A DNA stretch of 64,000 bases, taken from Yersinia massiliensis CCUG 53443. GTDB lineage: Bacteria > Pseudomonadota > Gammaproteobacteria > Enterobacterales > Enterobacteriaceae. The position numbers and the translations under genes are program-made. The notes beneath the pieces were generated by a model. That model worked only from the letters and a program-made list of their open reading frames with translations. It did no database searches and was not told the DNA's origin. The stretch spans positions 1,106,806 through 1,170,805 of the forward strand of contig NZ_HE997643.1 of the NCBI RefSeq assembly GCF_000312485.1, given 5' to 3'. Positions 1-64,000 of the stretch are shown here, piece after piece. How positions within the stretch are numbered: the stretch's first letter is position 1; each line of letters opens with the position of its first letter.

Positions 1-1490
1 TGAATAGCGTCACTACATTGATTATCAACGCAGCCGAATGTGAACCTTATATCACGGCTGATGACAAATTAATGCAAGACCATGCCGATGAAGTGATTGC
101 GGGAACCAAAATTCTCATGCACTTACTGCAACCACAGCAAGTGCTGATTGGCATTGAAGATAATAAGCCAGAAGCCATCAAAGCATTACAACAAGCGCTA
201 CTCGATCACGATGATATTCAGTTGCGGGTCGTACCGACTAAATACCCCTCTGGCGGCGCGAAACAGCTCACCAAGATTTTGACCGGCAAAGAAGTCCCCT
301 TTGGTCAACACTCTTCGTCCATCGGCGTGTTAATGCAAAACGTGGGGACAGTCGTCGCCATCAAACGAGCTATTATCGACGATGAGCCCTTAATTGAACG
401 GGTGGTGACACTAACCGGTGATGCCTTATCGAAACCCGGTAATTTCTGGGCCAGAATCGGTACACCAGTGCTGCATTTGCTGAAACTAGCCGGATTCCAA
501 CCACAGAGTCAGCCAATGGTGGTTATGGGTGGCCCGCTCATGGGCTTTACCCTGCCCAGTTTAGATGTGCCAATCGTTAAAATCAGTAACTGCATTTTAG
601 CGCCAGCAGAAGCCGAAATGGGGTTATCAGAACCAGAGCAATCCTGTATTCGCTGTGGTTTGTGCGTGGATGCCTGCCCAGCGGGTTTGCTGCCACAACA
701 ACTCTATTGGTTCAGTCGCGGCGAAGAGCATGAAAAAGCCCGCAACCATAATTTATTCGATTGTATTGAATGTGGTGCCTGCGCCTATGTTTGCCCAAGC
801 AATATTCCGCTGGTGCAGTACTACCGTCAGGAAAAAGCTGAGATACGCGCGCTAGACCAAGAGAGTGCTCGCGCGGCTGAAGCTAAAGCACGTTTTGAGG
901 CTAAACAAGCACGGCTGGCACGAGAGAAACTCGCCAGAGAGTTGCGCCACAAGCAAGCCGCTGTGAAATTAACGGATGCGGATCAGCAAACAGTAGAGGC
1001 TGCTGTTAGCCGATTAGCACGGCAAACCAACGACACAGATGCTGCCATCACAGTGACGGCTGGGCAGACACCGGATAATAGCGCGGTGATTGCAGCCCGT
1101 GAGGCCCGTAAAGCACAAGCGAGAGCGCGTCAGGCTGAAAAGCAAAACGCTATCGCAGTTGAAACGCCCACCGAGGCAGTTGATCCACGCCAAGCCGCGG
1201 TTGCTGCGGCCATTGCCAGAGTGAAAGCCAAAAAAGCCGTGCAAACTGGAGCCGCGCCAGTGGTCGAGCATCAACAAGCTGAAGAGTTACAAGAAGACCC
1301 GCGCAAAGCCGCGGTTGCTGCGGCCATTGCCAGAGTGAAAGCTAAAAAAGCAGCACAAGCTGAAGCCGCGCCAGTGGTTGAGCACCAGCAAGCTGAAGAG
1401 TTACAAGAAGACCCGCGCAAAGCCGCGGTTGCTGCGGCCATTGCTAGAGTGAAAGCTAAAAAAGCGGCACAAGCTGTTAATCCAGACTAA
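1..1490 (+). CDS. rsxC: RsxC/RnfC, ion-translocating oxidoreductase subunit C (5' end missing)
   Basis: Membrane-associated Fe-S/flavin subunit of the Rsx (Rnf) complex, which moves electrons to keep SoxR reduced. The reading frame is already open at base 3, so the gene begins before the window. Two ferredoxin-type [4Fe-4S] motifs are visible: [12 protein letters not shown] (about nt 646-681) and [12 protein letters not shown] (about nt 763-798). They are followed by a long Ala/Lys/Arg/Gln-rich tail, likely coiled coil, ending in repeated [14 protein letters not shown] units. RsxC tails are known to vary in length. It is followed by a hairpin and an opposing regulator gene instead of rsxD, which is unusual. 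Confidence 0.96.
1182..1490 (+). repeat. Tandem 114-bp coding repeats in the rsxC tail
   Basis: Three in-frame units of 38 codons begin at 1182, 1296 and 1410; the third is cut by the stop codon. Each starts with DPR(Q/K)[15 protein letters not shown]. The near-identity of units two and three at DNA level suggests recent duplication or slippage, so copy number may differ between strains. Confidence 0.85.
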
Positions 1491-1506
1491 TACAGGCTAA
1501 ATGGCG

Positions 1507-1530
1507 CGCTGCCGTACACCAACGGCAGCG
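1507..1530. terminator. Hairpin between convergent rsxC and AraC-type gene
   Basis: Perfect 9-bp stem CGCTGCCGT / ACGGCAGCG with a 6-nt loop, 17 nt after the rsxC stop. The T-tract is weak (TATT), so terminator strength is uncertain. Confidence 0.6.
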
Positions 1531-1532
1531 TA

Positions 1533-2420
1533 TTAACGCACTGACATGAGATAGCGATAACTACACGCGATATCCCGCATTTTCGATTCGGCATGGCAAC
1601 TGTCTATCTCAATCACTTCCATTTCAACTCCACCGCCAAACTCTTCACGCAATTTGGGCAAAACAGCGTTAAAAAGATACGTCGAAAACTTCACGCATTC
1701 CTTGGCACTGCCTTGATGAGATATCGACAAAAACTCACCCGCAGGGATAGCGATATTATCGATTTCACGGTGCCCTTGAATTTCATGACGCTTGTCTTTA
1801 TCAATTGCCGTCGAATACTCCAAGCTGTTCTGCTCTTGCTGACACGACTGAGCATTAAACAAGGAATACACTCGCTGGCATGAGAAGTTAATTTCCTTGA
1901 AGAAATCGAGCAGAATCTCATCTTTCATCGCCATAAAAGAAGAGTGCTGACCACTACAATGATTGTGCTCATCAAAATCCAACCGGCGTGTAAAACCCAC
2001 TAATTCTTTCTCAGGCAGAGTTACCCTATTGATTTTCGGCGTGTAATGCTCATAGAAACCAAAACGAGGGATCATCCCCTGCACATCCCAATGCTCCATC
2101 TGACGAAAGTTATTGGGTGTCGTGCCGAAACGCTTTTTAAACGTGCGGGTAAAGGTTTGTTGCGAGTCAAAACCCAGCTCATCAGAGATCTCAATGATGG
2201 GTCGGCGTGAAATTCGCAAGGCAACGGCGGCCCGAGTTAAAACCCGCCCACGTATATAGGAGGCTAATTGTAACCCCACAATACTTTTAAATTTGCGTTG
2301 CAGATGCCATTTTGAATATCCAGAAATCTTAGCTACATCGTCCAATGTCGGACGTTTCTCTAAATTGATTTCGATCCATTCAATTAACTCTTCAATAAAT
2401 AATATGTCTTCGTTCATCAT
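1533..2420 (-). CDS. AraC-family regulator with GyrI-like C-terminal domain
   Basis: A 295-residue transcription factor. Residues about 8-108 form an AraC/XylS double helix-turn-helix (WIEINLEKRPTLDDVAKISG followed by GFDSQQTFTRTFKKRFGTTP), placed N-terminally as in Rob, MarA and SoxS. The remaining part, about residues 120-292, looks like a GyrI/effector-binding domain, the architecture of Rob-type proteins. It lies antisense between rsxC and rsxD and is convergent with rsxC. SoxR and Rob family biology makes a link with redox or drug stress tempting, but that is inference. Effector and targets are unknown. Confidence 0.85.
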   Translation of the reverse strand: MMNEDILFIEELIEWIEINLEKRPTLDDVAKISGYSKWHLQRKFKSIVGLQLASYIRGRVLTRAAVALRISRRPIIEISDELGFDSQQTFTRTFKKRFGTTPNNFRQMEHWDVQGMIPRFGFYEHYTPKINRVTLPEKELVGFTRRLDFDEHNHCSGQHSSFMAMKDEILLDFFKEINFSCQRVYSLFNAQSCQQEQNSLEYSTAIDKDKRHEIQGHREIDNIAIPAGEFLSISHQGSAKECVKFSTYLFNAVLPKLREEFGGGVEMEVIEIDSCHAESKMRDIACSYRYLMSVR

Positions 2421-2910
2421 TTCATTATTCTTTAAATATATAATCTAATGCATACTACATTAATCTATCATTATGCCAATGCTTTTCTTTTGACGAAATC
2501 AATGCGTTAATAAATCGTTAATTTACAGTTGATTGCCCTGTGTAATCACAGTAGTTATCCTCAATAAAACAAAGAGATAAAGTTAATCCAAACACCTTCC
2601 ACCTAATTATAAATGCGACTTTTATCAATTAACCTTAACTATTCTCTTGTTACTATCATGATATAAATTGCAAGTTAATTTTTATAAATTTAACTATTAA
2701 TCACAAGCTATTCGTAACCTTATATTTCAGCTTAGAATCGATAATAACCCTATGATTAAGGCGTATTACACGCTGCTCGAATAGGGTAGAATGCGCAGCA
2801 ATATTATTCCCCATAACGGCTAAGTGTATCGACGCCAGCAAGATGAGCTTGCTCGCACGGTGTTTGCGTTTGATAGCCCAGTTAAGCATTCGACATATGG
2901 TTGTAATTTC
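2421..2910. other. Intergenic region between the AraC-type gene and rsxD
   Basis: About 490 bp, AT-rich, containing the divergent promoters expected for the regulator and for rsxDGE-nth. A GTG-initiated frame at 2824 extends rsxD upstream by 29 codons, but it does not resemble RsxD N-termini. No RNA gene or clear operator was recognised. Confidence 0.6.
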
Positions 2911-4041
2911 ATGAAATTTAGGCCAGTAACACCCACTCAGCACCCTAGGTTGCAGATAGCCAGCTCCCCTTTTACACATAATCAACGGAGCACCAGTAAC
3001 ATCATGCTACTGGTGATCTTAGCCTGTATTCCGGGCATCATTGCCCAGACCTATTTCTTTGGTTATGGCAGCCTGATTCAAGTGGCTTTGGCGATGGTGA
3101 CTGCCCTGCTGGCCGAAGGAGCAGTTTTACAGCTACGCAAACAGCCCGTGTTGACTCGTCTGCGAGATAACTCTGCCCTGCTGACCGGCTTGTTATTGGG
3201 GATAAGTCTGCCGCCTTTAGCGCCTTGGTGGATGATTGTATTAGGTACGATGTTCGCTATTGTTATCGCTAAACAGCTCTATGGCGGCTTGGGGCAAAAC
3301 CCGTTTAACCCTGCCATGGTGGGCTATGTCGTCCTGCTGATTTCGTTCCCGGTGCAAATGACCAGTTGGTTGCCCCCGTTACCATTACAGGGCACACCAG
3401 TGGGCCTTTATGACAGTTTATTAACCATATTTACTGGCTACACCCACAGCGGTGCAAGTATGCATCAACTACAGATTGGCTTTGATGGTATCAGCCAAGC
3501 TACCCCACTTGATGGCTTCAAAACCGCATTGCGTTCGCAACCAGCCGAACAAATACTGCAACAACCTATCTTTGGTGGAACCTTGGCTGGCGTCGGTTGG
3601 CAATGGATTAACATCGGCTTCCTTGCCGGTGGTCTGTTGCTGTTATGGCGTAAAGCGATCCATTGGCACATTCCCGTGAGCTTCTTACTGGCATTAGCGG
3701 GTTGTGCTGCTATCAGTTGGTTCATTGCGCCACAGAGCTTTGCTTCGCCGATGTTCCATCTGTTTTCCGGTGCGACCATGTTAGGCGCTTTCTTCATTGC
3801 CACCGACCCTGTCAGCGCATCGACCACGCCCCGCGGTCGTCTGATTTTCGGGGCATTAATTGGTGTTTTGGTGTGGTTAATTCGCGTCTACGGCGGTTAC
3901 CCCGATGGCGTCGCCTTTGCCGTATTACTCGCCAATATTACCGTTCCGTTGATCGACCACTATACCCAGCCAAGGGTTTATGGCCATGATCAATCCAGTC
4001 AGCGCAAGCCTTCGGATAAGAACAGCCGTGCAAATAAGTAA
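2911..4041 (+). CDS. rsxD: RsxD/RnfD, membrane subunit D
   Basis: Polytopic inner-membrane subunit of the Rsx/Rnf complex that carries flavin and takes part in electron-driven ion transport. The ATG at 2911 gives [14 protein letters not shown] followed by the family signature [13 protein letters not shown], then about nine to ten hydrophobic segments. The flavin-site type motif [20 protein letters not shown] is near residue 285. The protein is 376 residues, slightly longer than E. coli RsxD because of the N-terminal insert. The Shine-Dalgarno sequence is weak. It begins the rsxDGE-nth group, with 9 bp to rsxG. Confidence 0.93.
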
Positions 4042-4050
4042 GGTGCCATT

Positions 4051-4680
4051 ATGCTCAACACAATGAAACGTCACGGCATTACTCTGGCATTGTTTGCTGC
4101 AGGTGCCACGGGTTTGACCGCGGTAGTGAATGCCTTAACCGAAACGACTATCGCGCATCAAGCCGCTTTGCAACAAAAAGCGTTGCTCGATCAGGTGGTT
4201 CCGGCTGAGTATTACGATAATGACATGCAAGCAGAGTGTTACGTTGTCACTGATTCTGCGTTAGGTAATCTGGCCCCCCATCGTCTTTACTTAGCCCGTA
4301 AGGATAATAAACCGGTTGCCGTGGCCATTGAGACAACCGCGCCAGATGGTTATTCTGGTGCAATCCAATTATTAGTGGGCGCAGATTTTAAGGGCAATGT
4401 GCTCGGCAGCCGTGTGGTGGAACATCATGAAACACCGGGGCTGGGTGACAAAATCGAAGTACGCCTTTCTGATTGGATAACCCACTTCAGCGGTAAGCAT
4501 GTTGATGGCGAGCAAGATAAGCGCTGGGCGGTCAAAAAGGACGGCGGCGACTTTGATCAATTCACCGGTGCCACCATTACACCAAGGGCAGTTGTTCGGG
4601 CGGTGAAAAATACAGCGCTGTATCTGGAAACCCTGCCAGCCAAGCTCGATAGCTTGCCGGTTTGTGGAGAGAATCAATGA
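4051..4680 (+). CDS. rsxG: RsxG/RnfG, periplasmic flavoprotein subunit G
   Basis: A 209-residue single-span inner-membrane subunit with a periplasmic FMN-binding domain. The N-terminal hydrophobic anchor ([20 protein letters not shown]) is followed by an FMN-binding domain. The motif [15 protein letters not shown] near residues 174-188 contains the Thr that is covalently flavinylated in this family. TPGLGDKI is also typical. The stop overlaps the rsxE start in an ATGA arrangement, so the two are translationally coupled. Confidence 0.95.
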
Positions 4681-5378
4681 GTGAAGCAAAAAATTTGCTA
4701 GCCCAAGGGCTATGGAAAAATAACTCCGCGTTGGTGCAATTGTTGGGGCTTTGCCCCCTGCTGGCCGTTTCATCGACGGCGACCAATGCGCTCGGTTTGG
4801 GGCTTGCTACCACCTTGGTACTGGTTTGCACCAATACAGCGGTATCGGCGCTGAGACGCTGGGTACCCAATGAAATCCGCATCCCGATTTACGTGATGAT
4901 CATCGCATCAGTGGTCAGTACCGTCCAAATGCTGATTAACGCCTATGCCTTTGGTTTATATGAGTCACTAGGGATATTTATCCCATTGATTGTCACCAAC
5001 TGCATTGTGATTGGTCGTGCGGAAGCCTACGCAGCTAAGAACCCTGTTGGCTTATCAGCGCTGGATGGTTTAGCGATGGGGCTGGGAGCAACCTGCGCGC
5101 TATTTGTTCTCGGTTCGCTGCGTGAAATTTTGGGTAACGGCACCTTGTTCGATGGCGCTGACATGTTATTAGGTAACTGGGCAAAAGTTTTACGCATTGA
5201 AGTGATGCATCTGGATAGCCCATTCCTGTTGGCGATGCTACCACCGGGTGCTTTCATCGGTTTGGGACTGTTGCTCGCCGGTAAATACGTTATTGATGAA
5301 AAAATGAAAGCGCGCAAAGCCCATGTGCAGGTCACGGCACCACAATCTCAAGATATTGCGGCAGGGAAAGCCTTATGA
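4677..5378 (+). CDS. rsxE: RsxE/RnfE, membrane subunit E
   Basis: A 233-residue polytopic membrane subunit of the Rsx complex with about six hydrophobic segments and the conserved [19 protein letters not shown] near the N-terminus. The start is ATG 4677, preceded by GGAGAG, and overlaps the rsxG stop; the longer TTG frame at 4662 is not needed. The stop overlaps the nth start (ATGA), which keeps the conserved rsx-nth coupling. Confidence 0.95.
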
Positions 5379-6016
5379 ACAAAGAAAAACGCGTCGCCAT
5401 TTTGACCCGTCTGCGGGATAACGACCCGCATCCAACCACTGAGTTGGTGTATACCTCTCCCTTTGAGTTACTGATTTCTGTGCTGCTTTCAGCACAAGCC
5501 ACGGACGTCAGCGTGAATAAAGCCACGGCTAAGCTTTATCCGGTGGCGAACACCCCACAAGCTATACTGGATCTTGGGGTAGATGGCCTGAAGTCATACA
5601 TTAAAACGATAGGCCTGTTTAATACCAAGGCCGAGAACGTGATTAAAACTTGCCGTATTTTGCTGGATAAACACAACGGCGAAGTACCAGAAGATCGCGC
5701 GGCGCTGGAAGCCTTGCCAGGTGTCGGTCGTAAAACCGCCAATGTGGTACTAAACACGGCATTTGGTTGGCCGACTATCGCGGTAGATACCCATATCTTT
5801 CGTGTCTGTAATCGCACCGGTTTTGCCCCCGGCAGTAATGTTGACCAAGTTGAAGCTAAGTTACTCAAGGTGGTTCCCGCTGAATTTAAGCTCGATTGCC
5901 ACCACTGGTTAATACTTCATGGTCGCTACACCTGCATCGCTCGCAAACCGCGCTGCGGCTCGTGCATCATTGAGGATTTGTGTGAATTCAAAGATAAAGT
6001 TTATCCGACACATTAA
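5375..6016 (+). CDS. nth: Endonuclease III (DNA glycosylase/AP lyase)
   Basis: Removes oxidised pyrimidines and nicks the abasic site in base-excision repair. The 213-residue protein has the helix-hairpin-helix [13 protein letters not shown] with the catalytic Lys, the catalytic Asp in AVDTHIFRV, and a C-terminal [4Fe-4S] cluster with Cys at C-X6-C-X2-C-X5-C ([17 protein letters not shown]). It overlaps rsxE by 4 bp and is probably the last gene of the operon. Confidence 0.97.
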
Positions 6017-6066
6017 ATGCTAACAGTGGGATTCGATTGGATGCGTTAATACTCCCCTCCAGAAGA

Positions 6067-6104
6067 GTGACAAAACGGGTTTACGCCATGTGTTGTTTTG
6101 TCAC
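6067..6104. repeat. 10-bp perfect inverted repeat between nth and ydeP-type gene
   Basis: GTGACAAAAC at 6067-6076 and GTTTTGTCAC at 6095-6104 enclose an 18-nt spacer. It lies 50 bp after nth and 46 bp before the next start. It could be an operator for the oxidoreductase gene or a weak hairpin; there is no T-tract. Confidence 0.6.
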
Positions 6105-6150
6105 TGCCTTAACACCGACTTAATACAGAGCATATCTGTGGCACATCATC

Positions 6151-8475
6151 ATGAAATTTAAACCAGCCATAAAACCTTATACCGGCGCAGCGGGCGGTTG
6201 GGGTTCGCTTGAAGCAACGACCCGTTTTGTCTTGGATAGTCAGCAAGCGCTGAAAAACATTCGCAATTTGTTGCGTGTTAATCAGGTTAAGGGGTTTGAC
6301 TGCCCTGGTTGTGCTTGGGGTGATGATAACCACAGCACCTTCAGCTTTTGTGAAAATGGTGCCAAGGCCGTAAGTTGGGAAGCGACTCGCAAGGCGGTAG
6401 AACCTGAGTTTTTTGCTGAGCATAGCCTGACGACGCTACGCCAACAGAGTGACTACTTTCTGGAATATCAAGGCCGCATTACTCATCCAATGCGCTATAA
6501 CCCGCAAACTGACCGCTATCAGCCGATCAGTTGGGAAAGTGCGCTGGAGTTAATTGCCAAGCACATTAATGGGTTAGATAACCCAAATCAAATAGAGCTA
6601 TACACCTCCGGTCGTGCCAGTAACGAAGCCTCTTACCTTTATCAGTTGTTTGGTCGCATGCTCGGGACCAATAACTTCCCTGACTGCTCAAATATGTGCC
6701 ATGAAGCCAGCGGAACCGGGTTGAAACAAAGTATTGGTGTCGGTAAAGGCACCATCCGGATGCAAGATTTTGAGCAGGCAGATGCCATTTTTGTCTTCGG
6801 GCAGAATCCGGGAACCAACCATCCACGGATGTTACACAGCTTACGCCACGCTAAAGATCACGGCGCACGGATTGTCAGCTTCAATACCTTACATGAACGT
6901 GGTTTAGAGCGGTTTGCCGATCCGCAAAACCCCATTGAGATGTTGACACCAAAATCTTCACCGATCAGTTCAGCCTATTTTCAACCTAACCTTGGCGGGG
7001 ATATGGCCGCAGTGCGAGGTATGGTCAAAGCGTTGCTGGAAACTCATCGTCAGCAGTTGCTGCAGGGCGATTCTGGCTTATTCGATCAGGCGTTTATTGC
7101 CGCGCACACTCAGGGAATTGATGATTATTTGGCTGCTGTTGATAACACGTCATGGGCGCAGATCATCCAGCAATCGGGCCTGAGTGAAGAGCAAATCCGC
7201 CATGCTGCTGGTATTTATCAGCACGCTGAACGCGTTATCCTGACTTGGGCCATGGGAATTACACAGCATAAACATTCAGTGATAACCGTACGGGAGCTCG
7301 CCAACCTGCAATTACTGTTTGGTCAGTTAGGTAAAGCTGGTGCGGGGTTATGCCCTGTTCGTGGGCACAGTAATGTGCAAGGTAACCGCACGATGGGGAT
7401 TGATGAGAAGCCCTCGGCCGCGATGCTAAATCGTTTAGGCCAACACTTTGGTTTCACCCCGCCGCAAGCTGCCGGTCATAATACGGTCGAAGCATTGGAA
7501 GCCATGCTGCGTGGGGAAGTGAGAGTACTGATTGCCCTTGGCGGGAATCTGGCGGCAGCAGCGCCTGATACTGAGCGCACAGCGCAAGCGTTGCGTAATT
7601 GCGATCTGACGGTGCATATCAGCACTAAACTCAATCGTAGCCACCTCATCACGGGTGCCGACGCTTTAATTCTGCCGACATTAGGACGTACTGAGCGTGA
7701 TATGCAAGCCACTGGCTCGCAGTTTATCACTGTCGAAGATTCGTTCAGTATGGTGCACGCTTCTGAAGGTGTGGGTAAACCGCTGGCAGAAACACAGCAT
7801 TCAGAAACAGCCATTGTTTGTGGCATCGCGAATGCCGTTTTTGCCCATCAACCCATAGAAAACCAACGTCTTGACTGGCTGGCACTGGCGGATGATTACA
7901 ATTTGATCCGTGACCATATTGCCGCCACATTGCCTGGTTTCGATGACTTCAACGCCCGTTGTGAACAACCGGGGGGCTTTTATTTGGGCAGTGCCGCCGC
8001 TGAAATGCGTTTTGCAACCCCCAGTGGTAAAGCGGAATTTTGCGCCGCCGCCCTACCCGATAGTTTGTTCCCACAAACGAATGGCCCAATAGCAGCCCCC
8101 TTTGTACTGCAAACATTACGCTCACACGACCAATACAATACGACGATTTATGGCCTCGACGATCGCTATCGTGGGGTCTACGGGCAACGGGAAGTTTTGT
8201 TTATCAACCCTGAGGATTTGGCCGAATTGGCATTAGAAGATGGTAGTTTGGTTGAAATTGAAACCCTGTGGAATGATGGCATCACCCGCAAAGTCAGTGG
8301 GTTCAAGCTGGTTAGCTATGATATTCCCCGTGGCAATCTGGCCGCCTATTACCCTGAAACCAACCCGCTGGTACCCTTATCCAGTTTTGGCGATGGCACC
8401 CATACTCCGACCTCTAAATCCGTACCGGTTACCGTCCGGCGCTGGCAACCACCACAATCACCCCGTATTGCCTGA
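6151..8475 (+). CDS. ydeP: YdeP/FdhF-like molybdopterin oxidoreductase
   Basis: A 774-residue protein of the formate-dehydrogenase-H-like family (FdhF/YdeP). It has an N-terminal Cys motif FDCPGCAWGD with a further Cys in FCENG, a molybdopterin-binding core (FGQNPGTNHPRM, GHSNVQGNRTMG) and a C-terminal MopB-type domain (LRSHDQYNTTIYG, RGNLAAYYPETNPLVP). The family name comes from E. coli YdeP, linked to acid resistance; the substrate is not established. No Tat signal is seen, so it is likely cytoplasmic. It stands alone, flanked by an inverted repeat upstream and a hairpin downstream. Confidence 0.9.
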   Translation: MKFKPAIKPYTGAAGGWGSLEATTRFVLDSQQALKNIRNLLRVNQVKGFDCPGCAWGDDNHSTFSFCENGAKAVSWEATRKAVEPEFFAEHSLTTLRQQSDYFLEYQGRITHPMRYNPQTDRYQPISWESALELIAKHINGLDNPNQIELYTSGRASNEASYLYQLFGRMLGTNNFPDCSNMCHEASGTGLKQSIGVGKGTIRMQDFEQADAIFVFGQNPGTNHPRMLHSLRHAKDHGARIVSFNTLHERGLERFADPQNPIEMLTPKSSPISSAYFQPNLGGDMAAVRGMVKALLETHRQQLLQGDSGLFDQAFIAAHTQGIDDYLAAVDNTSWAQIIQQSGLSEEQIRHAAGIYQHAERVILTWAMGITQHKHSVITVRELANLQLLFGQLGKAGAGLCPVRGHSNVQGNRTMGIDEKPSAAMLNRLGQHFGFTPPQAAGHNTVEALEAMLRGEVRVLIALGGNLAAAAPDTERTAQALRNCDLTVHISTKLNRSHLITGADALILPTLGRTERDMQATGSQFITVEDSFSMVHASEGVGKPLAETQHSETAIVCGIANAVFAHQPIENQRLDWLALADDYNLIRDHIAATLPGFDDFNARCEQPGGFYLGSAAAEMRFATPSGKAEFCAAALPDSLFPQTNGPIAAPFVLQTLRSHDQYNTTIYGLDDRYRGVYGQREVLFINPEDLAELALEDGSLVEIETLWNDGITRKVSGFKLVSYDIPRGNLAAYYPETNPLVPLSSFGDGTHTPTSKSVPVTVRRWQPPQSPRIA

Positions 8476-8487
8476 ATTTATTACCCT

Positions 8488-8513
8488 CTTCTGGCCCCAA
8501 ATGGGGTCAGAAG
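8488..8513 (+). terminator. Hairpin after ydeP-type gene
   Basis: An 11-bp stem CTTCTGGCCCC / GGGGTCAGAAG with one G-U pair and a 4-nt loop, 12 nt after the stop. No T-run follows, so it may be an mRNA-stabilising or processing hairpin. Confidence 0.5.
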
Positions 8514-8647
8514 GAAGGCCGCAGTTAGGCTGATAAATTCAGATGGGAATTTTCTCTCAGCATGATATGCCGCTTGCCCGACGGGGCTGATTCGCGTAAA
8601 ACTGTCAGCCGGATTAAACCCACTCACTTGACCATTCACTGGACGCT

Positions 8648-10582
8648 ATGTTTCAAGATAACCCGCTGCTGGCGCAGCTAAAACAGCAACTTCACACTCA
8701 GACCCCACGCGTCGAAGGCGTGGTAAAAGGGACTGAGAAAGGCTTTGGCTTTCTTGAGGTAGACGGGCAGAAAAGTTATTTTATTCCCCCGCCACAAATG
8801 AAGAAAGTGATGCATGGCGATAGGATCATTGCCACACTGCACACGGATAAAGATCGTGAAATTGTTGAGCCAGAAACACTGGTTGAGCCATTTTTAGCCC
8901 GTTTTGTCGGTCGCGTTCAACGTAAAGATGATCGCCTGTCTATTGTCCCTGACCACCCGCTGCTACGTGATGCCATCCAATGCCGTCCAGTGACTGAATT
9001 GCCACATGACTTCCAAAATGGTGACTGGGCAGTGGCCGAAATGCGCCGCCATCCCTTAAAAGGGGATCGGACCTTCCACGCTGACCTCACCGCATTCATC
9101 ACTAATGGCGAAGATCATTTCGTGCCTTGGTGGGTCACCTTAGCGCGCCATAATCTGGAGCGTGAAGCCCCAGCGATGGTTGAATCCCCTCTGCATGATA
9201 CTGACCTGCAGCGTGAAGATCTCACCGCCCTGAATTTTGTGACTATCGATAGCGCCAGCACTGAAGATATGGATGACGCATTGTATGTGGAAGACAACGG
9301 TGATGGTTCCCTGCTATTAACTATCGCTATTGCCGATCCGACTGCCTACGTCGATGAAAACAGTGAGTTGGATTTAATCGCGCGCAAACGTGCATTTACC
9401 AACTACCTACCGGGCTTTAACATCCCGATGTTGCCACGCAATTTATCCGATGACCTCTGTTCATTGCGACCTAATGAACGCCGTCCCGTATTGGTCTGTC
9501 GTGTCACCATCGCTGCTGATGGCGCTTTGGGTCACGACATTCGTTTCTCAGCGGCGTGGGTCGAGTCTAAAGCCAAACTGGTTTATGACGAAGTGTCTGA
9601 CTGGCTGGATGGGCAAGGCGAATGGCAGCCGAAAACCCCTGAGATAGCACAGCAAATCACTTTGCTGAAGCAAGTTTGTGAAGCCCGTAGCCAATGGCGT
9701 CAGGCTAATGCGTTAGTCTTTAAAGACCGTCCAGACTACCGTTTCCTGCTGGGTGAAAAAGGCGAAGTGCTGGATATTATTGTTGAGCATCGTCGCATTG
9801 CGAACCGTATTGTTGAAGAGTGTATGATTGCCGCCAACGTCTGCGCGGCCCTAGCACTGCGAGATAACCTTGGTTTTGGTATTTATAACGTCCATACCGG
9901 ATTCGATCCGGCATTGGTTGACCAAGCCGCGACCGTATTGCAAGCCAATGGGGTTGAAGCTGATCCACAGGCGCTGCTCACCCTGCCAGGTTTCTGCGAA
10001 TTACGTCGCCACTTGGATGCGTTGCCGACTCAGTTCCTTGATAGCCGTATCCGCCGCTTCCAGACTTTTGCTGAAATCAGCACGGTTCCGGGTCCACACT
10101 TTGGATTGGGTCTTGAGGCTTACGCCACTTGGACCTCACCTATCCGTAAGTACGGTGATATGGTCAATCATCGTCTGCTAAAAGCCATTATTACTGGGCA
10201 GCAAGCAGAGAAACCGCAAGATGAAATCACCGTTCAATTGGCTGAGCGCCGTCGCCTGAATCGTATGGCTGAGCGCGATGTCGGTGATTGGCTATATGCC
10301 CGCTATCTGCAACCTCAGGCAGGCACGGATACGCGTTTCCCTGCTGAAATCATTGATGTTACCCGTGGCGGCCTACGAGTGCGATTGCTGGATAACGGCG
10401 CGGTGGCCTTTATTCCTGCACCCTTTATTCACGCCGTGCGTGATGAGATGGTGTGCAGTCAGGAAACTGGGACTGTACAGATTAACGGCGAGACGGTTTA
10501 CAGCCAGAATGACAAGATTGAGGTTCGCATTGCTGAAGTACGCATGGAAACCCGCAATGTGGTTGCCCGCCCTGTTGTCTAG
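8648..10582 (+). CDS. rnb: Exoribonuclease II (RNase II)
   Basis: Processive 3'-5' hydrolytic exoribonuclease of single-stranded RNA. The 644-residue protein has the usual order of N-terminal cold-shock-like RNA-binding domains ([13 protein letters not shown]), the RNB catalytic domain with the acidic cluster [17 protein letters not shown] near residues 198-214, and a C-terminal S1 domain ([24 protein letters not shown]). Length matches E. coli RNase II. It is monocistronic and ends with a strong terminator. Confidence 0.97.
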
Positions 10583-10625
10583 CCTTGCCCGCGACAAATA
10601 GTCATGTCGTAAAAGTCAACACAAG

Positions 10626-10658
10626 CCGTGGTGATGCAAAACATGCCACGGTTTTTTT
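10626..10658 (+). terminator. Rho-independent terminator of rnb
   Basis: CCGTGG (10626-10631) pairs with CCACGG (10646-10651), followed by seven T residues. Confidence 0.85.
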
Positions 10659-10883
10659 GATCCCACTCTTTCAGATCACAACTTATTTCGCTCATTTATC
10701 TCTGCCTAACCTACCCATCGTCTTATTCCTACCCGCATAGCAATATGTAAAAAAGTACTACCAATTATTACGTAAAAACATTTACGCATCACATTTTTTA
10801 CTTCCGCTACTTTTCTTTCACATTAAAGCTCCTATGTTAAGTGATCGTGAGATCACCCCCTACAAACGAAGGAGTCGTTACCC
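10659..10883 (+). promoter_or_regulatory. Upstream region of the CstA-family gene
   Basis: AT-rich region with two inverted repeats: CGTAAA-AACA-TTTACG (about 10771-10786), and GTGATC-GTGA-GATCAC (10841-10856) just before the GGAG Shine-Dalgarno site. The second resembles a CRP site but the half-site spacing is 8 rather than 6, so it is not called as one. The relatives cstA and btsT are controlled by CRP or by two-component systems. Confidence 0.45.
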
Positions 10884-12950
10884 ATGAAGAACGTCAAGAC
10901 TGTCGTCATTTGGCTGACCGTGGCGTTAATAGGTGCATTTGCCTTTGCCATGCTAGCGCTGAGTCGAGGCGAGCATGTCAACGCTATCTGGCTAGTGATT
11001 GCAGCGGTAGCTTGTTACAGCATCGCCTACCGCTTTTATAGCCTATTTATTGCCAAGAATGTTTTTGAGCTCGATGATCGGCGTCTAACGCCGGCTGAGC
11101 GCCGTAATGATGGTTTGGATTATGTCCCGACCAATAAATGGGTGCTATTTGGTCACCATTTTGCTGCTATTGCGGGTGCAGGACCACTCGTTGGCCCTAT
11201 TTTAGCGGCGCAGATGGGGTTCTTACCCGGGACTATCTGGATTCTGGTTGGGGTGATGATGGCCGGTGCGGTACAGGACTTCCTGATCCTGTTTATCTCC
11301 ACCCGCCGCGATGGCCGTTCTCTGGGGGAAATGGCGAAACAAGAACTGGGTGCTTTTGCTGGCGTGATTACCATGTTGGGCGCATTGGGTGTGATGATTA
11401 TCATCTTATCCGCATTGGCCTTGGTGGTCGTAAAAGCCTTAGCTGATAGCCCATGGGGTCTGTTTAGTATTGCCGCTACCATCCCCATAGCCCTGTTTAT
11501 GGGCGTCTATATGCGCTTTATTCGCCCCGGTAAAATTGCCGAAGTGTCTATCATCGGTTTCGTACTGATGATGACCGCTATTATTTATGGCGGGAATATC
11601 GCAGCAGACCCTTACTGGGGACCGTTCTTCACCTTACACGGCACCACCTTGACATGGGTGCTGATTATCTATGGATTCATCGCGTCCGTGCTGCCGGTGT
11701 GGTTGTTGCTGGCTCCACGAGATTATTTATCCACCTTCCTAAAAATTGGGGTCATCATTGGTTTAGCCGTGGGCATTGTCTTTGCCATGCCTGAAATGAA
11801 GATGCCCGCCGTTTCACGCTTTATTGATGGTAGCGGGCCAGTATTCTCCGGCAGCTTGTTCCCGTTCCTGTTTATCACCATTGCCTGTGGCGCAATCTCA
11901 GGTTTCCATGCGTTGGTGGCCAGTGGCACAACCCCGAAATTGATTGAGCGCGAAAGTCATATTCGCTTTATCGGTTACGGCGCAATGCTGATGGAATCCT
12001 TTGTCGCCATTATGGCGCTCATCTGTGCGTCTGTTATCGACCCAGGTGTCTATTTCGCCATGAACTCACCGGCGGCATTAATTGGTAGCACGGTAGAAAG
12101 TGCCGCGTTAGCGATTAATAGTTGGGGATTTGTGGTCACACCTGAAACCTTAACGATGATCGCCCAAGATGTTGGTGAGAAGTCGATTCTGTCTCGTGCA
12201 GGTGGTGCACCGACCTTCGCCGTCGGGATGGCCCATATCATCAGCGAAGTGTTTAATAGCCGCCACATGATGGCCTTCTGGTATCACTTCGCCATTCTGT
12301 TTGAAGCGATGTTTATTCTGACTGCCGTCGATGCTGGGACCCGCGCCTGCCGCTTTATGGTGCAGGATTTGGTCGGGGTCGTCGTACCAAGCATGGCAAA
12401 TAACCGCTCTTGGTTGGGTAACTTATCAGGCACCACGGTCGCCGTCGCCTGCTGGGGCTTCTTCGTTTATCAAGGTGTGGTTGACCCATTAGGTGGGATC
12501 AATACCTTGTGGCCACTGTTTGGTATTGGTAACCAGATGCTAGCATCAATGGCGCTGATTTTAGGGACTGTCGTCCTGTTTAAAATGAAGAAGCAACGCT
12601 ATGCTTGGGTAACGATTGTGCCAACTGTCGGGCTGTTTATTACCTCGATGACCGCTGGCTGGCAAAAGATTTTCCATGAAAAACCAAGCATTGGCTTCTT
12701 GGCTCAAGCTCGGAAATTCTCTGCCGGTGTGGAGCAAGGGGTATTAATCGCGCCCGCCAAGAGCATTAAGGACATGGAAACTATCGTGTTTAACAACCAA
12801 ATTAACGCCGCTTTATGTGCATTCTTCATGCTGGTGGCGGTAACCATGTTGATTTCATCCTTCTTTGTGGTGCGTCGCGCGTTGAAATCCAGCAAACCGA
12901 CCACTCATGAAACTGAAATCGTATTCCGTGAGGAGACTGCCCGTGGCTAA
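10884..12950 (+). CDS. cstA: CstA/BtsT-family transporter (pyruvate or peptide uptake)
   Basis: A 688-residue polytopic inner-membrane protein with about 16 hydrophobic segments and the family signatures FGHHFAAIAGAGPLVGPILA, GAVQDFLILF, FITIACGAISGFHALVASGT and FEAMFILTAVDAGTR. E. coli CstA (starvation-induced peptide/pyruvate uptake) and BtsT/YjiY (pyruvate/H+ symport) are both close; sequence reading alone does not decide which ortholog this is. It overlaps by 8 bp a small YbdD/YjiX-type gene, the usual partner of both relatives. Confidence 0.88.
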   Translation: MKNVKTVVIWLTVALIGAFAFAMLALSRGEHVNAIWLVIAAVACYSIAYRFYSLFIAKNVFELDDRRLTPAERRNDGLDYVPTNKWVLFGHHFAAIAGAGPLVGPILAAQMGFLPGTIWILVGVMMAGAVQDFLILFISTRRDGRSLGEMAKQELGAFAGVITMLGALGVMIIILSALALVVVKALADSPWGLFSIAATIPIALFMGVYMRFIRPGKIAEVSIIGFVLMMTAIIYGGNIAADPYWGPFFTLHGTTLTWVLIIYGFIASVLPVWLLLAPRDYLSTFLKIGVIIGLAVGIVFAMPEMKMPAVSRFIDGSGPVFSGSLFPFLFITIACGAISGFHALVASGTTPKLIERESHIRFIGYGAMLMESFVAIMALICASVIDPGVYFAMNSPAALIGSTVESAALAINSWGFVVTPETLTMIAQDVGEKSILSRAGGAPTFAVGMAHIISEVFNSRHMMAFWYHFAILFEAMFILTAVDAGTRACRFMVQDLVGVVVPSMANNRSWLGNLSGTTVAVACWGFFVYQGVVDPLGGINTLWPLFGIGNQMLASMALILGTVVLFKMKKQRYAWVTIVPTVGLFITSMTAGWQKIFHEKPSIGFLAQARKFSAGVEQGVLIAPAKSIKDMETIVFNNQINAALCAFFMLVAVTMLISSFFVVRRALKSSKPTTHETEIVFREETARG

Positions 12951-13251
12951 TGTTGGTTTACCTTTTCGCCCACAACCGACCACTGCACCGCGTATCATTA
13001 CGCGCTGCATACCACTGGTGCCTGTCGTTGCTCATCCAACCCATTTTTGGGGTTGGGTGCGACTGATTGCCCAGCGTATAGCGCAGAGCTTTCGCCTGAT
13101 GGTCGGCGTTCAGGATTACGGCAATTATGTGAACCATATGCGCCGTCACCACCCTGAAACACCCCCGATGAGTGAACGGGATTTTCACCGCTATTGTCTT
13201 GACGCTCGTTTCCCGAGCAAAGCAGGTAAATTGGGGAAATGCCCCTGTTAA
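12943..13251 (+). CDS. YbdD/YjiX-family small protein
   Basis: A 102-residue member of the short family that always follows cstA or btsT. GTG 12943 is chosen because AGGAG at 12931-12935 lies 7 nt upstream; the longer frame from 12907 would run well inside cstA. Family features are GVQDYGNYVNHMRRHHP and a C-terminal CPC. The N-terminal extension before the conserved core is longer than in E. coli YbdD. Function is unknown, probably accessory to the transporter. It overlaps cstA by 8 bp, so translational coupling is likely. Confidence 0.85.
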   Translation: MANVGLPFRPQPTTAPRIITRCIPLVPVVAHPTHFWGWVRLIAQRIAQSFRLMVGVQDYGNYVNHMRRHHPETPPMSERDFHRYCLDARFPSKAGKLGKCPC

Positions 13252-13315
13252 TGCCAAAGGGAGGTTAATTTCATCGATTGATGATTTGACCGAATTTGCA
13301 AATCAGTGACACCGT

Positions 13316-13347
13316 AACGCCCTGTTGATACTCCGCAGGGCGTTTTT
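13316..13347 (+). terminator. Terminator of the cstA operon
   Basis: A 9-bp stem AACGCCCTG / CAGGGCGTT with an 11-nt loop, continuing into TTTTTATT. Confidence 0.85.
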
Positions 13348-13351
13348 ATTG

Positions 13352-14017
13352 TTAGCTCAGAATGGCTGAACCAAACGCGCCTTGCCAGTCATGTTCAAAC
13401 TGCTCTACTGCTGCTTTCACTGCTGGCGTGCTGATAAACTGCTCAGCCACATCCACAGGAATAGTGACTGACTGGCAACCCGCTAACAGGCAATCTAAAA
13501 CTTGGCGTGGTGTCCGGAAACTGGCGGCCAGCACTTTTGCATTGGGTGCATGCAGGGTCAGCAATTGCTGTAACTCACGTACCATCGCAATGCCATCTCC
13601 CCCTTGCGCATCTAAGCGGTTAACGTAAGGCGCAACATACTCAGCCCCCGCTAATGCGGACAATAGCCCTTGCCCTGCACCATAAACTGCCGTGCCCAGC
13701 GTCGGGATTGACATCGCTTTCAACTTCTTAATCGCAGCGAGCCCTTCAGCAGTGGCGGGGACTTTAATCACTAAACCAGGGACGCGCTGCGACAATAATA
13801 CCGCTTCAGAGACCATCAGCTCACTGTCGCTGGCTAAGACTTGGGCGAAAAGCTTGCCCGTGCCACCCAATGCGTCACGCAGTGCAGGTAATACTTCCCA
13901 GATAGGTTTGCCCGCTTTGGCTAAAATGCTGGGATTTGTGGTCACACCTTGCAATGGTAATACGCGTGCCAGCCGTTTTACTGCGGCCACATCTGCGGTG
14001 TCGAGATAAAGCTCCAT
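13352..14017 (-). CDS. fsa: Fructose-6-phosphate aldolase
   Basis: Class I aldolase of the transaldolase-like family that cleaves fructose 6-phosphate to dihydroxyacetone and glyceraldehyde 3-phosphate. The 221-residue protein starts [16 protein letters not shown], like FsaA. It has the Schiff-base Lys in [19 protein letters not shown], and [20 protein letters not shown] and [13 protein letters not shown] are strongly conserved. The ATG at 14017 matches the family start; a longer upstream frame to 14089 has no family similarity. Single gene, convergent with the cstA operon. Confidence 0.95.
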
Positions 14018-14335
14018 AAAACCTCCGATTGGGATAAATTTAGCGTTCAAGTGAGTCTGAGAACCCATCTGAGCAAATAGATTGGTCAAGATTCATTGAC
14101 AGTAATCATAAACTAATCGCCAATGAATAACGTGATCTCTATCAATTTACCTTCATTCGAAAGTTAAGTTAATTTCAAACGAAGAACCATTCACTACTAC
14201 AATGTGATTCAATATCACTTTTACCTTATGACGACAGCGCATTGACCATGCTATTTAAGGTATTATTGTTCGACGATAACTTGTCACTATGATTGACAGC
14301 GTCCCTATTGAGTACATTTATCCCTCTGGAATGCC
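14018..14335. other. Divergent promoter region fsa / yciT-type gene
   Basis: About 318 bp, AT-rich, between divergently transcribed genes. It must hold both promoters. The DeoR-type product of the neighbouring gene could bind here, but no operator was recognised. Confidence 0.4.
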
Positions 14336-15082
14336 ATGAACCCAAGACAACAGACAATTTTACAATTGGTCAATGACCGCCAACGTATTAGCGTCAATGA
14401 GTTAGCCCAAGCTACCCATGTCTCCGAGGTCACCATTCGCCAAGATCTCAACGTGCTGGAGAAAAGAGGTTTGCTCAAGCGCGTGCACGGTTCTGCTGCG
14501 GCACTTGAAAGTGATGACGTGGATGTCCGCATGATGACCCATTTCGCCACGAAGCAAAAAATGGCTCATTATGCCGCTTCATTAGTAAATGACGGTGAGA
14601 CGGTGTTTATTGAAAGTGGGAGCAGCAATGCCCTACTGGCCCATCATTTAGCCCAACGCCCCGGGATTACCTTGGTCACGGTAAGCGGCTACATTGCGCG
14701 CCAATTAAAAGATTCTGCCTGCGAGGTCATCCTACTGGGGGGGATTTATCAGAAGAAAAGCGACAGTATGGTGGGTCCACTCACTCAACTTTGCCTGCGC
14801 CATGTCAATTTCAGTAAAGCATTTATTGGCATTGATGGTTACCAGATAGATGCAGGTTTTACGGGGCGCGACATGCTTCGGGCAGACGTTATCAATGCCG
14901 TGTTAGCGAAAGGCGCTGAAAATATTATTTTGGCTGATGCATCAAAATTTGGTCTCGTGCACCAGAACTCACTATCACCATTATCCTCAATCAGCCGAGT
15001 GATCACTGATAGCCGCCTACCGACAAATTATCAACAACAGCTCGTCGCACAAGATATTCAAGTCGATATCATTAGTGAATAA
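14336..15082 (+). CDS. yciT: YciT-like DeoR-family transcriptional regulator
   Basis: A 248-residue regulator. The N-terminal DeoR helix-turn-helix ([31 protein letters not shown]) is followed by a sugar-phosphate-sensing DeoRC domain ([42 protein letters not shown]). The pattern of the whole protein closely follows E. coli YciT, linked to osmotic stress. It is divergent from fsa, so regulation of that aldolase gene is plausible but unproven. Confidence 0.88.
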
Positions 15083-15136
15083 GTGGGTTGAATTCATCAC
15101 TTCGCCATAATATTTAACGATTAACGGGGTCACACA

Positions 15137-15385
15137 GTGGCAGACATTACGTTCACGCGTGAACAAACACAGCGCATGGCGCGAAAGATCCAGCATTATT
15201 TGGAACAAGAGCACAGTATTGAACTGGAAGATTTTGATGCGGAGTTTTTACTGGAGTTTATTAGCCGCGAGTTGGGTGCGCACTATTACAATCAAGGCAT
15301 CAATGATGCTATTGCCCAAGTCGAAGCCAAAATGTTAGACATCACAGATTCAGTGTTATGGCTGGAAAAACCCGTGCAAGACTGA
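15137..15385 (+). CDS. DUF2164-family protein
   Basis: An 82-residue acidic, soluble protein (DFDAEFLLEFISRELGAHYYNQGINDAIAQVEAKM) of a small uncharacterised family. GTG 15137 is preceded by ACGGGG at suitable spacing. It lies 54 bp after yciT and may be co-transcribed. Function is unknown. Confidence 0.75.
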   Translation: MADITFTREQTQRMARKIQHYLEQEHSIELEDFDAEFLLEFISRELGAHYYNQGINDAIAQVEAKMLDITDSVLWLEKPVQD

Positions 15386-15411
15386 GCACGGGTCGAATAA
15401 AGTTCACGTCA

Positions 15412-16107
15412 TCACTGCCCGTAATAGGCGTTTTTCCCATGTTTACGCAGGTAATGCTTATCGAGCAACTGCGGTTGCATATCGCCTAATTGTGGGTTCA
15501 ATTGGCGTGAGAAGATCCCCATATAGGCCAATTCTTCTAGCACCACCGCATTATGTACCGCGTTATCTGCACTGGTTCCCCAAGCAAAGGGCCCGTGAGA
15601 ATTGACTAAAACCGCAGGCACATCTTCTGGCTTAATGCCTCGCTCATGAAACGTTTCGACGATCACATTGCCGGTTTCCCACTCGTAGCGACCCGCTATC
15701 TCTTCGGGGGTCATCTGGCGGGTACACGGAATGGTGCCATAAAAATAATCAGCGTGCGTCGTACCCCATGCAGGCAAATCCAGCCCGGCTTGCGACCAAA
15801 TGGTGGCATGGCGAGAATGGGTATGAACAATGCCGCCAATTTGCGGAAAACGCTGGTAGAGCACTCGGTGAGTGTCGGTATCTGACGAGGGTTTTTTATT
15901 GCCCTCGACTACTTTACCGGTTTCCAACTCAACCACCACCATATCGTCCAGCGTCATGACATCATATTCCACGCCTGAAGGCTTGATGATCAGCAGACCA
16001 CTTTGCCGATCAACGGCGCTGACATTACCCCAAGTGAATGTCACCAGATTATGGCGCGGGAGCGCCAAGTTAGCGGCAAGAACTTGCTGCTTCAGTTCGT
16101 TGAGCAT
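15412..16107 (-). CDS. araD: L-ribulose-5-phosphate 4-epimerase
   Basis: Class II aldolase-fold epimerase that converts L-ribulose 5-phosphate to D-xylulose 5-phosphate in arabinose use. The zinc ligands lie in [14 protein letters not shown], and [15 protein letters not shown] and [15 protein letters not shown] match AraD closely. ATG 16107 is chosen over ATG 16113 because AGGA then sits 7 nt upstream and the 231-residue length equals that of E. coli AraD. It is isolated, with no araBA or transporter genes beside it. It could be AraD or a related UlaF/SgbE paralog; the overall similarity favours AraD. Confidence 0.88.
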
Positions 16108-16588
16108 CGTCATATCCTGATTAACTGAATTTGATTCATTTTCAGCGTCACAGGTCAGAACCGGTATGGGCGAAATCGCTATAAACTGCGTAAGGATCGG
16201 CTGGAAAGCGCAGTCTGCGAACTACGCATGTCTGACGGTAATATTTTATTCAAGGCAGACAATGGGTTAATTGTGCCTTTCGCCTCAGAAAACCCTTAAG
16301 TCATTCCCCTCAGCTAGCCAAATTAAGACTATTTACCTTTTAAATGATTTCAGGGCATTTATACTAGTTTCTATTGGTGACAAAAGGACTTTTCAGCATT
16401 AATCCCGAATTAATGCCTATATGGCGTTTTTTATTCTAAATACTCAAAAATTAGGACTGCAGCTAGAATTGATATAATGCCTATACTTAGTTAGGTAAGT
16501 TCAATTTGATACAGCTAGATGAGGATATATACATTCAAAGTGTATTGCCTGATCTATCCATACCAAGCTAACAGTCAGGAGAATAGCT
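16108..16588. other. Intergenic region araD / osmB with an orphan open frame
   Basis: Should contain the araD and osmB promoters. A plus-strand frame, 16135-16299, is open for 54 codons without an early ATG and ends MSDGNILFKADNGLIVPF followed by ASENP. It reads like protein but has no good start or Shine-Dalgarno site; it may be a gene fragment or chance. Confidence 0.35.
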
Positions 16589-16801
16589 ATGATGATCAAC
16601 AAACGATTTGCCACTGCGGCATTAGCGCTAACCCTCGCTTTTTCACTGTCCGCTTGTTCTAACATGTCAAAACGTGATCGTAATACCGCCATTGGTGCTG
16701 GTGCCGGTGCTGTAGGTGGTGCCGTGCTGACGGGGAGTACGTTAGGGACGTTAGGGGGAGCTGCTATTGGTGGGGTGATTGGCCATCAGGTCAGTAAATA
16801 A
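16589..16801 (+). CDS. osmB: Osmotically inducible lipoprotein B
   Basis: A 70-residue lipoprotein with an N-terminal signal and lipobox LSAC (Cys about residue 23), then a Gly-rich glycine-zipper segment (AIGAGAGAVGGAVL, GGAAIGGVIGHQV). The start ATG 16589 has AGGAG 7 nt upstream. The family is induced by osmotic stress and stationary phase through RcsB and RpoS in E. coli. Neighbours yciH and pyrF keep the enterobacterial order. Confidence 0.95.
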   Translation: MMINKRFATAALALTLAFSLSACSNMSKRDRNTAIGAGAGAVGGAVLTGSTLGTLGGAAIGGVIGHQVSK

Positions 16802-16816
16802 CCTTATCCTTCGTAC

Positions 16817-16915
16817 TTGACGTTGCAGGGGTGTTCGCGGCGTTTACTCACCCGAATCACTTACTGATGTAAGCTCACCGGGATGAGTTCACTTGCTGCC
16901 TACCTGCAACGCCAA
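16817..16915. repeat. Dispersed intergenic repeat with terminal inverted arms
   Basis: About 100 bp bounded by CGTTGCAGG (16821-16829) and CCTGCAACG (16903-16911), with internal phrases such as CTCACCCGAATCACTTACTG. I recall near-identical intergenic units recurring in Yersinia and Serratia genomes; copy number cannot be checked here. It may act as an mRNA hairpin. Confidence 0.6.
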
Positions 16916-17016
16916 TTACTTTGGGTAAACGGAAAAAACTTTGGATAAACGTAAAAGTCGCTGACATACCGCGTTTACATAATAAAGACCGTCTATTTAT
17001 TCTCTACAGAATTACC

Positions 17017-17343
17017 TCAACCGCCCGCCAGTTTGACTTTCATTCCTTTGGCTTCTAAAAGTTGTTTTAGCAAGTCGCGTTTATCGCCTTGAATCTCAAT
17101 AATGCCGTCTTTAACTGAACCGCCACAACCACACTTCTTCTTTAATTCAGCGGCCAATTTTTCGATTACATCATCACTGCCGTCAATACCGGTAATCAGG
17201 CTTACGCCCTTTCCCTTGCGGCCGCTAGTTTGACGCTGAATACGGACAATACCATCGCCTTTAGGACGTTCTGCTTTTACTTCTGGCTCACTGATACGAC
17301 CCGTATCCGTTGAATAAACTAAGCGGCTATTATCATTGCTCAT
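17017..17343 (-). CDS. yciH: YciH, SUI1/eIF1-family translation factor homologue
   Basis: A 108-residue protein with a SUI1 domain (GKGVSLITGIDGSDDVIEKL, KKKCGCGGSVKDGIIEIQGD). Family members act on initiation-codon fidelity in archaea and eukaryotes; E. coli YciH modulates initiation complexes. Its ATG overlaps the pyrF stop by one base (TAATG), so it is translationally coupled. Confidence 0.95.
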   Translation of the reverse strand: MSNDNSRLVYSTDTGRISEPEVKAERPKGDGIVRIQRQTSGRKGKGVSLITGIDGSDDVIEKLAAELKKKCGCGGSVKDGIIEIQGDKRDLLKQLLEAKGMKVKLAGG

Positions 17344-18080
17344 TATGCGCCCTTTTTTAGCGAAGCCAGAATTTCAGTCAACGTTTTTTCTGGGTCAGGA
17401 GATTGGGTGATCGGACGCCCTATTACCATGTAATCCACACCCGCGTCGACAGCTTGTTCTGGTGTCATGATGCGGCGCTGATCGCCTGCGTCACTGCCCT
17501 GCGGACGAATGCCAGGAGTCACCAGCTTGAAGTCAGTTCCACACACCTGTTTTAAGCGAACCGCTTCATGGGCAGAACAGACGACGCCATCCAAGCCGCA
17601 GTCCCAAGTGAGTTTTGCTAACCGCTCGGCCTGTTCTGCTGGGCTGATATTGATGCCAATGTCACGTAAATCTTCACCGTCCATACTGGTTAATACGGTG
17701 ACAGCAATCAACAGCGGTGCCTGTGCGCCAAAGGGTAATAAGGCTTCTTTGGCAGCAGTCATCATCCGAGCACCACCGCTAGCATGGACATTGACCATCC
17801 AAACGCCTAGTTCAGCCGCAGCAGCAACTGCGTGGGCTGTCGTATTAGGAATATCGTGGAATTTCAAATCGAGGAATACGTCAAAACCACGCTGCTGAAG
17901 ATCACGAACCAATTGTGGGCCATATAAAGTAAACATCTCTTTGCCCACTTTTAATCGGCAGTCACGTGGATTGACACGATCCGCAAAGGCTAATGCAGCG
18001 TCTTTGTTGGCATAGTCCAACGCGACAACGATGGGAGAAGAGAACGGGCCACTGTTATTCGTGTTCGTTGCAGACGTCAT
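17343..18080 (-). CDS. pyrF: Orotidine-5'-phosphate decarboxylase
   Basis: Last step of UMP synthesis. A TIM barrel with the catalytic Asp-Lys-Asp signature [35 protein letters not shown] and [18 protein letters not shown] binds phosphate. ATG 18080 gives 245 residues, matching the family; a longer frame would start at TTG 18101. In a pair with yciH. Confidence 0.97.
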
Positions 18081-18428
18081 TTTTAAGCCTTTTTTAGTCA
18101 AAAGAGAATATTAACGCGGTCATTCTACAGGGTGCGCCACTTAAATTACAGCCATCGCACAGCACGGTATATACAGTGACTGTGTCAGACTTTGATTGAT
18201 TAATTAAAGTTATGTCAAGCAATTGGCAGCAGCATAGCTGCAGTTAAGTAAAATAGTTTCAAGAAGCGTAAATTATCAATCAAATAATTTGAATGATACC
18301 TTCAGTGCTTTGTGATTTTCATTCAATACCAAACCTATATCATACACTCCATCGCAAGGTATTGATTGTCTAGCAAACAAAGAATCAAACCTTAACTATA
18401 CATATAACAGTGATAAATGGAGTTCCAC

Positions 18429-18689
18429 ATGAAGAGTATCAAATACATCGTTCCAGCATTGGTCCTTTCTCTTGCTTCATTTGCCAGCGTTGCCGCTACG
18501 CAAATCCAGCATGCTCAATCAACTGAATTGAATGAAATTGGCGTGGTTGTTGCTAGCAATGCCAGCACATTAACCGATTTAGAAAATGCATTGGCACAAA
18601 AAGCAGAAGCTGCAGGTGCAAAAAGCTTCATGATTACTTCTGCGACCGGTAACAATAAGCTGCATGGCACCGCAGTAATATACCGTTAA
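18429..18689 (+). CDS. BhsA/YhcN-like (DUF1471) periplasmic protein
   Basis: An 86-residue exported protein. The signal peptide MKSIKYIVPALVLSLASFAS-VAA is followed by a short DUF1471 domain (TELNEIGVVVASNASTLTDL, KSFMITSATGNNKLHGTAVIYR), the family of stress- and biofilm-related BhsA, McbA and YhcN. ATG 18429 has GGAG 6 nt upstream; the frame also runs four codons further up. It stands alone between pyrF and lapB, where E. coli has nothing, and has its own terminator. Confidence 0.9.
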   Translation: MKSIKYIVPALVLSLASFASVAATQIQHAQSTELNEIGVVVASNASTLTDLENALAQKAEAAGAKSFMITSATGNNKLHGTAVIYR

Positions 18690-18726
18690 GACTTCATCCC
18701 TCCCTCGATTAAGTCTGTGTCCAAAC

Positions 18727-18753
18727 AAAAAAGAGCGTACAGCGCTCTTTTTT
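18727..18753. terminator. Terminator after the BhsA-like gene
   Basis: Perfect 11-bp stem AAAAAAGAGCG / CGCTCTTTTTT with a 5-nt loop; A- and T-runs on both sides allow use in both directions. Confidence 0.9.
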
Positions 18754-18924
18754 GTTTTTGACCATTCCATTTAGATATTTCCCCGGTTAATGGTCTGAAA
18801 TAAGTGTCATTTCACACTTTTGCGATTTTTTAATGTGAATTTTTTGTGACAATCGTGTTATCCCCTAGACAGTTCTCCTTACCTCGCTTAGCTTGGTATT
18901 TTCCCCTAAGTTGAAGGTTACATA

Positions 18925-19224
18925 ATGAGCGAAACATCGACGTTAACCATTAAAATCCCTCTGGAATTAAAAGAAAAAATTAAGGCTGCCGCCTTAGAGA
19001 AACAATTTTCCCTCAGTACCGAAGTCTGCGAGAGATTAGAAAAAAGTTTTGAGGTTGATGTTAAAAATACGAAGGGCAGTCGTAAAGACAGCAAATTGCA
19101 TCACGGTGAGATTGATAACCAAGGTGTAGAAGAGATCTCAGAGCAACCACTTAGCCAAAAAGAGTTGAAGAAACTACGCCAATTACTGAAAGATGGCGTT
19201 AAAGCACCGCAGAAGAAAAAGTAA
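18925..19224 (+). CDS. Ribbon-helix-helix DNA-binding protein
   Basis: A 99-residue protein whose N-terminal half (TLTIKIPLELKEKIKAAALE, then FSLSTEVCERLEKSF) fits an Arc/MetJ-type ribbon-helix-helix: a beta strand followed by two helices. The Lys-rich C-terminal half is probably disordered. Likely a small transcription regulator or nucleoid-binding protein; targets are unknown. Not part of the usual lapAB-pyrF order. Confidence 0.7.
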   Translation: MSETSTLTIKIPLELKEKIKAAALEKQFSLSTEVCERLEKSFEVDVKNTKGSRKDSKLHHGEIDNQGVEEISEQPLSQKELKKLRQLLKDGVKAPQKKK

Positions 19225-19337
19225 CTCGTCCTAATTGTGCCATACAACGCTTTATCGAAACATCGGGTGATTCAGTTCACCCGATCAATCACTATCTGAT
19301 CACACCTTCAGCTACACATTCCATCACAAATATTGGC

Positions 19338-20507
19338 TTATTGGCCATCTAGTCCGCGGATAGGTTTAACCGATGCCCAAGCGCGGCATGACGGACAGTG
19401 CCAATACAACGAGTGAGCAGTGAAACCACACTTATGGCAACGATAACGAGGCTTAGTCCGAATTTGTTCGCCAACCATATCCCGCAGTAACAGCAAGCTC
19501 TCTTTCGCTCGCCCTTCTTCCGCATCAGCTAAGTGGTAATCCATCAATCGATAGAAAACTCGCATAGTAGGATGGCGTTGCAATTGGCGGTTGATATAAG
19601 TTTGCGCCACATCGCGGCCTTCGTGTTGCTCCAAAATTTCTGCCAGCATCAATTCAGCTGTCGCGCCGGTATTATCTTCTACACAGCGTTTAAGGAAATT
19701 AGCCCAAGCCTCGGGCTGTTTCAAATGTTGGTAGCAATCGCTCAGCATAGGCAAAGCCTCGCTGACCATTTCTTTATCTTGCTCCAAGACGCGTTCCAGC
19801 GCTTCAACCCCTTTAGCGTACTCACCTCTGGCGATATGGACTCGGCCCTGCATGATGGAGACGCGAGCGCATTGCTTGTCAGCAGAAGCCGCTTTTTTTA
19901 ATAGCCCCATCGCCTTATCGAGATCATCGATGCCCATCGCTTGCAGAGCAAGTTCACAATAAAAATGGGCAATCTCTAAACGCTGATTATCTTTGCCCAT
20001 CTTGACCAGTTTTTCCGCAACTTCGATTGCGTTATTCCAATCACTGGTCGCCTGATGAATCACTAAGAGTTGTTGTAATGCGCCGAGCCGGAAATCTTGT
20101 TCTTCAACCAATTGGTTAAACATGTCTTCGGCACGATCATAGAATCCGGCTGCCATATAATCACGGCCGAGTTGTTGAATGGCTAACAAGCGTTGTTCAA
20201 AAGTCAGAGAAGCGCTTTCCATCAATGCCTGATGGATGCGGATTGCTCGATCGACTTCGCCACGTGAACGAAACAAATTACCAAGTGTGAGATGTGCTTC
20301 CACCGTCGAACTGTCTTCTTTTAACATTTCAAGAAACAGGTCAACCGCTTTGTCCTGTTGATTGGAGAGAAGGAAGTTAACCCCTGCCACGTATTCTCGT
20401 GACAGGCGGTTTGCATCCTGCTGTTTATCCTGCTGAGCGCTTCTACGCCCCATGTACCAGCCATAGGCAGCCGCGACGGGTAACAGCAGAAACAGCATTT
20501 CTAACAT
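19338..20507 (-). CDS. lapB: LapB/YciM, LPS assembly regulator
   Basis: A 389-residue inner-membrane-anchored TPR protein that guides LpxC to FtsH degradation and co-ordinates LPS transport. The N-terminal membrane segment MLEMLFLLLPVAAAYGW precedes about nine TPR units (DRAIRIHQALMESASLTFEQ, YDRAEDMFNQLVEEQDF). A rubredoxin-like metal site has two CXXC pairs at the C-terminus (CHKCGFTAHS, HCPSCRAW). Length equals E. coli LapB. It is 6 bp after lapA. Confidence 0.96.
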   Translation of the reverse strand: MLEMLFLLLPVAAAYGWYMGRRSAQQDKQQDANRLSREYVAGVNFLLSNQQDKAVDLFLEMLKEDSSTVEAHLTLGNLFRSRGEVDRAIRIHQALMESASLTFEQRLLAIQQLGRDYMAAGFYDRAEDMFNQLVEEQDFRLGALQQLLVIHQATSDWNNAIEVAEKLVKMGKDNQRLEIAHFYCELALQAMGIDDLDKAMGLLKKAASADKQCARVSIMQGRVHIARGEYAKGVEALERVLEQDKEMVSEALPMLSDCYQHLKQPEAWANFLKRCVEDNTGATAELMLAEILEQHEGRDVAQTYINRQLQRHPTMRVFYRLMDYHLADAEEGRAKESLLLLRDMVGEQIRTKPRYRCHKCGFTAHSLYWHCPSCRAWASVKPIRGLDGQ

Positions 20508-20513
20508 AGAAAA

Positions 20514-20825
20514 TTATTCCTTGCTGACAGCAGATGTCGTGACAGTCGCACCAGTGTCGACAGGCACCTCTTGCTGTGATTCAAGACGTTTAATTTTCCG
20601 CTCTGCTCGGCCCAGTAAAATACGGATCCGCAGATAAAAAAGCCCACAAATAATCCAGCCAAGCACCAAGCCCGCAGCGAAAAGCGTTGCCAATAAAGTT
20701 GATACTCGATATTCGCCCTGAGCTAATAAATAATTGAAGGTTACGACCTGATCGTTATTCGCCCCTAATGTGACTGAAATCACGAAAATCACCAGCACTA
20801 ACAAAAAAATCAGCAAATATTTCAC
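20514..20825 (-). CDS. lapA: LapA/YciS inner-membrane protein
   Basis: A 103-residue LPS assembly protein A with two transmembrane segments (YLLIFLLVLVIFVISVTLGA; VSTLLATLFAAGLVLGWIIC) and a short coiled-coil tail (RAERKIKRLESQ). GTG 20825 gives MKYLLIF, matching the E. coli N-terminus, with AGGA 6 nt upstream. Co-transcribed with lapB; the pair controls LpxC levels. Confidence 0.94.
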   Translation of the reverse strand: MKYLLIFLLVLVIFVISVTLGANNDQVVTFNYLLAQGEYRVSTLLATLFAAGLVLGWIICGLFYLRIRILLGRAERKIKRLESQQEVPVDTGATVTTSAVSKE

Positions 20826-20999
20826 GTTTTTTCCTAAAGGCCGAATCAACCTGATGAATTATGCCAAAAATGTGGCGTCGTTACTTGATAAATTAGCACT
20901 TCCTCACGCAGCAAAGAACCCTACACCAAGATAAAGCGACGTTTCAGCATCTAATCGATAGAATTTTAAGCGTTAGAATGAAGAATTATCATCAAGGAC

Positions 21000-21767
21000 T
21001 TAATTCTCCTTGTGCTCCCGCTGCTCAATTTCATGTTGTTCAGTCGGTGCAATCGTTAACGAACCGAACCAACGTTGCACTAGCCCGCAAACAATCGCGA
21101 CCAATAATCCACTGATAAGCGTTGCAACAACCAGGTCTCGTGGCCAATGCATGCCTAAAGCCAGACGGCTCATCATGACGCCTTGTGCCCATAACATCAG
21201 TATGATGACCGTTTTATAATGCCGCCGAGGCCATAATAACCCCACCGCTAGCAGCGCCCAAGTGGCTGCAAAAACCGTATGACCCGATGGAAAAGCAAAG
21301 CCAGTTTCAAACTGCCAATGACTGCTTAGCCAAGATGGAATGAGAACTTGATTTTCCAACTGCTGCTTAACCAGTTCGCTGCGCCCAGCGCGAGGTAAGG
21401 AATAGAAATAGTGATTATCAATATGATGTTCCGCCTCCAGCCATACGACGAACGGACGAGGCGCTTGCACCTGCTCTTTAATCAGTGACTTAACGCCTTG
21501 CCCGACGATGATGACGGCCCCCAAGATGACCAACAAACCGATGGCAGGTTTTATCCGAAAGCGTAAACACCACAGGAACCAACCACCGAGCAGCACACTG
21601 GTCAGTATTCCCCATGGCGCAGTGACGGTTTCTGTCACCCAGAAAAGTCCCTTAAGCCAGTTTTCATTACCACCAGGCTGCCAGTGCCAACCGTATAGCC
21701 AGATAATCAGCGTCGGCAGCAGTAAAATAAGGGTTCCTACACTAATACGTTTTGCTATTTTCCCCAT
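21000..21767 (-). CDS. pgpB: Phosphatidylglycerophosphatase B (PAP2 family)
   Basis: A 255-residue inner-membrane lipid phosphatase acting on phosphatidylglycerol phosphate, undecaprenyl diphosphate and related lipids. The three PAP2 motifs are visible: KEQVQAPRP, PSGH, and SRLALGMHWPRD, among about six hydrophobic segments. It keeps the conserved order pgpB-lapA-lapB. Confidence 0.95.
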   Translation of the reverse strand: MGKIAKRISVGTLILLLPTLIIWLYGWHWQPGGNENWLKGLFWVTETVTAPWGILTSVLLGGWFLWCLRFRIKPAIGLLVILGAVIIVGQGVKSLIKEQVQAPRPFVVWLEAEHHIDNHYFYSLPRAGRSELVKQQLENQVLIPSWLSSHWQFETGFAFPSGHTVFAATWALLAVGLLWPRRHYKTVIILMLWAQGVMMSRLALGMHWPRDLVVATLISGLLVAIVCGLVQRWFGSLTIAPTEQHEIEQREHKEN

Positions 21768-22136
21768 CTAAAACCCTTTTTGATCATATCTCTATCCATC
21801 GCTATCTCACCGCAAGTACCGGTTGATAGCACAATTTTTGCCAGTGCTATAGCAATAGAGTATAAGTGCCGCTACCCATTGATAACATAAACAAATTTTT
21901 TATATTATTGATATAAGTTACCAACAGGTATGGACTATTGACTTACTGCTGCTTTGTTGAACAGCAGTCCGCATCAAGTTATGGCAATATAGCTAATAAT
22001 AATCGCGGCGAAACTTTTTATTTAATCCTATCCCTAAAATGAATATGTATAGGGTAGATCGCTGATTAATGCGGATATCCACAGTAGGATAGCAACAACC
22101 TCCCTAAGGGTCTGACGTTATAATATGAACAGTAAG
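21768..22136. other. Divergent promoter region pgpB / ribA
   Basis: About 370 bp, AT-rich. It must contain the pgpB and ribA promoters. No FMN riboswitch-like conserved elements were seen. Nothing else was recognised. Confidence 0.5.
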
Positions 22137-22727
22137 ATGCAGTTAAAACGTGTAGCAGAAGCCAAACTACCCACTCCATGGGGTGACTTTTTGATGGTTG
22201 GTTTTGAAGAACTGGCCACTGGGCATGATCATCTGGCTTTAATCTTTGGTGATATCAGCGGTGATGAGCCTGTACTTTCCCGTGTTCACTCTGAGTGTTT
22301 AACGGGTGATGCGTTGTTCAGCCTGCGTTGTGATTGCGGTTTTCAACTAGAAGCAGCTTTGGCCCATATTGCTGAAGAAGGTCGCGGTGTACTGATCTAC
22401 CATCGTCAAGAAGGCCGCAATATCGGTCTATTGAATAAAATCCGCGCGTATGCGCTGCAAGATCTTGGCGCGGACACTGTCGAAGCCAATCACCAGCTCG
22501 GTTTTGCGACTGACGAACGTGATTTTACCTTGTGTTCAGACATGTATAAATTATTGGGCGTCAAAGCGATACGTTTGCTGACGAACAACCCGAAAAAGGT
22601 TGAGATCCTCACCGAGGCGGGCATTAACATTGTCGAGCGTGTGCCATTAATCGTTGGCCGTAACCCGAAGAATGAGCAGTACATGGCGACAAAAGCAGCC
22701 AAAATGGGCCATTTACTGACAAAGTAA
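22137..22727 (+). CDS. ribA: GTP cyclohydrolase II
   Basis: First committed step of riboflavin synthesis from GTP. The zinc-binding Cys set is in [20 protein letters not shown], with [20 protein letters not shown] and [24 protein letters not shown] at 22137 matches known starts; an in-frame ATG four codons earlier (22125) is possible, and neither has a strong Shine-Dalgarno site. 196 residues. Convergent with acnA across a strong terminator. Confidence 0.95.
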
Positions 22728-22782
22728 GACGCTAACGACCTGCCATAAACCCGTTACTCTTATGAGTTAAAGATCGTGTTAT

Positions 22783-22818
22783 GACAAAAAGGGTGATCTC
22801 TCAATCACCCTTTTTGTC
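22783..22818. terminator. Bidirectional terminator between ribA and acnA
   Basis: A 14-bp perfect stem GACAAAAAGGGTGA / TCACCCTTTTTGTC; the A- and T-runs inside the arms serve both convergent genes. Confidence 0.9.
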
Positions 22819-22851
22819 GTTCAACTTCATTAGTGACAGCGTCACTATCTA

Positions 22852-25524
22852 CTACAACATTTTGCGTATCACATAATGCAAAATGCCGTCATTCTCAAAA
22901 TAAACCAGCTCATTGCCCGTATCGATACGGCAGCGAGTATTCACTGTTTGTTGCCTTCCATCAGCATAGGTGACCATTATCGGCACCACCTGCCCTGGAG
23001 ACAGGTTTTGCAATCCGGAAACGCTAATCGACTCATCCCCCGTTAAACCCAGTGTTTTACGGTTGACGCCTTGCGGGAATTCGAGTGGTAAAATTCCCAT
23101 TCCAATTAAATTAGAGCGGTGAATACGTTCAAATGACTCTGCGATCACAACTCTAACACCCAATAATCGTGGCCCTTTGGCTGCCCAATCGCGGCTGGAC
23201 CCCGATCCGTACTCTTTACCTGCAATGACTGCAAGAGGCACATTTTCCTGTTGATAGCGCATTGCTGCATCGTAGATAGACATTTCATTTTGAGATGGAA
23301 TGTGACGTGTCATACCGCCTTCGGTCCCCGGAACCATCTCATTGCGAATACGAATATTGGCGAATGTGCCGCGCATCATCACTTCATGGTTACCACGACG
23401 AGAGCCATAGGAGTTAAATTCACCGATCTCTACCCCACGATCACGCAAATAACGGCCCGCAGGACTATCTGACTTGATATTCCCCGCAGGTGAAATGTGA
23501 TCAGTAGTCACTGAATCGGCTAATATTGCCAAAATACGGGCTTGGTGGATATCCTGAACGGGATCCGGTAATGCTTTCATATCTTTAAAGAAAGGCGGTA
23601 AACGAATATAAGTCGAGTCATTTTGCCAATCGTAAGTTGGGGTACTTTCAACTTGAATCGCCTGCCAATCTTTATCGCCATCAAACACAGCAGCATATTC
23701 CTTACGGAACATATCGGTTTTGACTTCTTCCACCGCTTTAGCGATTTCGAGTCCGCTGGGCCAAATGTCTTTCAGATAGACAGGGTTACCCTCAGGGTCG
23801 TTACCCAGAGAGTCCTGAGTCAGGTTAATATTCATATTCCCTGCCAATGCATAGGCAACCACTAAGGGGGGCGAAGCGAGCCAGTTCGTTTTCACCAAAG
23901 GATGAATGCGCCCTTCGAAGTTACGGTTACCCGAGAGTACCGCACCCACCGTTAAATCCCCTGCTTTGATGGCTTTCTCTATTGGTTCCGGTAATGGGCC
24001 TGAGTTACCGATACAAGTCGTACATCCGTAGCCCACCAAATTAAAACCTAAATGATCCAGATAAGGCGTTAAGCCTGCCGAATTAAGATACTCAGTGACC
24101 ACTTTGGAGCCGGGTGCGAGCGAAGTTTTCACCCAAGGTTTGGTTTTTAATCCCCTTTCTGAGGCTTTTTTGGCAAGCAGGCCCGCCGCCATCAACACAC
24201 TAGGATTAGAGGTATTGGTACATGAAGTGATGGCCGCAATGACCACCGCGCCATGAGTCAATTGATGGGTTTGCCCCTCAAGAGTAAAGTCGACCTGCTC
24301 GACTTTATCTTTTTTGCTATTGAATTCCAGCTCTTCAAATGCTTTAAACGCGAGAGGTACCTTGGGTAGCACGACACGGTCCTGAGGGCGTTTCGGTCCG
24401 GCAAGACTGACTTCGACCGTACTTAAATCCAGTGATAACTGGCTAGTAAACACCGGTTCATCACCGGGATTGCGCCATAATCCTTGCGCTTTGCTGTAAG
24501 CTTCTACCAGCGCGATTTGCTCATCGCTGCGACCACTTAAACGCATATAACCCAGCGTGACGTCATCAACAGGGAAGAATCCGCAGGTTGCGCCGAATTC
24601 GGGTGACATGTTGGCGATAGTTGCGCGGTCAGCGAGAGGTAAATCGGCCAATCCATCACCATAAAACTCGACAAACTTACCTACGACACCGTGTTTGCGT
24701 AGCATTTGGGTCACCGTCAGCACCAAGTCAGTAGCGGTGATCCCTTCGCGCATTTTGCCGGTCATTTTGAAACCGACAACATCGGGGATAAGCATTGAAA
24801 CAGGCTGGCCCAACATAGCCGCTTCTGCCTCTATCCCGCCGACACCCCAGCCAAGAATCCCCAACCCATTGATCATGGTGGTATGGGAGTCGGTCCCCAC
24901 CAGCGTATCCGGATAAGCAATACGTTTATCACCCTGCTGTTCATGCCAAACAGTTTGCCCCAGATATTCCAAATTGACCTGATGGCAGATCCCTGTTCCC
25001 GGTGGCACAACCCGAAAGCGGCTAAAGGCTTTTTGCCCCCAACGTAAGAAAATATAACGCTCGTGGTTACGTTCCATTTCTAAACGAACGTTTTCACCAA
25101 ATGCGGCTTTATCACCGAACTCATCGACAGTCACTGAATGGTCAATGACTAAATCGACGGGCGATAAAGGATTAACCTGCGCCACATCGCCGCCCAATCG
25201 AGTAACCGCTTCACGCATGGCAGCCAAATCCACCACGGCGGGAACGCCAGTGAAGTCCTGCATTAGTACACGAGCGGGTCGATAAGCAATTTCTCTATCG
25301 GCATGGCCCGTTTGTTGCCAATCAACAATTGCCGCTAAATCCTCTTCCTTTATTTGTTCCCCATCTAGATGGCGTAATAAGTTTTCCAACAGAACTTTCA
25401 GTGATTTAGGTAAGCGGTCGATATCCCCCAGCACTGCCGCAAGCGTCGGCAGGCTGTAGTAGTGATATTCGTGATTGAGGGCAACCAACTTGGCCATACT
25501 CGTTTTCCGCAGATCCAACGACAT
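22852..25524 (-). CDS. acnA: Aconitate hydratase A
   Basis: Interconverts citrate and isocitrate in the TCA cycle. The 890-residue protein has the [4Fe-4S] Cys ligands in ITSCTNTSNPS and YGCTTCIGNSGPL, the substrate-site VGTDSHTTMINGLGILGWGVG and the C-terminal swivel domain with EYGSGSSRDWAAKGP. Start ATG 25524 has GGAGG upstream. AcnA is the stress-resistant, IRP1-like form, and its position beside ribA agrees with E. coli. Confidence 0.97.
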   Translation of the reverse strand: MSLDLRKTSMAKLVALNHEYHYYSLPTLAAVLGDIDRLPKSLKVLLENLLRHLDGEQIKEEDLAAIVDWQQTGHADREIAYRPARVLMQDFTGVPAVVDLAAMREAVTRLGGDVAQVNPLSPVDLVIDHSVTVDEFGDKAAFGENVRLEMERNHERYIFLRWGQKAFSRFRVVPPGTGICHQVNLEYLGQTVWHEQQGDKRIAYPDTLVGTDSHTTMINGLGILGWGVGGIEAEAAMLGQPVSMLIPDVVGFKMTGKMREGITATDLVLTVTQMLRKHGVVGKFVEFYGDGLADLPLADRATIANMSPEFGATCGFFPVDDVTLGYMRLSGRSDEQIALVEAYSKAQGLWRNPGDEPVFTSQLSLDLSTVEVSLAGPKRPQDRVVLPKVPLAFKAFEELEFNSKKDKVEQVDFTLEGQTHQLTHGAVVIAAITSCTNTSNPSVLMAAGLLAKKASERGLKTKPWVKTSLAPGSKVVTEYLNSAGLTPYLDHLGFNLVGYGCTTCIGNSGPLPEPIEKAIKAGDLTVGAVLSGNRNFEGRIHPLVKTNWLASPPLVVAYALAGNMNINLTQDSLGNDPEGNPVYLKDIWPSGLEIAKAVEEVKTDMFRKEYAAVFDGDKDWQAIQVESTPTYDWQNDSTYIRLPPFFKDMKALPDPVQDIHQARILAILADSVTTDHISPAGNIKSDSPAGRYLRDRGVEIGEFNSYGSRRGNHEVMMRGTFANIRIRNEMVPGTEGGMTRHIPSQNEMSIYDAAMRYQQENVPLAVIAGKEYGSGSSRDWAAKGPRLLGVRVVIAESFERIHRSNLIGMGILPLEFPQGVNRKTLGLTGDESISVSGLQNLSPGQVVPIMVTYADGRQQTVNTRCRIDTGNELVYFENDGILHYVIRKML

Positions 25525-25686
25525 AGTGCCTCCATTGTTTCTTATAAGTGTTCTGAGTCAGCATTAATGCCAAGGGTGTATTCCCTTGAAATAATGTGGT
25601 CTAGACTAAATATAACACAAAGAAACATTAACATTTTGGCAACAATGGCGATCATTCGCAGTGATAGGTGGAAACGATGGTAATGG

Positions 25687-26583
25687 CTATTCGCTATTTT
25701 CAATATCAGCTATTGGTACAGTAACGTATTGGTATCCATTGTTACGATCCCAAGCTTTCACCGCCCCAAGTTCTTCGGTAAGTTGTTTGAAACCTTCATT
25801 AGGTGACTTATCTATTTTATTAGAATAATGATCTGTCCCATCAAATAACTCATCTATTTCATCAAGTAAAGAGTCTATTTCCCCGAGAGCTGAACTTTCC
25901 GCTGAACGTATTATTCCGACATCAGCCATATCATCCCAATCATAATCATCGTCAGGGGGGATTTTAATTTCTGCGCGATCATTAACTGTGAATGAAGCAG
26001 TATTGGCAGCAATGTAAGAACTAGGTGAGAATATTTTTTTAAACCAATCAATAATTCTTTCAGTAACTGTTCGACAATCCAGATCCTTCCTTAGCTCAAT
26101 CGGGCAGTTATCGTTAAATTCAAAATATACACGTGCTTTATTTTCATTTAACGTGAAGTCATCACCTAATAACATCTTACAATTCAATGTGAAAACCTCC
26201 CCCTCTACGTCGCTATAAGTCGCTGAGTAGACCATTTCAAGCGCTGAATCATCATTACGCTTAAATTCCATTGATATATGAGGATCATGATCTAAGTGGA
26301 GGTAGGTTTTATCACTATATTCAAGGACGACATCTGCCATAGAAAACTCACTTATTAAACTAAGCAAATTGACTCGTCTTTCACATTCATTAAAATCGCT
26401 AGGTGAATTTAGCCAACCTTTATGAACTAACTGCTCTAACACCTTACTGATATTGTCATGATCTGCAATATTATAACCATCAATATAGAAATGGGCTTTA
26501 TCGTGTATAGCGCCCTTTGTTTCTAAGGCTTGAACTGTATGGCTAATATCTATATTTGATATTGGGTAGGATATTCTATCCAT
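25687..26583 (-). CDS. Hypothetical acidic protein, unrecognised
   Basis: A 298-residue protein with no family I recognise. ATG 26583 is preferred over upstream ATGs because AAAGGA lies 6 nt upstream. It has no signal peptide or clear membrane segment and is rich in Asp/Glu (DDDYDWDDMADVG; LLDEIDELFDG). It is more AT-rich than acnA or cysB, suggesting acquisition by transfer. It lies between acnA and the old cysB 3' flank, outside the attachment repeats, so it is not part of the 12-kb element as now bounded. Confidence 0.6.
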   Translation of the reverse strand: MDRISYPISNIDISHTVQALETKGAIHDKAHFYIDGYNIADHDNISKVLEQLVHKGWLNSPSDFNECERRVNLLSLISEFSMADVVLEYSDKTYLHLDHDPHISMEFKRNDDSALEMVYSATYSDVEGEVFTLNCKMLLGDDFTLNENKARVYFEFNDNCPIELRKDLDCRTVTERIIDWFKKIFSPSSYIAANTASFTVNDRAEIKIPPDDDYDWDDMADVGIIRSAESSALGEIDSLLDEIDELFDGTDHYSNKIDKSPNEGFKQLTEELGAVKAWDRNNGYQYVTVPIADIENSE

Positions 26584-26679
26584 ATGCATTCCTTTTAATA
26601 GCATTCTGGGAATTGACATGAATTAAAATATCAAATGAATATTCTACTTTCTTTTATATTTTTACTTATTCTCTCTGAT

Positions 26680-26717
26680 AAGGTAAATCCATCACTCAAA
26701 AGTGATGGACTTACCTT
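26680..26717. terminator. Strong hairpin, probable original cysB terminator
   Basis: A 17-bp stem with one mismatch, from AAGGTAAATCCATCACT to AGTGATGGACTTACCTT, with a 4-nt loop. It lies just past the left copy of the cysB 3' end, where cysB transcripts would have stopped before the element inserted. No T-tract follows on the minus strand. Confidence 0.6.
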
Positions 26718-26729
26718 GATGTGCAAAAT

Positions 26730-26776
26730 TTACTTCGTCGGCAGCTTAATATCTTTAAACATCGCCTCGATATCTT
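26730..26776. repeat. Left attachment site (attL), duplicate of cysB 3' end
   Basis: A 47-bp exact copy of 38691-38737, beginning TTACTTCGTCGGCAGCTT. It is a remnant of the target gene's 3' end left by integration. The sequence diverges immediately on both sides. Confidence 0.92.
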
Positions 26777-26783
26777 TGAGTCG

Positions 26784-26805
26784 CTCCGCACAAGGCTTAG
26801 CGGAG
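26784..26805 (+). promoter_or_regulatory. Hairpin covering the integrase Shine-Dalgarno site
   Basis: CTCCGC (26784-26789) pairs with GCGGAG (26800-26805). The second arm contains the GGAG expected to initiate int at ATG 26816, so translation could be damped by the structure. Confidence 0.45.
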
Positions 26806-26815
26806 TATTGAAAGT

Positions 26816-27985
26816 ATGTACCAACGGAATTACACAGGAATCACACAGGTTTTTCGTCGTCCATCTGGATTGTATACATTTTGCAAGCATCATCATGGGA
26901 CAGCCATTCACATAACCCTTGGCACCAGAGATTCCTATGAGGCTGCGGTAATGTCTCGTAGTTTATTGATGGTTTATCATCAGCATTCCTGTGAACCACT
27001 TGAGACAGTACGTCAGATGCTCTATTCATGCAGAAAACAGCTTCAATTAACTGCTCTGGTGGGTTATGCCGTGCCGCCTTCTCTACCCCAAACTATGCCA
27101 GTTGTAGAGAGACCAATAAGGGCTGTTGCACCAAAACCAAAGAAAAACAGAGAGAAGCGTTTAACACTGTTAGTTGTTCTGGATGATTACTTAAAAAGTA
27201 ATAAAAACGATTGGAGGGAAAAGACGCTTAAAGTGAATGAATCACGCTGTCGTTACTTCATCGATTTTTTAGGTAATAGATTGATAACAGAAGTGAGTAA
27301 GTCTGATATTTCTGACTTTAAGCAGCACTTAGTCGATAAAGGATTCAGTCCTAATACATGCAATGATTATTTTATCAAGGCATCAGGGTTGTTCACATTT
27401 GCCTGTAAGCAACGGGATTTCATTACAAGAAGTCCGTTTGATGGGATGGGATTTAGGAAGGTATCAAATGTTACTGATAAGAGAGGGATACTCCATCTAG
27501 AGCATGAACAAGCACTTAAGGGCTTCCCTGAGCATTCACAGAATTGGTGGTTACTCCAGTTGCTTTGGTTCACTGGATGCAGGATAAGCGAGATAACACA
27601 GCTACAGCCAGCCGACTACCGTGTAATTGATGGAGTTGAGTGTATTTCTATAAACGATGAAGGGAATAAAACCCTTAAGAATGAATCCTCTACGCGAACC
27701 ATACCTATTCATGAAGACTTGCTAAAACTCGGTGTTTTCACTGATAAACCAACATTCACTTATACCCCAGATAGGGCTTCTCAGCTTGTTTCTTCAATCT
27801 ATACGGGAGTAGGCGTTACAGCACACAGCTATCGATATGGTATGAGTGACAGACTTAGAAAATTGAACATTCCTGATTATGTCAGATTTGAACTCTTAGG
27901 GCATGCACACAAGACAACTACCGATAGGATTTATAAATCAGACGATGCAATTATATTATTAAAGTCTGCTATAGATTTAACGTAA
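26816..27985 (+). CDS. int: Tyrosine integrase of the element
   Basis: A 389-residue site-specific recombinase, likely responsible for integration into cysB. The N-terminal segment (RRPSGLYTFCKHH, TLGTRDSYEAAVMSR) resembles the arm/DUF6538-like region of many phage integrases. It is followed by a SAM-like core-binding domain (residues about 117-205) and a catalytic domain with R in FTGCRISEI, H-x-x-R in TAHSYRYGM, H in LLGHAHKTT and nucleophile Y in DRIYKS. It lies next to attL and reads into the element, as is typical. Confidence 0.93.
   Translation: MYQRNYTGITQVFRRPSGLYTFCKHHHGTAIHITLGTRDSYEAAVMSRSLLMVYHQHSCEPLETVRQMLYSCRKQLQLTALVGYAVPPSLPQTMPVVERPIRAVAPKPKKNREKRLTLLVVLDDYLKSNKNDWREKTLKVNESRCRYFIDFLGNRLITEVSKSDISDFKQHLVDKGFSPNTCNDYFIKASGLFTFACKQRDFITRSPFDGMGFRKVSNVTDKRGILHLEHEQALKGFPEHSQNWWLLQLLWFTGCRISEITQLQPADYRVIDGVECISINDEGNKTLKNESSTRTIPIHEDLLKLGVFTDKPTFTYTPDRASQLVSSIYTGVGVTAHSYRYGMSDRLRKLNIPDYVRFELLGHAHKTTTDRIYKSDDAIILLKSAIDLT
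26832..26849. repeat. Possible integrase arm sites near attL
   Basis: Two copies of ACACAGG (26832-26838, 26843-26849) with an 11-bp period, inside the start of int. Similar 11-bp-period ACACA repeats lie beside attR. The role as arm-type sites is inferred. Confidence 0.35.
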
Positions 27986-28015
27986 AAAATTAGCAGTAGT
28001 TGTGAAAGATTCCAC

Positions 28016-28044
28016 TTGACCAAGAAACTGTTTTTACATACAGT
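28016..28044 (+). promoter_or_regulatory. SOS promoter: LexA box over sigma-70 elements
   Basis: -35 TTGACC at 28016-28021, a 17-nt spacer, and -10 TACAGT at 28039-28044. A LexA box CTGTTTTTACATACAG fills 28028-28043 and fits CTG-N10-CAG with the extended TA after it. LexA bound here would block the polymerase. It drives the 81-residue gene. Confidence 0.8.
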
Positions 28045-28052
28045 AAAATCAA

Positions 28053-28088
28053 CATGTAGTGAATTTTACCACGAAAAGGCACTACATG
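28053..28088 (+). repeat. Leader inverted repeat upstream of the SOS gene
   Basis: CATGTAGTG (28053-28061) and CACTACATG (28080-28088), a perfect 9-bp dyad with an 18-nt loop in the 5' leader. It could be a second operator or an mRNA stem. Confidence 0.5.
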
Positions 28089-28123
28089 GAGTAAACCCTA
28101 CACACAACATGAGATAAAAAAAT

Positions 28124-28369
28124 ATGACCAACACAAAGAAAACCTCGTCACAAATAGCATCGCAGGCGGCACAAATATTGAAAAATCCTAATGCTTCCGT
28201 GATTCAAAAGCAGCTTGCTGGTTCGGCACTATCCCAAGCAGGCACCAGCAACCAAACAGGTGCTCATATGGAGGAAGTAGCATCAAAAGTTCTGACAAGT
28301 CCTAAATACAGCGAACAGACTAAGACGCTTGCTGGATCAGTGCTCTCTCAAGCAAACAAAAGTCGTTAG
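28124..28369 (+). CDS. SOS-regulated small protein with internal duplication
   Basis: An 81-residue protein, family not recognised. It is built from two related units: LAGSALSQAG at residues 31-40 recurs as LAGSVLSQAN at 69-78, and SQAAQIL as ASKVL. It is Ser/Ala/Gln/Lys-rich, with no signal peptide and probably helical. The upstream LexA-type promoter makes it the element's clearest DNA-damage-induced gene. Candidates are an anti-repressor, an activator of the leftward genes, or a helper-interference protein; none is shown. Confidence 0.7.
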   Translation: MTNTKKTSSQIASQAAQILKNPNASVIQKQLAGSALSQAGTSNQTGAHMEEVASKVLTSPKYSEQTKTLAGSVLSQANKSR

Positions 28370-28375
28370 TGAGTA

Positions 28376-28408
28376 ATGACAACAGCCTCGCAATTGGGCT
28401 GTTGTCAT
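28376..28408. terminator. Hairpin between convergent SOS gene and tape-measure-like gene
   Basis: A 12-bp stem ATGACAACAGCC / GGCTGTTGTCAT with a 9-nt loop, 6 bp from both genes. It lacks a strong T-run. Confidence 0.65.
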
Positions 28409-28414
28409 GAAATC

Positions 28415-30217
28415 CTAGCGGTTTAGATATGAACTATTAATATCATTTAAGATGTTGTCGTTGTAACTATTGATATTATTTTCACTTATTAAATTAAATA
28501 CACCTTCGAGCTTTCCCGAATCTATGTTCAATTTCACATCCGCAGGTTTCACAGTTATATGATTTACTGGTGCTTGGTACTGACTACCGCCTTGGTACGG
28601 TGTAGGAGATAACATTGCTTGCGGTGTAGGCACCATCGCTGATTTGCTATCTTTAAACTGATTCTTCAATAGCTCCCAAGCACTCAACCCCATGATTAAA
28701 CTAGAGTTGGAATTCAATCTCCTTTGAGGTTCTTTAACACTTTCAAATAATTGTGCTTTTGTCTTTGGTTCGGCTAGTTGGTTAACAGAGAATCCAGTAA
28801 GCTTGATTATATTTGCAATGATTTTGCCCAATCCCTCGACAAGAGGTGTTAACTGACGCATAGCTTCGGCTAGGCCATCCGTTCCACCCATCGCGTTACT
28901 AAGACTGATTGAGAACTTATCGCTTAATGTTTGTGATGCATCTTTAACAGCTATTCCCCACTCTCTCAAACGGGTAAGACTCGCTAACTGTTCATCAGTC
29001 AACAGCTGACCTTTTTTCTTCATATCTTGAAGGGTATCAATTACTTGCTTGCCATTGTCAGCAAAGAGCCCACTTACTCTCGATAGGTCATTCACGGTCT
29101 CGGTATAATAACGCATCTCGGATGCACTCTTTTTAAGCTGCTTACCATTGGCCACCATATTTACAACGAACTCACCAGAGGTCATTTTACCGATATCTTT
29201 GATGGAATAGCCCAACGGCTTAAACAAATCGTTATAAACATCGGTCAGCTCACCACCACCTTTCAGCTTGCCGGTCTTCTTGTCAAAAGTTCCTTGGCTG
29301 GTAAGTTCACCAATCTTTTCTTGTAAGTCTTGGAAAACATTATCTAAATTTGCATCAATCCCTTTGGTCCGTACCAATTTTTGAAGCGCCTGTGCTTCGT
29401 AACTATCAGCACCAGCTTTAGTTAACTTATTGATACTTTTAGCACGGTCTACAGATGAACTGGCACTGCTATACGCGGCGTAAGCCCCGCCTACAGCACC
29501 AGCTGCCATCATTCCCCCCAAACCCACACCTAACAAAGCACCACCACCGTTCCGGCCTTCTGCTGCTCTTGTTTTGGCTGTCTCTCGTTTAAGTCTACGA
29601 GCCTGTGCCTCAGCTCTACGGGTATTTGCCACTAAGAAACGCATTTGTTGATTCATCTCACTGAGGTCTAAGTTACCTTTTTTGTACTCTTGGCTCAGGA
29701 GCTTTGCTTGCTGGATTGCTTTATAACGTTGCCCGACCCCCAGATTCTCCATTCTACTGATAGTAAACGTTGTATCACGGAGTTTCATTGTCCCGTTAAT
29801 TTCCCGTTTCAGTGCTAATTCTGATTGTTTCTTTAACTGTAAACGGCGCTTCTCAGCCTGTGCAGCCTCTTTAGTTGCTTTAGTTTGGGCTTGTTGAGCT
29901 TTCCCTGTCTGTTCCATCTGCTTTGACTGCAATAAGCTTGTCTGTAGCCAGTCTTTATGGGGTTTTCCTAGCATACCTGTTAGGCCACCCTTTGCACCTG
30001 CACTGCCATATACCTTCTTCATCGCGCTTACTTGAGCCTGTGCTGACTGTTTCGCTATCTTGACACTATTAGCTGCCGACTTGGGAGTAATGCTATTATC
30101 TAGAATTCCAGCTGCTTCTTTCTTCAGCTTTTTCATGTCGTCTTTGATTTTCTTTAGGCTTTGGGTATCTGTTTGATACTTAACAATGTTTGTTAACTTG
30201 GCTGCTGTTATATTCAT
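28415..30217 (-). CDS. Tape-measure-like / internal virion protein
   Basis: A 600-residue protein. The first about 220 residues are charged coiled coil (QAQTKATKEAAQAEKRRLQL; ARRLKRETAKTRAAEGRN). A Gly/Ala-rich hydrophobic stretch (about residues 224-252, LLGVGLGGMMAAGAVGGAYA) and further helical segments follow. This pattern is characteristic of phage tail tape-measure or DNA-ejection proteins. If it measured a tail at about 1.5 angstrom per residue the tail would be short. No tail tube or assembly genes accompany it. The leader carries AATAATAACAACAAGAGG. The assignment is by architecture only. Confidence 0.6.
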   Translation of the reverse strand: MNITAAKLTNIVKYQTDTQSLKKIKDDMKKLKKEAAGILDNSITPKSAANSVKIAKQSAQAQVSAMKKVYGSAGAKGGLTGMLGKPHKDWLQTSLLQSKQMEQTGKAQQAQTKATKEAAQAEKRRLQLKKQSELALKREINGTMKLRDTTFTISRMENLGVGQRYKAIQQAKLLSQEYKKGNLDLSEMNQQMRFLVANTRRAEAQARRLKRETAKTRAAEGRNGGGALLGVGLGGMMAAGAVGGAYAAYSSASSSVDRAKSINKLTKAGADSYEAQALQKLVRTKGIDANLDNVFQDLQEKIGELTSQGTFDKKTGKLKGGGELTDVYNDLFKPLGYSIKDIGKMTSGEFVVNMVANGKQLKKSASEMRYYTETVNDLSRVSGLFADNGKQVIDTLQDMKKKGQLLTDEQLASLTRLREWGIAVKDASQTLSDKFSISLSNAMGGTDGLAEAMRQLTPLVEGLGKIIANIIKLTGFSVNQLAEPKTKAQLFESVKEPQRRLNSNSSLIMGLSAWELLKNQFKDSKSAMVPTPQAMLSPTPYQGGSQYQAPVNHITVKPADVKLNIDSGKLEGVFNLISENNINSYNDNILNDINSSYLNR

Positions 30218-30274
30218 TATTTATCTTCCTCTTGTTGTTATTATTTCCGTTCGCTCTATTTAGATAAAAAAAAT

Positions 30275-30297
30275 AGCCCAGCTATTTAGGCTGAGCT
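30275..30297. terminator. Bidirectional terminator upstream of the tape-measure-like gene
   Basis: AGCCCAGC / GCTGAGCT (8 bp, one G-U) with a 7-nt loop, A-run before and T-run after. It would stop leftward transcripts of the HTH gene, so the 600-residue gene needs its own promoter or antitermination. Confidence 0.75.
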
Positions 30298-30494
30298 TAT
30301 TTTTTAGATTGAAGTGGTAATGTCAGCGCATCCTCGAGTGACATATTCTGTTGTTTCATCCGCCAATGTACCGTTGATTCCGAAATATTGAATAGCTTTG
30401 CAAGTTGTCTAATGTTCAAGACATTCAATACATCATTGCCAGATATACGTCGAATTACACGGTGTGAGCTACCCTCTTCTAGGCAAATAACCAT
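30297..30494 (-). CDS. Small helix-turn-helix protein
   Basis: A 65-residue protein whose C-terminal part NIRQLAKLFNISESTVHWRM followed by KQQNMSLEDALTLP reads as a helix-turn-helix like those of small phage regulators or excisionases. ATG 30494 has AGAGG 9 nt upstream. It lies between the capsid gene and the tape-measure-like gene, an odd place for a regulator, with terminators on both sides. Confidence 0.6.
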   Translation of the reverse strand: MVICLEEGSSHRVIRRISGNDVLNVLNIRQLAKLFNISESTVHWRMKQQNMSLEDALTLPLQSKK

Positions 30495-30534
30495 AATACA
30501 ATACCTCTATATAATATAAATGATAGATAAATAA

Positions 30535-30617
30535 GAACGGGGCTAATATAAACCCCGTTCAAAAATAGAATAAGTAGGCATGTAAAGAGGGTAAGCATTA
30601 TATTAATAAATACCCTC
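30535..30617 (-). terminator. Two hairpins after the capsid gene
   Basis: GAGGGTA / TACCCTC (30587-30593, 30611-30617; TTTACA follows on the minus strand) and GAACGGGG / CCCCGTTC (30535-30542, 30553-30560; TTATTT follows). Both lie just downstream of the capsid gene stop on the minus strand. Confidence 0.7.
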
Positions 30618-30626
30618 ACACCTAAC

Positions 30627-31670
30627 TTAAGCTTTGATAGACAGACTGAACGTAGATTGCGGTAAGTTATTCACAGCCAGCATGCTGAATTCACTCACAA
30701 CAGTTGGGAAGCCCCATTCATTTACAGGAAGCATATACTGCAAGAACGAGCCTTGCTCACCTACCATAAAGGCTGATTTAACCGCAGGCCCAGCATGGTG
30801 AACGTGGACACGACTATTCTTGTTGAATTTCGTAACCATATAACCGCCATTATCAGGGATGCTATATTGGGCGTTTTGTCCCGTCACGTCAATAAACACA
30901 ATTCCCTTGTAAACCCACATCTGGTATGCAGGAAGCAATTCAGTATATTGTGATAAAAAGTTATCAGCTGACAGACTCGATAAATTATAAATCATTGTCT
31001 CGGCAACGCTTGGATGATAGCGCAATTGGTTAGCTAATTCACCTGAACAAATAATAAAGCGTTGCTCAACATCACCATTCTTACCTTGGCATTCAATCTG
31101 GGATTGTTGAATCAAACTGTCTAATTGTTGAGGGACAGATTTACCTACAGCAAAATCAAATTCAATATTAGTTTGAGTGGTTCCTGAAAATTCGTCGAAA
31201 TAGTTCAAATCACCTTGCCCAGCATATTGAGATTTAGAAACCCCACGTAATACTGAACCCGCCAGAATCTTATCTTTAGTATTATAAAATTGAATAGCTT
31301 GTTTTTCTACCAATTCTAATTTAGCTTGCTGTAATGATTGATCATTATCAGAGCCAGCACGACGGAAGCGTTCTAGGTCACGGCTCGTAAGTTCATCAAC
31401 GCTGCTGAAATACGGGAGCTGATATAAATAGTTAGAGAACTGGGGACGGAGAATCGTGTTGAAATCTGGGCCATATGGAACGTTCTCATTAAACACCTGT
31501 TCTGCACGGTCTAATAAGCGATCGAGGCTAACGTTTAATGTATCGTGGGTTTCTACACTAAATAAATTCAATGCGTTAAATAGTCGGTTTGGGACTTTAA
31601 TTTTTTTATACAATTCACCAAGGGAAACGATTTGGTCACTTGGATTACTTGGGGCACGATTAAAAGCCAT
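30627..31670 (-). CDS. Major capsid protein, lambda gpE-like
   Basis: A 347-residue protein matching the lambda gpE family (major capsid protein E, HK97 fold) in length and layout: an N-terminal arm, a central segment SLQQAKLELVEKQAIQFYNT leading to KILAGSVLRG, a segment equivalent to gpE's NIIVFDP region (FIICSGELANQLRYHPSV), and a C-terminal ending with a Met/Leu-rich strand region (VSEFSMLAVNNL). It follows a decoration-like gene as E follows D in lambda. Homology was judged by pattern; a profile search would settle it. The leader has AATAATAATAAGGAAG. Confidence 0.75.
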   Translation of the reverse strand: MAFNRAPSNPSDQIVSLGELYKKIKVPNRLFNALNLFSVETHDTLNVSLDRLLDRAEQVFNENVPYGPDFNTILRPQFSNYLYQLPYFSSVDELTSRDLERFRRAGSDNDQSLQQAKLELVEKQAIQFYNTKDKILAGSVLRGVSKSQYAGQGDLNYFDEFSGTTQTNIEFDFAVGKSVPQQLDSLIQQSQIECQGKNGDVEQRFIICSGELANQLRYHPSVAETMIYNLSSLSADNFLSQYTELLPAYQMWVYKGIVFIDVTGQNAQYSIPDNGGYMVTKFNKNSRVHVHHAGPAVKSAFMVGEQGSFLQYMLPVNEWGFPTVVSEFSMLAVNNLPQSTFSLSIKA

Positions 31671-31780
31671 ATTATATATCTTCCTTATTATTATTTTATT
31701 TTCACTTACTCATGCAAGTGTTTTTATTATTTTATTGTTTAGAATTAAAATTAGATTATTATTGTTATCTTTTTAGTCTG
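31671..31780 (-). promoter_or_regulatory. A/T-rich leader of the capsid gene
   Basis: 110 bp between decoration-like and capsid genes, almost only A and T on the minus strand. It contains AACAATAATAAT and AATAAAATAATAATAAGG and a small hairpin CACTT-GCATGAGTA-AGTG. The AACAATAATAAC-like motif recurs in front of most leftward genes of the element. Confidence 0.5.
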
Positions 31781-32128
31781 TTACTGAAGACGGAAACCGT
31801 CAGCAATCAATAGTGTTCTTGATTTAGTTAGACCTGCGGTATCCGCTGCCTGCAAGACTGCCTCGCGCAACACTACTCCAAAAGGATTTGCTACACGGAT
31901 TGTTTGTGATGCACCTGCTGGGTAATCCTCCAAGACTACGTAGACCTTTGTACTTGATGAGGTTGCTAATGCACCTGATGTGGTATCAATAACTGAACCT
32001 GCATAGGTAATAGCTGGGAGCGTAATAGTTACAAGCTTTTGACAGAAAATGTGATCAGCCGCATATGCGATTATATCATTCTGGCCCAGTGGCGATGTGC
32101 CAGTTTTACCGTATTGTTGTAGTGACAT
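31781..32128 (-). CDS. Head decoration-like protein (gpD position)
   Basis: A 115-residue beta-rich protein (QKLVTITLPAITYAGSVIDT, TKVYVVLEDYPAGASQTIRV). It sits directly upstream of the capsid gene, has no signal peptide, and has the size of lambda gpD (110). Such proteins stabilise the expanded head after DNA packaging. Assignment rests on size, composition and position. The leader is AACAACAAAAGGAAATAATA. Confidence 0.55.
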   Translation of the reverse strand: MSLQQYGKTGTSPLGQNDIIAYAADHIFCQKLVTITLPAITYAGSVIDTTSGALATSSSTKVYVVLEDYPAGASQTIRVANPFGVVLREAVLQAADTAGLTKSRTLLIADGFRLQ

Positions 32129-32151
32129 ATTATTATTTCCTTTTGTTGTTA

Positions 32152-32442
32152 TTATTGTTTGTATTTATTAGATAAAGAGTCTTCGAAAGATTTTAGAATA
32201 TCGTTATTATTTTCTTCTTCTTTGATATCTACTTCTTCAAGGGTAATACCTGCAATTTCTAGAGCTTTAAGTAATTCCTCTGTAATATTAGTTCCTCGAG
32301 CTTTAAAAACTAACGCTTTGTTATAACCGGATGCTGCACCACCTTGAATAGATAGTGTATAGGCGAGGTGTGGCCCCAGTGGAGCTTTTTTATCAGCCTC
32401 CCAATCAAAGGTGACGTCTTTTAGTAGTTTTTTTGGTTTCAT
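32152..32442 (-). CDS. Small acidic protein upstream of the decoration-like gene
   Basis: A 96-residue protein that I do not recognise. The middle part GPHLAYTLSIQGGAASGYNK is followed by a helical acidic tail (ITEELLKALEIAGITLEEVD). The position before the decoration and capsid genes would suit a scaffold or head accessory role, but nothing in the sequence shows this. ATG 32442 has GAGG 5 nt upstream. Confidence 0.55.
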   Translation of the reverse strand: MKPKKLLKDVTFDWEADKKAPLGPHLAYTLSIQGGAASGYNKALVFKARGTNITEELLKALEIAGITLEEVDIKEEENNNDILKSFEDSLSNKYKQ

Positions 32443-33067
32443 CTAACCTCATATTATTTAATGTTATTATTGTTCACTTTGAAAAGCCTCTTGAGTTGAC
32501 TTGAATCGAATATTTTTAATTTTAGAGAATAAATAAATAAACAAGAAATAATCAAAATCAACAGCAAGAGACTTTTGAAAGTATTTTAAAGTTAAATTGT
32601 TACTTTGATTGTTACTATTAGAAGATAAGTATATGAATTAATTGAACTACGAAAAAATGCAGTTTAAAGTTAAAATAATGGGCTCTACCACACCCAGTGA
32701 TAGAACCCTTATCTTTATGCAAACAAACAACAAGGAAGTAACAATGAAGAAATAAGATTATCAGAGAAATGAACGTGAAGAGCGTATCATTTATTAAAGT
32801 CTCTAAAGTAAAGACCTTAAGAAATGCATCTGTAGCAGTTGTGCCAGAAACACAAAGGAATTGTCCCACAGATAAACATTATATTACGAAAAATTAAGTT
32901 GGCACAGAACTTTCGTTAAATTTTAAGGAGAGGAATTCTTATGGCTATTATTCGTGGTAATAAGTTTCAAATCATCCCTCTATAATCTATTATACCATAA
33001 TTCGGTATTGACTACAATATATTGTGGTGGTTTTCCTTGACTATTTATTATTTATTTTAAATGAATC
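32443..33067. other. Gene-poor stretch with short plus-strand remnants
   Basis: About 625 bp, very AT-rich. On the plus strand there is a 42-codon frame at 32769-32897 (MNVKSVSFIKVSKVKTL...) and a 14-codon frame at 32941-32985 (MAIIRGNKFQIIPL), the latter with AAGGAG 10 nt upstream. Both may be broken gene starts. An imperfect hairpin at 32680-32708 (GGGCTCTA / TAGAACCC) could end leftward transcripts. A minus-strand 83-codon frame at 32618-32869 is Phe/Leu-rich and not convincing. Confidence 0.4.
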
Positions 33068-33391
33068 TCACGCAAGGATATTACCCATTCCTGCTAACTC
33101 ATCTTGGAACTCTTTCATGGCTGCTTCTGCGCATCGGAGAGCGATACGACTTACTACGTTAGCTCTCGTAATTAATTCAGGGTGGTTCTCTATAATAAAA
33201 TCTTCATTCGGTTCAATAACCGCTGCCATAGCGTCTAGTTTATCTTCAGTCCACTGCATAAGTTCGATTAGATTAATGTCATCTCTGGTAAAGTAATCTA
33301 AATCAAGGTAGACAGATTCTAATTCAGTAATTGCCTTACCGACTTTTTTGATAATCTTCTTTTCGGCTCTTCTCTGTAGAAAATAAAACAT
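33068..33391 (-). CDS. Hypothetical protein of the element
   Basis: A 107-residue, largely helical protein beginning MFYFLQRRAEKKIIKKVGKA and containing ITELESVYLDLDYFTRDDIN. ATG 33391 follows AAGGAAACCAAAATT; the longer frame to 33487 is not supported. Its leader again carries AACAATAATAATAAAAAACA. No family recognised. Confidence 0.6.
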   Translation of the reverse strand: MFYFLQRRAEKKIIKKVGKAITELESVYLDLDYFTRDDINLIELMQWTEDKLDAMAAVIEPNEDFIIENHPELITRANVVSRIALRCAEAAMKEFQDELAGMGNILA

Positions 33392-33489
33392 AATTTTGGT
33401 TTCCTTGTTTTTTATTATTATTGTTTGGCTTTTATATATCACCGCATTCTGACGGAGCGAACACGGTATTTTAATCGAGTACACCATAA

Positions 33490-33552
33490 GGCATAGGGTA
33501 GCTTGGGTTTATAGAGAACTCTATTCCTACAAGGCACAATCGCTTCTGAATC
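33490..33552. repeat. 63-bp direct repeat, copy A
   Basis: Begins GGCATAGGGTAGCTT and ends CTTCTGAATC; aligns without gaps to copy B at 35265-35327 with roughly ten differences. Both copies can be read as the peptide pattern RTxxLQGxIxSES, so they may be fragments of a duplicated coding sequence. Confidence 0.7.
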
Positions 33553-33742
33553 TTATAGTAACGCTACTGCGGTTATTACCATCGTTGCGGCTGGTAGCTG
33601 TGAAATAATTAATCCTGGTGCTACTATTGGCAAAGCCGCCACGGTCAAAGTCACCAGAAATAGTAAAATTAGTATTCTCAATTCACCTCCTGTTCAATTC
33701 TCTTTGATTCCTGTTGGGCTATCCACACCAAATAACCGCTAA
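33515..33742 (+). pseudogene. Start-less plus-strand reading frame, probable gene remnant
   Basis: A 75-codon open frame preceded by an in-frame TAG and lacking any ATG. The peptide, including ATAVITIVAAGSCEIINPGA and VTRNSKISILNSPPVQFSLI, is beta-rich and protein-like. It runs against the neighbouring leftward genes and overlaps the 48-codon gene at its end. It looks like the surviving 3' part of a structural or adhesin-type gene; the family is not recognised. Confidence 0.5.
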
Positions 33743-33824
33743 TACTCCACCCACGAGCATTGCACTCTTTTAGTAGCAGTTGGTACTGGTAGCTTTCCAA
33801 TTCTATAATTAATTTCTTCTTCAT
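33678..33824 (-). CDS. Short ribbon-helix-helix-like protein
   Basis: A 48-residue protein starting MKKKLIIELESYQYQLLLKE and continuing CNARGWSISGYLVWIAQQ. The layout, a short strand followed by two helices, fits a ribbon-helix-helix DNA-binding fold. ATG 33824 has GAGGATC 7 nt upstream. A plausible repressor or excision cofactor for the element; below usual length cut-offs. Confidence 0.55.
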   Translation of the reverse strand: MKKKLIIELESYQYQLLLKECNARGWSISGYLVWIAQQESKRIEQEVN

Positions 33825-33835
33825 TTTATGATCCT

Positions 33836-34054
33836 CTATTCGTGAACTGGAACCCACATACCAGCCTGATGCTCGTTTAACTCGTACTGGTCGCGACGGT
33901 TAAAGTACAACCAGCCCATATGGGGGATTTTTGCATAGTCTTTTTGATAAACACCGCCATCTAAATAATCCACACCATCTTCAGTGACCTTAAGAGGTTT
34001 CTTTCTTTTCTTCTTGAGGTGTTCTATCTCTGCTGCTGTCAGGGCATAGTACAA
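33836..34054 (-). CDS. Hypothetical protein of the element, start uncertain
   Basis: At least 72 residues (LTAAEIEHLKKKRKKPLKVT; MGWLYFNRRDQYELNEHQAG). The only conventional start is TTG 34054, with no good Shine-Dalgarno site. The frame stays open upstream to about 34142 (IERKQKYNDCVNSQIKHPND), where GGGGGT precedes ATT/GTT codons. A rare start codon or a lost N-terminus is possible. No family recognised. Confidence 0.45.
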   Translation of the reverse strand: MYYALTAAEIEHLKKKRKKPLKVTEDGVDYLDGGVYQKDYAKIPHMGWLYFNRRDQYELNEHQAGMWVPVHE

Positions 34055-34160
34055 ATCATTAGGATGTTTAATTTGGCTGTTTACACAATCGTTATACTTC
34101 TGTTTACGTTCAATATTGCATGTACGAATAACACCCCCTATTTAGAATAAGATTTAGACT

Positions 34161-34718
34161 CTACGCTGCTATACTTTCATTTTTATAATGTACTTCATCG
34201 TAAAATTTTAAAACATCTGGCAGGCTACCGTGGAGACTCAAAATATGTAGCTTATGCATTTCATCATCAGAGGCTTTGATGGCAGAACTTACTGACTGTT
34301 GCATAGTAATATCTGGTGGTGTAATAGCTTGTTGCTCCAGAATAGAGCCGCGACTACCACGAAATTTATTATTAATTGGATTTAGTCTATGATGAGCAAT
34401 AGCCTTGGATGCAACCTTGAGCACATTTGTATAGTTCTTTACCGTTGTATCACAATAACCTTTCTCGTCTTCATCAAAGATTACCTTTTTTCTATCAAAG
34501 TAACTTTTCACCGTAATAGTAGATAGTGTTTCAAGTGCTTGTAAGGCACGAAAGAATCGATAAGGTGATAATCTGGTATCTTTACCCGCCTGACCTAATG
34601 CGCCGCATATGCAGCTATCAACCCAATCAGGTAGTTCTTCATAATCCCAATAATCATTTAAATAATGTTTTGTTTCTTTATTGCAGACAGTAATAACGCT
34701 ACCCTTAGTTCTTGCCAA
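34161..34718 (-). CDS. Hypothetical protein of the element
   Basis: A 185-residue protein. TTG 34718 is taken as the start because a consensus AGGAGG lies 5-6 nt upstream. A basic N-terminus (ARTKGSVITVCNKETKHYLN) precedes a mostly helical body (PYRFFRALQALETLSTITVK; TTVKNYTNVLKVASKAIAHH). No catalytic motif is seen. A small-terminase-like or replication role was considered and cannot be supported. Its leader contains AACAATAACAATAAC. Confidence 0.6.
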   Translation of the reverse strand: MARTKGSVITVCNKETKHYLNDYWDYEELPDWVDSCICGALGQAGKDTRLSPYRFFRALQALETLSTITVKSYFDRKKVIFDEDEKGYCDTTVKNYTNVLKVASKAIAHHRLNPINNKFRGSRGSILEQQAITPPDITMQQSVSSAIKASDDEMHKLHILSLHGSLPDVLKFYDEVHYKNESIAA

Positions 34719-34736
34719 TCTTCCTCCTAGTTATTG

Positions 34737-34955
34737 TTATTGTTTAGCCTCTTCTTGCAATTCTTTTAACTTTTGTTCTAACACGTGCATTTTATAAAGT
34801 ACGATGGCCTGTGAGTACATGTTCCTACGCGAAGCACTAAGACCAGATCTAGGCTGAATGTAAGTTCGAAGTGCTGAGTATGCGAGTTTCCCTGAAAGGA
34901 TATCCGCTAATGTTTCTTCTGCTGTATTACGAACTGTTTGTTTAGTTTTCTTCAT
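34737..34955 (-). CDS. Small basic protein, first gene of the leftward set
   Basis: A 72-residue helical protein (MKKTKQTVRNTAEETLADIL; IVLYKMHVLEQKLKELQEEA). ATG 34955 has AAGGA about 9 nt upstream; a TTG seven codons earlier is less likely. It is the promoter-proximal gene after the long non-coding region and lies just beyond a terminator-like hairpin. No family recognised. Confidence 0.55.
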   Translation of the reverse strand: MKKTKQTVRNTAEETLADILSGKLAYSALRTYIQPRSGLSASRRNMYSQAIVLYKMHVLEQKLKELQEEAKQ

Positions 34956-34978
34956 TCTTTTTTTCCTTTTGTTCAATG

Positions 34979-35006
34979 CAAAAAGGCCACCTCTATTGGG
35001 TGACCT
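34979..35006 (-). terminator. Leftward terminator/attenuator before the first leftward gene
   Basis: On the minus strand AGGTCACC / GGTGGCCT (one G-U, 7-nt loop) is followed by TTTTT at 34983-34979. It would end transcripts coming from the non-coding region 24 nt before the ATG of the 72-residue gene, so it may separate a non-coding RNA from the structural genes or attenuate them. Confidence 0.7.
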
Positions 35007-35264
35007 CAGACGATTAATTTATTTTAACTATCTTTCTAGCTTAGAAACAAACTCTCTTACTCCTACTATTTATAATACATCAGATTTGGAATAATGTCAA
35101 TATATAAGTAATATTATTTTTGTTATGTATATCCAATATTACAATAACAGAAATAAAATCGTTTTACAAGCAGTCTGATTGATTAATAGATAAAACCTTG
35201 TACGGCTTATTTTCTCTATATATCTCTTGTTGATTCCCCCTTGTTTTAGCCCTTCATGCTGATA

Positions 35265-35327
35265 GGCATAGGGTAGCTTAGGTTTTAATAGAACTCGTCT
35301 TCTACAAGGCATAATCCCTTCTGAATC
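35265..35327. repeat. 63-bp direct repeat, copy B
   Basis: Partner of 33490-33552, same orientation, same length. Its plus-strand frame reads GSLGFNRTRLLQGIIPSES without the stop found in copy A, but ends at a stop shortly after. Confidence 0.7.
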
Positions 35328-35411
35328 GTGCCTCTATCCTTGCATATTAGATAAACCATCTGTAAGACTGTCTGTAAGGTTATCTATAAGGTTGTAGCCT
35401 GTCTGTCATTT

Positions 35412-36071
35412 ATAAAAGCCACTACTATAAGAGATAAGAATAAATCGACATCCCGACTGTCTTTCTGACACTCTGACTATCGATTACTTCTAACATTCGT
35501 TTACTGAGTTAATCACTCTAAGCTATCGCTTCTCATGCTAAACCTCAGACTCATGTTATAAAACGCATTACTATATAATAGGGTCTTCTTTCGCTACGCT
35601 CACACCGACCCCCCTACTAACTGTAACCGTATAATTAAATGATTAATGAACACGATAAACCCATGTCCCTTACTCTTTTAATGATACGTAACACTCGATA
35701 ACCAAACCATCACATATGTAATGATAAAGATATTACACTATGCAATATTCTTGGTCTCGTGTCTCTTCTATCTACTTGTGCAAGCTGTTAGCTAACAGCT
35801 TGCACAATGTATATATTATTAAAATCTTGCATGGTTTGCTGTGTTGACCTTGTTCTTTAGTTCTTTCAGCCCTTATAGGCTTAAGATTATTCTTTTCTTT
35901 CTCTGTTTATTAAAAACGTTCTTCTAAAAGCCTATTACATACTTTCCAGTTAGATTGGGTGTGTGTAGCTGGTACAGCGTTACTGGAACACATTATCTAT
36001 TATGGCTGTGAACACTCTAACCGAGTGAGTATCACTCTTTCAGCCATTACTCTTATAGTAGTGGCTTTTAT
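35412..36071. repeat. 22-bp perfect inverted repeat pair flanking about 616 bp
   Basis: 35412-35433 starts ATAAAAGCCACTACTATAAG; 36050-36071 is its exact reverse complement. The right arm also forms the 3' side of a terminator-like hairpin. The pair could frame an invertible segment or be shared regulatory DNA. Confidence 0.75.
35776..35807. repeat. 32-bp perfect palindrome
   Basis: Two 16-bp halves, TTGTGCAAGCTGTTAG and CTAACAGCTTGCACAA, with no spacer. Such length without mismatch is unusual. It resembles in form protelomerase, resolvase or replication-origin sites, and differs from a terminator in lacking a T-run and loop. Confidence 0.9.
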
Positions 36072-36164
36072 TCCTGACTCTTACAGAGTCTATAGTAGAT
36101 CGTTTTATCGGTGTAAGAATGGGATGCTTAAGGAGTGAGTAACGACACACCGATAACTACTATA
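36003..36164 (+). ncRNA. Cluster of hairpins, possible structured RNA or origin
   Basis: Consecutive stems: TGGCTG/CAGCCA (36003-36008, 36041-36046) enclosing GAGTGA/TCACTC; AGCCATTAC/GTAGTGGCT (36042-36050, 36058-36066, one G-U) followed by TTTTATT, a terminator-like stem that competes with the first; GACTCT/AGAGTC (36076-36090); and nested TATAGTAG...TATCGGTGT with ACACCGATA.CTACTATA (36091-36164). The density is far above the surroundings. Confidence 0.5.
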
Positions 36165-36794
36165 AGTATGTCGTTTTATTTTTAGTTAGAAACGCCTATT
36201 ATCTTTGTTATAATAGGATCAACAGATTCAACAATAAGCCCCGTTCTATGAGTATACCATTCATGAAGTCACCATCTACACCACTTAACAGTATCCAGTG
36301 CATTATCACCCCTAACAAAAATGATCTAAATCAATAAGTTGAAAATAAATACGTCTTTCATATAGGGTAAACAACTATTAGTCATTTTGAAAACTGGTTG
36401 TGGCGATCGAACTCTCTTAATCGATCGGTTAAATCTATCGCTTATACCTATCACATTTCCTTATTTGATTGTTTATACTGATCAAAAACAACAGTTAATA
36501 TAGGGTTTATATAACCTTTAAATAACCGGTAATGATGGTGTAATGATTTGTCTGGTTAGGCAGTGATTACAACAGTGCATATACATCTATATGAGCTTAG
36601 AAGCCCCGCCCTACCTGAATCCACAATAAAATGGAGGTAAAAAGATACTAAGCGAATATCTCTTTCCATCCTCAAAACCATGCAAAAATGAACTACAAAT
36701 GAAAATTTTATTATTGTTTGTTGTTGATATGCATTCTCATGTTTAACACATAACAAAGAGGTGTTTAGATGTTATGCCTAAGTCACACATTGGT

Positions 36795-36886
36795 ATTCTG
36801 TGATATAGAAAACACTCGTAATCATTGACTATTCCATCTTTTAGATTAAACTGACTTCATACTAAACATTCTGTGACTTAGAAAAC
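36795..36886 (+). repeat. Direct repeats upstream of the second recombinase
   Basis: A 19-bp sequence ATTCTGTGA(TA/CT)TAGAAAAC occurs at 36795-36813 and 36868-36886, 73 bp apart, the second 26 bp before the recombinase start. Possibly recombinase binding sites or operators for autoregulation. Confidence 0.6.
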
Positions 36887-36911
36887 CCAGTAAACAAAGG
36901 GAAGTGGCTAG

Positions 36912-37460
36912 ATGAACCTCGTTGATGCAGTCAAGACAAGTGAACAAGCCGAGCAGGTAGGCGAACTACTCCTAAAGCATGGCAATCAAACCTATGCTGA
37001 TATCTGGAACTTTGGCCTACAGGTAGCCTTACGCATATCTGACCTGCTATCTCTGACTTATGCAGACGTACAAGGGGACAGGTTGACTATCATTGAAGGA
37101 AAGACCAGCAAGCCTCGTCACATCCTGCTAAACGGCAAGGCTAAAGCCATTGTAGAGCGTCGCAAAGCTGCCAACCCTACTCATGTATACCTATTTGAAG
37201 TGTCTACTAATAGAGCCAAAGGGAAGCCTATAAGTAGGGAGAACGTATCTAGAAAGTTCAAAGAGATAGGTGAGATTATAGGTATTGCTTTAGGCACTCA
37301 CAGCATGAGGAAAACGAGAGGATGGGTAATGTACAACTCAGGGATAAACATAGAAACAATTGCAAAGGTGCTAAATCACAGCACCCCAGCTATCACTATG
37401 CGCTATATCGGTTTAGACCAACAGACAGTTGATAATACTTACACTACCTTCATCATCTAA
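36912..37460 (+). CDS. Minimal tyrosine recombinase
   Basis: A 182-residue protein that is almost only a catalytic domain: R in VALRISDLLSL, Lys in EGKTSKPRH, H-x-x-R in THSMRKTRG, H in VLNHSTP and likely Tyr in MRYIGL. It lacks a full core-binding domain, a size seen in FimB/FimE-type and some phage recombinases. GGGAAG lies about 7 nt upstream of ATG 36912. Its site may be the nearby direct repeats or the 32-bp palindrome. It probably does not mediate integration, for which the 389-residue enzyme is better placed. Confidence 0.88.
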   Translation: MNLVDAVKTSEQAEQVGELLLKHGNQTYADIWNFGLQVALRISDLLSLTYADVQGDRLTIIEGKTSKPRHILLNGKAKAIVERRKAANPTHVYLFEVSTNRAKGKPISRENVSRKFKEIGEIIGIALGTHSMRKTRGWVMYNSGINIETIAKVLNHSTPAITMRYIGLDQQTVDNTYTTFII

Positions 37461-37721
37461 TCACACCATGCTAGCGCCTTGATAACCCTTGCATTTAGCC
37501 CCTTTACGGGCCTTAGTCATACATACCCACAGCTATACACCAACCCTTCTGTACGGGCTTCCTATGCGCTTAAACAGCTAACGATATTTTAGGATTATAA
37601 TGCGAATGATTCTCGCCTGTGGTGAAGTGCTTAGAAGGTAGGACACTGAGACGGATATTTTTAAGGCAAGAAAGATAGGAGAGTAGCCCCTTTTTTTAAA
37701 AGAGGCCAAAATGGGAGGGGG
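37461..37721. other. Intergenic region of the element
   Basis: 261 bp between convergent recombinase and HNH-like genes. It includes an imperfect stem GCCCCTTTT-TTT-AAAAGAGGC (about 37686-37706) suited to terminate one or both genes. Nothing else seen. Confidence 0.4.
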
Positions 37722-38513
37722 TTATTGGTGGTGTTTTTTACTTTTATTAATAGCTAAATTAAACATTTCTCTTATTACTTTGAGTTCGCCAATCTCAATC
37801 TTCATAATATTAGCACTACTACCATTCACTATTTGATATTGTATTCTTCTGGCTCTAACATCATGTATATCTTTCCCTGGACTAAGATAGTAAACGATTA
37901 AAAAACCCTCAAGCATAAGGTAAAATATAGCAACCTTCTCAATATTACTTTTATCCATTCTGAAGTTCATCATTACGTTCTTAATCATATCGTCAGAGAT
38001 ATTATTTGAACTATCAACCACTCTAGCCACTGATAATCTTAAAAAATGGTCAATTCTTAAGCTATTGCCTCGTCCAAGTTTCATTCTGTTATTTATAATG
38101 CAAAACTTTAAAAGATCTTCAAACTCACCACCTAAAGCGATACTTTTAAAATTATCATTACTAGTTAGTGATGCTCTCCATAATATGCTTATGAAATATA
38201 GATAAAATCTCTTGTAATCGAAGCCATTTATTGTAATCCGATCGTCCTGCTTAATAACATTCTTCGAAGTTCTAAATATTTTAGTCCCATAAGATTCATA
38301 TTTTACACTAAGGAACTGTTCACATTCGGTGCAAAGTAGTTTTTCTTTTGGGTCTGAATTACTGAGTCGAGGTTCTATCTCATCACTATCAACAATGACA
38401 ACTAATTGGTTTGATTCTCTTTTAAGACGCTTATAGTAACTGCGTGGGATTATATGCGAGTTCTGCAATACAGCACTTTTACCACACAATTTGCACTCTT
38501 CTAAAAGCTCCAT
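37722..38513 (-). CDS. HNH-like zinc-finger protein, probable cargo
   Basis: A 263-residue protein. ATG 38513 has GGAG 5 nt upstream; a longer frame to 38630 lacks support. The N-terminus has C7-x2-C10, then SHIIPR (19-24), then C61-x2-C64, the layout of an HNH-type treble-clef (Cys pairs bracketing a His motif). The remaining about 190 residues are helical without recognised motifs. Proteins of this kind are often nucleases in defence or phage modules. It is the outermost gene, next to attR and in the same direction as cysB, where element cargo is commonly found. Confidence 0.6.
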   Translation of the reverse strand: MELLEECKLCGKSAVLQNSHIIPRSYYKRLKRESNQLVVIVDSDEIEPRLSNSDPKEKLLCTECEQFLSVKYESYGTKIFRTSKNVIKQDDRITINGFDYKRFYLYFISILWRASLTSNDNFKSIALGGEFEDLLKFCIINNRMKLGRGNSLRIDHFLRLSVARVVDSSNNISDDMIKNVMMNFRMDKSNIEKVAIFYLMLEGFLIVYYLSPGKDIHDVRARRIQYQIVNGSSANIMKIEIGELKVIREMFNLAINKSKKHHQ

Positions 38514-38559
38514 TGTTTCTCCAATGTGGTGGATAAACCTGCGTTCTAATGAAATGTGA

Positions 38560-38588
38560 AACAGAGGGGGTTGATCCCCTCCTCTGTT
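38560..38588 (-). terminator. Hairpin between cysB and the HNH-like gene
   Basis: AACAGAGGGGG / CCC..CCTCTGTT with a 2-nt bulge and 5-nt loop. It is the first strong hairpin met by cysB transcripts entering the element and may replace the lost cysB terminator. Confidence 0.5.
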
Positions 38589-38613
38589 GAGTCTAAGCTC
38601 ACGGCGGAAAGTT

Positions 38614-38641
38614 ACACATAACTCACACATAACTTACACAT
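38614..38641. repeat. Possible integrase arm sites near attR
   Basis: Three ACACAT units at an 11-bp period (38614, 38625, 38636), the first two extended to ACACATAACT, 50 bp inside attR. The ACACA core is shared with the repeats near attL. Confidence 0.45.
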
Positions 38642-38690
38642 GTGAGCGACCACGATTTTTAGAGGCAGATGTAAGCTGTTGATTTAGTTA

Positions 38691-39995
<1,305 letters not shown>

Positions 39996-40022
39996 AAAAA
40001 CCAGCCATAAAGGCTGGTTTTT
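39996..40022 (-). terminator. Terminator of topA
   Basis: An 11-bp stem AAAAACCAGCC / GGCTGGTTTTT with a 5-nt loop; on the minus strand it is followed by further T residues. Confidence 0.9.
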
Positions 40023-40090
40023 AATTGTGTCGCGGTGTATTTCTTCTGCAATGATTTCTCTGCTGAAAAACCACCGTCCTCACGGGGTCA

Positions 40091-42709
40091 TTATTTTTTT
40101 GCTTCAACCCATTTTCCATCAATATAGAAAGCAGACCATCCTGTGGCTTTGCCCTCTTTTTCTGATGAAACATACTGTTGCTTAGTTTTACGGCTAAAGC
40201 GGACCATGGTTTTGTTCCCCTCTTTATCCGTGACCGGCGCATCAGCCAGATAGCGCAATTTCTCCGGTAACCTATCCTTAAAGCGGACCAACTCTTCAAC
40301 CAACGGCGCACGAGTTTCACGCGATTTAGGGAAGGTATTGGCAGCCAAGAATACACCTGCTGCGCCATCTCGTAATACGAAATAGGCATCAGATTTCTCG
40401 CAAGGCAACTCTGGCAGTGGAACAGGGTCTTCTTTCGGTGGCGCTACTTCACCGCTACGCAAAATTTTACGAGTGTTCTTGCACTCGTCGTTCGTGCAAC
40501 CCATGTACTTACCAAAACGCCCCATTTTCAGGTGCATTTCGGAGCCACATTTCTCGCACTCAACAATAGGACCTTCGTACCCTTTAATGCGGAATTCACC
40601 CTGCTCGATCTCATAACCATCACATGCGGGGTTATTACCACAGACATGCAATTTACGTTGGTTATCGATTAAGTAGCTGTCCATCGCTGTGCCACATTTC
40701 TGGCAACGGCGGCGGGCGCGCAAGGCGTTAGTTTCCGCATCATCACCTTCCAGAATATTCAGAATCTCTGCTTCCGGCACCAGATTAATGGTGGTTTTGC
40801 AGCGTTCTTTCGGTGGCAATGCATAGCCAGAACAACCTAGGAATACCCCAGTACTAGCAGTACGAATCCCCATCTGACGACCACAGGTTGGGCAGTCGAT
40901 ACTGGTCATGACCATTTGATTTGGGCGCATGCCGCCCTCTTCAGGATCTTTCTCAGCTTTTTCTAACTGTTCGCTAAATTCCGCGAAAAAGCCATCCAAT
41001 ACCGCTTTCCATTCAGCCTGATTGTTAGCGACCTGATCCAGGCCACTTTCCATGCGTGCAGTAAAATCATAATTCATCAATTCACGGAAATTTTCTTCCA
41101 ACCGATCAGTGACGATTTCACCCATTTTCTCCGCATAAAAACGGCGGTTTTCTACCCGAACATAACCACGATCCTGAATAGTGGAAATAATTGACGCGTA
41201 GGTAGATGGTCGGCCAATGCCGCGTTTTTCTAACTCTTTTACCAGAGAAGCTTCGCTGTAACGTGCCGGTGGCTTAGTGAAGTGTTGGCTTGGAATAAGT
41301 TTCTGCAAATCAAGCTCACTACCAACCTCAATCACTGGCAAGGTTCTATCTTCATCACCTTTGCGTAAAGCTGGCATCACTTTGGTCCAACCATCAAAGC
41401 GTAAAGTACGGCCTTTGGCCCGCAGTTGGAAATCCCCTGCCTGCACAGTTAATGTGGTGGAGTCATACTTAGCCGGTGTCATCTGACAAGCGACGAACTG
41501 GCGCCAGATCAACTGGTACAGCTTCTGTGCGTCGGGTTCCATATCTTTTAACTGTTCAGCAAGTACATTCACATCTGATGGACGAATAGCTTCATGCGCT
41601 TCTTGCGAATTTTCTTTGCTGCTGTACTGATTCGGTGCAGATGGCAAATATTTATCACCAAAATTATCACCGATATAACCACGCACCATGGTGAGTGCAT
41701 CTTGGCTCAAATTGGTTGAGTCAGTACGCATATAGGTGATGTGGCCCGCTTCATACAAGCGTTGCGCCATCATCATCGTTTTCTTCACCCCAAAGCTCAG
41801 ACGAGTACTGGCTGCCTGCTGCAAGGTGGACGTGATAAAAGGCGCGCCGGGTTTGCTACTGGTCGGTTTATCTTCACGATCCAGTACTTTGTAGCTGGCC
41901 TTCTCCAGTAAATTCAGTGCCGCATGCGTTTGTTCACGATTAACCGGTTTAAACGGCTTATTGTGCGCATGGGTGACTTCCATCTGGATCGGAACTTCAC
42001 CTTTCGCGAGCAAATCAGCATGCAGTTCCCAGTACTCTTCAGGAACGAATGCTTTGATGTCACGTTCGCGCTCCACCACCAAACGCACCGCAACAGACTG
42101 AACGCGGCCAGCAGATAAGCCACGAGCTATCTTTTTCCAAAGCAACGGCGAAACCATATACCCCACAACCCGATCCATAAAACGGCGAGCTTGCTGGGCA
42201 TTGACCCGATCGATATTCAGTTCACCGGGTTGATTAAACGCTTGCTGAATGGCGTTTTTGGTAATTTCGTTAAATACCACACGACTAAAACGCTTATCGT
42301 CACCACCAATTACTTCCCGCAAATGCCAGGCAATCGCCTCTCCTTCGCGGTCAAGGTCGGTTGCGAGGTAGATATGGTCAGCGTTTTCAGCTAATGCTTT
42401 CAGCTCGGCAACCACTTTTTCTTTACCGGGCAAAATTTCATACTGCGCTTTCCAGCCATGATAAGGATCCACCCCCATACGATTGACCAAGGCAACCTTT
42501 TCGTCTTTCTTTACTTTGGTTTTGGGTTTATCCGCTGCTTTCTTGGCTTTATCTTCAGTTGAGTTCGCGCTCTTCTTACTGGCTGAGCCACTGGTCGGCA
42601 AATCACGAATGTGACCGACACTGGACTTAACCACGTAGTTATTCCCTAAGTATTTATTAATAGTTTTGGCTTTTGCCGGGGACTCAACTATTACAAGAGC
42701 TTTACCCAT
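40091..42709 (-). CDS. topA: DNA topoisomerase I
   Basis: Type IA enzyme that relaxes negative supercoils. The 872-residue protein has a TOPRIM domain ([30 protein letters not shown]), the active-site Tyr in [14 protein letters not shown], and three C-terminal Cys4 zinc-ribbon repeats ([31 protein letters not shown]). A Lys/Ser-rich insert follows residue 40 ([16 protein letters not shown]), usual in enterobacteria. Upstream of cysB as in E. coli. Confidence 0.97.
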
Positions 42710-43129
42710 AATTACCTTTACCTAAATTATTTCTTCTAAAAGAAGGTTTTTATCTTGCCGTACCGCGGCATTCTGTATCTCTTTTTTATATTGCGGTACT
42801 TTCTCAGGAGATCAACCTGTTTTTTTGATCGGACGATAAAATATCGCTCCGAGTCTTAGCGGGCTACCGCTCAAAAATTTTCGCCTGCACCTAGAGAGAT
42901 ATCCGTTAATTCTGACTCTTGGTGCGAACAAAACCTTCCACCTAATAGTATAAAATCCCACACTTTACCTGATAAAAAGCGCTACGCAACCAAATTAGCC
43001 TGTAATCTGTATTTATCCAATCACGGTGATAAAACCATCAACGGCTCGAGTAAACCTTAGCCGGTTTGCGAACAAATGCTAACCCGCAGTACAATGCTGA
43101 GATAAATTGCCTGATAATGAGGGGAAATA
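42710..43129. other. Divergent promoter region topA / yciN
   Basis: 420 bp. topA promoters are supercoiling-sensitive in enterobacteria and lie here. Short dyads are present (for example CGGACGATAAAATATCGCTCCG around 42831) but no specific site is assigned. Confidence 0.4.
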
Positions 43130-43381
43130 ATGCTCGGTAACACCACACCCATTACACGAAATCAATTATTGGCAGAAGCCAATGAGATTATTCGTCAACA
43201 TGAAGATTATATCCAGGGTATGCAGGCGACGGAAGTTGAGCAAAAAGGGCCTGTATTAGTCTTCCGCGGAGAGTTTTTCCTTGATGCTGACGGGTTGCCA
43301 ACGGCAAAAACAACGGCTGTATTTAATATGTTTAAGCACTTAGCTCACGTTTTGTCAGCTAAATATCATTTAATTGATTAG
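43130..43381 (+). CDS. yciN: YciN family protein
   Basis: An 83-residue soluble protein. [20 protein letters not shown] followed by [15 protein letters not shown] matches E. coli YciN closely. ATG 43130 has GAGGGG upstream. Function is not established. Convergent with sohB. Confidence 0.92.
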
Positions 43382-43420
43382 CGTTCTGTTGAACTTGAAA
43401 TACCGTCCAATAGCGCAAAA

Positions 43421-43448
43421 AATAACAGGGGACAAAACCCCTGTTATT
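43421..43448. terminator. Terminator between yciN and sohB
   Basis: A perfect 11-bp stem AATAACAGGGG / CCCCTGTTATT with a 6-nt loop between convergent genes. The phrase ATAACAGGGG recurs in the sohB 3' end. Confidence 0.75.
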
Positions 43449-43472
43449 CTGAGTGAGAAATAGGATTAACGT

Positions 43473-44537
43473 TTATAACAGGGGTTTCTCGCCACGCTGC
43501 CACCAGCGCAATAATAGGCGGTCAGCACTTTCAGCCGCGCTCCCGGTAAAGCGATCCATTAGGCGTTTGCGGCGTGAATAACGTACACCAATAACTTCGT
43601 GATTATCCATTTCAGCAATCAGTAAATCATCGCTGGTCCCAATGGCATCGACCAACCCTTTCTCTTTCGCTTGCGTACCAAACCAATGTTCACCGGTGGC
43701 GACAGCATCAATATCCAACGATGGTCGCTGCTGCTGAACGAACTGCTTAAATAACAGGTGCGTTTCATTCAAATCTTCGCGGAATTTCTCACGCCCTTGT
43801 TCGGTGTTCTCACCAAACAATGTCAGAGTGCGCTTAAACTCACCCGCGGTATGCAGTTCTACATCGATATCGTTCTTTTTCAGCAAACGGTGGAAGTTGG
43901 GAATTTGCGCCACAACACCGATGGAACCGATAATAGCAAAGGGTGCGCTGATGATACGATCAGCCACACAGGCCATCATATAACCCCCACTCGCGGCAAC
44001 TTTATCGACCGCTACCGTCAAGCGGATACCTTTGTGACGCAAACGTTCGAGTTGCGAAGCAGCTAAGCCATAGCCGTGAACCACACCGCCGGGACTTTCC
44101 AGTCTGAGCAGCACTTCGTCTTGAGCTGTAGCGACGGCCAATACTGCTGAAATTTCTTCACGCAATGAAGTGACTTCGTGTGCATCAATGCTACCTTTAA
44201 AATCAATAACATATAAACAGGGTTTTACGGCTGCGACCGCACCTGCTTTGGCACGTTGTGTTTTCAGTTTCTGATCGGCTTTTTGCTGTTTTTTAAACGC
44301 TTTACTCCAGGCTTTTTGTTCCCCATGGCTCATGCGACCCAGCCGCATTTCTCGCTGCATTTCCTTATATTGCTCACCCAGATCAACCAGACTCAGTTCT
44401 CCCCGTTGCCCTTGTTTCCTCATTCCTTGGCTGACAATCAATAACACGATGGCACCTATCGCAATCACGATGGTCACCACTTTCGCCAGAAACAGTCCGT
44501 ACAGAGAAATCAACTCCACAAATACCGCCTTATTCAT
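43473..44537 (-). CDS. sohB: SohB, inner-membrane S49-family peptidase
   Basis: A 354-residue signal-peptide-peptidase-like serine protease. The N-terminal membrane anchor (LFLAKVVTIVIAIGAIVLLI) is followed by a basic linker and the S49 domain with nucleophile Ser in KVAASGGYMMACVAD and IGSIGVVAQIPN. E. coli sohB is a multicopy suppressor of a degP (htrA) defect. The Shine-Dalgarno site at ATG 44537 is weak. Confidence 0.95.
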   Translation of the reverse strand: MNKAVFVELISLYGLFLAKVVTIVIAIGAIVLLIVSQGMRKQGQRGELSLVDLGEQYKEMQREMRLGRMSHGEQKAWSKAFKKQQKADQKLKTQRAKAGAVAAVKPCLYVIDFKGSIDAHEVTSLREEISAVLAVATAQDEVLLRLESPGGVVHGYGLAASQLERLRHKGIRLTVAVDKVAASGGYMMACVADRIISAPFAIIGSIGVVAQIPNFHRLLKKNDIDVELHTAGEFKRTLTLFGENTEQGREKFREDLNETHLLFKQFVQQQRPSLDIDAVATGEHWFGTQAKEKGLVDAIGTSDDLLIAEMDNHEVIGVRYSRRKRLMDRFTGSAAESADRLLLRWWQRGEKPLL

Positions 44538-44689
44538 TTGCTATTAGAGAGATATTGGCATTCTAGCGAACCCACGCCTCGGCGTCTTGCGCAAATGAAG
44601 AATTGCATTGGTTTCGCTTAAATATAAGAATATAAGTGATATCGCGGCACGCTTGGGCAAAATGCCCACCGCCATCAAGAGGAATAATT

Positions 44690-45451
44690 ATGCATTATCA
44701 ACCTAAACATGACCTGCTCAATAATCATTATATTTTAGTCACGGGTGCAGGTGATGGTATTGGTCGTGAAGCCGCGCTGACTTATGCGCGTTTTGGTGCA
44801 CGTTTAATTTTAGTTGGCCGTACCGAGAGCAAACTGATCGCCGTTCAACAACAGATTGCTACGGAGAGTGGCTTACCTGCGGTAGTGATAACGCTCGATC
44901 TGTTAAAGGCCACTCAACACGATTGTCAGGAATTAGCGGATAAACTAGGCGACCAAATTACCCATCTGGATGGGGTGTTGCATAACGCAGGTTTACTGGG
45001 TGATATCGCGCCCATGTCTGAGCAGGATATCGCCACGTGGCAAGATGTCATGCAAGTGAATGTCAATGCGACATTTATGCTTACGCAAGCACTACTCCCT
45101 GTGCTGCTGAAAGCCCCTAGTGCCTCACTGGTATTCACCAGTTCTAGCGTAGGCCGCCAAGGTCGTGCGGGATGGGGAGCCTATTCAGTTTCCAAATTTG
45201 CAACAGAGGGCATGATGCAAGTTCTTGCAGAAGAATATAAACAGACTAATCTGCGAGTGAACTGCATTAACCCTGGGGGGACAAGAACCCCAATGCGTGC
45301 AAGTGCATTCCCTGATGAAGACAAATCTAAATTAAAAACACCGGCCGATATTATGCCGTTATATCTTTACCTCATGGGCGATGATAGCCGAAGAAAGACG
45401 GGTATCAGCTTTGATGCACAACCAGGTCGTAAACCCGGCCCTGCTGAGTAA
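44690..45451 (+). CDS. yciK: YciK, short-chain dehydrogenase/reductase
   Basis: A 253-residue SDR oxidoreductase. The cofactor motif is TGAGDGIGREAA, HNAG takes the place of NNAG, and the catalytic Ser-Tyr-Lys appear in TSSSVGRQGRAGWGAYSVSK. ATG 44690 has AGAGG upstream, and the longer frame is rejected. It precedes btuR by 15 bp, as in E. coli. Substrate is unknown. Confidence 0.94.
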   Translation: MHYQPKHDLLNNHYILVTGAGDGIGREAALTYARFGARLILVGRTESKLIAVQQQIATESGLPAVVITLDLLKATQHDCQELADKLGDQITHLDGVLHNAGLLGDIAPMSEQDIATWQDVMQVNVNATFMLTQALLPVLLKAPSASLVFTSSSVGRQGRAGWGAYSVSKFATEGMMQVLAEEYKQTNLRVNCINPGGTRTPMRASAFPDEDKSKLKTPADIMPLYLYLMGDDSRRKTGISFDAQPGRKPGPAE

Positions 45452-45466
45452 TAAAAGGAATATTCA

Positions 45467-46057
45467 ATGTCCGAAGAACGCCATCAACAACGCCAACAAA
45501 AAATAAAAGAAAAGGTTGAATCACGGGTTGCCGCCGCACAGGAAATTCGCGGCATCATGATCGTTTTTACCGGTAACGGCAAAGGCAAAACCACTGCGGC
45601 GTTTGGTACTGTCACCCGAGCAGTGGGTCATGGCTTAAAAGCCGGCGTCATTCAATTCATTAAAGGGGAATGGCCCAATGGCGAGAAAAATTTACTGCAA
45701 CAACATGGTGTTGAATTTCAAGTAATGGCAACTGGCTTTACTTGGAATACTCAGAACAGAGAAACCGATACCGAAGCTTGTCAGGGTGTGTGGCAGCACG
45801 CGTTACGTATGTTGGCTGATCCAACCCTGGATTTGGTTGTACTTGATGAGCTGACTTATATGGTTGCTTACGACTATTTAGCACTCGATGAAGTCGTTAA
45901 TGCCCTTAAACAGCGCCCAGCTCATCAAACAGTCATTATTACCGGTCGTGGATGCCATCGTGATTTACTGGAAATGGCCGATACTGTCAGTGAATTGCGA
46001 CCGGTGAAACATGCTTTTGATGCCGGTGTTAAAGCTCAGCAAGGTATTGATTGGTAA
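45467..46057 (+). CDS. btuR: Cob(I)alamin adenosyltransferase
   Basis: A 196-residue CobA/BtuR-type ATP:corrinoid adenosyltransferase. The P-loop GNGKGKTTAAFG, IQFIKGEWPNGE and LDLVVLDELTYMV are diagnostic. It converts cob(I)alamin to adenosylcobalamin. Co-transcribed with yciK. Confidence 0.96.
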   Translation: MSEERHQQRQQKIKEKVESRVAAAQEIRGIMIVFTGNGKGKTTAAFGTVTRAVGHGLKAGVIQFIKGEWPNGEKNLLQQHGVEFQVMATGFTWNTQNRETDTEACQGVWQHALRMLADPTLDLVVLDELTYMVAYDYLALDEVVNALKQRPAHQTVIITGRGCHRDLLEMADTVSELRPVKHAFDAGVKAQQGIDW

Positions 46058-46075
46058 TTTGACAAAGTCATCTGC

Positions 46076-46115
46076 AAAAAAAATGCCGCAGTGATAACTC
46101 TGCGGCATTTTTTTT
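46076..46115. terminator. Terminator between btuR and rluB
   Basis: A 16-bp perfect stem AAAAAAAATGCCGCAG / CTGCGGCATTTTTTTT with an 8-nt loop, serving both convergent genes. Confidence 0.95.
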
Positions 46116-46177
46116 GATCTGATTAAATGGGGATCACTTATCCCTTCCCCATAATATCACTTTCCTACACGTACTCT

Positions 46178-47206
46178 TTACCCGCGCTTATTCGATCCGC
46201 GACGACCGGTATTTGTTACTGGTACAGCACTACCGACATTTTGACGAGTCGAACCTTTACGCGCTGAAGCTTGACGACCAGCAACTTGGCGGCCCGCAAC
46301 TTCAGTATGGCGTTTAACCGCCCGACGAATTTGATTCGCTTTAACTCGGCGACGATCTTTCTCAACGGACAACTTACTCACCGTTTCAGAATCGAGTTCT
46401 ACTAACTCACGTAGGTAGTTAGTGGCTTTCAAATCTAATTCAGTCCAGCCACCACGAGGCAGACCTTTCGGGAGATTGATATCACCGTAACGTACACGAA
46501 TCAAGCGACTCACCTGCACGCCAACCGCTTCCCACAGGCGACGAACCTCACGGTTGCGCCCTTCGGTCAAGGTGACGTTATACCACTGGTTAATCCCTTC
46601 TCCACCTTGGAAAGTGATGGTGCGGAATGCCGCTGGACCATCTTCCAATTGCACGCCATTACTGAGCTGTTTGATCTTTTCATCATCGATTTGACCAAAC
46701 ACGCGTACTGCGTACTCACGCTCAACTTCGCGGCTTGGGTGCATCAGGCGATTAGCCAACTCACCATCTGTGGTGAACAGTAATAAACCTGAGGTATTCA
46801 CGTCCAAGCGGCCTACCGCAACCCAACGCGAACCACGCAATTTAGGTAAACGATCAAATACCGTTGGGCGACCTTCAGGATCATTACGGGTACAAAGTTC
46901 GCCTTCTGGTTTGTAATAGGCCAGAACACGGCACACGACTTCTTCAGACTCAGTTATAGAAAGAAGATGGCCATCAAGACGAATTTTAGTGGCTTGAGTC
47001 ACTTCAACACGATCACCTAACGTAGAAATTTTGCCATCTACGCTAACACGGCCCTGCTGAATAATTGCTTCGATTTCCCGACGAGAACCATGACCGGCTC
47101 TGGCCAAGACTTTCTGTAATTTTTCGCCCACGATTTTATCGCCCTGTGATTTAGGGCTCTGCGGCTTTGAATTTGGTAACTTTTGGTCTTCTGACTTCTC
47201 GCTCAT
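46178..47206 (-). CDS. rluB: RluB, 23S rRNA pseudouridine(2605) synthase
   Basis: A 342-residue RsuA-family enzyme. The S4-like RNA-binding domain ([20 protein letters not shown]) precedes the catalytic domain with Asp in [20 protein letters not shown] and [19 protein letters not shown]-terminal ([17 protein letters not shown]) and C-terminal basic ([15 protein letters not shown]) extensions are longer than in E. coli RluB. Confidence 0.96.
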
Positions 47207-47546
47207 TGAGCAACCTCTAATGTCGCCTTCACAGGCGTCAGTTTTAACTACAAAATCAATGCGTTAGCTTAACGCCTCATTAAATATCAATGAGTTATAA
47301 CATTAAGGTACACAACATGAATAACAAATGGGTAAACAACGGGTTTAAGTTTACCACAGAGCGCAATGGATTTTTTTATATTAATTTCAGCCCCTCCAAT
47401 TGGTGAATGTGACCGGTGATAAGATCCTCTATGCGACTATACTAAATGCTGACACAGCCTATGTGGCATAGTTCTAGTCGATAATATGATAGCTGTTCCA
47501 ACTGAATAACCTCATACAACTAAACTGTAAACTCGCGAGGTGGCCT
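47207..47546. other. Divergent region rluB / baeRF-like gene
   Basis: 340 bp, AT-rich, with both promoters expected. Nothing specific recognised. CGAGG (47536-47540) precedes ATG 47547. Confidence 0.4.
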
Positions 47547-48650
47547 ATGTTATACGTTGATATTCCAAGCCATGCAGAATTCTCTCGTTTATCTGATGTC
47601 CGCTCTGATGCCTGTATTTCCATCTACCTTGAAACTTCTCCGTTGCACCAAAAATTAGAAGCAAGCAAAATTCAATTGAGCAACTTCATTAAAGAAGCAT
47701 TGCAGCAGGTTGCGGAAAAAGGTTTGGATAAACGCCGTTTAGTTCTGTTGGAAGAAGAACTTTATTCGGTGTTGGAAGATGAGGATTTTTGGGATCTACA
47801 TGCCCACAGTCTAGCCATTCTGGCCACGCCGGACAGTATTACAACTTACCGTTTAGCAAACAAACTACCCAACCAGCTTGAAATAGGCGAGCGTTTCTAC
47901 CTTAAACCTTTACTGCGAGCACTCACCTTCCCTCACTCAGCCTATGTTCTGGCTTTATCAGAGAATCAGACGCGCCTGATTGAATTTTTTGCCGATGCAC
48001 CGCCAGTGGAAGTTATCGTGCCGAATATGCCATCTCGCAAACGTGATGCAATGGGCGACGCTGCATTAAACGACCATCAGCATGGCGCGGTTCACCATAA
48101 GATACGCTTAGCGCAATACACCCGAAAAATAGACCAAGCCTTGCGCCCAATCTTTGCGAGACATAACTACCCGCTTATTTTGGTTACAACCGAGCCTTTA
48201 GCTGCTATTTATCGTGCAACCAACTCGTTACCGAATCTTACCGACGAAACACTTTTCTGTAATGCCGAGCATTTGGGAGCATCTGAGCTGGTGACTCAGG
48301 TTCGTCCATTGTTAGAGAACTATTATCAAACGCAGTTAAATGTGCTGAAATCACAATTCGAGGCCCGCTCAGGTAAGCGACGGGTGACGCAGGATCTATC
48401 CGATACGGCCCGCGCAGCAACTTTTGGCGCCATTGAATTACTGCTGATTAATATCGACAGCAGCGTAAATGGGACCATTGATGATGAAGGCTTAATCTCC
48501 TTCAGCGGCAGTGGTAATGAAGTGAGTTACGGGATTATCGATGAGATTGCCAAACGAGCGATTGCAACCGGAGCAAGAGTATTGGCTGTACGCAGCGAAG
48601 ACCTGCCATCCGGTGCCGACCTCAACGCGATATTACGTTATCCCCTATAA
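47547..48650 (+). CDS. Bacterial release-factor-like (baeRF) family protein
   Basis: A 367-residue soluble protein. The N-terminal part (DACISIYLETSPLHQ, FWDLHAHSLAILATPDSITT, then FYLKPLL) and middle (YVLALSENQTRLIEFF; ALRPIFARHNYPLILVTTEP) follow the layout of the bacterial archaeo-eukaryotic release factor families, related to eRF1/Pelota. The end (YGIIDEIAKRAIATGARVLA) resembles the eRF1 domain 3 / L7Ae-like fold. Roles in ribosome rescue or hibernation have been proposed for these families. It stands alone with its own terminator. Confidence 0.65.
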   Translation: MLYVDIPSHAEFSRLSDVRSDACISIYLETSPLHQKLEASKIQLSNFIKEALQQVAEKGLDKRRLVLLEEELYSVLEDEDFWDLHAHSLAILATPDSITTYRLANKLPNQLEIGERFYLKPLLRALTFPHSAYVLALSENQTRLIEFFADAPPVEVIVPNMPSRKRDAMGDAALNDHQHGAVHHKIRLAQYTRKIDQALRPIFARHNYPLILVTTEPLAAIYRATNSLPNLTDETLFCNAEHLGASELVTQVRPLLENYYQTQLNVLKSQFEARSGKRRVTQDLSDTARAATFGAIELLLINIDSSVNGTIDDEGLISFSGSGNEVSYGIIDEIAKRAIATGARVLAVRSEDLPSGADLNAILRYPL

Positions 48651-48661
48651 ATACACGTCTG

Positions 48662-48680
48662 AAGCCCCGCTTAGGGGCTT
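48662..48680 (+). terminator. Terminator of the baeRF-like gene
   Basis: AAGCCCC / GGGGCTT with a 5-nt loop, followed by TATTGTT. Confidence 0.8.
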
Positions 48681-48846
48681 TATTGTTAACAAACTTTCCA
48701 TCGGTCGCAGACACTTAGCGTTATTAGTTACACATTGCGGTGTGATATATTGCGCAATAGCTTTTAACGTGCAAAGAATGCCCTAATACGACTGATTATG
48801 ATTAACTAGCAATTAGTTTAATATAAATAAGGAACCAGCCATTAAC

Positions 48847-49464
48847 CTATTGCGATGTTAGTAGTGTCCTGAGTATTTCATTAACTGTTTTTACACCTAG
48901 TTTATTATAAATATTTCGCCGATGGGCACTGGCTGTTTTACTTTTCATATTTAATCGTACTGATATGTCAGGATTTCTTAACCCAATTAATATACATTCA
49001 AAAACCTCATTCTCTCTTTCAGTGAGTTGCGATTTGATTTTATTTTTCAAATCAAGTCGATTAAAGTTTTTTGGCGTTTTTCGTGATCTTAATGCCTTGG
49101 TTATCATTAGCTTAATGTTTTTTACTGATGATGTTTTACACAGTATTCCATCAGATAGAATGGAGAGATAGGTGAAATCCTCAGTGCCAGCATGCTTTCT
49201 GCAAAAAACCATAACGAAAGATAGTGGGTTTGACGCTCTTATTTGACTAATGGTATTAAATACCTTGGAAGGATTAATATCGTCAACGTCGAGAATAACA
49301 ACACTACGCTCGTTTGATTCACTGTATATTCTCTCATCGTCAATGGAATAGTATTGTTCAACATTCACACCCATGGCCTCATTATGGACCATATTAATTT
49401 CTCTGATGATTATATCGAATGATAATAGCGTTAAATTGCAATAACTAACCACCATGACTCTCAT
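48847..49464 (-). CDS. Orphan LuxR-type response regulator
   Basis: A 205-residue protein. The C-terminal LuxR helix-turn-helix (LTERENEVFECILIGLRNPD, then ISVRLNMKSKTASAHRRNIY) is clear. The N-terminal domain is receiver-like: VVILDVDD supplies a candidate phospho-Asp and GILCKTSS the conserved Lys, but the usual N-terminal acidic pair is not evident, so it may be a degenerate receiver. No histidine kinase gene is nearby. It lies 102 bp downstream of the giant autotransporter gene on the same strand, which suggests but does not prove regulation of that adhesin. Confidence 0.8.
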   Translation of the reverse strand: MRVMVVSYCNLTLLSFDIIIREINMVHNEAMGVNVEQYYSIDDERIYSESNERSVVILDVDDINPSKVFNTISQIRASNPLSFVMVFCRKHAGTEDFTYLSILSDGILCKTSSVKNIKLMITKALRSRKTPKNFNRLDLKNKIKSQLTERENEVFECILIGLRNPDISVRLNMKSKTASAHRRNIYNKLGVKTVNEILRTLLTSQ

Positions 49465-49524
49465 GTGTCACATCACCCTTTAATCGAGTTTATTAACGAT
49501 AAACAATATATATTGAGTCCATAT

Positions 49525-49550
49525 AAAGACGGCACCGAAGTACCGTCTTT
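49525..49550 (-). terminator. Terminator of the autotransporter gene
   Basis: On the minus strand an 11-bp stem AAAGACGGTAC / GTGCCGTCTTT closes a TTCG tetraloop, followed by ATAT, 17 nt after the stop. It separates the autotransporter from the response-regulator gene. Confidence 0.8.
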
Positions 49551-49566
49551 TATGATATTACGGAGA

Positions 49567-52500
49567 TTAGAAGTTGTATTTAACACCTAACATAACTTGG
49601 GTATCACTGTAACCTTTATCACCGAGTTGTTGCCCTACGTTACCCCAGACATTCAGTTGCTTATTCAATTGCCCTTCAACGCCCACTTTCAGTTCGCCGA
49701 TATTTTTAGCACCCGCCTGCTTAACTTCAATCGAGTTCATATTGGTGCCAAAATCTTTGGTATTGTGGATCCAGTTGGCTTCTACAAACGGTTGGAACTC
49801 ACGATCTTTACCGTTATCACTTTCGTGGTGGCCTTTCATATATGAACGCAACCCCAGACGAGTTTGGATATTGCCATCGCCTTGTCCGCTAACTTGAGTC
49901 CCATTTGCTTCACGGTGCTCGTCAGCTTTCACACCCATCCAAGTGATTTGGGCTTTCGGCTGGATAAAATAAGTCTCATTCTTCGATTTATTTTCACCAA
50001 CCTTGAAGGTATAACCACTTTCTACCGAGGCTGTAAACCCTTTCGATTTATACTCTTCCGTCGCGAGACCTTCACCCTGCACGCTATTGTTAAACCAGCT
50101 ATACTGCGCCCAACCGTCGACATACAAGCCAGACTTATCTTCGTCATTGGCATACCACGTGCTGTAAACACCCGTGCTGTAACCATCGACCGAACCGCTA
50201 GACTTATAGCCAGACTTCGCATTGGTGTTGCTCTTGCTATTACCGTAGCCAGCCATCACACCCAGATGTAAGCGGTCCAAGCCATCGTTGCTCCACTGGG
50301 CAATGTCGCCACCCAGTTGCATCACATAGCGGTTACTTTGGGTTTTCAACTGACCACTGGTATCACGAGAACGGTTATGACCGCCTTCGTTACGCAACCA
50401 CATGCTGGTCACTTTCTGCTCGCCTGTCAGTACGTCGATGTACTGCGTTTCACCTAAGCGATCGTGCAAACGGGTCACAAACATATTGTTAGCCGAGGCT
50501 AAGTTAGCCGTGTAGCTACCCGCTTCTGGACGTTTAGTTTCTTCGCCTGGGCCCACCGGATTTTCTGGATCAACCGGGTTCTCTGGGTCAATTGGCACAT
50601 TGCTCAGGCTGGTCAAATACCAGTTACTGGCATTTGAACCTACTCCACGTGCGAGTGAATAATCATATGCACCCGCTACGATACGGCCATTTTGCACAAA
50701 CTCACCGTCGGATTGACCATTCACCTGAATGAGCTCAATACCGTTTAAGGTCTTAGCGCCCGTACCACCCGCATTATCAACACTGACGTTGGTCGTGCCA
50801 CTGGTATTACCGTTCACAATCATGCTGTCGGTCGCAGAAATATCATCACCCAACGCCGTGTTAAAATGCAGTAGACCGTTGTTACCAATATAGTTACCGT
50901 TCACCACCAATTGATTACCCGTGGTGCCTGTACCATCACTGGTTTTGTTGCCGATAAAGACTGTGCCGCTGTTGGTTAAGTCAGTACCCACAGTAAAGAT
51001 GTTACTGGCCGGAGCCAGACGGCCCATAATCGGCGAGGTAGATGCCGTTGGGTTACCAACAAACAACACGCCCTTGTTATCAATAGCACCAGCCACCCCA
51101 CCGAAGCCGCCCATAAAGGCACCACCAGCGATATTGACTTGCTGGCTGGCCAGCGTCATTGGGTCAGCACTGCTGCCTAAGATCAGACCACCCGCATTGA
51201 TATCCGTCTGCCCGGTATAGGCCGCGGCTTGGGTCAATGACAGGGTACCGTTGCCGTTTTTAGTCAGGCTACCACTGCCAGTAATGCTGTTTGCCAACAA
51301 CCAATCACTCGCACTATTGAGCACCAATGAACCGTCGTTAGTGACCGCAGCCGTCCCTAAATGTTCTGCTTGAGAAGCGGTTAACTGGCTGCCGTTCGTG
51401 ATATCAAACAGGCCGCTAAACAGACTGTTATTACCCGTTAATGTGATGTCACTGCTGTCTTCCAGCACCACACTACCGGCATCACTGATGGCGTTAGCCA
51501 ACTGACCTGCCGCACTTTTCAGTGTCAATAGACCGGCGTTGACAATGTTGCCACTGCCCAGACCCACTGCATTGTTCAGCAAGGCTTGTGCGCCGCTGGC
51601 AATGTTAGTCGTTGCGGTCAACGTATTATTCGCGCCGTTTACCGTCAATATGTCACTGGCAATGGTTAATTCGCCACTGCCCGTGAGTTCCCCATCAGAC
51701 ACACCGCCCTGAGTTAACGTCAGGTTGCCGCCATTAAGATTGAGTGATGAACCCGCCGTGCCACTCAATTCACCCACGATCTGGCTGTGACCATTCATAT
51801 CAAAGGCAGTATCAGCAGCCAGTGATAACAGTGAGGTATTCCCTAACACGTTATCGTTCAGCATCTGTAAGCTGCCACTGCGCACATCGGTCATGCCGGT
51901 GTAGTTATTGTCCAAATTAGACAGCGTGACAGTATTTCCTGTACCGGTATCAATGGCCAAGTCGCCGCTACCAGTAATTTTGGCACTCATGTCCGCTGCT
52001 GGACCGGTTTTGTTGGTGGCATACAACGATAAGGCATCTGCATTGCTACCCAGCAATTCAATCTCTGTCAGACCATAGCTGACGTACAGACCATCGTTGC
52101 TCAAACTACTCGTCAGGCGGTAATCGTATGTCCCTTTAGCAACGGTGTTGCCATTCTGCGCGATATCAGCGGTAGTGGCATCAGTGATCACATTGCCATG
52201 CTGGTCTTTGAGTACCAAATTGCTGCCATTGCCCTGCACCGTCACATCGCTAGTCGCCAATTGCAACAAGGTGTTAGCATCATCCTGTTCCATGATTGGC
52301 AGTGTAGGATTGACCGGTGTCTGGCTGTTATCAACACTCTCAATATTCACTTCCACCGTACCCGTACCAAGCAGATTCATCTCTTTAGTGGTATGGATAG
52401 TACTTTTCGCCACCGTCTCACCAGGTGTACCGGTGTTAAATTTCACGGTACCGCCGTCGAAGGTAAGCCCAGCGATCGTTTGAACGCCATCAGCCACTGT

Positions 52501-55500
52501 CGTGATGCTGTCCGCGCCCAACTTCAACGTCGCATTGATCAGCGCCGTGGTGTTTTCAGCCGCGAGCTCAAAAGTGGCATGGCCCAATGCCAGTACACCG
52601 TTAAAAGCATTTTGTGCTGCATTGGCGGTAAAGTTAAACGCGTTACCGGCTGTATCTACACCCACTGTCCCGAGACCATTTAACTTACTGTTAAAGTTCA
52701 CAGCATTCAGATTTTTGATCTGCAATAGGCTACCGTCACCGAGATTAAAGCCCGTGTTGGCGTTGTCATCCTGCGCATTGCCCAGCGCCAATAGCATGTT
52801 GTCTAATGTCAGTGTCGAGTCATTAATCAAATTGACGTAATCCATATTCTGGACAGCATCAACATCACTCAAGGTATATACCGAATGATCAAATGTCAGC
52901 GTATCAGTGCCGGTTCCGCCATTCAGTGAACTGAAGACACCAGTATCGGTGGCAAGCAAATCTTTCAAAATAAACAAGTCGTCACCGCTGCCGGTGGTGA
53001 AGTCAGTACCTTTACTGCCTTGCATCAGGGTAACAGTGTTATTACCCGCCAACAGGTCTACATGTCCAACGATTGTACCGCCGGTGGCATTAGTAAATGC
53101 CACACCAGTGCCCGTTGTGGTGATAACAGCTTGTTGATCTGCGCTGTTAGCTTCAATGGTGCCGCTATTGATGAAGCTGGTAACATTGCCATTATCAATA
53201 TCGACAACTGGGTTATTCAGTGACTTAGAGATCAAGCGACCGGATTGTTCGACTTGCGCAGTCGTTCCATTCACAATCAGTGCTGCACCGCCTGCGGCAT
53301 CATTCACATTAACGCTAGCGCCGGTTTTCAGATCCTGACTCGAATGGGTGACAATCCCTTTACCAGCGGCAGAATTAACATTAATCACCAGTTCCGAAGA
53401 ATCAGACATATCCAACGTATTATTGGTTATCGTATCGCCCGTATTGGCAAACAGAATACCTGTGCCACTGCCATTGACATTAATCGTGCCTGAGTTAGTC
53501 GCCGCCATTGAAGCGCCAGTACGAACGCCAGCACCGTTTCCGACTGTCAATGTGGTATCGTTGAGCTGAATCCCAGTAATTTCCGCTTTGTTTTCAATCG
53601 CATTACCGCTACCGCCTGCCATCATAGTGATGGTGGCACCGTCAACAGTCAGTGCTGTTGCACCGGTATCCAGCAGTACGCCATGTGCAGTGCCGCCCGC
53701 TTGAGTTTCACCACTGCCGGACAGGGTCAAACTTGCGCCGGAACCTAATAGGAAGGCCGCAGTGCCGTCGGTGGCATTAACAATACCAGTGTTATTGACT
53801 GTTGAGTTAGCGCCCTGAATGTTTACCGCAGTCCCGTTAACAGAGATCAGATTTTCGTTAGTCAGAATACCGCCATCGACCAGTACACCTGTACTGCCCG
53901 CTTGCGTAAAATCGATAGTCCCTTTGTGGATCAGCTCACCGCCATTACGAGCGATATAGCCGTAAGCACCTGACGCCGTATTACCTGTGCTTAAAATGGC
54001 AGAACTGATCAGCACCGATTTACCGGTCACGCCAGTCGCAATACCATCAAGACCGTAATAATTACCATCAACGATACCGGCAGTGGCGCCGTTACCGCTC
54101 AATTCCAAACTGGCATCTGCGGTGATGGTACCCGTAGCACCACCTTCTACTTTAACGCCCGTGGAACCTTCACCTGAAAGCACCATATCTAACGCGCCAG
54201 AGCTAAAGCTACTGCCTGCACCGGTGACTTGAATAAGGGAGGAGTCTTTACCCGTCGCATTCATGGTTGAAGCCGTGGTACCGGCAAAAGAGGCACCCTT
54301 ATCAACACGATATAAAGTAGAGCCTTCCGTCGAAACGGTTTCATCGCCGGTCGCAATGTTATTGATGCTAGAGCCCGTACCGTAAATCAGGTAACCCACT
54401 TGTTTGGTACCGGAGGTAAACTCAACCTGACCCGCACCAGTGACGTTAATCGTGCCCTTATCTTCGGCAACCACGCCGATAGCCCCGTCACCAACCAGAC
54501 TCACTTGACCGGAAAGGTTGGCCACCGCACCTGTACCCACCGCCTGAATACCGTAGTTGGCCAAATTGGTCGCTGCATCCAGCCCTTTATTAACATAGAT
54601 GTGACCGGCATTGGTCGCGGCACTGTTAGTCAGCACTTTCATCCCAACGGTATTAATACCATTGATAATGATATCGCCATTATTGACAACATTGGTCGCA
54701 TTCAAACTGGAGGAAATACCCACATTTTGCGCCGCTTTTTCCCCAGTGACTGCACCCGCACCATTTAGCTCAATAGTCCCGTTCTGGTTGACGGCTGTTC
54801 TGGCACCCTGAGCGATAATCGCAGTGGAGTTCTCAGTCTTGCTGCCAATAACGATTTTACCGCCAATATTATTGATAAAAGTGGCGATATTGCTCAGATT
54901 GACCGTATCTTGAACTAATTTAACCGCGTAAGACTCTGTCTTTATTGCTAGGTCGGCAACAACATCGGTTAATGAACGCTGAGCTTGGCGGCCAATATAA
55001 ACAGAGCCATTATTTTCAAAAGTAGAGCCTTTTTGAACACTCACGCCTTCATTCAAATACCCTGTGGCTGGCGATAAATCAACGGTTGCAGCAATGTTGA
55101 TAGCGCCGTTATTCACGAACGTCGAAGTACCATCAATGATCGCTGCGCGGGTATAAACACTGGTCCCGCGCGACGCCGTATTGATCACACCATTGTTCGT
55201 CACGGAAGAGGCGCCATTAGCCAAAATCGCCGTATGACTGCCGCTAGCCACATTCAGCGGTAACGTGGCAGTCGGTGTGGATTTGAAATCCAGCATGTCC
55301 GGGTTAGTCCCTGCATCCAGAACCCCAGAGGCGTCATTAATGACCGTACTGTCGGTAGCGAAAACAATATTGGTCCCACGAACAGTGCCGGCGGCTGAGC
55401 CTAAAATCCCCGCATTATTTAATGTCGCGCCGTCGTTTAAGCGCACCACAGTAATATCAGTATTGAAAGCCTGAATATTGGCATCAGTTCCTATATTCAC

Positions 55501-56640
55501 GATGGCATGCTGACCATCACCATGTATAAAGGCAACGCGGCTAGAATCGACTAAGTGATTTACAGCATCATTGGCATCAATGCCCATATCAAGATAGATC
55601 GGGGTCACTTTAGGTGACGTATTGGAGCCGTTCGTAAAATAGGCCCGCGCCAGTTCAGCCTGATAGCCTTTGCTGTCCAGAACAATCGCACCACTTTTGA
55701 TCCCAGCGATCAAATCGTTATTGTATTTCTGGAAATCCGCAAAATTTTGAACATTTTGCGCACCTAAATAGGTGCTGGTGAATGCACCGACAAAGTCATC
55801 AAGTACCGCATTGGCGACGGAGGTTCCGCTATCACGGATGTTATTACTGTTGTTACCGAGGTTAACCACAGTTTTGGCATTATAATTGATGACCGTATTC
55901 TGTGATGATGCATTATTGGAATCGACATAGAATCCTGACGAGGTGGTGGCTTCTGCACTACCTTTCAAACCACCTTTCAAAATAGCACTAAAGTAGTTCG
56001 TACTATCATTCACCCAACCTGCAGCCGTACTGCCCACATTGACTGTCAAGTCACTGCTATCTTGCACATGGAATAAGTTACGATTCACATACTGACCATT
56101 CTCACCGACCGCATATGACACAGGCACCGTAAAATCAGCCAGCGGCTTAATGGACATCGCAGTACTGCTATACACATTAATCGTAATTAATGCGCCAGTA
56201 CCCTTCGGATCAAGGAAAGTCTCAGTGACCATGTCACCCAAGTTGAAAATATTTTTACCAAGTAGGTTCTCTGCGCCGTTAAGGAAATTCGCTGCAGGAA
56301 TATCACCTAGCTTACTGTTTTTATAGCCCGCATCACCGCGAGCAATGTTACTAAAACTGCCAGATAGTGTATTACCTGTACCAGAGATAGATTGCTCAAA
56401 ATCCACTTCAGGTGAAAAGACCGGCACACTTATATCAGCGGCAAAAACAGTGCCGACAGATAAAGTACCTATCACCATCAATGCTATTTGACTCAACCGG
56501 GAATGATTTGCTAACCCTATAGAGGTATCGACAGTTCCGGTGCTGAATGATTTGTTTTTTTTGCTCGACTTGGAAAACTCCGATGCAACATCGTAGCGGC
56601 CTAATGCACTATTCCAAATGACTTTAAATACTCGATTCAT
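49567..56640 (-). CDS. Giant AIDA-type autotransporter adhesin
   Basis: A 2,357-residue type V secreted protein. ATG 56640 gives an extended signal peptide region (MNRVFKVIWNSALGRYDVAS) and a hydrophobic core IALMVIGTLSVGTVFA, cleaved about residue 68. The passenger, about residues 70-2010, is a repetitive Asn/Gly/Thr/Ser-rich beta-helix with autotransporter-type repeats (NNGAINIAATV; LTGNNSLFSGLFDI; LTKNGNGTLSL). A Pro-rich linker (IDPENPVDPENPVGPGEE) precedes the about 320-residue beta-barrel, which ends VMLGVKYNF. It probably mediates adhesion, aggregation or biofilm, like Yersinia Yap proteins; the specific ortholog is not identified. Confidence 0.93.
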   Translation of the reverse strand: MNRVFKVIWNSALGRYDVASEFSKSSKKNKSFSTGTVDTSIGLANHSRLSQIALMVIGTLSVGTVFAADISVPVFSPEVDFEQSISGTGNTLSGSFSNIARGDAGYKNSKLGDIPAANFLNGAENLLGKNIFNLGDMVTETFLDPKGTGALITINVYSSTAMSIKPLADFTVPVSYAVGENGQYVNRNLFHVQDSSDLTVNVGSTAAGWVNDSTNYFSAILKGGLKGSAEATTSSGFYVDSNNASSQNTVINYNAKTVVNLGNNSNNIRDSGTSVANAVLDDFVGAFTSTYLGAQNVQNFADFQKYNNDLIAGIKSGAIVLDSKGYQAELARAYFTNGSNTSPKVTPIYLDMGIDANDAVNHLVDSSRVAFIHGDGQHAIVNIGTDANIQAFNTDITVVRLNDGATLNNAGILGSAAGTVRGTNIVFATDSTVINDASGVLDAGTNPDMLDFKSTPTATLPLNVASGSHTAILANGASSVTNNGVINTASRGTSVYTRAAIIDGTSTFVNNGAINIAATVDLSPATGYLNEGVSVQKGSTFENNGSVYIGRQAQRSLTDVVADLAIKTESYAVKLVQDTVNLSNIATFINNIGGKIVIGSKTENSTAIIAQGARTAVNQNGTIELNGAGAVTGEKAAQNVGISSSLNATNVVNNGDIIINGINTVGMKVLTNSAATNAGHIYVNKGLDAATNLANYGIQAVGTGAVANLSGQVSLVGDGAIGVVAEDKGTINVTGAGQVEFTSGTKQVGYLIYGTGSSINNIATGDETVSTEGSTLYRVDKGASFAGTTASTMNATGKDSSLIQVTGAGSSFSSGALDMVLSGEGSTGVKVEGGATGTITADASLELSGNGATAGIVDGNYYGLDGIATGVTGKSVLISSAILSTGNTASGAYGYIARNGGELIHKGTIDFTQAGSTGVLVDGGILTNENLISVNGTAVNIQGANSTVNNTGIVNATDGTAAFLLGSGASLTLSGSGETQAGGTAHGVLLDTGATALTVDGATITMMAGGSGNAIENKAEITGIQLNDTTLTVGNGAGVRTGASMAATNSGTINVNGSGTGILFANTGDTITNNTLDMSDSSELVINVNSAAGKGIVTHSSQDLKTGASVNVNDAAGGAALIVNGTTAQVEQSGRLISKSLNNPVVDIDNGNVTSFINSGTIEANSADQQAVITTTGTGVAFTNATGGTIVGHVDLLAGNNTVTLMQGSKGTDFTTGSGDDLFILKDLLATDTGVFSSLNGGTGTDTLTFDHSVYTLSDVDAVQNMDYVNLINDSTLTLDNMLLALGNAQDDNANTGFNLGDGSLLQIKNLNAVNFNSKLNGLGTVGVDTAGNAFNFTANAAQNAFNGVLALGHATFELAAENTTALINATLKLGADSITTVADGVQTIAGLTFDGGTVKFNTGTPGETVAKSTIHTTKEMNLLGTGTVEVNIESVDNSQTPVNPTLPIMEQDDANTLLQLATSDVTVQGNGSNLVLKDQHGNVITDATTADIAQNGNTVAKGTYDYRLTSSLSNDGLYVSYGLTEIELLGSNADALSLYATNKTGPAADMSAKITGSGDLAIDTGTGNTVTLSNLDNNYTGMTDVRSGSLQMLNDNVLGNTSLLSLAADTAFDMNGHSQIVGELSGTAGSSLNLNGGNLTLTQGGVSDGELTGSGELTIASDILTVNGANNTLTATTNIASGAQALLNNAVGLGSGNIVNAGLLTLKSAAGQLANAISDAGSVVLEDSSDITLTGNNSLFSGLFDITNGSQLTASQAEHLGTAAVTNDGSLVLNSASDWLLANSITGSGSLTKNGNGTLSLTQAAAYTGQTDINAGGLILGSSADPMTLASQQVNIAGGAFMGGFGGVAGAIDNKGVLFVGNPTASTSPIMGRLAPASNIFTVGTDLTNSGTVFIGNKTSDGTGTTGNQLVVNGNYIGNNGLLHFNTALGDDISATDSMIVNGNTSGTTNVSVDNAGGTGAKTLNGIELIQVNGQSDGEFVQNGRIVAGAYDYSLARGVGSNASNWYLTSLSNVPIDPENPVDPENPVGPGEETKRPEAGSYTANLASANNMFVTRLHDRLGETQYIDVLTGEQKVTSMWLRNEGGHNRSRDTSGQLKTQSNRYVMQLGGDIAQWSNDGLDRLHLGVMAGYGNSKSNTNAKSGYKSSGSVDGYSTGVYSTWYANDEDKSGLYVDGWAQYSWFNNSVQGEGLATEEYKSKGFTASVESGYTFKVGENKSKNETYFIQPKAQITWMGVKADEHREANGTQVSGQGDGNIQTRLGLRSYMKGHHESDNGKDREFQPFVEANWIHNTKDFGTNMNSIEVKQAGAKNIGELKVGVEGQLNKQLNVWGNVGQQLGDKGYSDTQVMLGVKYNF

Positions 56641-57821
56641 AGAACTCTCGATTTTCTCTCTATATTTGTGGGTTACATATAACGGGCAACACATTCACTT
56701 AATTAGCATGTAATTAAGACAGTTAGCTTCCGTTAAGGGGTATTTTAATATCTATAGCTTCTTACCTATATCGATAATAAACTTTAGCTGTTAGTTAAAT
56801 ATATAGGAGCAAGCGACTTAATTTGTAGGAAACATCCCACCCAAAACGAAGATAAATAAATTTATACAACAAAATCATAAAGTTAAATTATAAAATAATA
56901 CAAGAAAAATCCTAACAAAATACACCGGAGCATAAGAAAATTCTTTATTCCCACCATGGAAAATGTTTATTAAAAGCAATCACTACCAATCAATTTTTTT
57001 CAAATGAAAAGAAATGTAAACATCAAAATATTGCAGCATTTACGTGTTATGAGTTTATTGACCATTAAACGCGGCAAGTATACATAAAAAAAACAATTAT
57101 TGGATTTTTAATTCATAATTTACATTAAAACAGCACATAACTTCATAACAAATGAATAATCTAATTTTAACAGGATTTTACACCTTTCATTGGAATGATT
57201 CCTAGAATAAAAGATCGTCTAATTAAATTGAAATCTAATCAGCGACACTCACAATTAAAATCTTATTGGATTTGTCTTAAAAATACATTCTAGAGATGCA
57301 GTTGAATAATAAATTAAACACGAAGATAATTCTCACTAGAAAATTAGTCTAACTTTTTATTCATATTTAAAAAACAATTAATATAAAACGATTTTATTAC
57401 TGCTTTAATTTTAGTTGGTTACGGACTGCCATTTTATTTTCTATTCATCGCACTAACTCATTTTCCGAGTTGAAATGAAATGATAATAATATGCTTATCC
57501 CATCTGATTGATTTTTTATCGTCATAGACATGCACTATTTATGATTGACTAAGCATAAGATTTGCTAAGAGACTCAGGGGATTTTGTAGGATGGATGCTT
57601 TTTAGATGAGACCCTTTTTAGACAAATAATAGGTATGCACAATCTACTCAATTGAAATGAGCGCGTTTTAAGCACAGAAAGGAAAGCCCGAACGGGTAAC
57701 AGTTGGATAAGGCAGCGAGAGAATCACTCTCTGCGTATGACCACCGTGTTCAACGACGATGCCTTATCCAACAATATGTTTATATAGCAATATGTCTATG
57801 TAGCAGTATGACTAACGACAC
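56641..57821. other. 1.2-kb AT-rich intergenic region upstream of the autotransporter
   Basis: No gene seen on either strand. Long A/T tracts (for example around 56840-57130 and 57340-57460) would suit H-NS silencing and should carry the autotransporter promoter. The end near yciO carries a separate inverted-repeat unit. Confidence 0.6.
57702..57772. repeat. 71-bp inverted-repeat unit before yciO
   Basis: GTTGGATAAGGCA (57702-57714) and TGCCTTATCCAAC (57760-57772) are perfect 13-bp arms enclosing a smaller stem GAGAG/CTCTC (57717-57731). It folds as a branched hairpin 50 bp beyond the yciO stop; either a dispersed repeat or a 3' mRNA structure. Confidence 0.7.
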
Positions 57822-58442
57822 TTAGCGGAAGGGAGTAGCGTCCCCTGCGCCTTCACGGATAACTTCTGGGGATGAATCAGTCAGGTCAATCACGGTGGTA
57901 GGTTGTTGACCTAATGACCCCCCATGAATGATTAAATCTACCTGTTTGCCCAAATTGTCTTTGATTTCATCCGGATCAGACTCTGCAAAATCATTACCTG
58001 GCAACATCAATGTTGTCGACATTAATGGCTCACCCAACACATCCAGCAAAGCCAGTGCTATTGGGTTGGATGGTACACGTAACCCAATGGTTTTACGTTT
58101 ATCATTCATCAAGCGCCGAGGCACTTCTTTGGTTGCCTTTAAAATAAAGGTGTAGTTGCCTGGGGTGTTATTTTTGATCAAACGAAATGCGGAGTTATCG
58201 ACATACGCATAGGTGGATAACTCGGAAAGATCGCGGCACATCAATGTGAAATTATGATTACCATCTAACTGACGAATACGACATATGCGTTCCATTGCCG
58301 TTTTATCTTCTAACCGGCAGCCAAGGGCATAACCAGAATCTGTCGGGTAAACGACCACGCCGCCTTTACGCAAGACATCAACACTTTGGTTGATCAACCG
58401 TGGTTGCGGGTTTTCTGGGTGAATATAAAAAAACTGACTCAT
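57822..58442 (-). CDS. yciO: YciO, Sua5/YrdC-family protein
   Basis: A 206-residue protein with the Sua5-YciO-YrdC dsRNA-binding/nucleotide-transfer fold: GGVVVYPTDSGYALGC, RIRQLDGNHNFTLMCRDLSE, PGNYTFILKATKEVP, TIGLRVPSNPIALALL. It is related to the threonylcarbamoyl-AMP synthase but in the YciO branch. Its start overlaps the rnm stop (ATGA). Confidence 0.94.
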   Translation of the reverse strand: MSQFFYIHPENPQPRLINQSVDVLRKGGVVVYPTDSGYALGCRLEDKTAMERICRIRQLDGNHNFTLMCRDLSELSTYAYVDNSAFRLIKNNTPGNYTFILKATKEVPRRLMNDKRKTIGLRVPSNPIALALLDVLGEPLMSTTLMLPGNDFAESDPDEIKDNLGKQVDLIIHGGSLGQQPTTVIDLTDSSPEVIREGAGDATPFR

Positions 58443-59398
58443 GACTCTACCTCATCATTCAACGTACGATCGGTATTGGCTGGCTCTGTAGGCCAATCAC
58501 GCCACACCGGTTCCACCCCTGCGGGCAGCCACAATTTGCGGCCCAACTCAATCCAAGAGCAAGGTTGATGGAAATCAGACCCTTGGGATGCAAGTAAATT
58601 ATAGTCGCGTGCATACTGCGCGAGCTGCGCTCTTTCATGAGGCGCTTGCTGGCATTGGGCAACTTCCATCGCGTGACCACCCTGTGCTGAAAAATGCGCT
58701 AACAAACGTTTCAACCATTTTGCCGTTAAGTCATAACGACCTGGGTGCGCCAACACAGCTTGACCACCAGATTGCGTAATAGCATCAATAGCTTGTTCTA
58801 TTGTACACCATTGTGCAGGGACATAACCGGTCTTGCCTTTGGCCAAATACTTTTTAAAAACCTGCCCGACATTGCTCGCCAGTCCCAATTCCACCAAATA
58901 ACGAGCAAAATGCCCACGGGTAACCTGCCCCCCCTGCGCCAATCGATTAGCACCTTCCCAAGCATCAGGAATACGCGATTTTGCTAAGCGAGCACTGATC
59001 TCCTGCGCACGTACATAGCGGTGATCAGACTGTTCGCGCAATAACTTGCACATGCTAGGGTGATGCTCATCAATGCCCAGTCCCACAATATGGATCTCGT
59101 GGTTTTCCCACAGAGTGGAAATTTCTACGCCAGAGATAAGCCGTAATACTAATTTTTCCTGCTCTATGGTGGCGGCGGCTTCTGCCAACCCCGCAGTGGT
59201 GTCATGATCGGTGATCGCCAAGACACCAACACGCATCTGCGCCGCTCTTAACACCAGTGCCGCAGGCGTGAGTGAGCCGTCTGACGCAGTAGTATGGCTG
59301 TGCAGATCATAGAGTGTGAAAGCCGTTGATACCGTATCAGGCAAGGTGGCGTTATCTGTTAATGCAGGTTTATTTATCAAAAGGGTCTTATTAACCAA
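58439..59398 (-). CDS. rnm: RNase AM / PHP-domain phosphoesterase (YciV)
   Basis: A 319-residue PHP-domain enzyme that hydrolyses 3',5'-nucleotide bisphosphates and trims 5' ends of RNAs. Metal ligands are in LYDLHSHTTASDG, AITDHDTTAGL, ISGVEISTLWENHEIHIVG and SQGSDFHQP. The N-terminus before LYDLHSH is about 20 residues longer than in E. coli; no ATG exists in frame there, so TTG 59398 or an internal TTG is used. Divergent from the trp operon. Confidence 0.92.
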   Translation of the reverse strand: MVNKTLLINKPALTDNATLPDTVSTAFTLYDLHSHTTASDGSLTPAALVLRAAQMRVGVLAITDHDTTAGLAEAAATIEQEKLVLRLISGVEISTLWENHEIHIVGLGIDEHHPSMCKLLREQSDHRYVRAQEISARLAKSRIPDAWEGANRLAQGGQVTRGHFARYLVELGLASNVGQVFKKYLAKGKTGYVPAQWCTIEQAIDAITQSGGQAVLAHPGRYDLTAKWLKRLLAHFSAQGGHAMEVAQCQQAPHERAQLAQYARDYNLLASQGSDFHQPCSWIELGRKLWLPAGVEPVWRDWPTEPANTDRTLNDEVES

Positions 59399-59536
59399 AA
59401 CAAAAATCCGGAGAAAGCGTGGCTGCCTATCATACTCGCTAATAAGCCTGTTTGGTTAATCAATCTTGAGTTGTCATGCTGCTCAACTTGGATAAGCACC
59501 CTACGCAAAGTATGTTAAAAAACAATCATTGAGGTG

Positions 59537-59573
59537 TTGACATTCCCCCCTCGAACTAGTTTACTAGTACGCA
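59537..59573 (+). promoter_or_regulatory. trp promoter with TrpR operator
   Basis: -35 TTGACA (59537-59542), a 17-nt spacer, and -10 TTTACT (59560-59565). The operator CGAACTAGTTTACTAGTACG lies over the -10 and differs from the E. coli trp operator centre by one base (TTTACT for TTAACT). TrpR with tryptophan would exclude polymerase. Confidence 0.92.
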
Positions 59574-59652
59574 AGTTCGCAAGGCATGAACGTGATGTCA
59601 CGAATATTGGGTAGCACACCCACCCCTTGAAAAAGCAATGATAGGACTGATG

Positions 59653-59715
59653 ATGAAAACGACCCTGATTTCTTTACTGCGTTGGTGGCACATATCCCTC
59701 TCACGGGCGGTGTAA
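59653..59715 (+). CDS. trpL: trp operon leader peptide
   Basis: A 20-residue peptide MKTTLISLLRWWHISLSRAV. The adjacent Trp codons at positions 11-12 let ribosome stalling report charged tRNA-Trp. AGGA is 6 nt before ATG 59653; an in-frame ATG one codon earlier is also possible. It is longer than the 14-residue E. coli leader. Confidence 0.93.
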   Translation: MKTTLISLLRWWHISLSRAV

Positions 59716-59754
59716 TCACGCATACCAGTCATCAGACAGTGCAGATTGCTTCAG

Positions 59755-59777
59755 CCCGCTAATAGCGGGTTTTTTTA
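59755..59777 (+). terminator. trp attenuator terminator
   Basis: AGCCCGCT-AAT-AGCGGGT stem (CCCGCT 59755-59760 with AGCGGG 59764-59769) followed by eight T residues, 40 nt after the leader stop. It is the terminator arm of transcription attenuation. Confidence 0.92.
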
Positions 59778-59831
59778 TGGATAAATATTGGCATAGCCGC
59801 TTTTTCAGAATCACTTTTTCGAGATAAATAA

Positions 59832-61397
59832 ATGATGCAGACTTCGCGCCCTACCTTACAGTTATTAACGACCACGGCGTGTTACCGCGATGACCCTACC
59901 GCGTTATTCCACCAATTGTGTGGCGCTCGTCCAGCAACTTTGCTGCTTGAATCCGCTGAGGTCACGAGCAAACAAAATCTGAAAAGCCTGCTCATTATTG
60001 ACAGCGCACTGCGAATTACTGCTTTGGCGCAAACAGTCACTATTGAAGCGCTGACACGCAATGGCGCATCGCTATTGCCTCTGTTGGATGCTGCACTGCC
60101 ACCGCAAGTTGAGATTCAGGTGCGCCCGAATGGCCGTGAACTCACTTTCCCCGTCGTGAATGAAGTTCAGGACGAAGACTCACGTTTACAGTCATTATCT
60201 GTATTTGATGCCTTGCGCCTGTTGTTGCAGTTGGTAAATACGCCTGCGACAGAGAGAGAAGCGATGTTTATCGGTGGTTTATTCGCTTACGATTTGGTCG
60301 CTGGATTTGAAAATTTACCCCCGTTACGCCATGACCAGCGTTGCCCTGATTTCTGTTTCTATCTTGCAGAAACGTTACTCGTTTTGGACCATCAACATCG
60401 CTCAACACAGTTACAGTCAAGCCTGTTCACGCCAGATACCAGCGAACACCAGCGTTTAAGCGCCCGATTAGAACAACTTAGCCACCAGCTACAGCAGGCT
60501 GCCCAACCGATCCCCGCTACATCAGTGCCGGAAATGAAGTTACAGTGTAACCAGTCAGATGAAGAATATGGTGCGGTAGTCAGTGAATTGCAGCAAGCCA
60601 TTCGCGAAGGTGAGATTTTCCAAGTGGTTCCTTCTCGCCGCTTCTCTCTGCCTTGTCCATCACCACTGGCCGCTTACCAAACCCTGAAAGATCATAATCC
60701 CAGCCCGTATATGTTCTTTATGCAAGACAATGAATTCTCTTTATTTGGCGCGTCACCTGAAAGCGCACTGAAGTACGATGCAACTAATCGCCAGATTGAG
60801 ATTTACCCTATTGCCGGAACTCGCCCACGTGGACGTCGTGCCAACGGTGAACTAGACCGCGATTTAGATAGCCGCATTGAGCTGGAAATGCGCACTGACC
60901 ATAAAGAACTGGCCGAACATTTGATGTTAGTGGATTTGGCCCGCAACGACTTGGCCCGCATTTGTGAACCGGGTAGCCGCTATGTGGCCGATTTGACCAA
61001 AGTTGACCGCTACTCCTTTGTGATGCATTTGGTATCTCGCGTTGTCGGCACACTACGTCATGACTTAGATGTGCTGCATGCCTATCAGGCTTGCATGAAT
61101 ATGGGCACCTTGAGCGGTGCGCCAAAAGTCCGTGCGATGCAATTGATTGCTGAACGTGAAGGTTCCCGTCGTGGCAGTTACGGTGGCGCGGTAGGCTATT
61201 TTACCGCACAGGGTGATTTGGATACCTGCATTGTGATTCGCTCTGCTTATGTTGAAGACGGTATCGCCACGGTTCAAGCCGGTGCAGGCGTGGTTCTTGA
61301 CTCAATACCGCAGGCAGAGGCCGACGAAACTCGCAACAAAGCACGTGCCGTGTTACGGGCGATTGCGACAGCACACCATGCCAAGGAGATTTTCTAA
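59832..61397 (+). CDS. trpE: Anthranilate synthase component I
   Basis: Converts chorismate to anthranilate with TrpG-supplied ammonia. The 521-residue protein carries the tryptophan feedback site [11 protein letters not shown] near the N-terminus, and chorismate-site motifs [38 protein letters not shown] and [14 protein letters not shown] 59832 or the following ATG 59835 may start. The stop overlaps trpG by one base (TAATG), so the two subunits are translationally coupled. Confidence 0.97.
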
Positions 61398-61993
61398 TGG
61401 CCGATATCTTACTGATCGATAATATCGATTCATTTACTTACAACTTGGTGGATCAACTGCGTGCTAGCGGCCATCGCGTCGTGATTTATCGCAACCAAAT
61501 TGCGGCTAAAACCATTATTGAGCGCTTACAACAAATGGAACAGCCCGTGCTGATGCTGTCACCTGGCCCAGGGACGCCTGCTCAGGCCGGTTGCATGCCT
61601 GAATTATTGCAGCGCCTGCGCGGACAATTACCGATTATCGGCATTTGTCTTGGTCATCAAGCCATTGTTGAAGCCTATGGTGGCCATGTCGGTCATGCTG
61701 GCGAGATATTACATGGCAAAGCCTCCGCCATTGAACACGACGGACAAGGTATGTTTGCGGGTATGCCAAACCCATTACCGGTGGCGCGCTATCACTCCTT
61801 AGTCGGCAGCAATATCCCAGCAGAATTAACCGTTAACGCCCGCTTTGGTGAAATGGTCATGGCGGTTCGCCATGATGCTCACCGTGTTTGTGGCTATCAA
61901 TTCCATCCAGAATCGATTTTAACCACTCAGGGTGCTCGTTTACTCGAGCAGACATTGGCTTGGGCCTTATCCCCTTTAGGCCTTAAATCGTAG
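61397..61993 (+). CDS. trpG: Anthranilate synthase component II (glutamine amidotransferase)
   Basis: A 198-residue class I amidotransferase that supplies ammonia to TrpE. The catalytic triad is Cys in [18 protein letters not shown] and His/Glu in [10 protein letters not shown]. Unlike E. coli, where it is fused to TrpD, it ends here as a free protein with a TAG 38 bp before trpD. Coupled to trpE. Confidence 0.96.
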
Positions 61994-62031
61994 TGACGTT
62001 CTTGGTGAATAGAATATTGAAGGAATTTATG

Positions 62032-63030
62032 ATGCAAACATTATTAGAAAAATTATTCCGCGCTGAGTCACTGAGCCAAGAAGAAAGCCAACTGTTGTTC
62101 GCCGCCATCGTGCGCGGTGAGTTAGAAGCGAGCCAATTAGCCGCCGCATTGATCAGCATGAAAGTTCGCCGCGAAACACCGGCTGAGATAGCGGGTGCAG
62201 CACAAGCCCTGTTGGCCGATGCGCAGCCGTTCCCACGTCCTGACTATTTATTCGCTGATATTGTCGGCACCGGTGGCGATGGCACCAACAGCATTAATAT
62301 CTCCACTGCCAGCGCATTTGTCGCCGCCAGTTGTGGGGTCAAAGTGGCTAAACACGGCAATCGCAGTGTTTCCAGCCGTTCGGGTTCATCAGACCTGCTG
62401 GCCGCTTTTGGTATTCGCCTGGATATGAGTGCTGAAGAATCACGTTTAGCATTGGATGAATTGGGTGTGTGTTTCCTGTTTGCACCGCAGTATCACACTG
62501 GCTTCCGTCATGCGATGCCGGTGCGCCAACAGTTAAAAACCCGCACGCTGTTTAACGTATTAGGGCCACTCATTAACCCCGCCCGCCCCCCATTGGCGCT
62601 GATCGGTGTTTATAGTCCTGAATTAGTTTTGCCCATCGCACAGACACTAAAAGTTCTGGGTTACCAGCGTGCAGCCGTGGTTCATGGCGGCGGTATGGAT
62701 GAGGTGGCCATTCATGCACCGACACAAGTCGCCGAGCTGAATAACGGCAGTATCGAAAACTATGAATTAGCGCCAGAAGACTTTGGTCTGAACCGTTACT
62801 CGCTGGGTTCGCTACAAGGTGGCGCACCGGAAGAAAACCGTGACATTTTAGCACGCTTGTTACAAGGTAAAGGTGAACCGGCGCATGCCGCAGCCGTTGC
62901 TGCTAACGTGGCGTTATTGCTGAAATTGCACGGCCAAGAAAATTTGCGTCATAACGCGCAACAAGCATTAGAAATGATTCATAGCGGTCAAGCTTTTGAT
63001 CGTGTTACCGCTCTGGCAGCAAGAGGATAG
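62032..63030 (+). CDS. trpD: Anthranilate phosphoribosyltransferase
   Basis: Transfers phosphoribosyl to anthranilate. The 332-residue protein has the phosphoribosyl-site [17 protein letters not shown] and [17 protein letters not shown], and [16 protein letters not shown] 62032 has AAGGA 7 nt upstream (ATG 62029 is the alternative); the longer frame from 61993 is rejected. Stand-alone, not fused to trpG. Confidence 0.96.
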
Positions 63031-63033
63031 ATC

Positions 63034-64000
63034 ATGCAGGAAACCGTACTTCACAAAATAGTGCGCGATAAGGAAATCTGGGTTGCCGCGCGGAAATTAC
63101 AACAACCATTGGCCGGTTTTCAAAACGACATTACCCTGAGTCAACGCGATTTTTATCAAGCGCTACAAGGTGATAAAACAGTTTTCATTCTGGAATGCAA
63201 GAAAGCATCCCCTTCTAAGGGCGTCATTCGCGATAACTTTAATCCTGCTGAGATTGCTGCGGTTTATAAGAATTATGCTTCGGCAATTTCAGTATTAACC
63301 GACGAAAAATATTTCCAGGGCAGCTTTGATTTCTTGCCCCAAGTCAGTGCCGTCGTCACTCAGCCTGTTTTGTGTAAAGACTTTATTATCGATGCTTACC
63401 AGATTCAGTTAGCGCGTTTTTATCAGGCCGACGCTATTTTGCTGATGCTTTCTGTGCTTGATGACGAAAGCTATCTACAGCTTGCAGCCGTGGCCCACAG
63501 CCTCAATATGGGCGTGTTAACTGAAGCCAGTAACGCCGAAGAACTGGATCGCGCCATTGCCTTAGGTGCGAAAGTCGTCGGGATCAATAATCGTGATTTA
63601 CGTGATTTGTCTATCGACTTAAATCGTACCCGCGAACTGGCTCCCCGCCTCCCTGCTGGCGTGACCGTTATCAGCGAGTCGGGCATTAATCATTACCGCC
63701 AAGTCCGCGAATTAGGCCATATCGCTAACGGTTTTCTGATTGGCAGCGCGTTGATGTCTGAACCTGACCTCAATGCCGCCGTGCGTCGTGTTTTGTTAGG
63801 TGAAAATAAGGTCTGTGGCCTGACCCGAGCGCAAGACGCTGCTACTGCCTATCACGCTGGTGCGGTGTATGGTGGGTTGATTTTTGTTGATAGCTCGCCT
63901 CGTCATGTCGATATCGCCCAAGCCCGTGCGGTGATCAGTGGCGCGCCACTGAAGTACGTTGGGGTCTTCCGAGATGCCCAACCGGAAACAATTCAAAATA
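63034..64000 (+). CDS. trpC: Indole-3-glycerol-phosphate synthase / phosphoribosylanthranilate isomerase (3' end missing)
   Basis: Bifunctional TrpCF, open through the window end (322 complete codons). ATG 63034 has AGAGGA upstream, 3 bp after the trpD stop. The TrpC half shows ILECKKASPSKGVIRDNF, VLCKDFIIDAYQI, NNRDLRDLSIDL and VISESGINHY; the TrpF half starts KVCGLTRAQDA with FVDSSPRHV. It catalyses the two steps from phosphoribosylanthranilate to indoleglycerol phosphate. Confidence 0.97.
   Translation, partial: MQETVLHKIVRDKEIWVAARKLQQPLAGFQNDITLSQRDFYQALQGDKTVFILECKKASPSKGVIRDNFNPAEIAAVYKNYASAISVLTDEKYFQGSFDFLPQVSAVVTQPVLCKDFIIDAYQIQLARFYQADAILLMLSVLDDESYLQLAAVAHSLNMGVLTEASNAEELDRAIALGAKVVGINNRDLRDLSIDLNRTRELAPRLPAGVTVISESGINHYRQVRELGHIANGFLIGSALMSEPDLNAAVRRVLLGENKVCGLTRAQDAATAYHAGAVYGGLIFVDSSPRHVDIAQARAVISGAPLKYVGVFRDAQPETIQN

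Follow-up and report, generated by a model that had tools for sequence, protein, structure and literature searches.

An integrated Yersinia element with its own capsid and tape measure genes points to a probable satellite family of large virulent myophages

Introduction

The closest described systems differ in how much of the particle the satellite itself encodes. cf-PICIs are described as encoding portal, protease, connectors and both terminases (PMC10690885), and as using temperate helpers (PMC10803314). The Streptomyces phage satellites MulchRoom and MiniFlayer are reported to have their own capsid genes, virulent helpers and direct terminal repeats (PMC10690885), and in SaPIbov5 the Ccm protein is given as a satellite-encoded homologue of the helper capsid protein (PMC8569155). 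PLE remodels the ICP1 coat protein via TcaP, in an account that describes no major capsid protein (MCP) of its own for PLE (PMC10945586); the PLE replicon is an initiator-iteron pair that is swapped between elements, and the ICP1 nuclease Odn copies the DNA-binding domain of the initiator (PMC8263062). PICMI are characterized by integration next to fis, AlpA plus a primase, and a gene content described without capsid genes (PMC10803314).

Here we analyse an integrated element of Yersinia massiliensis CCUG 53443 within a stretch of 64,000 nucleotides (the window). Judging from sequence comparison, we think it probable that the element belongs to an unnamed satellite family that encodes shell and tail ruler itself and would rely on large virulent myophages for portal, terminase, lysis and the greater part of the tail.

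Boundaries and accessory genes

The element spans 12,008 bp (26730..38737, no strand assigned) at the 3′ end of cysB and is bounded by exact 47-bp repeats, attL (26730..26776) having the same sequence as attR (38691..38737), which is the cysB 3′ end itself. The span given in the initial annotation, 28415..34955, proved too narrow once these repeats set the limits at 26,730-38,737 (12 kb). Two congeners were found without the element. Alongside the insertion at the cysB 3′ end stands a tyrosine integrase gene (389 aa, 26816..27985, plus strand; Phage_int_SAM_5 2.8e-6, Phage_integrase 5.3e-6, phrog_1 2.9e-32), with a dN/dS of 0.12 between the window and the sister element in locus L027. A second, short tyrosine recombinase (182 aa, 36912..37460, plus strand; Phage_integrase 1.4e-20) has relatives at 14 of the 32 mapped loci and a dN/dS of 0.065 in the same comparison.

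Several small genes surround the structural ones. On the minus strand, a 139-aa protein without assigned function (33068..33487) is conserved in L027, as is a 79-aa protein (34737..34976) whose pair was dropped from the dN/dS analysis as its row looks invalid, probably through an L027 start placed too far upstream; two overlapping frames of 59 and 72 aa (33678..34054) likewise have no assigned function. A 64-bp direct repeat, a candidate control element, lies just upstream of the 139-aa gene (33489..33552) and recurs at 84% identity at 35264..35327. Between the MCP and tape measure protein (TMP) genes is a 65-aa helix-turn-helix protein (30297..30494, minus strand) with an L027 homologue and a match to HTH_24 just under the cut-off (1.5e-4). 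The 185-aa protein (34161..34718, minus strand) had been listed with the structural candidates; it matches phrog_23123 (2.7e-8), a family without known function, which gives no sign of a structural role. Its gene occupies the slot of the wHTH initiator of L027, and from that position it is possibly a replication protein.

Near the right end, a 302-aa protein (37722..38630, minus strand) shows a weak, below-cut-off resemblance to HNH_2 (0.048), has no homologue among the 32 loci and no PADLOC match, and is possibly cargo. Defence cargo more generally was rejected, as PADLOC on nine proteins returned a single 25-residue DarT match, in L056. An SOS gene had also been proposed. One LexA-like box (28,028-28,043) does lie upstream of the gene for an 81-aa protein without assigned function (28124..28369, plus strand; phrog_5079 1.6e-23) that is kept in the sister element, but the window's three LexA-like boxes (0.86 expected) were equalled or exceeded in 8 of 100 shuffles, and the sister element has none. 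With a single box that is absent from the sister element, SOS control was set aside and the link is weak.

Head and tail-ruler cassette

The five proteins singled out in the initial annotation are all intact open frames where it had placed them, and four of them form a minus-strand cassette. The 347-aa MCP (30627..31670), read there as gpE-like, matches Pfam Phage_cap_E above the family cut-off (8.6e-9), PHROG 29 ‘major head protein’ (9.3e-12) and, by phmmer, phi92 gp124 (2.9e-11), at about 24% identity to this phage MCP. A 26-row satellite MCP profile finds the solved phi92 gp124 at 2.6e-37. Such profile matches to solved capsid proteins support an HK97 fold; structure prediction on 12 sequences gave no usable model (pLDDT 33), so this part of the proposed check contributed no structural backing. 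The tape-measure-like protein was likewise recognized correctly: the 600-aa TMP (28415..30217) matches phrog_16051 (4.2e-15) and phi92 gp134 (2.9e-16), and a five-row satellite TMP profile finds the solved gp134 at 1.3e-83. Profile A10 was left out of the evidence because it contains phi92 and ESCO5 rows. As sole tblastn query the window TMP found no phage match, and the TMP of a relative found 131 phage records.

The 96-aa mini-scaffold (32152..32442) matches phrog_2970 (1.2e-15) and aligns with the N-terminus of scaffold-position genes in large myophages; it consists of the N-terminal domain of the phage scaffold followed by a short C-terminal tail. The gpD-like call on the 115-aa decoration protein (31781..32128) also holds, as the least secure of the four. 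This protein has no Pfam or PHROGs match of its own, and its putative role follows from position, from its alignment with proteins of related elements and from one relative's protein that matches the lambda gpD family PF02924 (2.8e-4), among 73 proteins from eight elements. A five-protein satellite decoration profile searched against the PDB retrieved unrelated chains and no phage decoration protein. Profile A11 was built with a phi92 row, so that its match to phi92 was discounted; it also matched another phage decoration protein weakly (9cul, 8.6e-5).

In the element we detected no gene for a terminase, portal, connector, sheath or tube protein or for lysis. This agrees with the initial annotation, which had noted the lack of terminase, portal and tail tube genes and of genes for lysis, as expected in an autonomous phage or prophage. 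Pfam assigned 15 families to the 73 proteins, none of them a terminase, portal, protease, sheath, tube or lysis family; these proteins are chosen frames of roughly at least 90 aa, a set that very short lysis genes of the holin type would escape. With phmmer, 24 phi92 proteins searched against 31 loci gave no terminase, portal, neck, sheath, tube, chaperone, hub or spike homologue.

Distribution and selection

The MCP recurs at 24 loci in 22 enterobacterial genomes, in most cases accompanied by the same cassette, and a relative's cassette matched 395 E. coli genomes in a set of 5,426 complete ones. By cluster, the 32 mapped loci include MCP in 24, decoration protein in 21 and TMP in 17; eight of the 24 MCP loci have no TMP match, and eight loci found by TMP profile (L066-L073), which were left out of the phi92 phmmer comparison, have no MCP match. 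The search that had been suggested for the same gene set elsewhere thus succeeded, the reduced set being present in many genomes and at several insertion sites, such as a tRNA-Gly gene for the E. coli element of L075. The window's own genome holds no second related MCP (one match). In a scan of viral contigs, the window MCP and the first alignment found no relative, and an E. coli MCP found nine loci.

In E. coli-type members purifying selection acts on the capsid gene, with dN/dS of 0.047-0.135 in all 15 E. coli-type pairs. Saturation left no dS for six MCP pairs with L053, two MCPb pairs, one TMPb pair, and the TMP and MCP pairs between the window and L027. Satellite MCPs form one clade (100/100) apart from the six phages sampled, in a tree that carries a long-branch warning, the window's branch included. 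Because of these long branches, the branching order among the satellites is uncertain.

Links to Stephanstirmvirinae phages

Among the phi92 proteins tested, those with homologues in the 31 loci were the scaffold, decoration protein (weakly), MCP, TMP and Dit, and no others; a Dit-like protein occurs in some relatives of the element. The satellite cassette homologues stand in the same relative order in phi92 and ESCO5. Unlike the satellites, these Stephanstirmvirinae phages are virulent, have genomes of about 145-151 kb and encode a whole motor, neck and tail. E. coli-type elements carry a 46-bp copy of sequence that runs across the end of the terminal repeat of phi92, a sequence found in 60 of 50,697 phage records, all of 129.8-154 kb, and this copy is probably their packaging site. 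The 46-bp site is absent from the window element, whose right 6.3 kb, the part searched as DNA, had no match in the phage collection. By protein homology only, we infer that its helper would be a virulent large myophage.

Phages carry pieces that are nearly identical to parts of E. coli-type elements. Four Stephanstirmvirinae phages encode chimeric nucleases in which the DNA-binding half corresponds to a replication initiator of the satellites, at up to 97% DNA identity, with three N-terminal types of nuclease corresponding to three satellite initiators. For the initiators of L080, L084 and L060, which make up a fourth type, none of the four phages has a nuclease with a corresponding N-terminus. 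The E. coli relatives and large virulent phages seem to be locked in an arms race.

Discussion

Going largely by class descriptions, the element is best placed in no named satellite class, in line with the initial annotation. It resembles cf-PICIs as an integrated satellite with its own capsid protein that would need a helper for tails, but no portal, protease, head-tail connectors, or large or small terminase was found, and a TMP is present. Canonical PICIs are marked by an AlpA regulator and the PICI gene order, and P4-like satellites by Psu/Sid/alpha-type genes. Family searches gave no AlpA match, the 65-aa helix-turn-helix protein having no assigned role, and Psu/Sid/alpha-type families were absent among the Pfam, PHROGs and NCBIfam matches listed (one PHROG list giving the best 25 of 28). 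The cysB site and the capsid gene also set the element apart from PICMI. MulchRoom and MiniFlayer share capsid genes and, as inferred here, virulent helpers, but they have both terminases, a portal and a head-tail adapter, which our elements lack. SaPIbov5 uses a single capsid-redirecting gene, in contrast to a cassette with scaffold, decoration protein and TMP.

PLE and ICP1 offer the nearest parallel in lifestyle, with a virulent large-myophage helper group (putative here), the need for a helper portal, a satellite scaffold, a swapped initiator-iteron replicon and, on the phage side, a nuclease with a copied initiator DNA-binding domain, the last found here for E. coli-type relatives only. 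In contrast to PLE, the present elements encode their own MCP, decoration protein and TMP; and Odn shows 42% protein identity, compared with up to 97% DNA identity between the phage chimeras and satellites.

A satellite with its own shell and borrowed packaging and tails, as first suggested, remains the best reading, given the recurrent gene set, purifying selection and separate MCP clade. The borrowing would cover most of the tail rather than all of it, as the element has its own TMP and some relatives add a Dit-like protein. Dependence on a helper also remains likely, with large virulent myophages in place of the co-resident prophages named earlier as likely helpers, so that mitomycin C induction is not the key test. 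That the window element nonetheless depends on a temperate lambda-like phage seems quite unlikely: the right 6.3 kb without phage DNA match and a LexA-like box suited to co-induction with a prophage would fit, but that box is missing from the sister element, the genome has no second related MCP, and the mini-scaffold, the MCP and the TMP each indicate a large virulent myophage.

Rather unlikely, too, is a satellite whose MCP builds no whole shell but co-assembles with the helper capsid, or poisons it, to alter its size. Lacking portal and terminase genes, the satellite would have to join the helper's procapsid pathway; its scaffold is shortened; and there are precedents in the SaPIbov5 capsid-protein homologue Ccm (PMC8569155) and the PLE scaffold TcaP (PMC10945586). 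Against this, MCP, decoration protein and mini-scaffold stay together, and with an MCP only 24% identical to that of phi92 mixed lattices would be improbable. The alternative of the initial annotation, a decayed prophage, fares badly, and we regard it as very improbable, as we do immobile phage genes retained for superinfection interference. Key genes are indeed absent, but the frames are intact, the att repeats perfect and congeners free of the element; the same reduced set recurs across many genomes and sites; purifying selection acts on E. coli-type members; the MCPs form their own clade; and near-identical pieces of E. coli-type elements occur in phages.

Under the preferred reading of a shell-encoding satellite, infection by a large virulent myophage would switch the island on, and it would excise and replicate by its own initiator. 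Its own capsid, probably small, would assemble on the mini-scaffold with the helper portal built in. The helper terminase would then package the DNA, in E. coli-type members via the copied end of the phage terminal repeat, and a helper tail laid on the satellite TMP, together with helper lysis, would complete the particle. Phages may strike back with nucleases bearing the DNA-binding domain of the satellite initiator.

We consider it fairly likely that the relatives constitute a widespread enterobacterial family preying on Stephanstirmvirinae and related myophages, with a dedicated shell, its own TMP (and in some members Dit), a copied terminal-repeat end for packaging, swapped capsid cassettes and replicons, and, on the phage side, nucleases with an exchanged DNA-binding half as a second, apparently independent case of the Odn-PLE kind. 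Such a family would allow one to ask by what route a satellite shell takes up a portal that is not its own, what determines the length of the tail, at what rate bacterial DNA is moved by virulent phages, and whether phages in general use nucleases aimed at replication origins as a weapon. With cassette matches in hundreds of complete genomes and K-12 recorded as host for coliphages of the Stephanstirmvirinae group, E. coli would provide a common and tractable system. By supplying shell and tail ruler and no portal or motor, these elements would fill a gap between satellites that take whole particles (P4, PLE) and those that take tails only (cf-PICI).

Element organization and insertion site

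A 12,008-bp element occupies positions 26,730–38,737 of the window, in the 5.05-Mb Yersinia massiliensis CCUG 53443 genome, between acnA and cysB (genes named by inspecting translations). Its borders are exact 47-bp direct repeats (att), the right copy being the cysB 3' end. An integrase gene (+) at the left end is followed by an 81-aa gene (+) and then, all on the minus strand, genes for a tape measure protein (TMP, 600 aa), a small HTH protein (65 aa), a major capsid protein (MCP, 347 aa), a decoration candidate (115 aa), a 96-aa protein that we call the mini-scaffold, and proteins of 139, 59, 72, 185 and 79 aa, in this order. A second, short tyrosine recombinase (+) follows, and the right end holds a 302-aa gene (37,722–38,630) with weak HNH resemblance, no homologue in the other mapped loci and no PADLOC match. 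A LexA-like box (28,028–28,043) lies upstream of the 81-aa gene and was found neither in the sister element (L027) nor in most other elements checked. Immediately outside the left att, a 310-aa gene (25,687–26,619) has a likewise placed homologue in L027 (13,845–14,639); a family search with it gave nothing. Direct repeats of about 64 bp (33,489–33,552 and 35,264–35,327) lie close to where two gene groups begin, and a similar-looking pair in L027 (4,328–4,389 and 6,423–6,484) raises the possibility of a shared promoter or operator.

Element-free sites were seen in two of four congeners examined (G040 and G176), which have a single att copy and, roughly 1.5 kb from cysB, sequence of the acnA side with nothing inserted; in G176 the acnA end itself is visible. 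Beside cysB, congener G380 carries two short related-element fragments together with an incomplete second att copy (L102, 2,200–2,389), perhaps a relic or another element; in G257 the view covered 1.5 kb of flank.

The integrase, att and recombinase regions share 88–95% DNA identity with L027 and the encoded MCP and TMP only 25% and 42% protein identity; within a single integration lineage, then, one shell cassette has taken the place of another. The 185-aa gene stands where L027 has a wHTH gene. Blocks of 50–74 bp are repeated before the decoration, MCP and TMP genes of L027 (7,796–7,875, 8,220–8,299 and 9,741–9,820).

Phage functions present and missing

Stop-to-stop frames from 31 loci were compared with 24 proteins of the large virulent myophage phi92, namely the spanin gp118 and the series from the terminase gp119 to the tail protein gp141. 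Below an E-value of 1e-3, homologues of the scaffold (one locus, the window), MCP (16), TMP (17) and Dit-like tail protein gp135 (8) were found, with weak decoration matches in three of the 31 (0.0045–0.012) and no match in any for terminase, portal, neck, sheath, tube, chaperone, hub or spike. The window element itself matched phi92 in scaffold (1.9e-10), MCP (2.9e-11) and TMP (2.9e-16), and the Dit-like protein is 61% (L075) and 70% (L053) identical to gp135. Among 73 proteins of eight elements, Pfam recognized 15 families, packaging and lysis families being absent. PHROGs recognized 28, and among the 25 listed the 'endolysin' phrog_1517 is the Dit-like protein.

The window MCP matches Phage_cap_E (8.6e-9), and a profile of 26 satellite MCPs containing no phage row found capsid proteins of solved structure, phi92 gp124 (2.6e-37) and five others. 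The window TMP belongs to phrog_16051, and a five-row satellite TMP profile found the solved phi92 gp134 (1.3e-83). Over mini-scaffold residues 3–66, identity to the N-terminus encoded by gene 134 of Vibrio phage qdvp001 is 54.7%; that gene sits between the portal and MCP genes of the phage. Residues 7–95 are 40.7% identical to phi92 gp122, annotated 'potential scaffold'; most of the phage protein (371–380 residues) is missing. We take qdvp001 to be ICP1-like (its record gives Caudoviricetes only). In the E. coli element L075, a 70-aa protein in the same place resembles gp122 residues 303–368 (33.8%, E = 0.003 in a three-sequence set), and both proteins are probably cut-down phage scaffolds. 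The decoration protein is the weakest of the calls, a putative assignment based on position, alignment and a PF02924 match in one relative (2.8e-4); a PDB search with a satellite-only decoration profile yielded no decoration protein from a phage.

Distribution and conservation

Relatives of the window MCP occur in 22 of 392 genomes of the host family, its own included. Named members come from Kosakonia oryziphila, Kluyvera georgiana and Citrobacter sp. Across 32 mapped loci (the window, L025–L029 and L048–L073), single-linkage clusters placed the MCP in 24 (22 genomes), decoration in 21, TMP in 17 (16 by profile; a 65-aa piece only in L062), integrase in 16, wHTH protein in 15 and short recombinase in 14; contig ends cut several loci, and L025 and L026 are near-copies. 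No TMP was detected by profile in eight of the 24 MCP loci. A TMP-like gene of 706–726 aa lies upstream, not downstream, of decoration and MCP in four loci (L049 7,062–9,227, L050 11,456–13,588, L059 5,776–7,956 and L063 11,352–13,472), and a DEAD/ResIII-type helicase-like protein (489–494 aa, phrog_2467) is encoded in the replication region of L029 (6,176–7,660) and L048 (12,810 onward).

The L052 cassette matched 395 of 5,426 complete E. coli genomes by blastn, 393 of them at 60–80% identity and none over more than 80% of the query; all 20 matches listed fall on an annotated 'major capsid protein'. A second cassette type matched 12 of the 5,426 (80–90%). Besides cysB, integration was seen adjoining tRNA-Gly (23-bp repeats at the tRNA end), tRNA-Leu and tRNA-Thr. 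MCP dN/dS was 0.047–0.135 in all 15 pairs from six E. coli-type loci (L075, L079, L080, L084, L085 and L060), and a tree of 25 satellite and six phage MCPs placed all satellites on one side of a 100/100 branch. The elements are a family, probably not the wreck of a prophage that the initial annotation had held as its alternative.

DNA shared with virulent phages

The 12-kb L075 element matched 62 of 50,697 phage records (megablast); the 20 matches listed are short stretches to phages of about 145–151 kb and to tRNA genes. A 46-bp site (L075 4,864–4,909) recurs in 60 records, all of 129.8–154 kb, at up to 95.7% identity. The phi92 copy (318–363) spans the cut end of the annotated direct terminal repeat (1–343, identical at both ends), with 26 bp belonging to the repeat and the other 20 bp lying beyond it, and is a probable packaging site. 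The window element lacks this site and its right 6.3 kb had no phage DNA match in the collection, so it is protein homology alone that points to its helper, putatively a myophage resembling phi92 or ICP1 that infects the same host.

A 428-bp stretch of phage muut is 97.0% identical to L075 DNA that includes the beginning of the wHTH initiator gene of this element. In the phage, muut_154 joins an L075-type wHTH DNA-binding domain to MUG113 (1.8e-4, just over the cut-off; T5orf172, at 0.03, is under it). Its C-terminal part is common to inny_184 and to genes of Mt1B1_P17 and BI-EHEC, whose N-termini differ from that of muut, giving four phage genes with exchanged DNA-binding domains on one nuclease-like C-terminus (L086 2,558–3,556, L087 1,084–2,187, L088 1,542–2,528 and L094). 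The inny N-terminus resembles the initiators of L079 (720 bp, 94.9%) and L051 (626 bp, 96.2%), and the L085 initiator is matched by BI-EHEC (322 bp, 95.3%) and Mt1B1_P17 (438 bp, 86.8%); a fourth initiator type (L080, L084 and L060) has no nuclease partner among the four phages, all classified in Stephanstirmvirinae. A muut_154 search returned 76 records, six from these phages and 70 below 60% identity; those of the 70 that were listed align in the nuclease part alone. The muut segment, whole or in part, occurs in 265 of the 5,426 E. coli genomes; both genomes opened among 40 listed have it in satellite elements, and in NCTC10973 and JNEC-KY202 it lies 2.0–2.4 kb from the L052-cassette MCP match.

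Against L075, most of the backbone of L079, L085, L080 and L084 is common (main blocks 83–98%), the start of the initiator gene is unaligned in all four and the iteron region in two (L079 and L084). In this, the elements and the phage chimeras recall PLE, whose RepA-origin modules are swapped, and the ICP1 nuclease Odn. The N-terminal domain of Odn is reported to be 42% identical to PLE1 RepA_N (PMC8263062).

Relation to known satellites and proposed life cycle

The window element is not a cf-PICI, because cf-PICIs are described as having portal, connectors and both terminases (PMC10690885). No description of this family was recognized in the literature searched, with subscription papers and preprints mostly outside its scope. 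A 2024 account names PLE and PICMI as the sole two satellite families with known virulent helpers (PMC10803314); MulchRoom/MiniFlayer (PMC10690885) and Streptococcus thermophilus satellites (PMC13376191) are further reported cases.

Gene content, att sites, element-free sites, selection and homology to one virulent-phage group are direct observations, joined in relatives by the copied terminal-repeat end and the DNA common with phages. We propose that infection would induce the satellite, whose own capsid would assemble on the mini-scaffold. Portal and terminase would come from the helper; PLE, likewise without a portal gene, is expected to take that of ICP1 (PMC10945586), and the capsid proteins of ICP1, phiTE, Sf14 and Adele have been put on one branch by other authors (PMC12846349). 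The helper tail would then be built on the satellite TMP, and the helper would also supply lysis.
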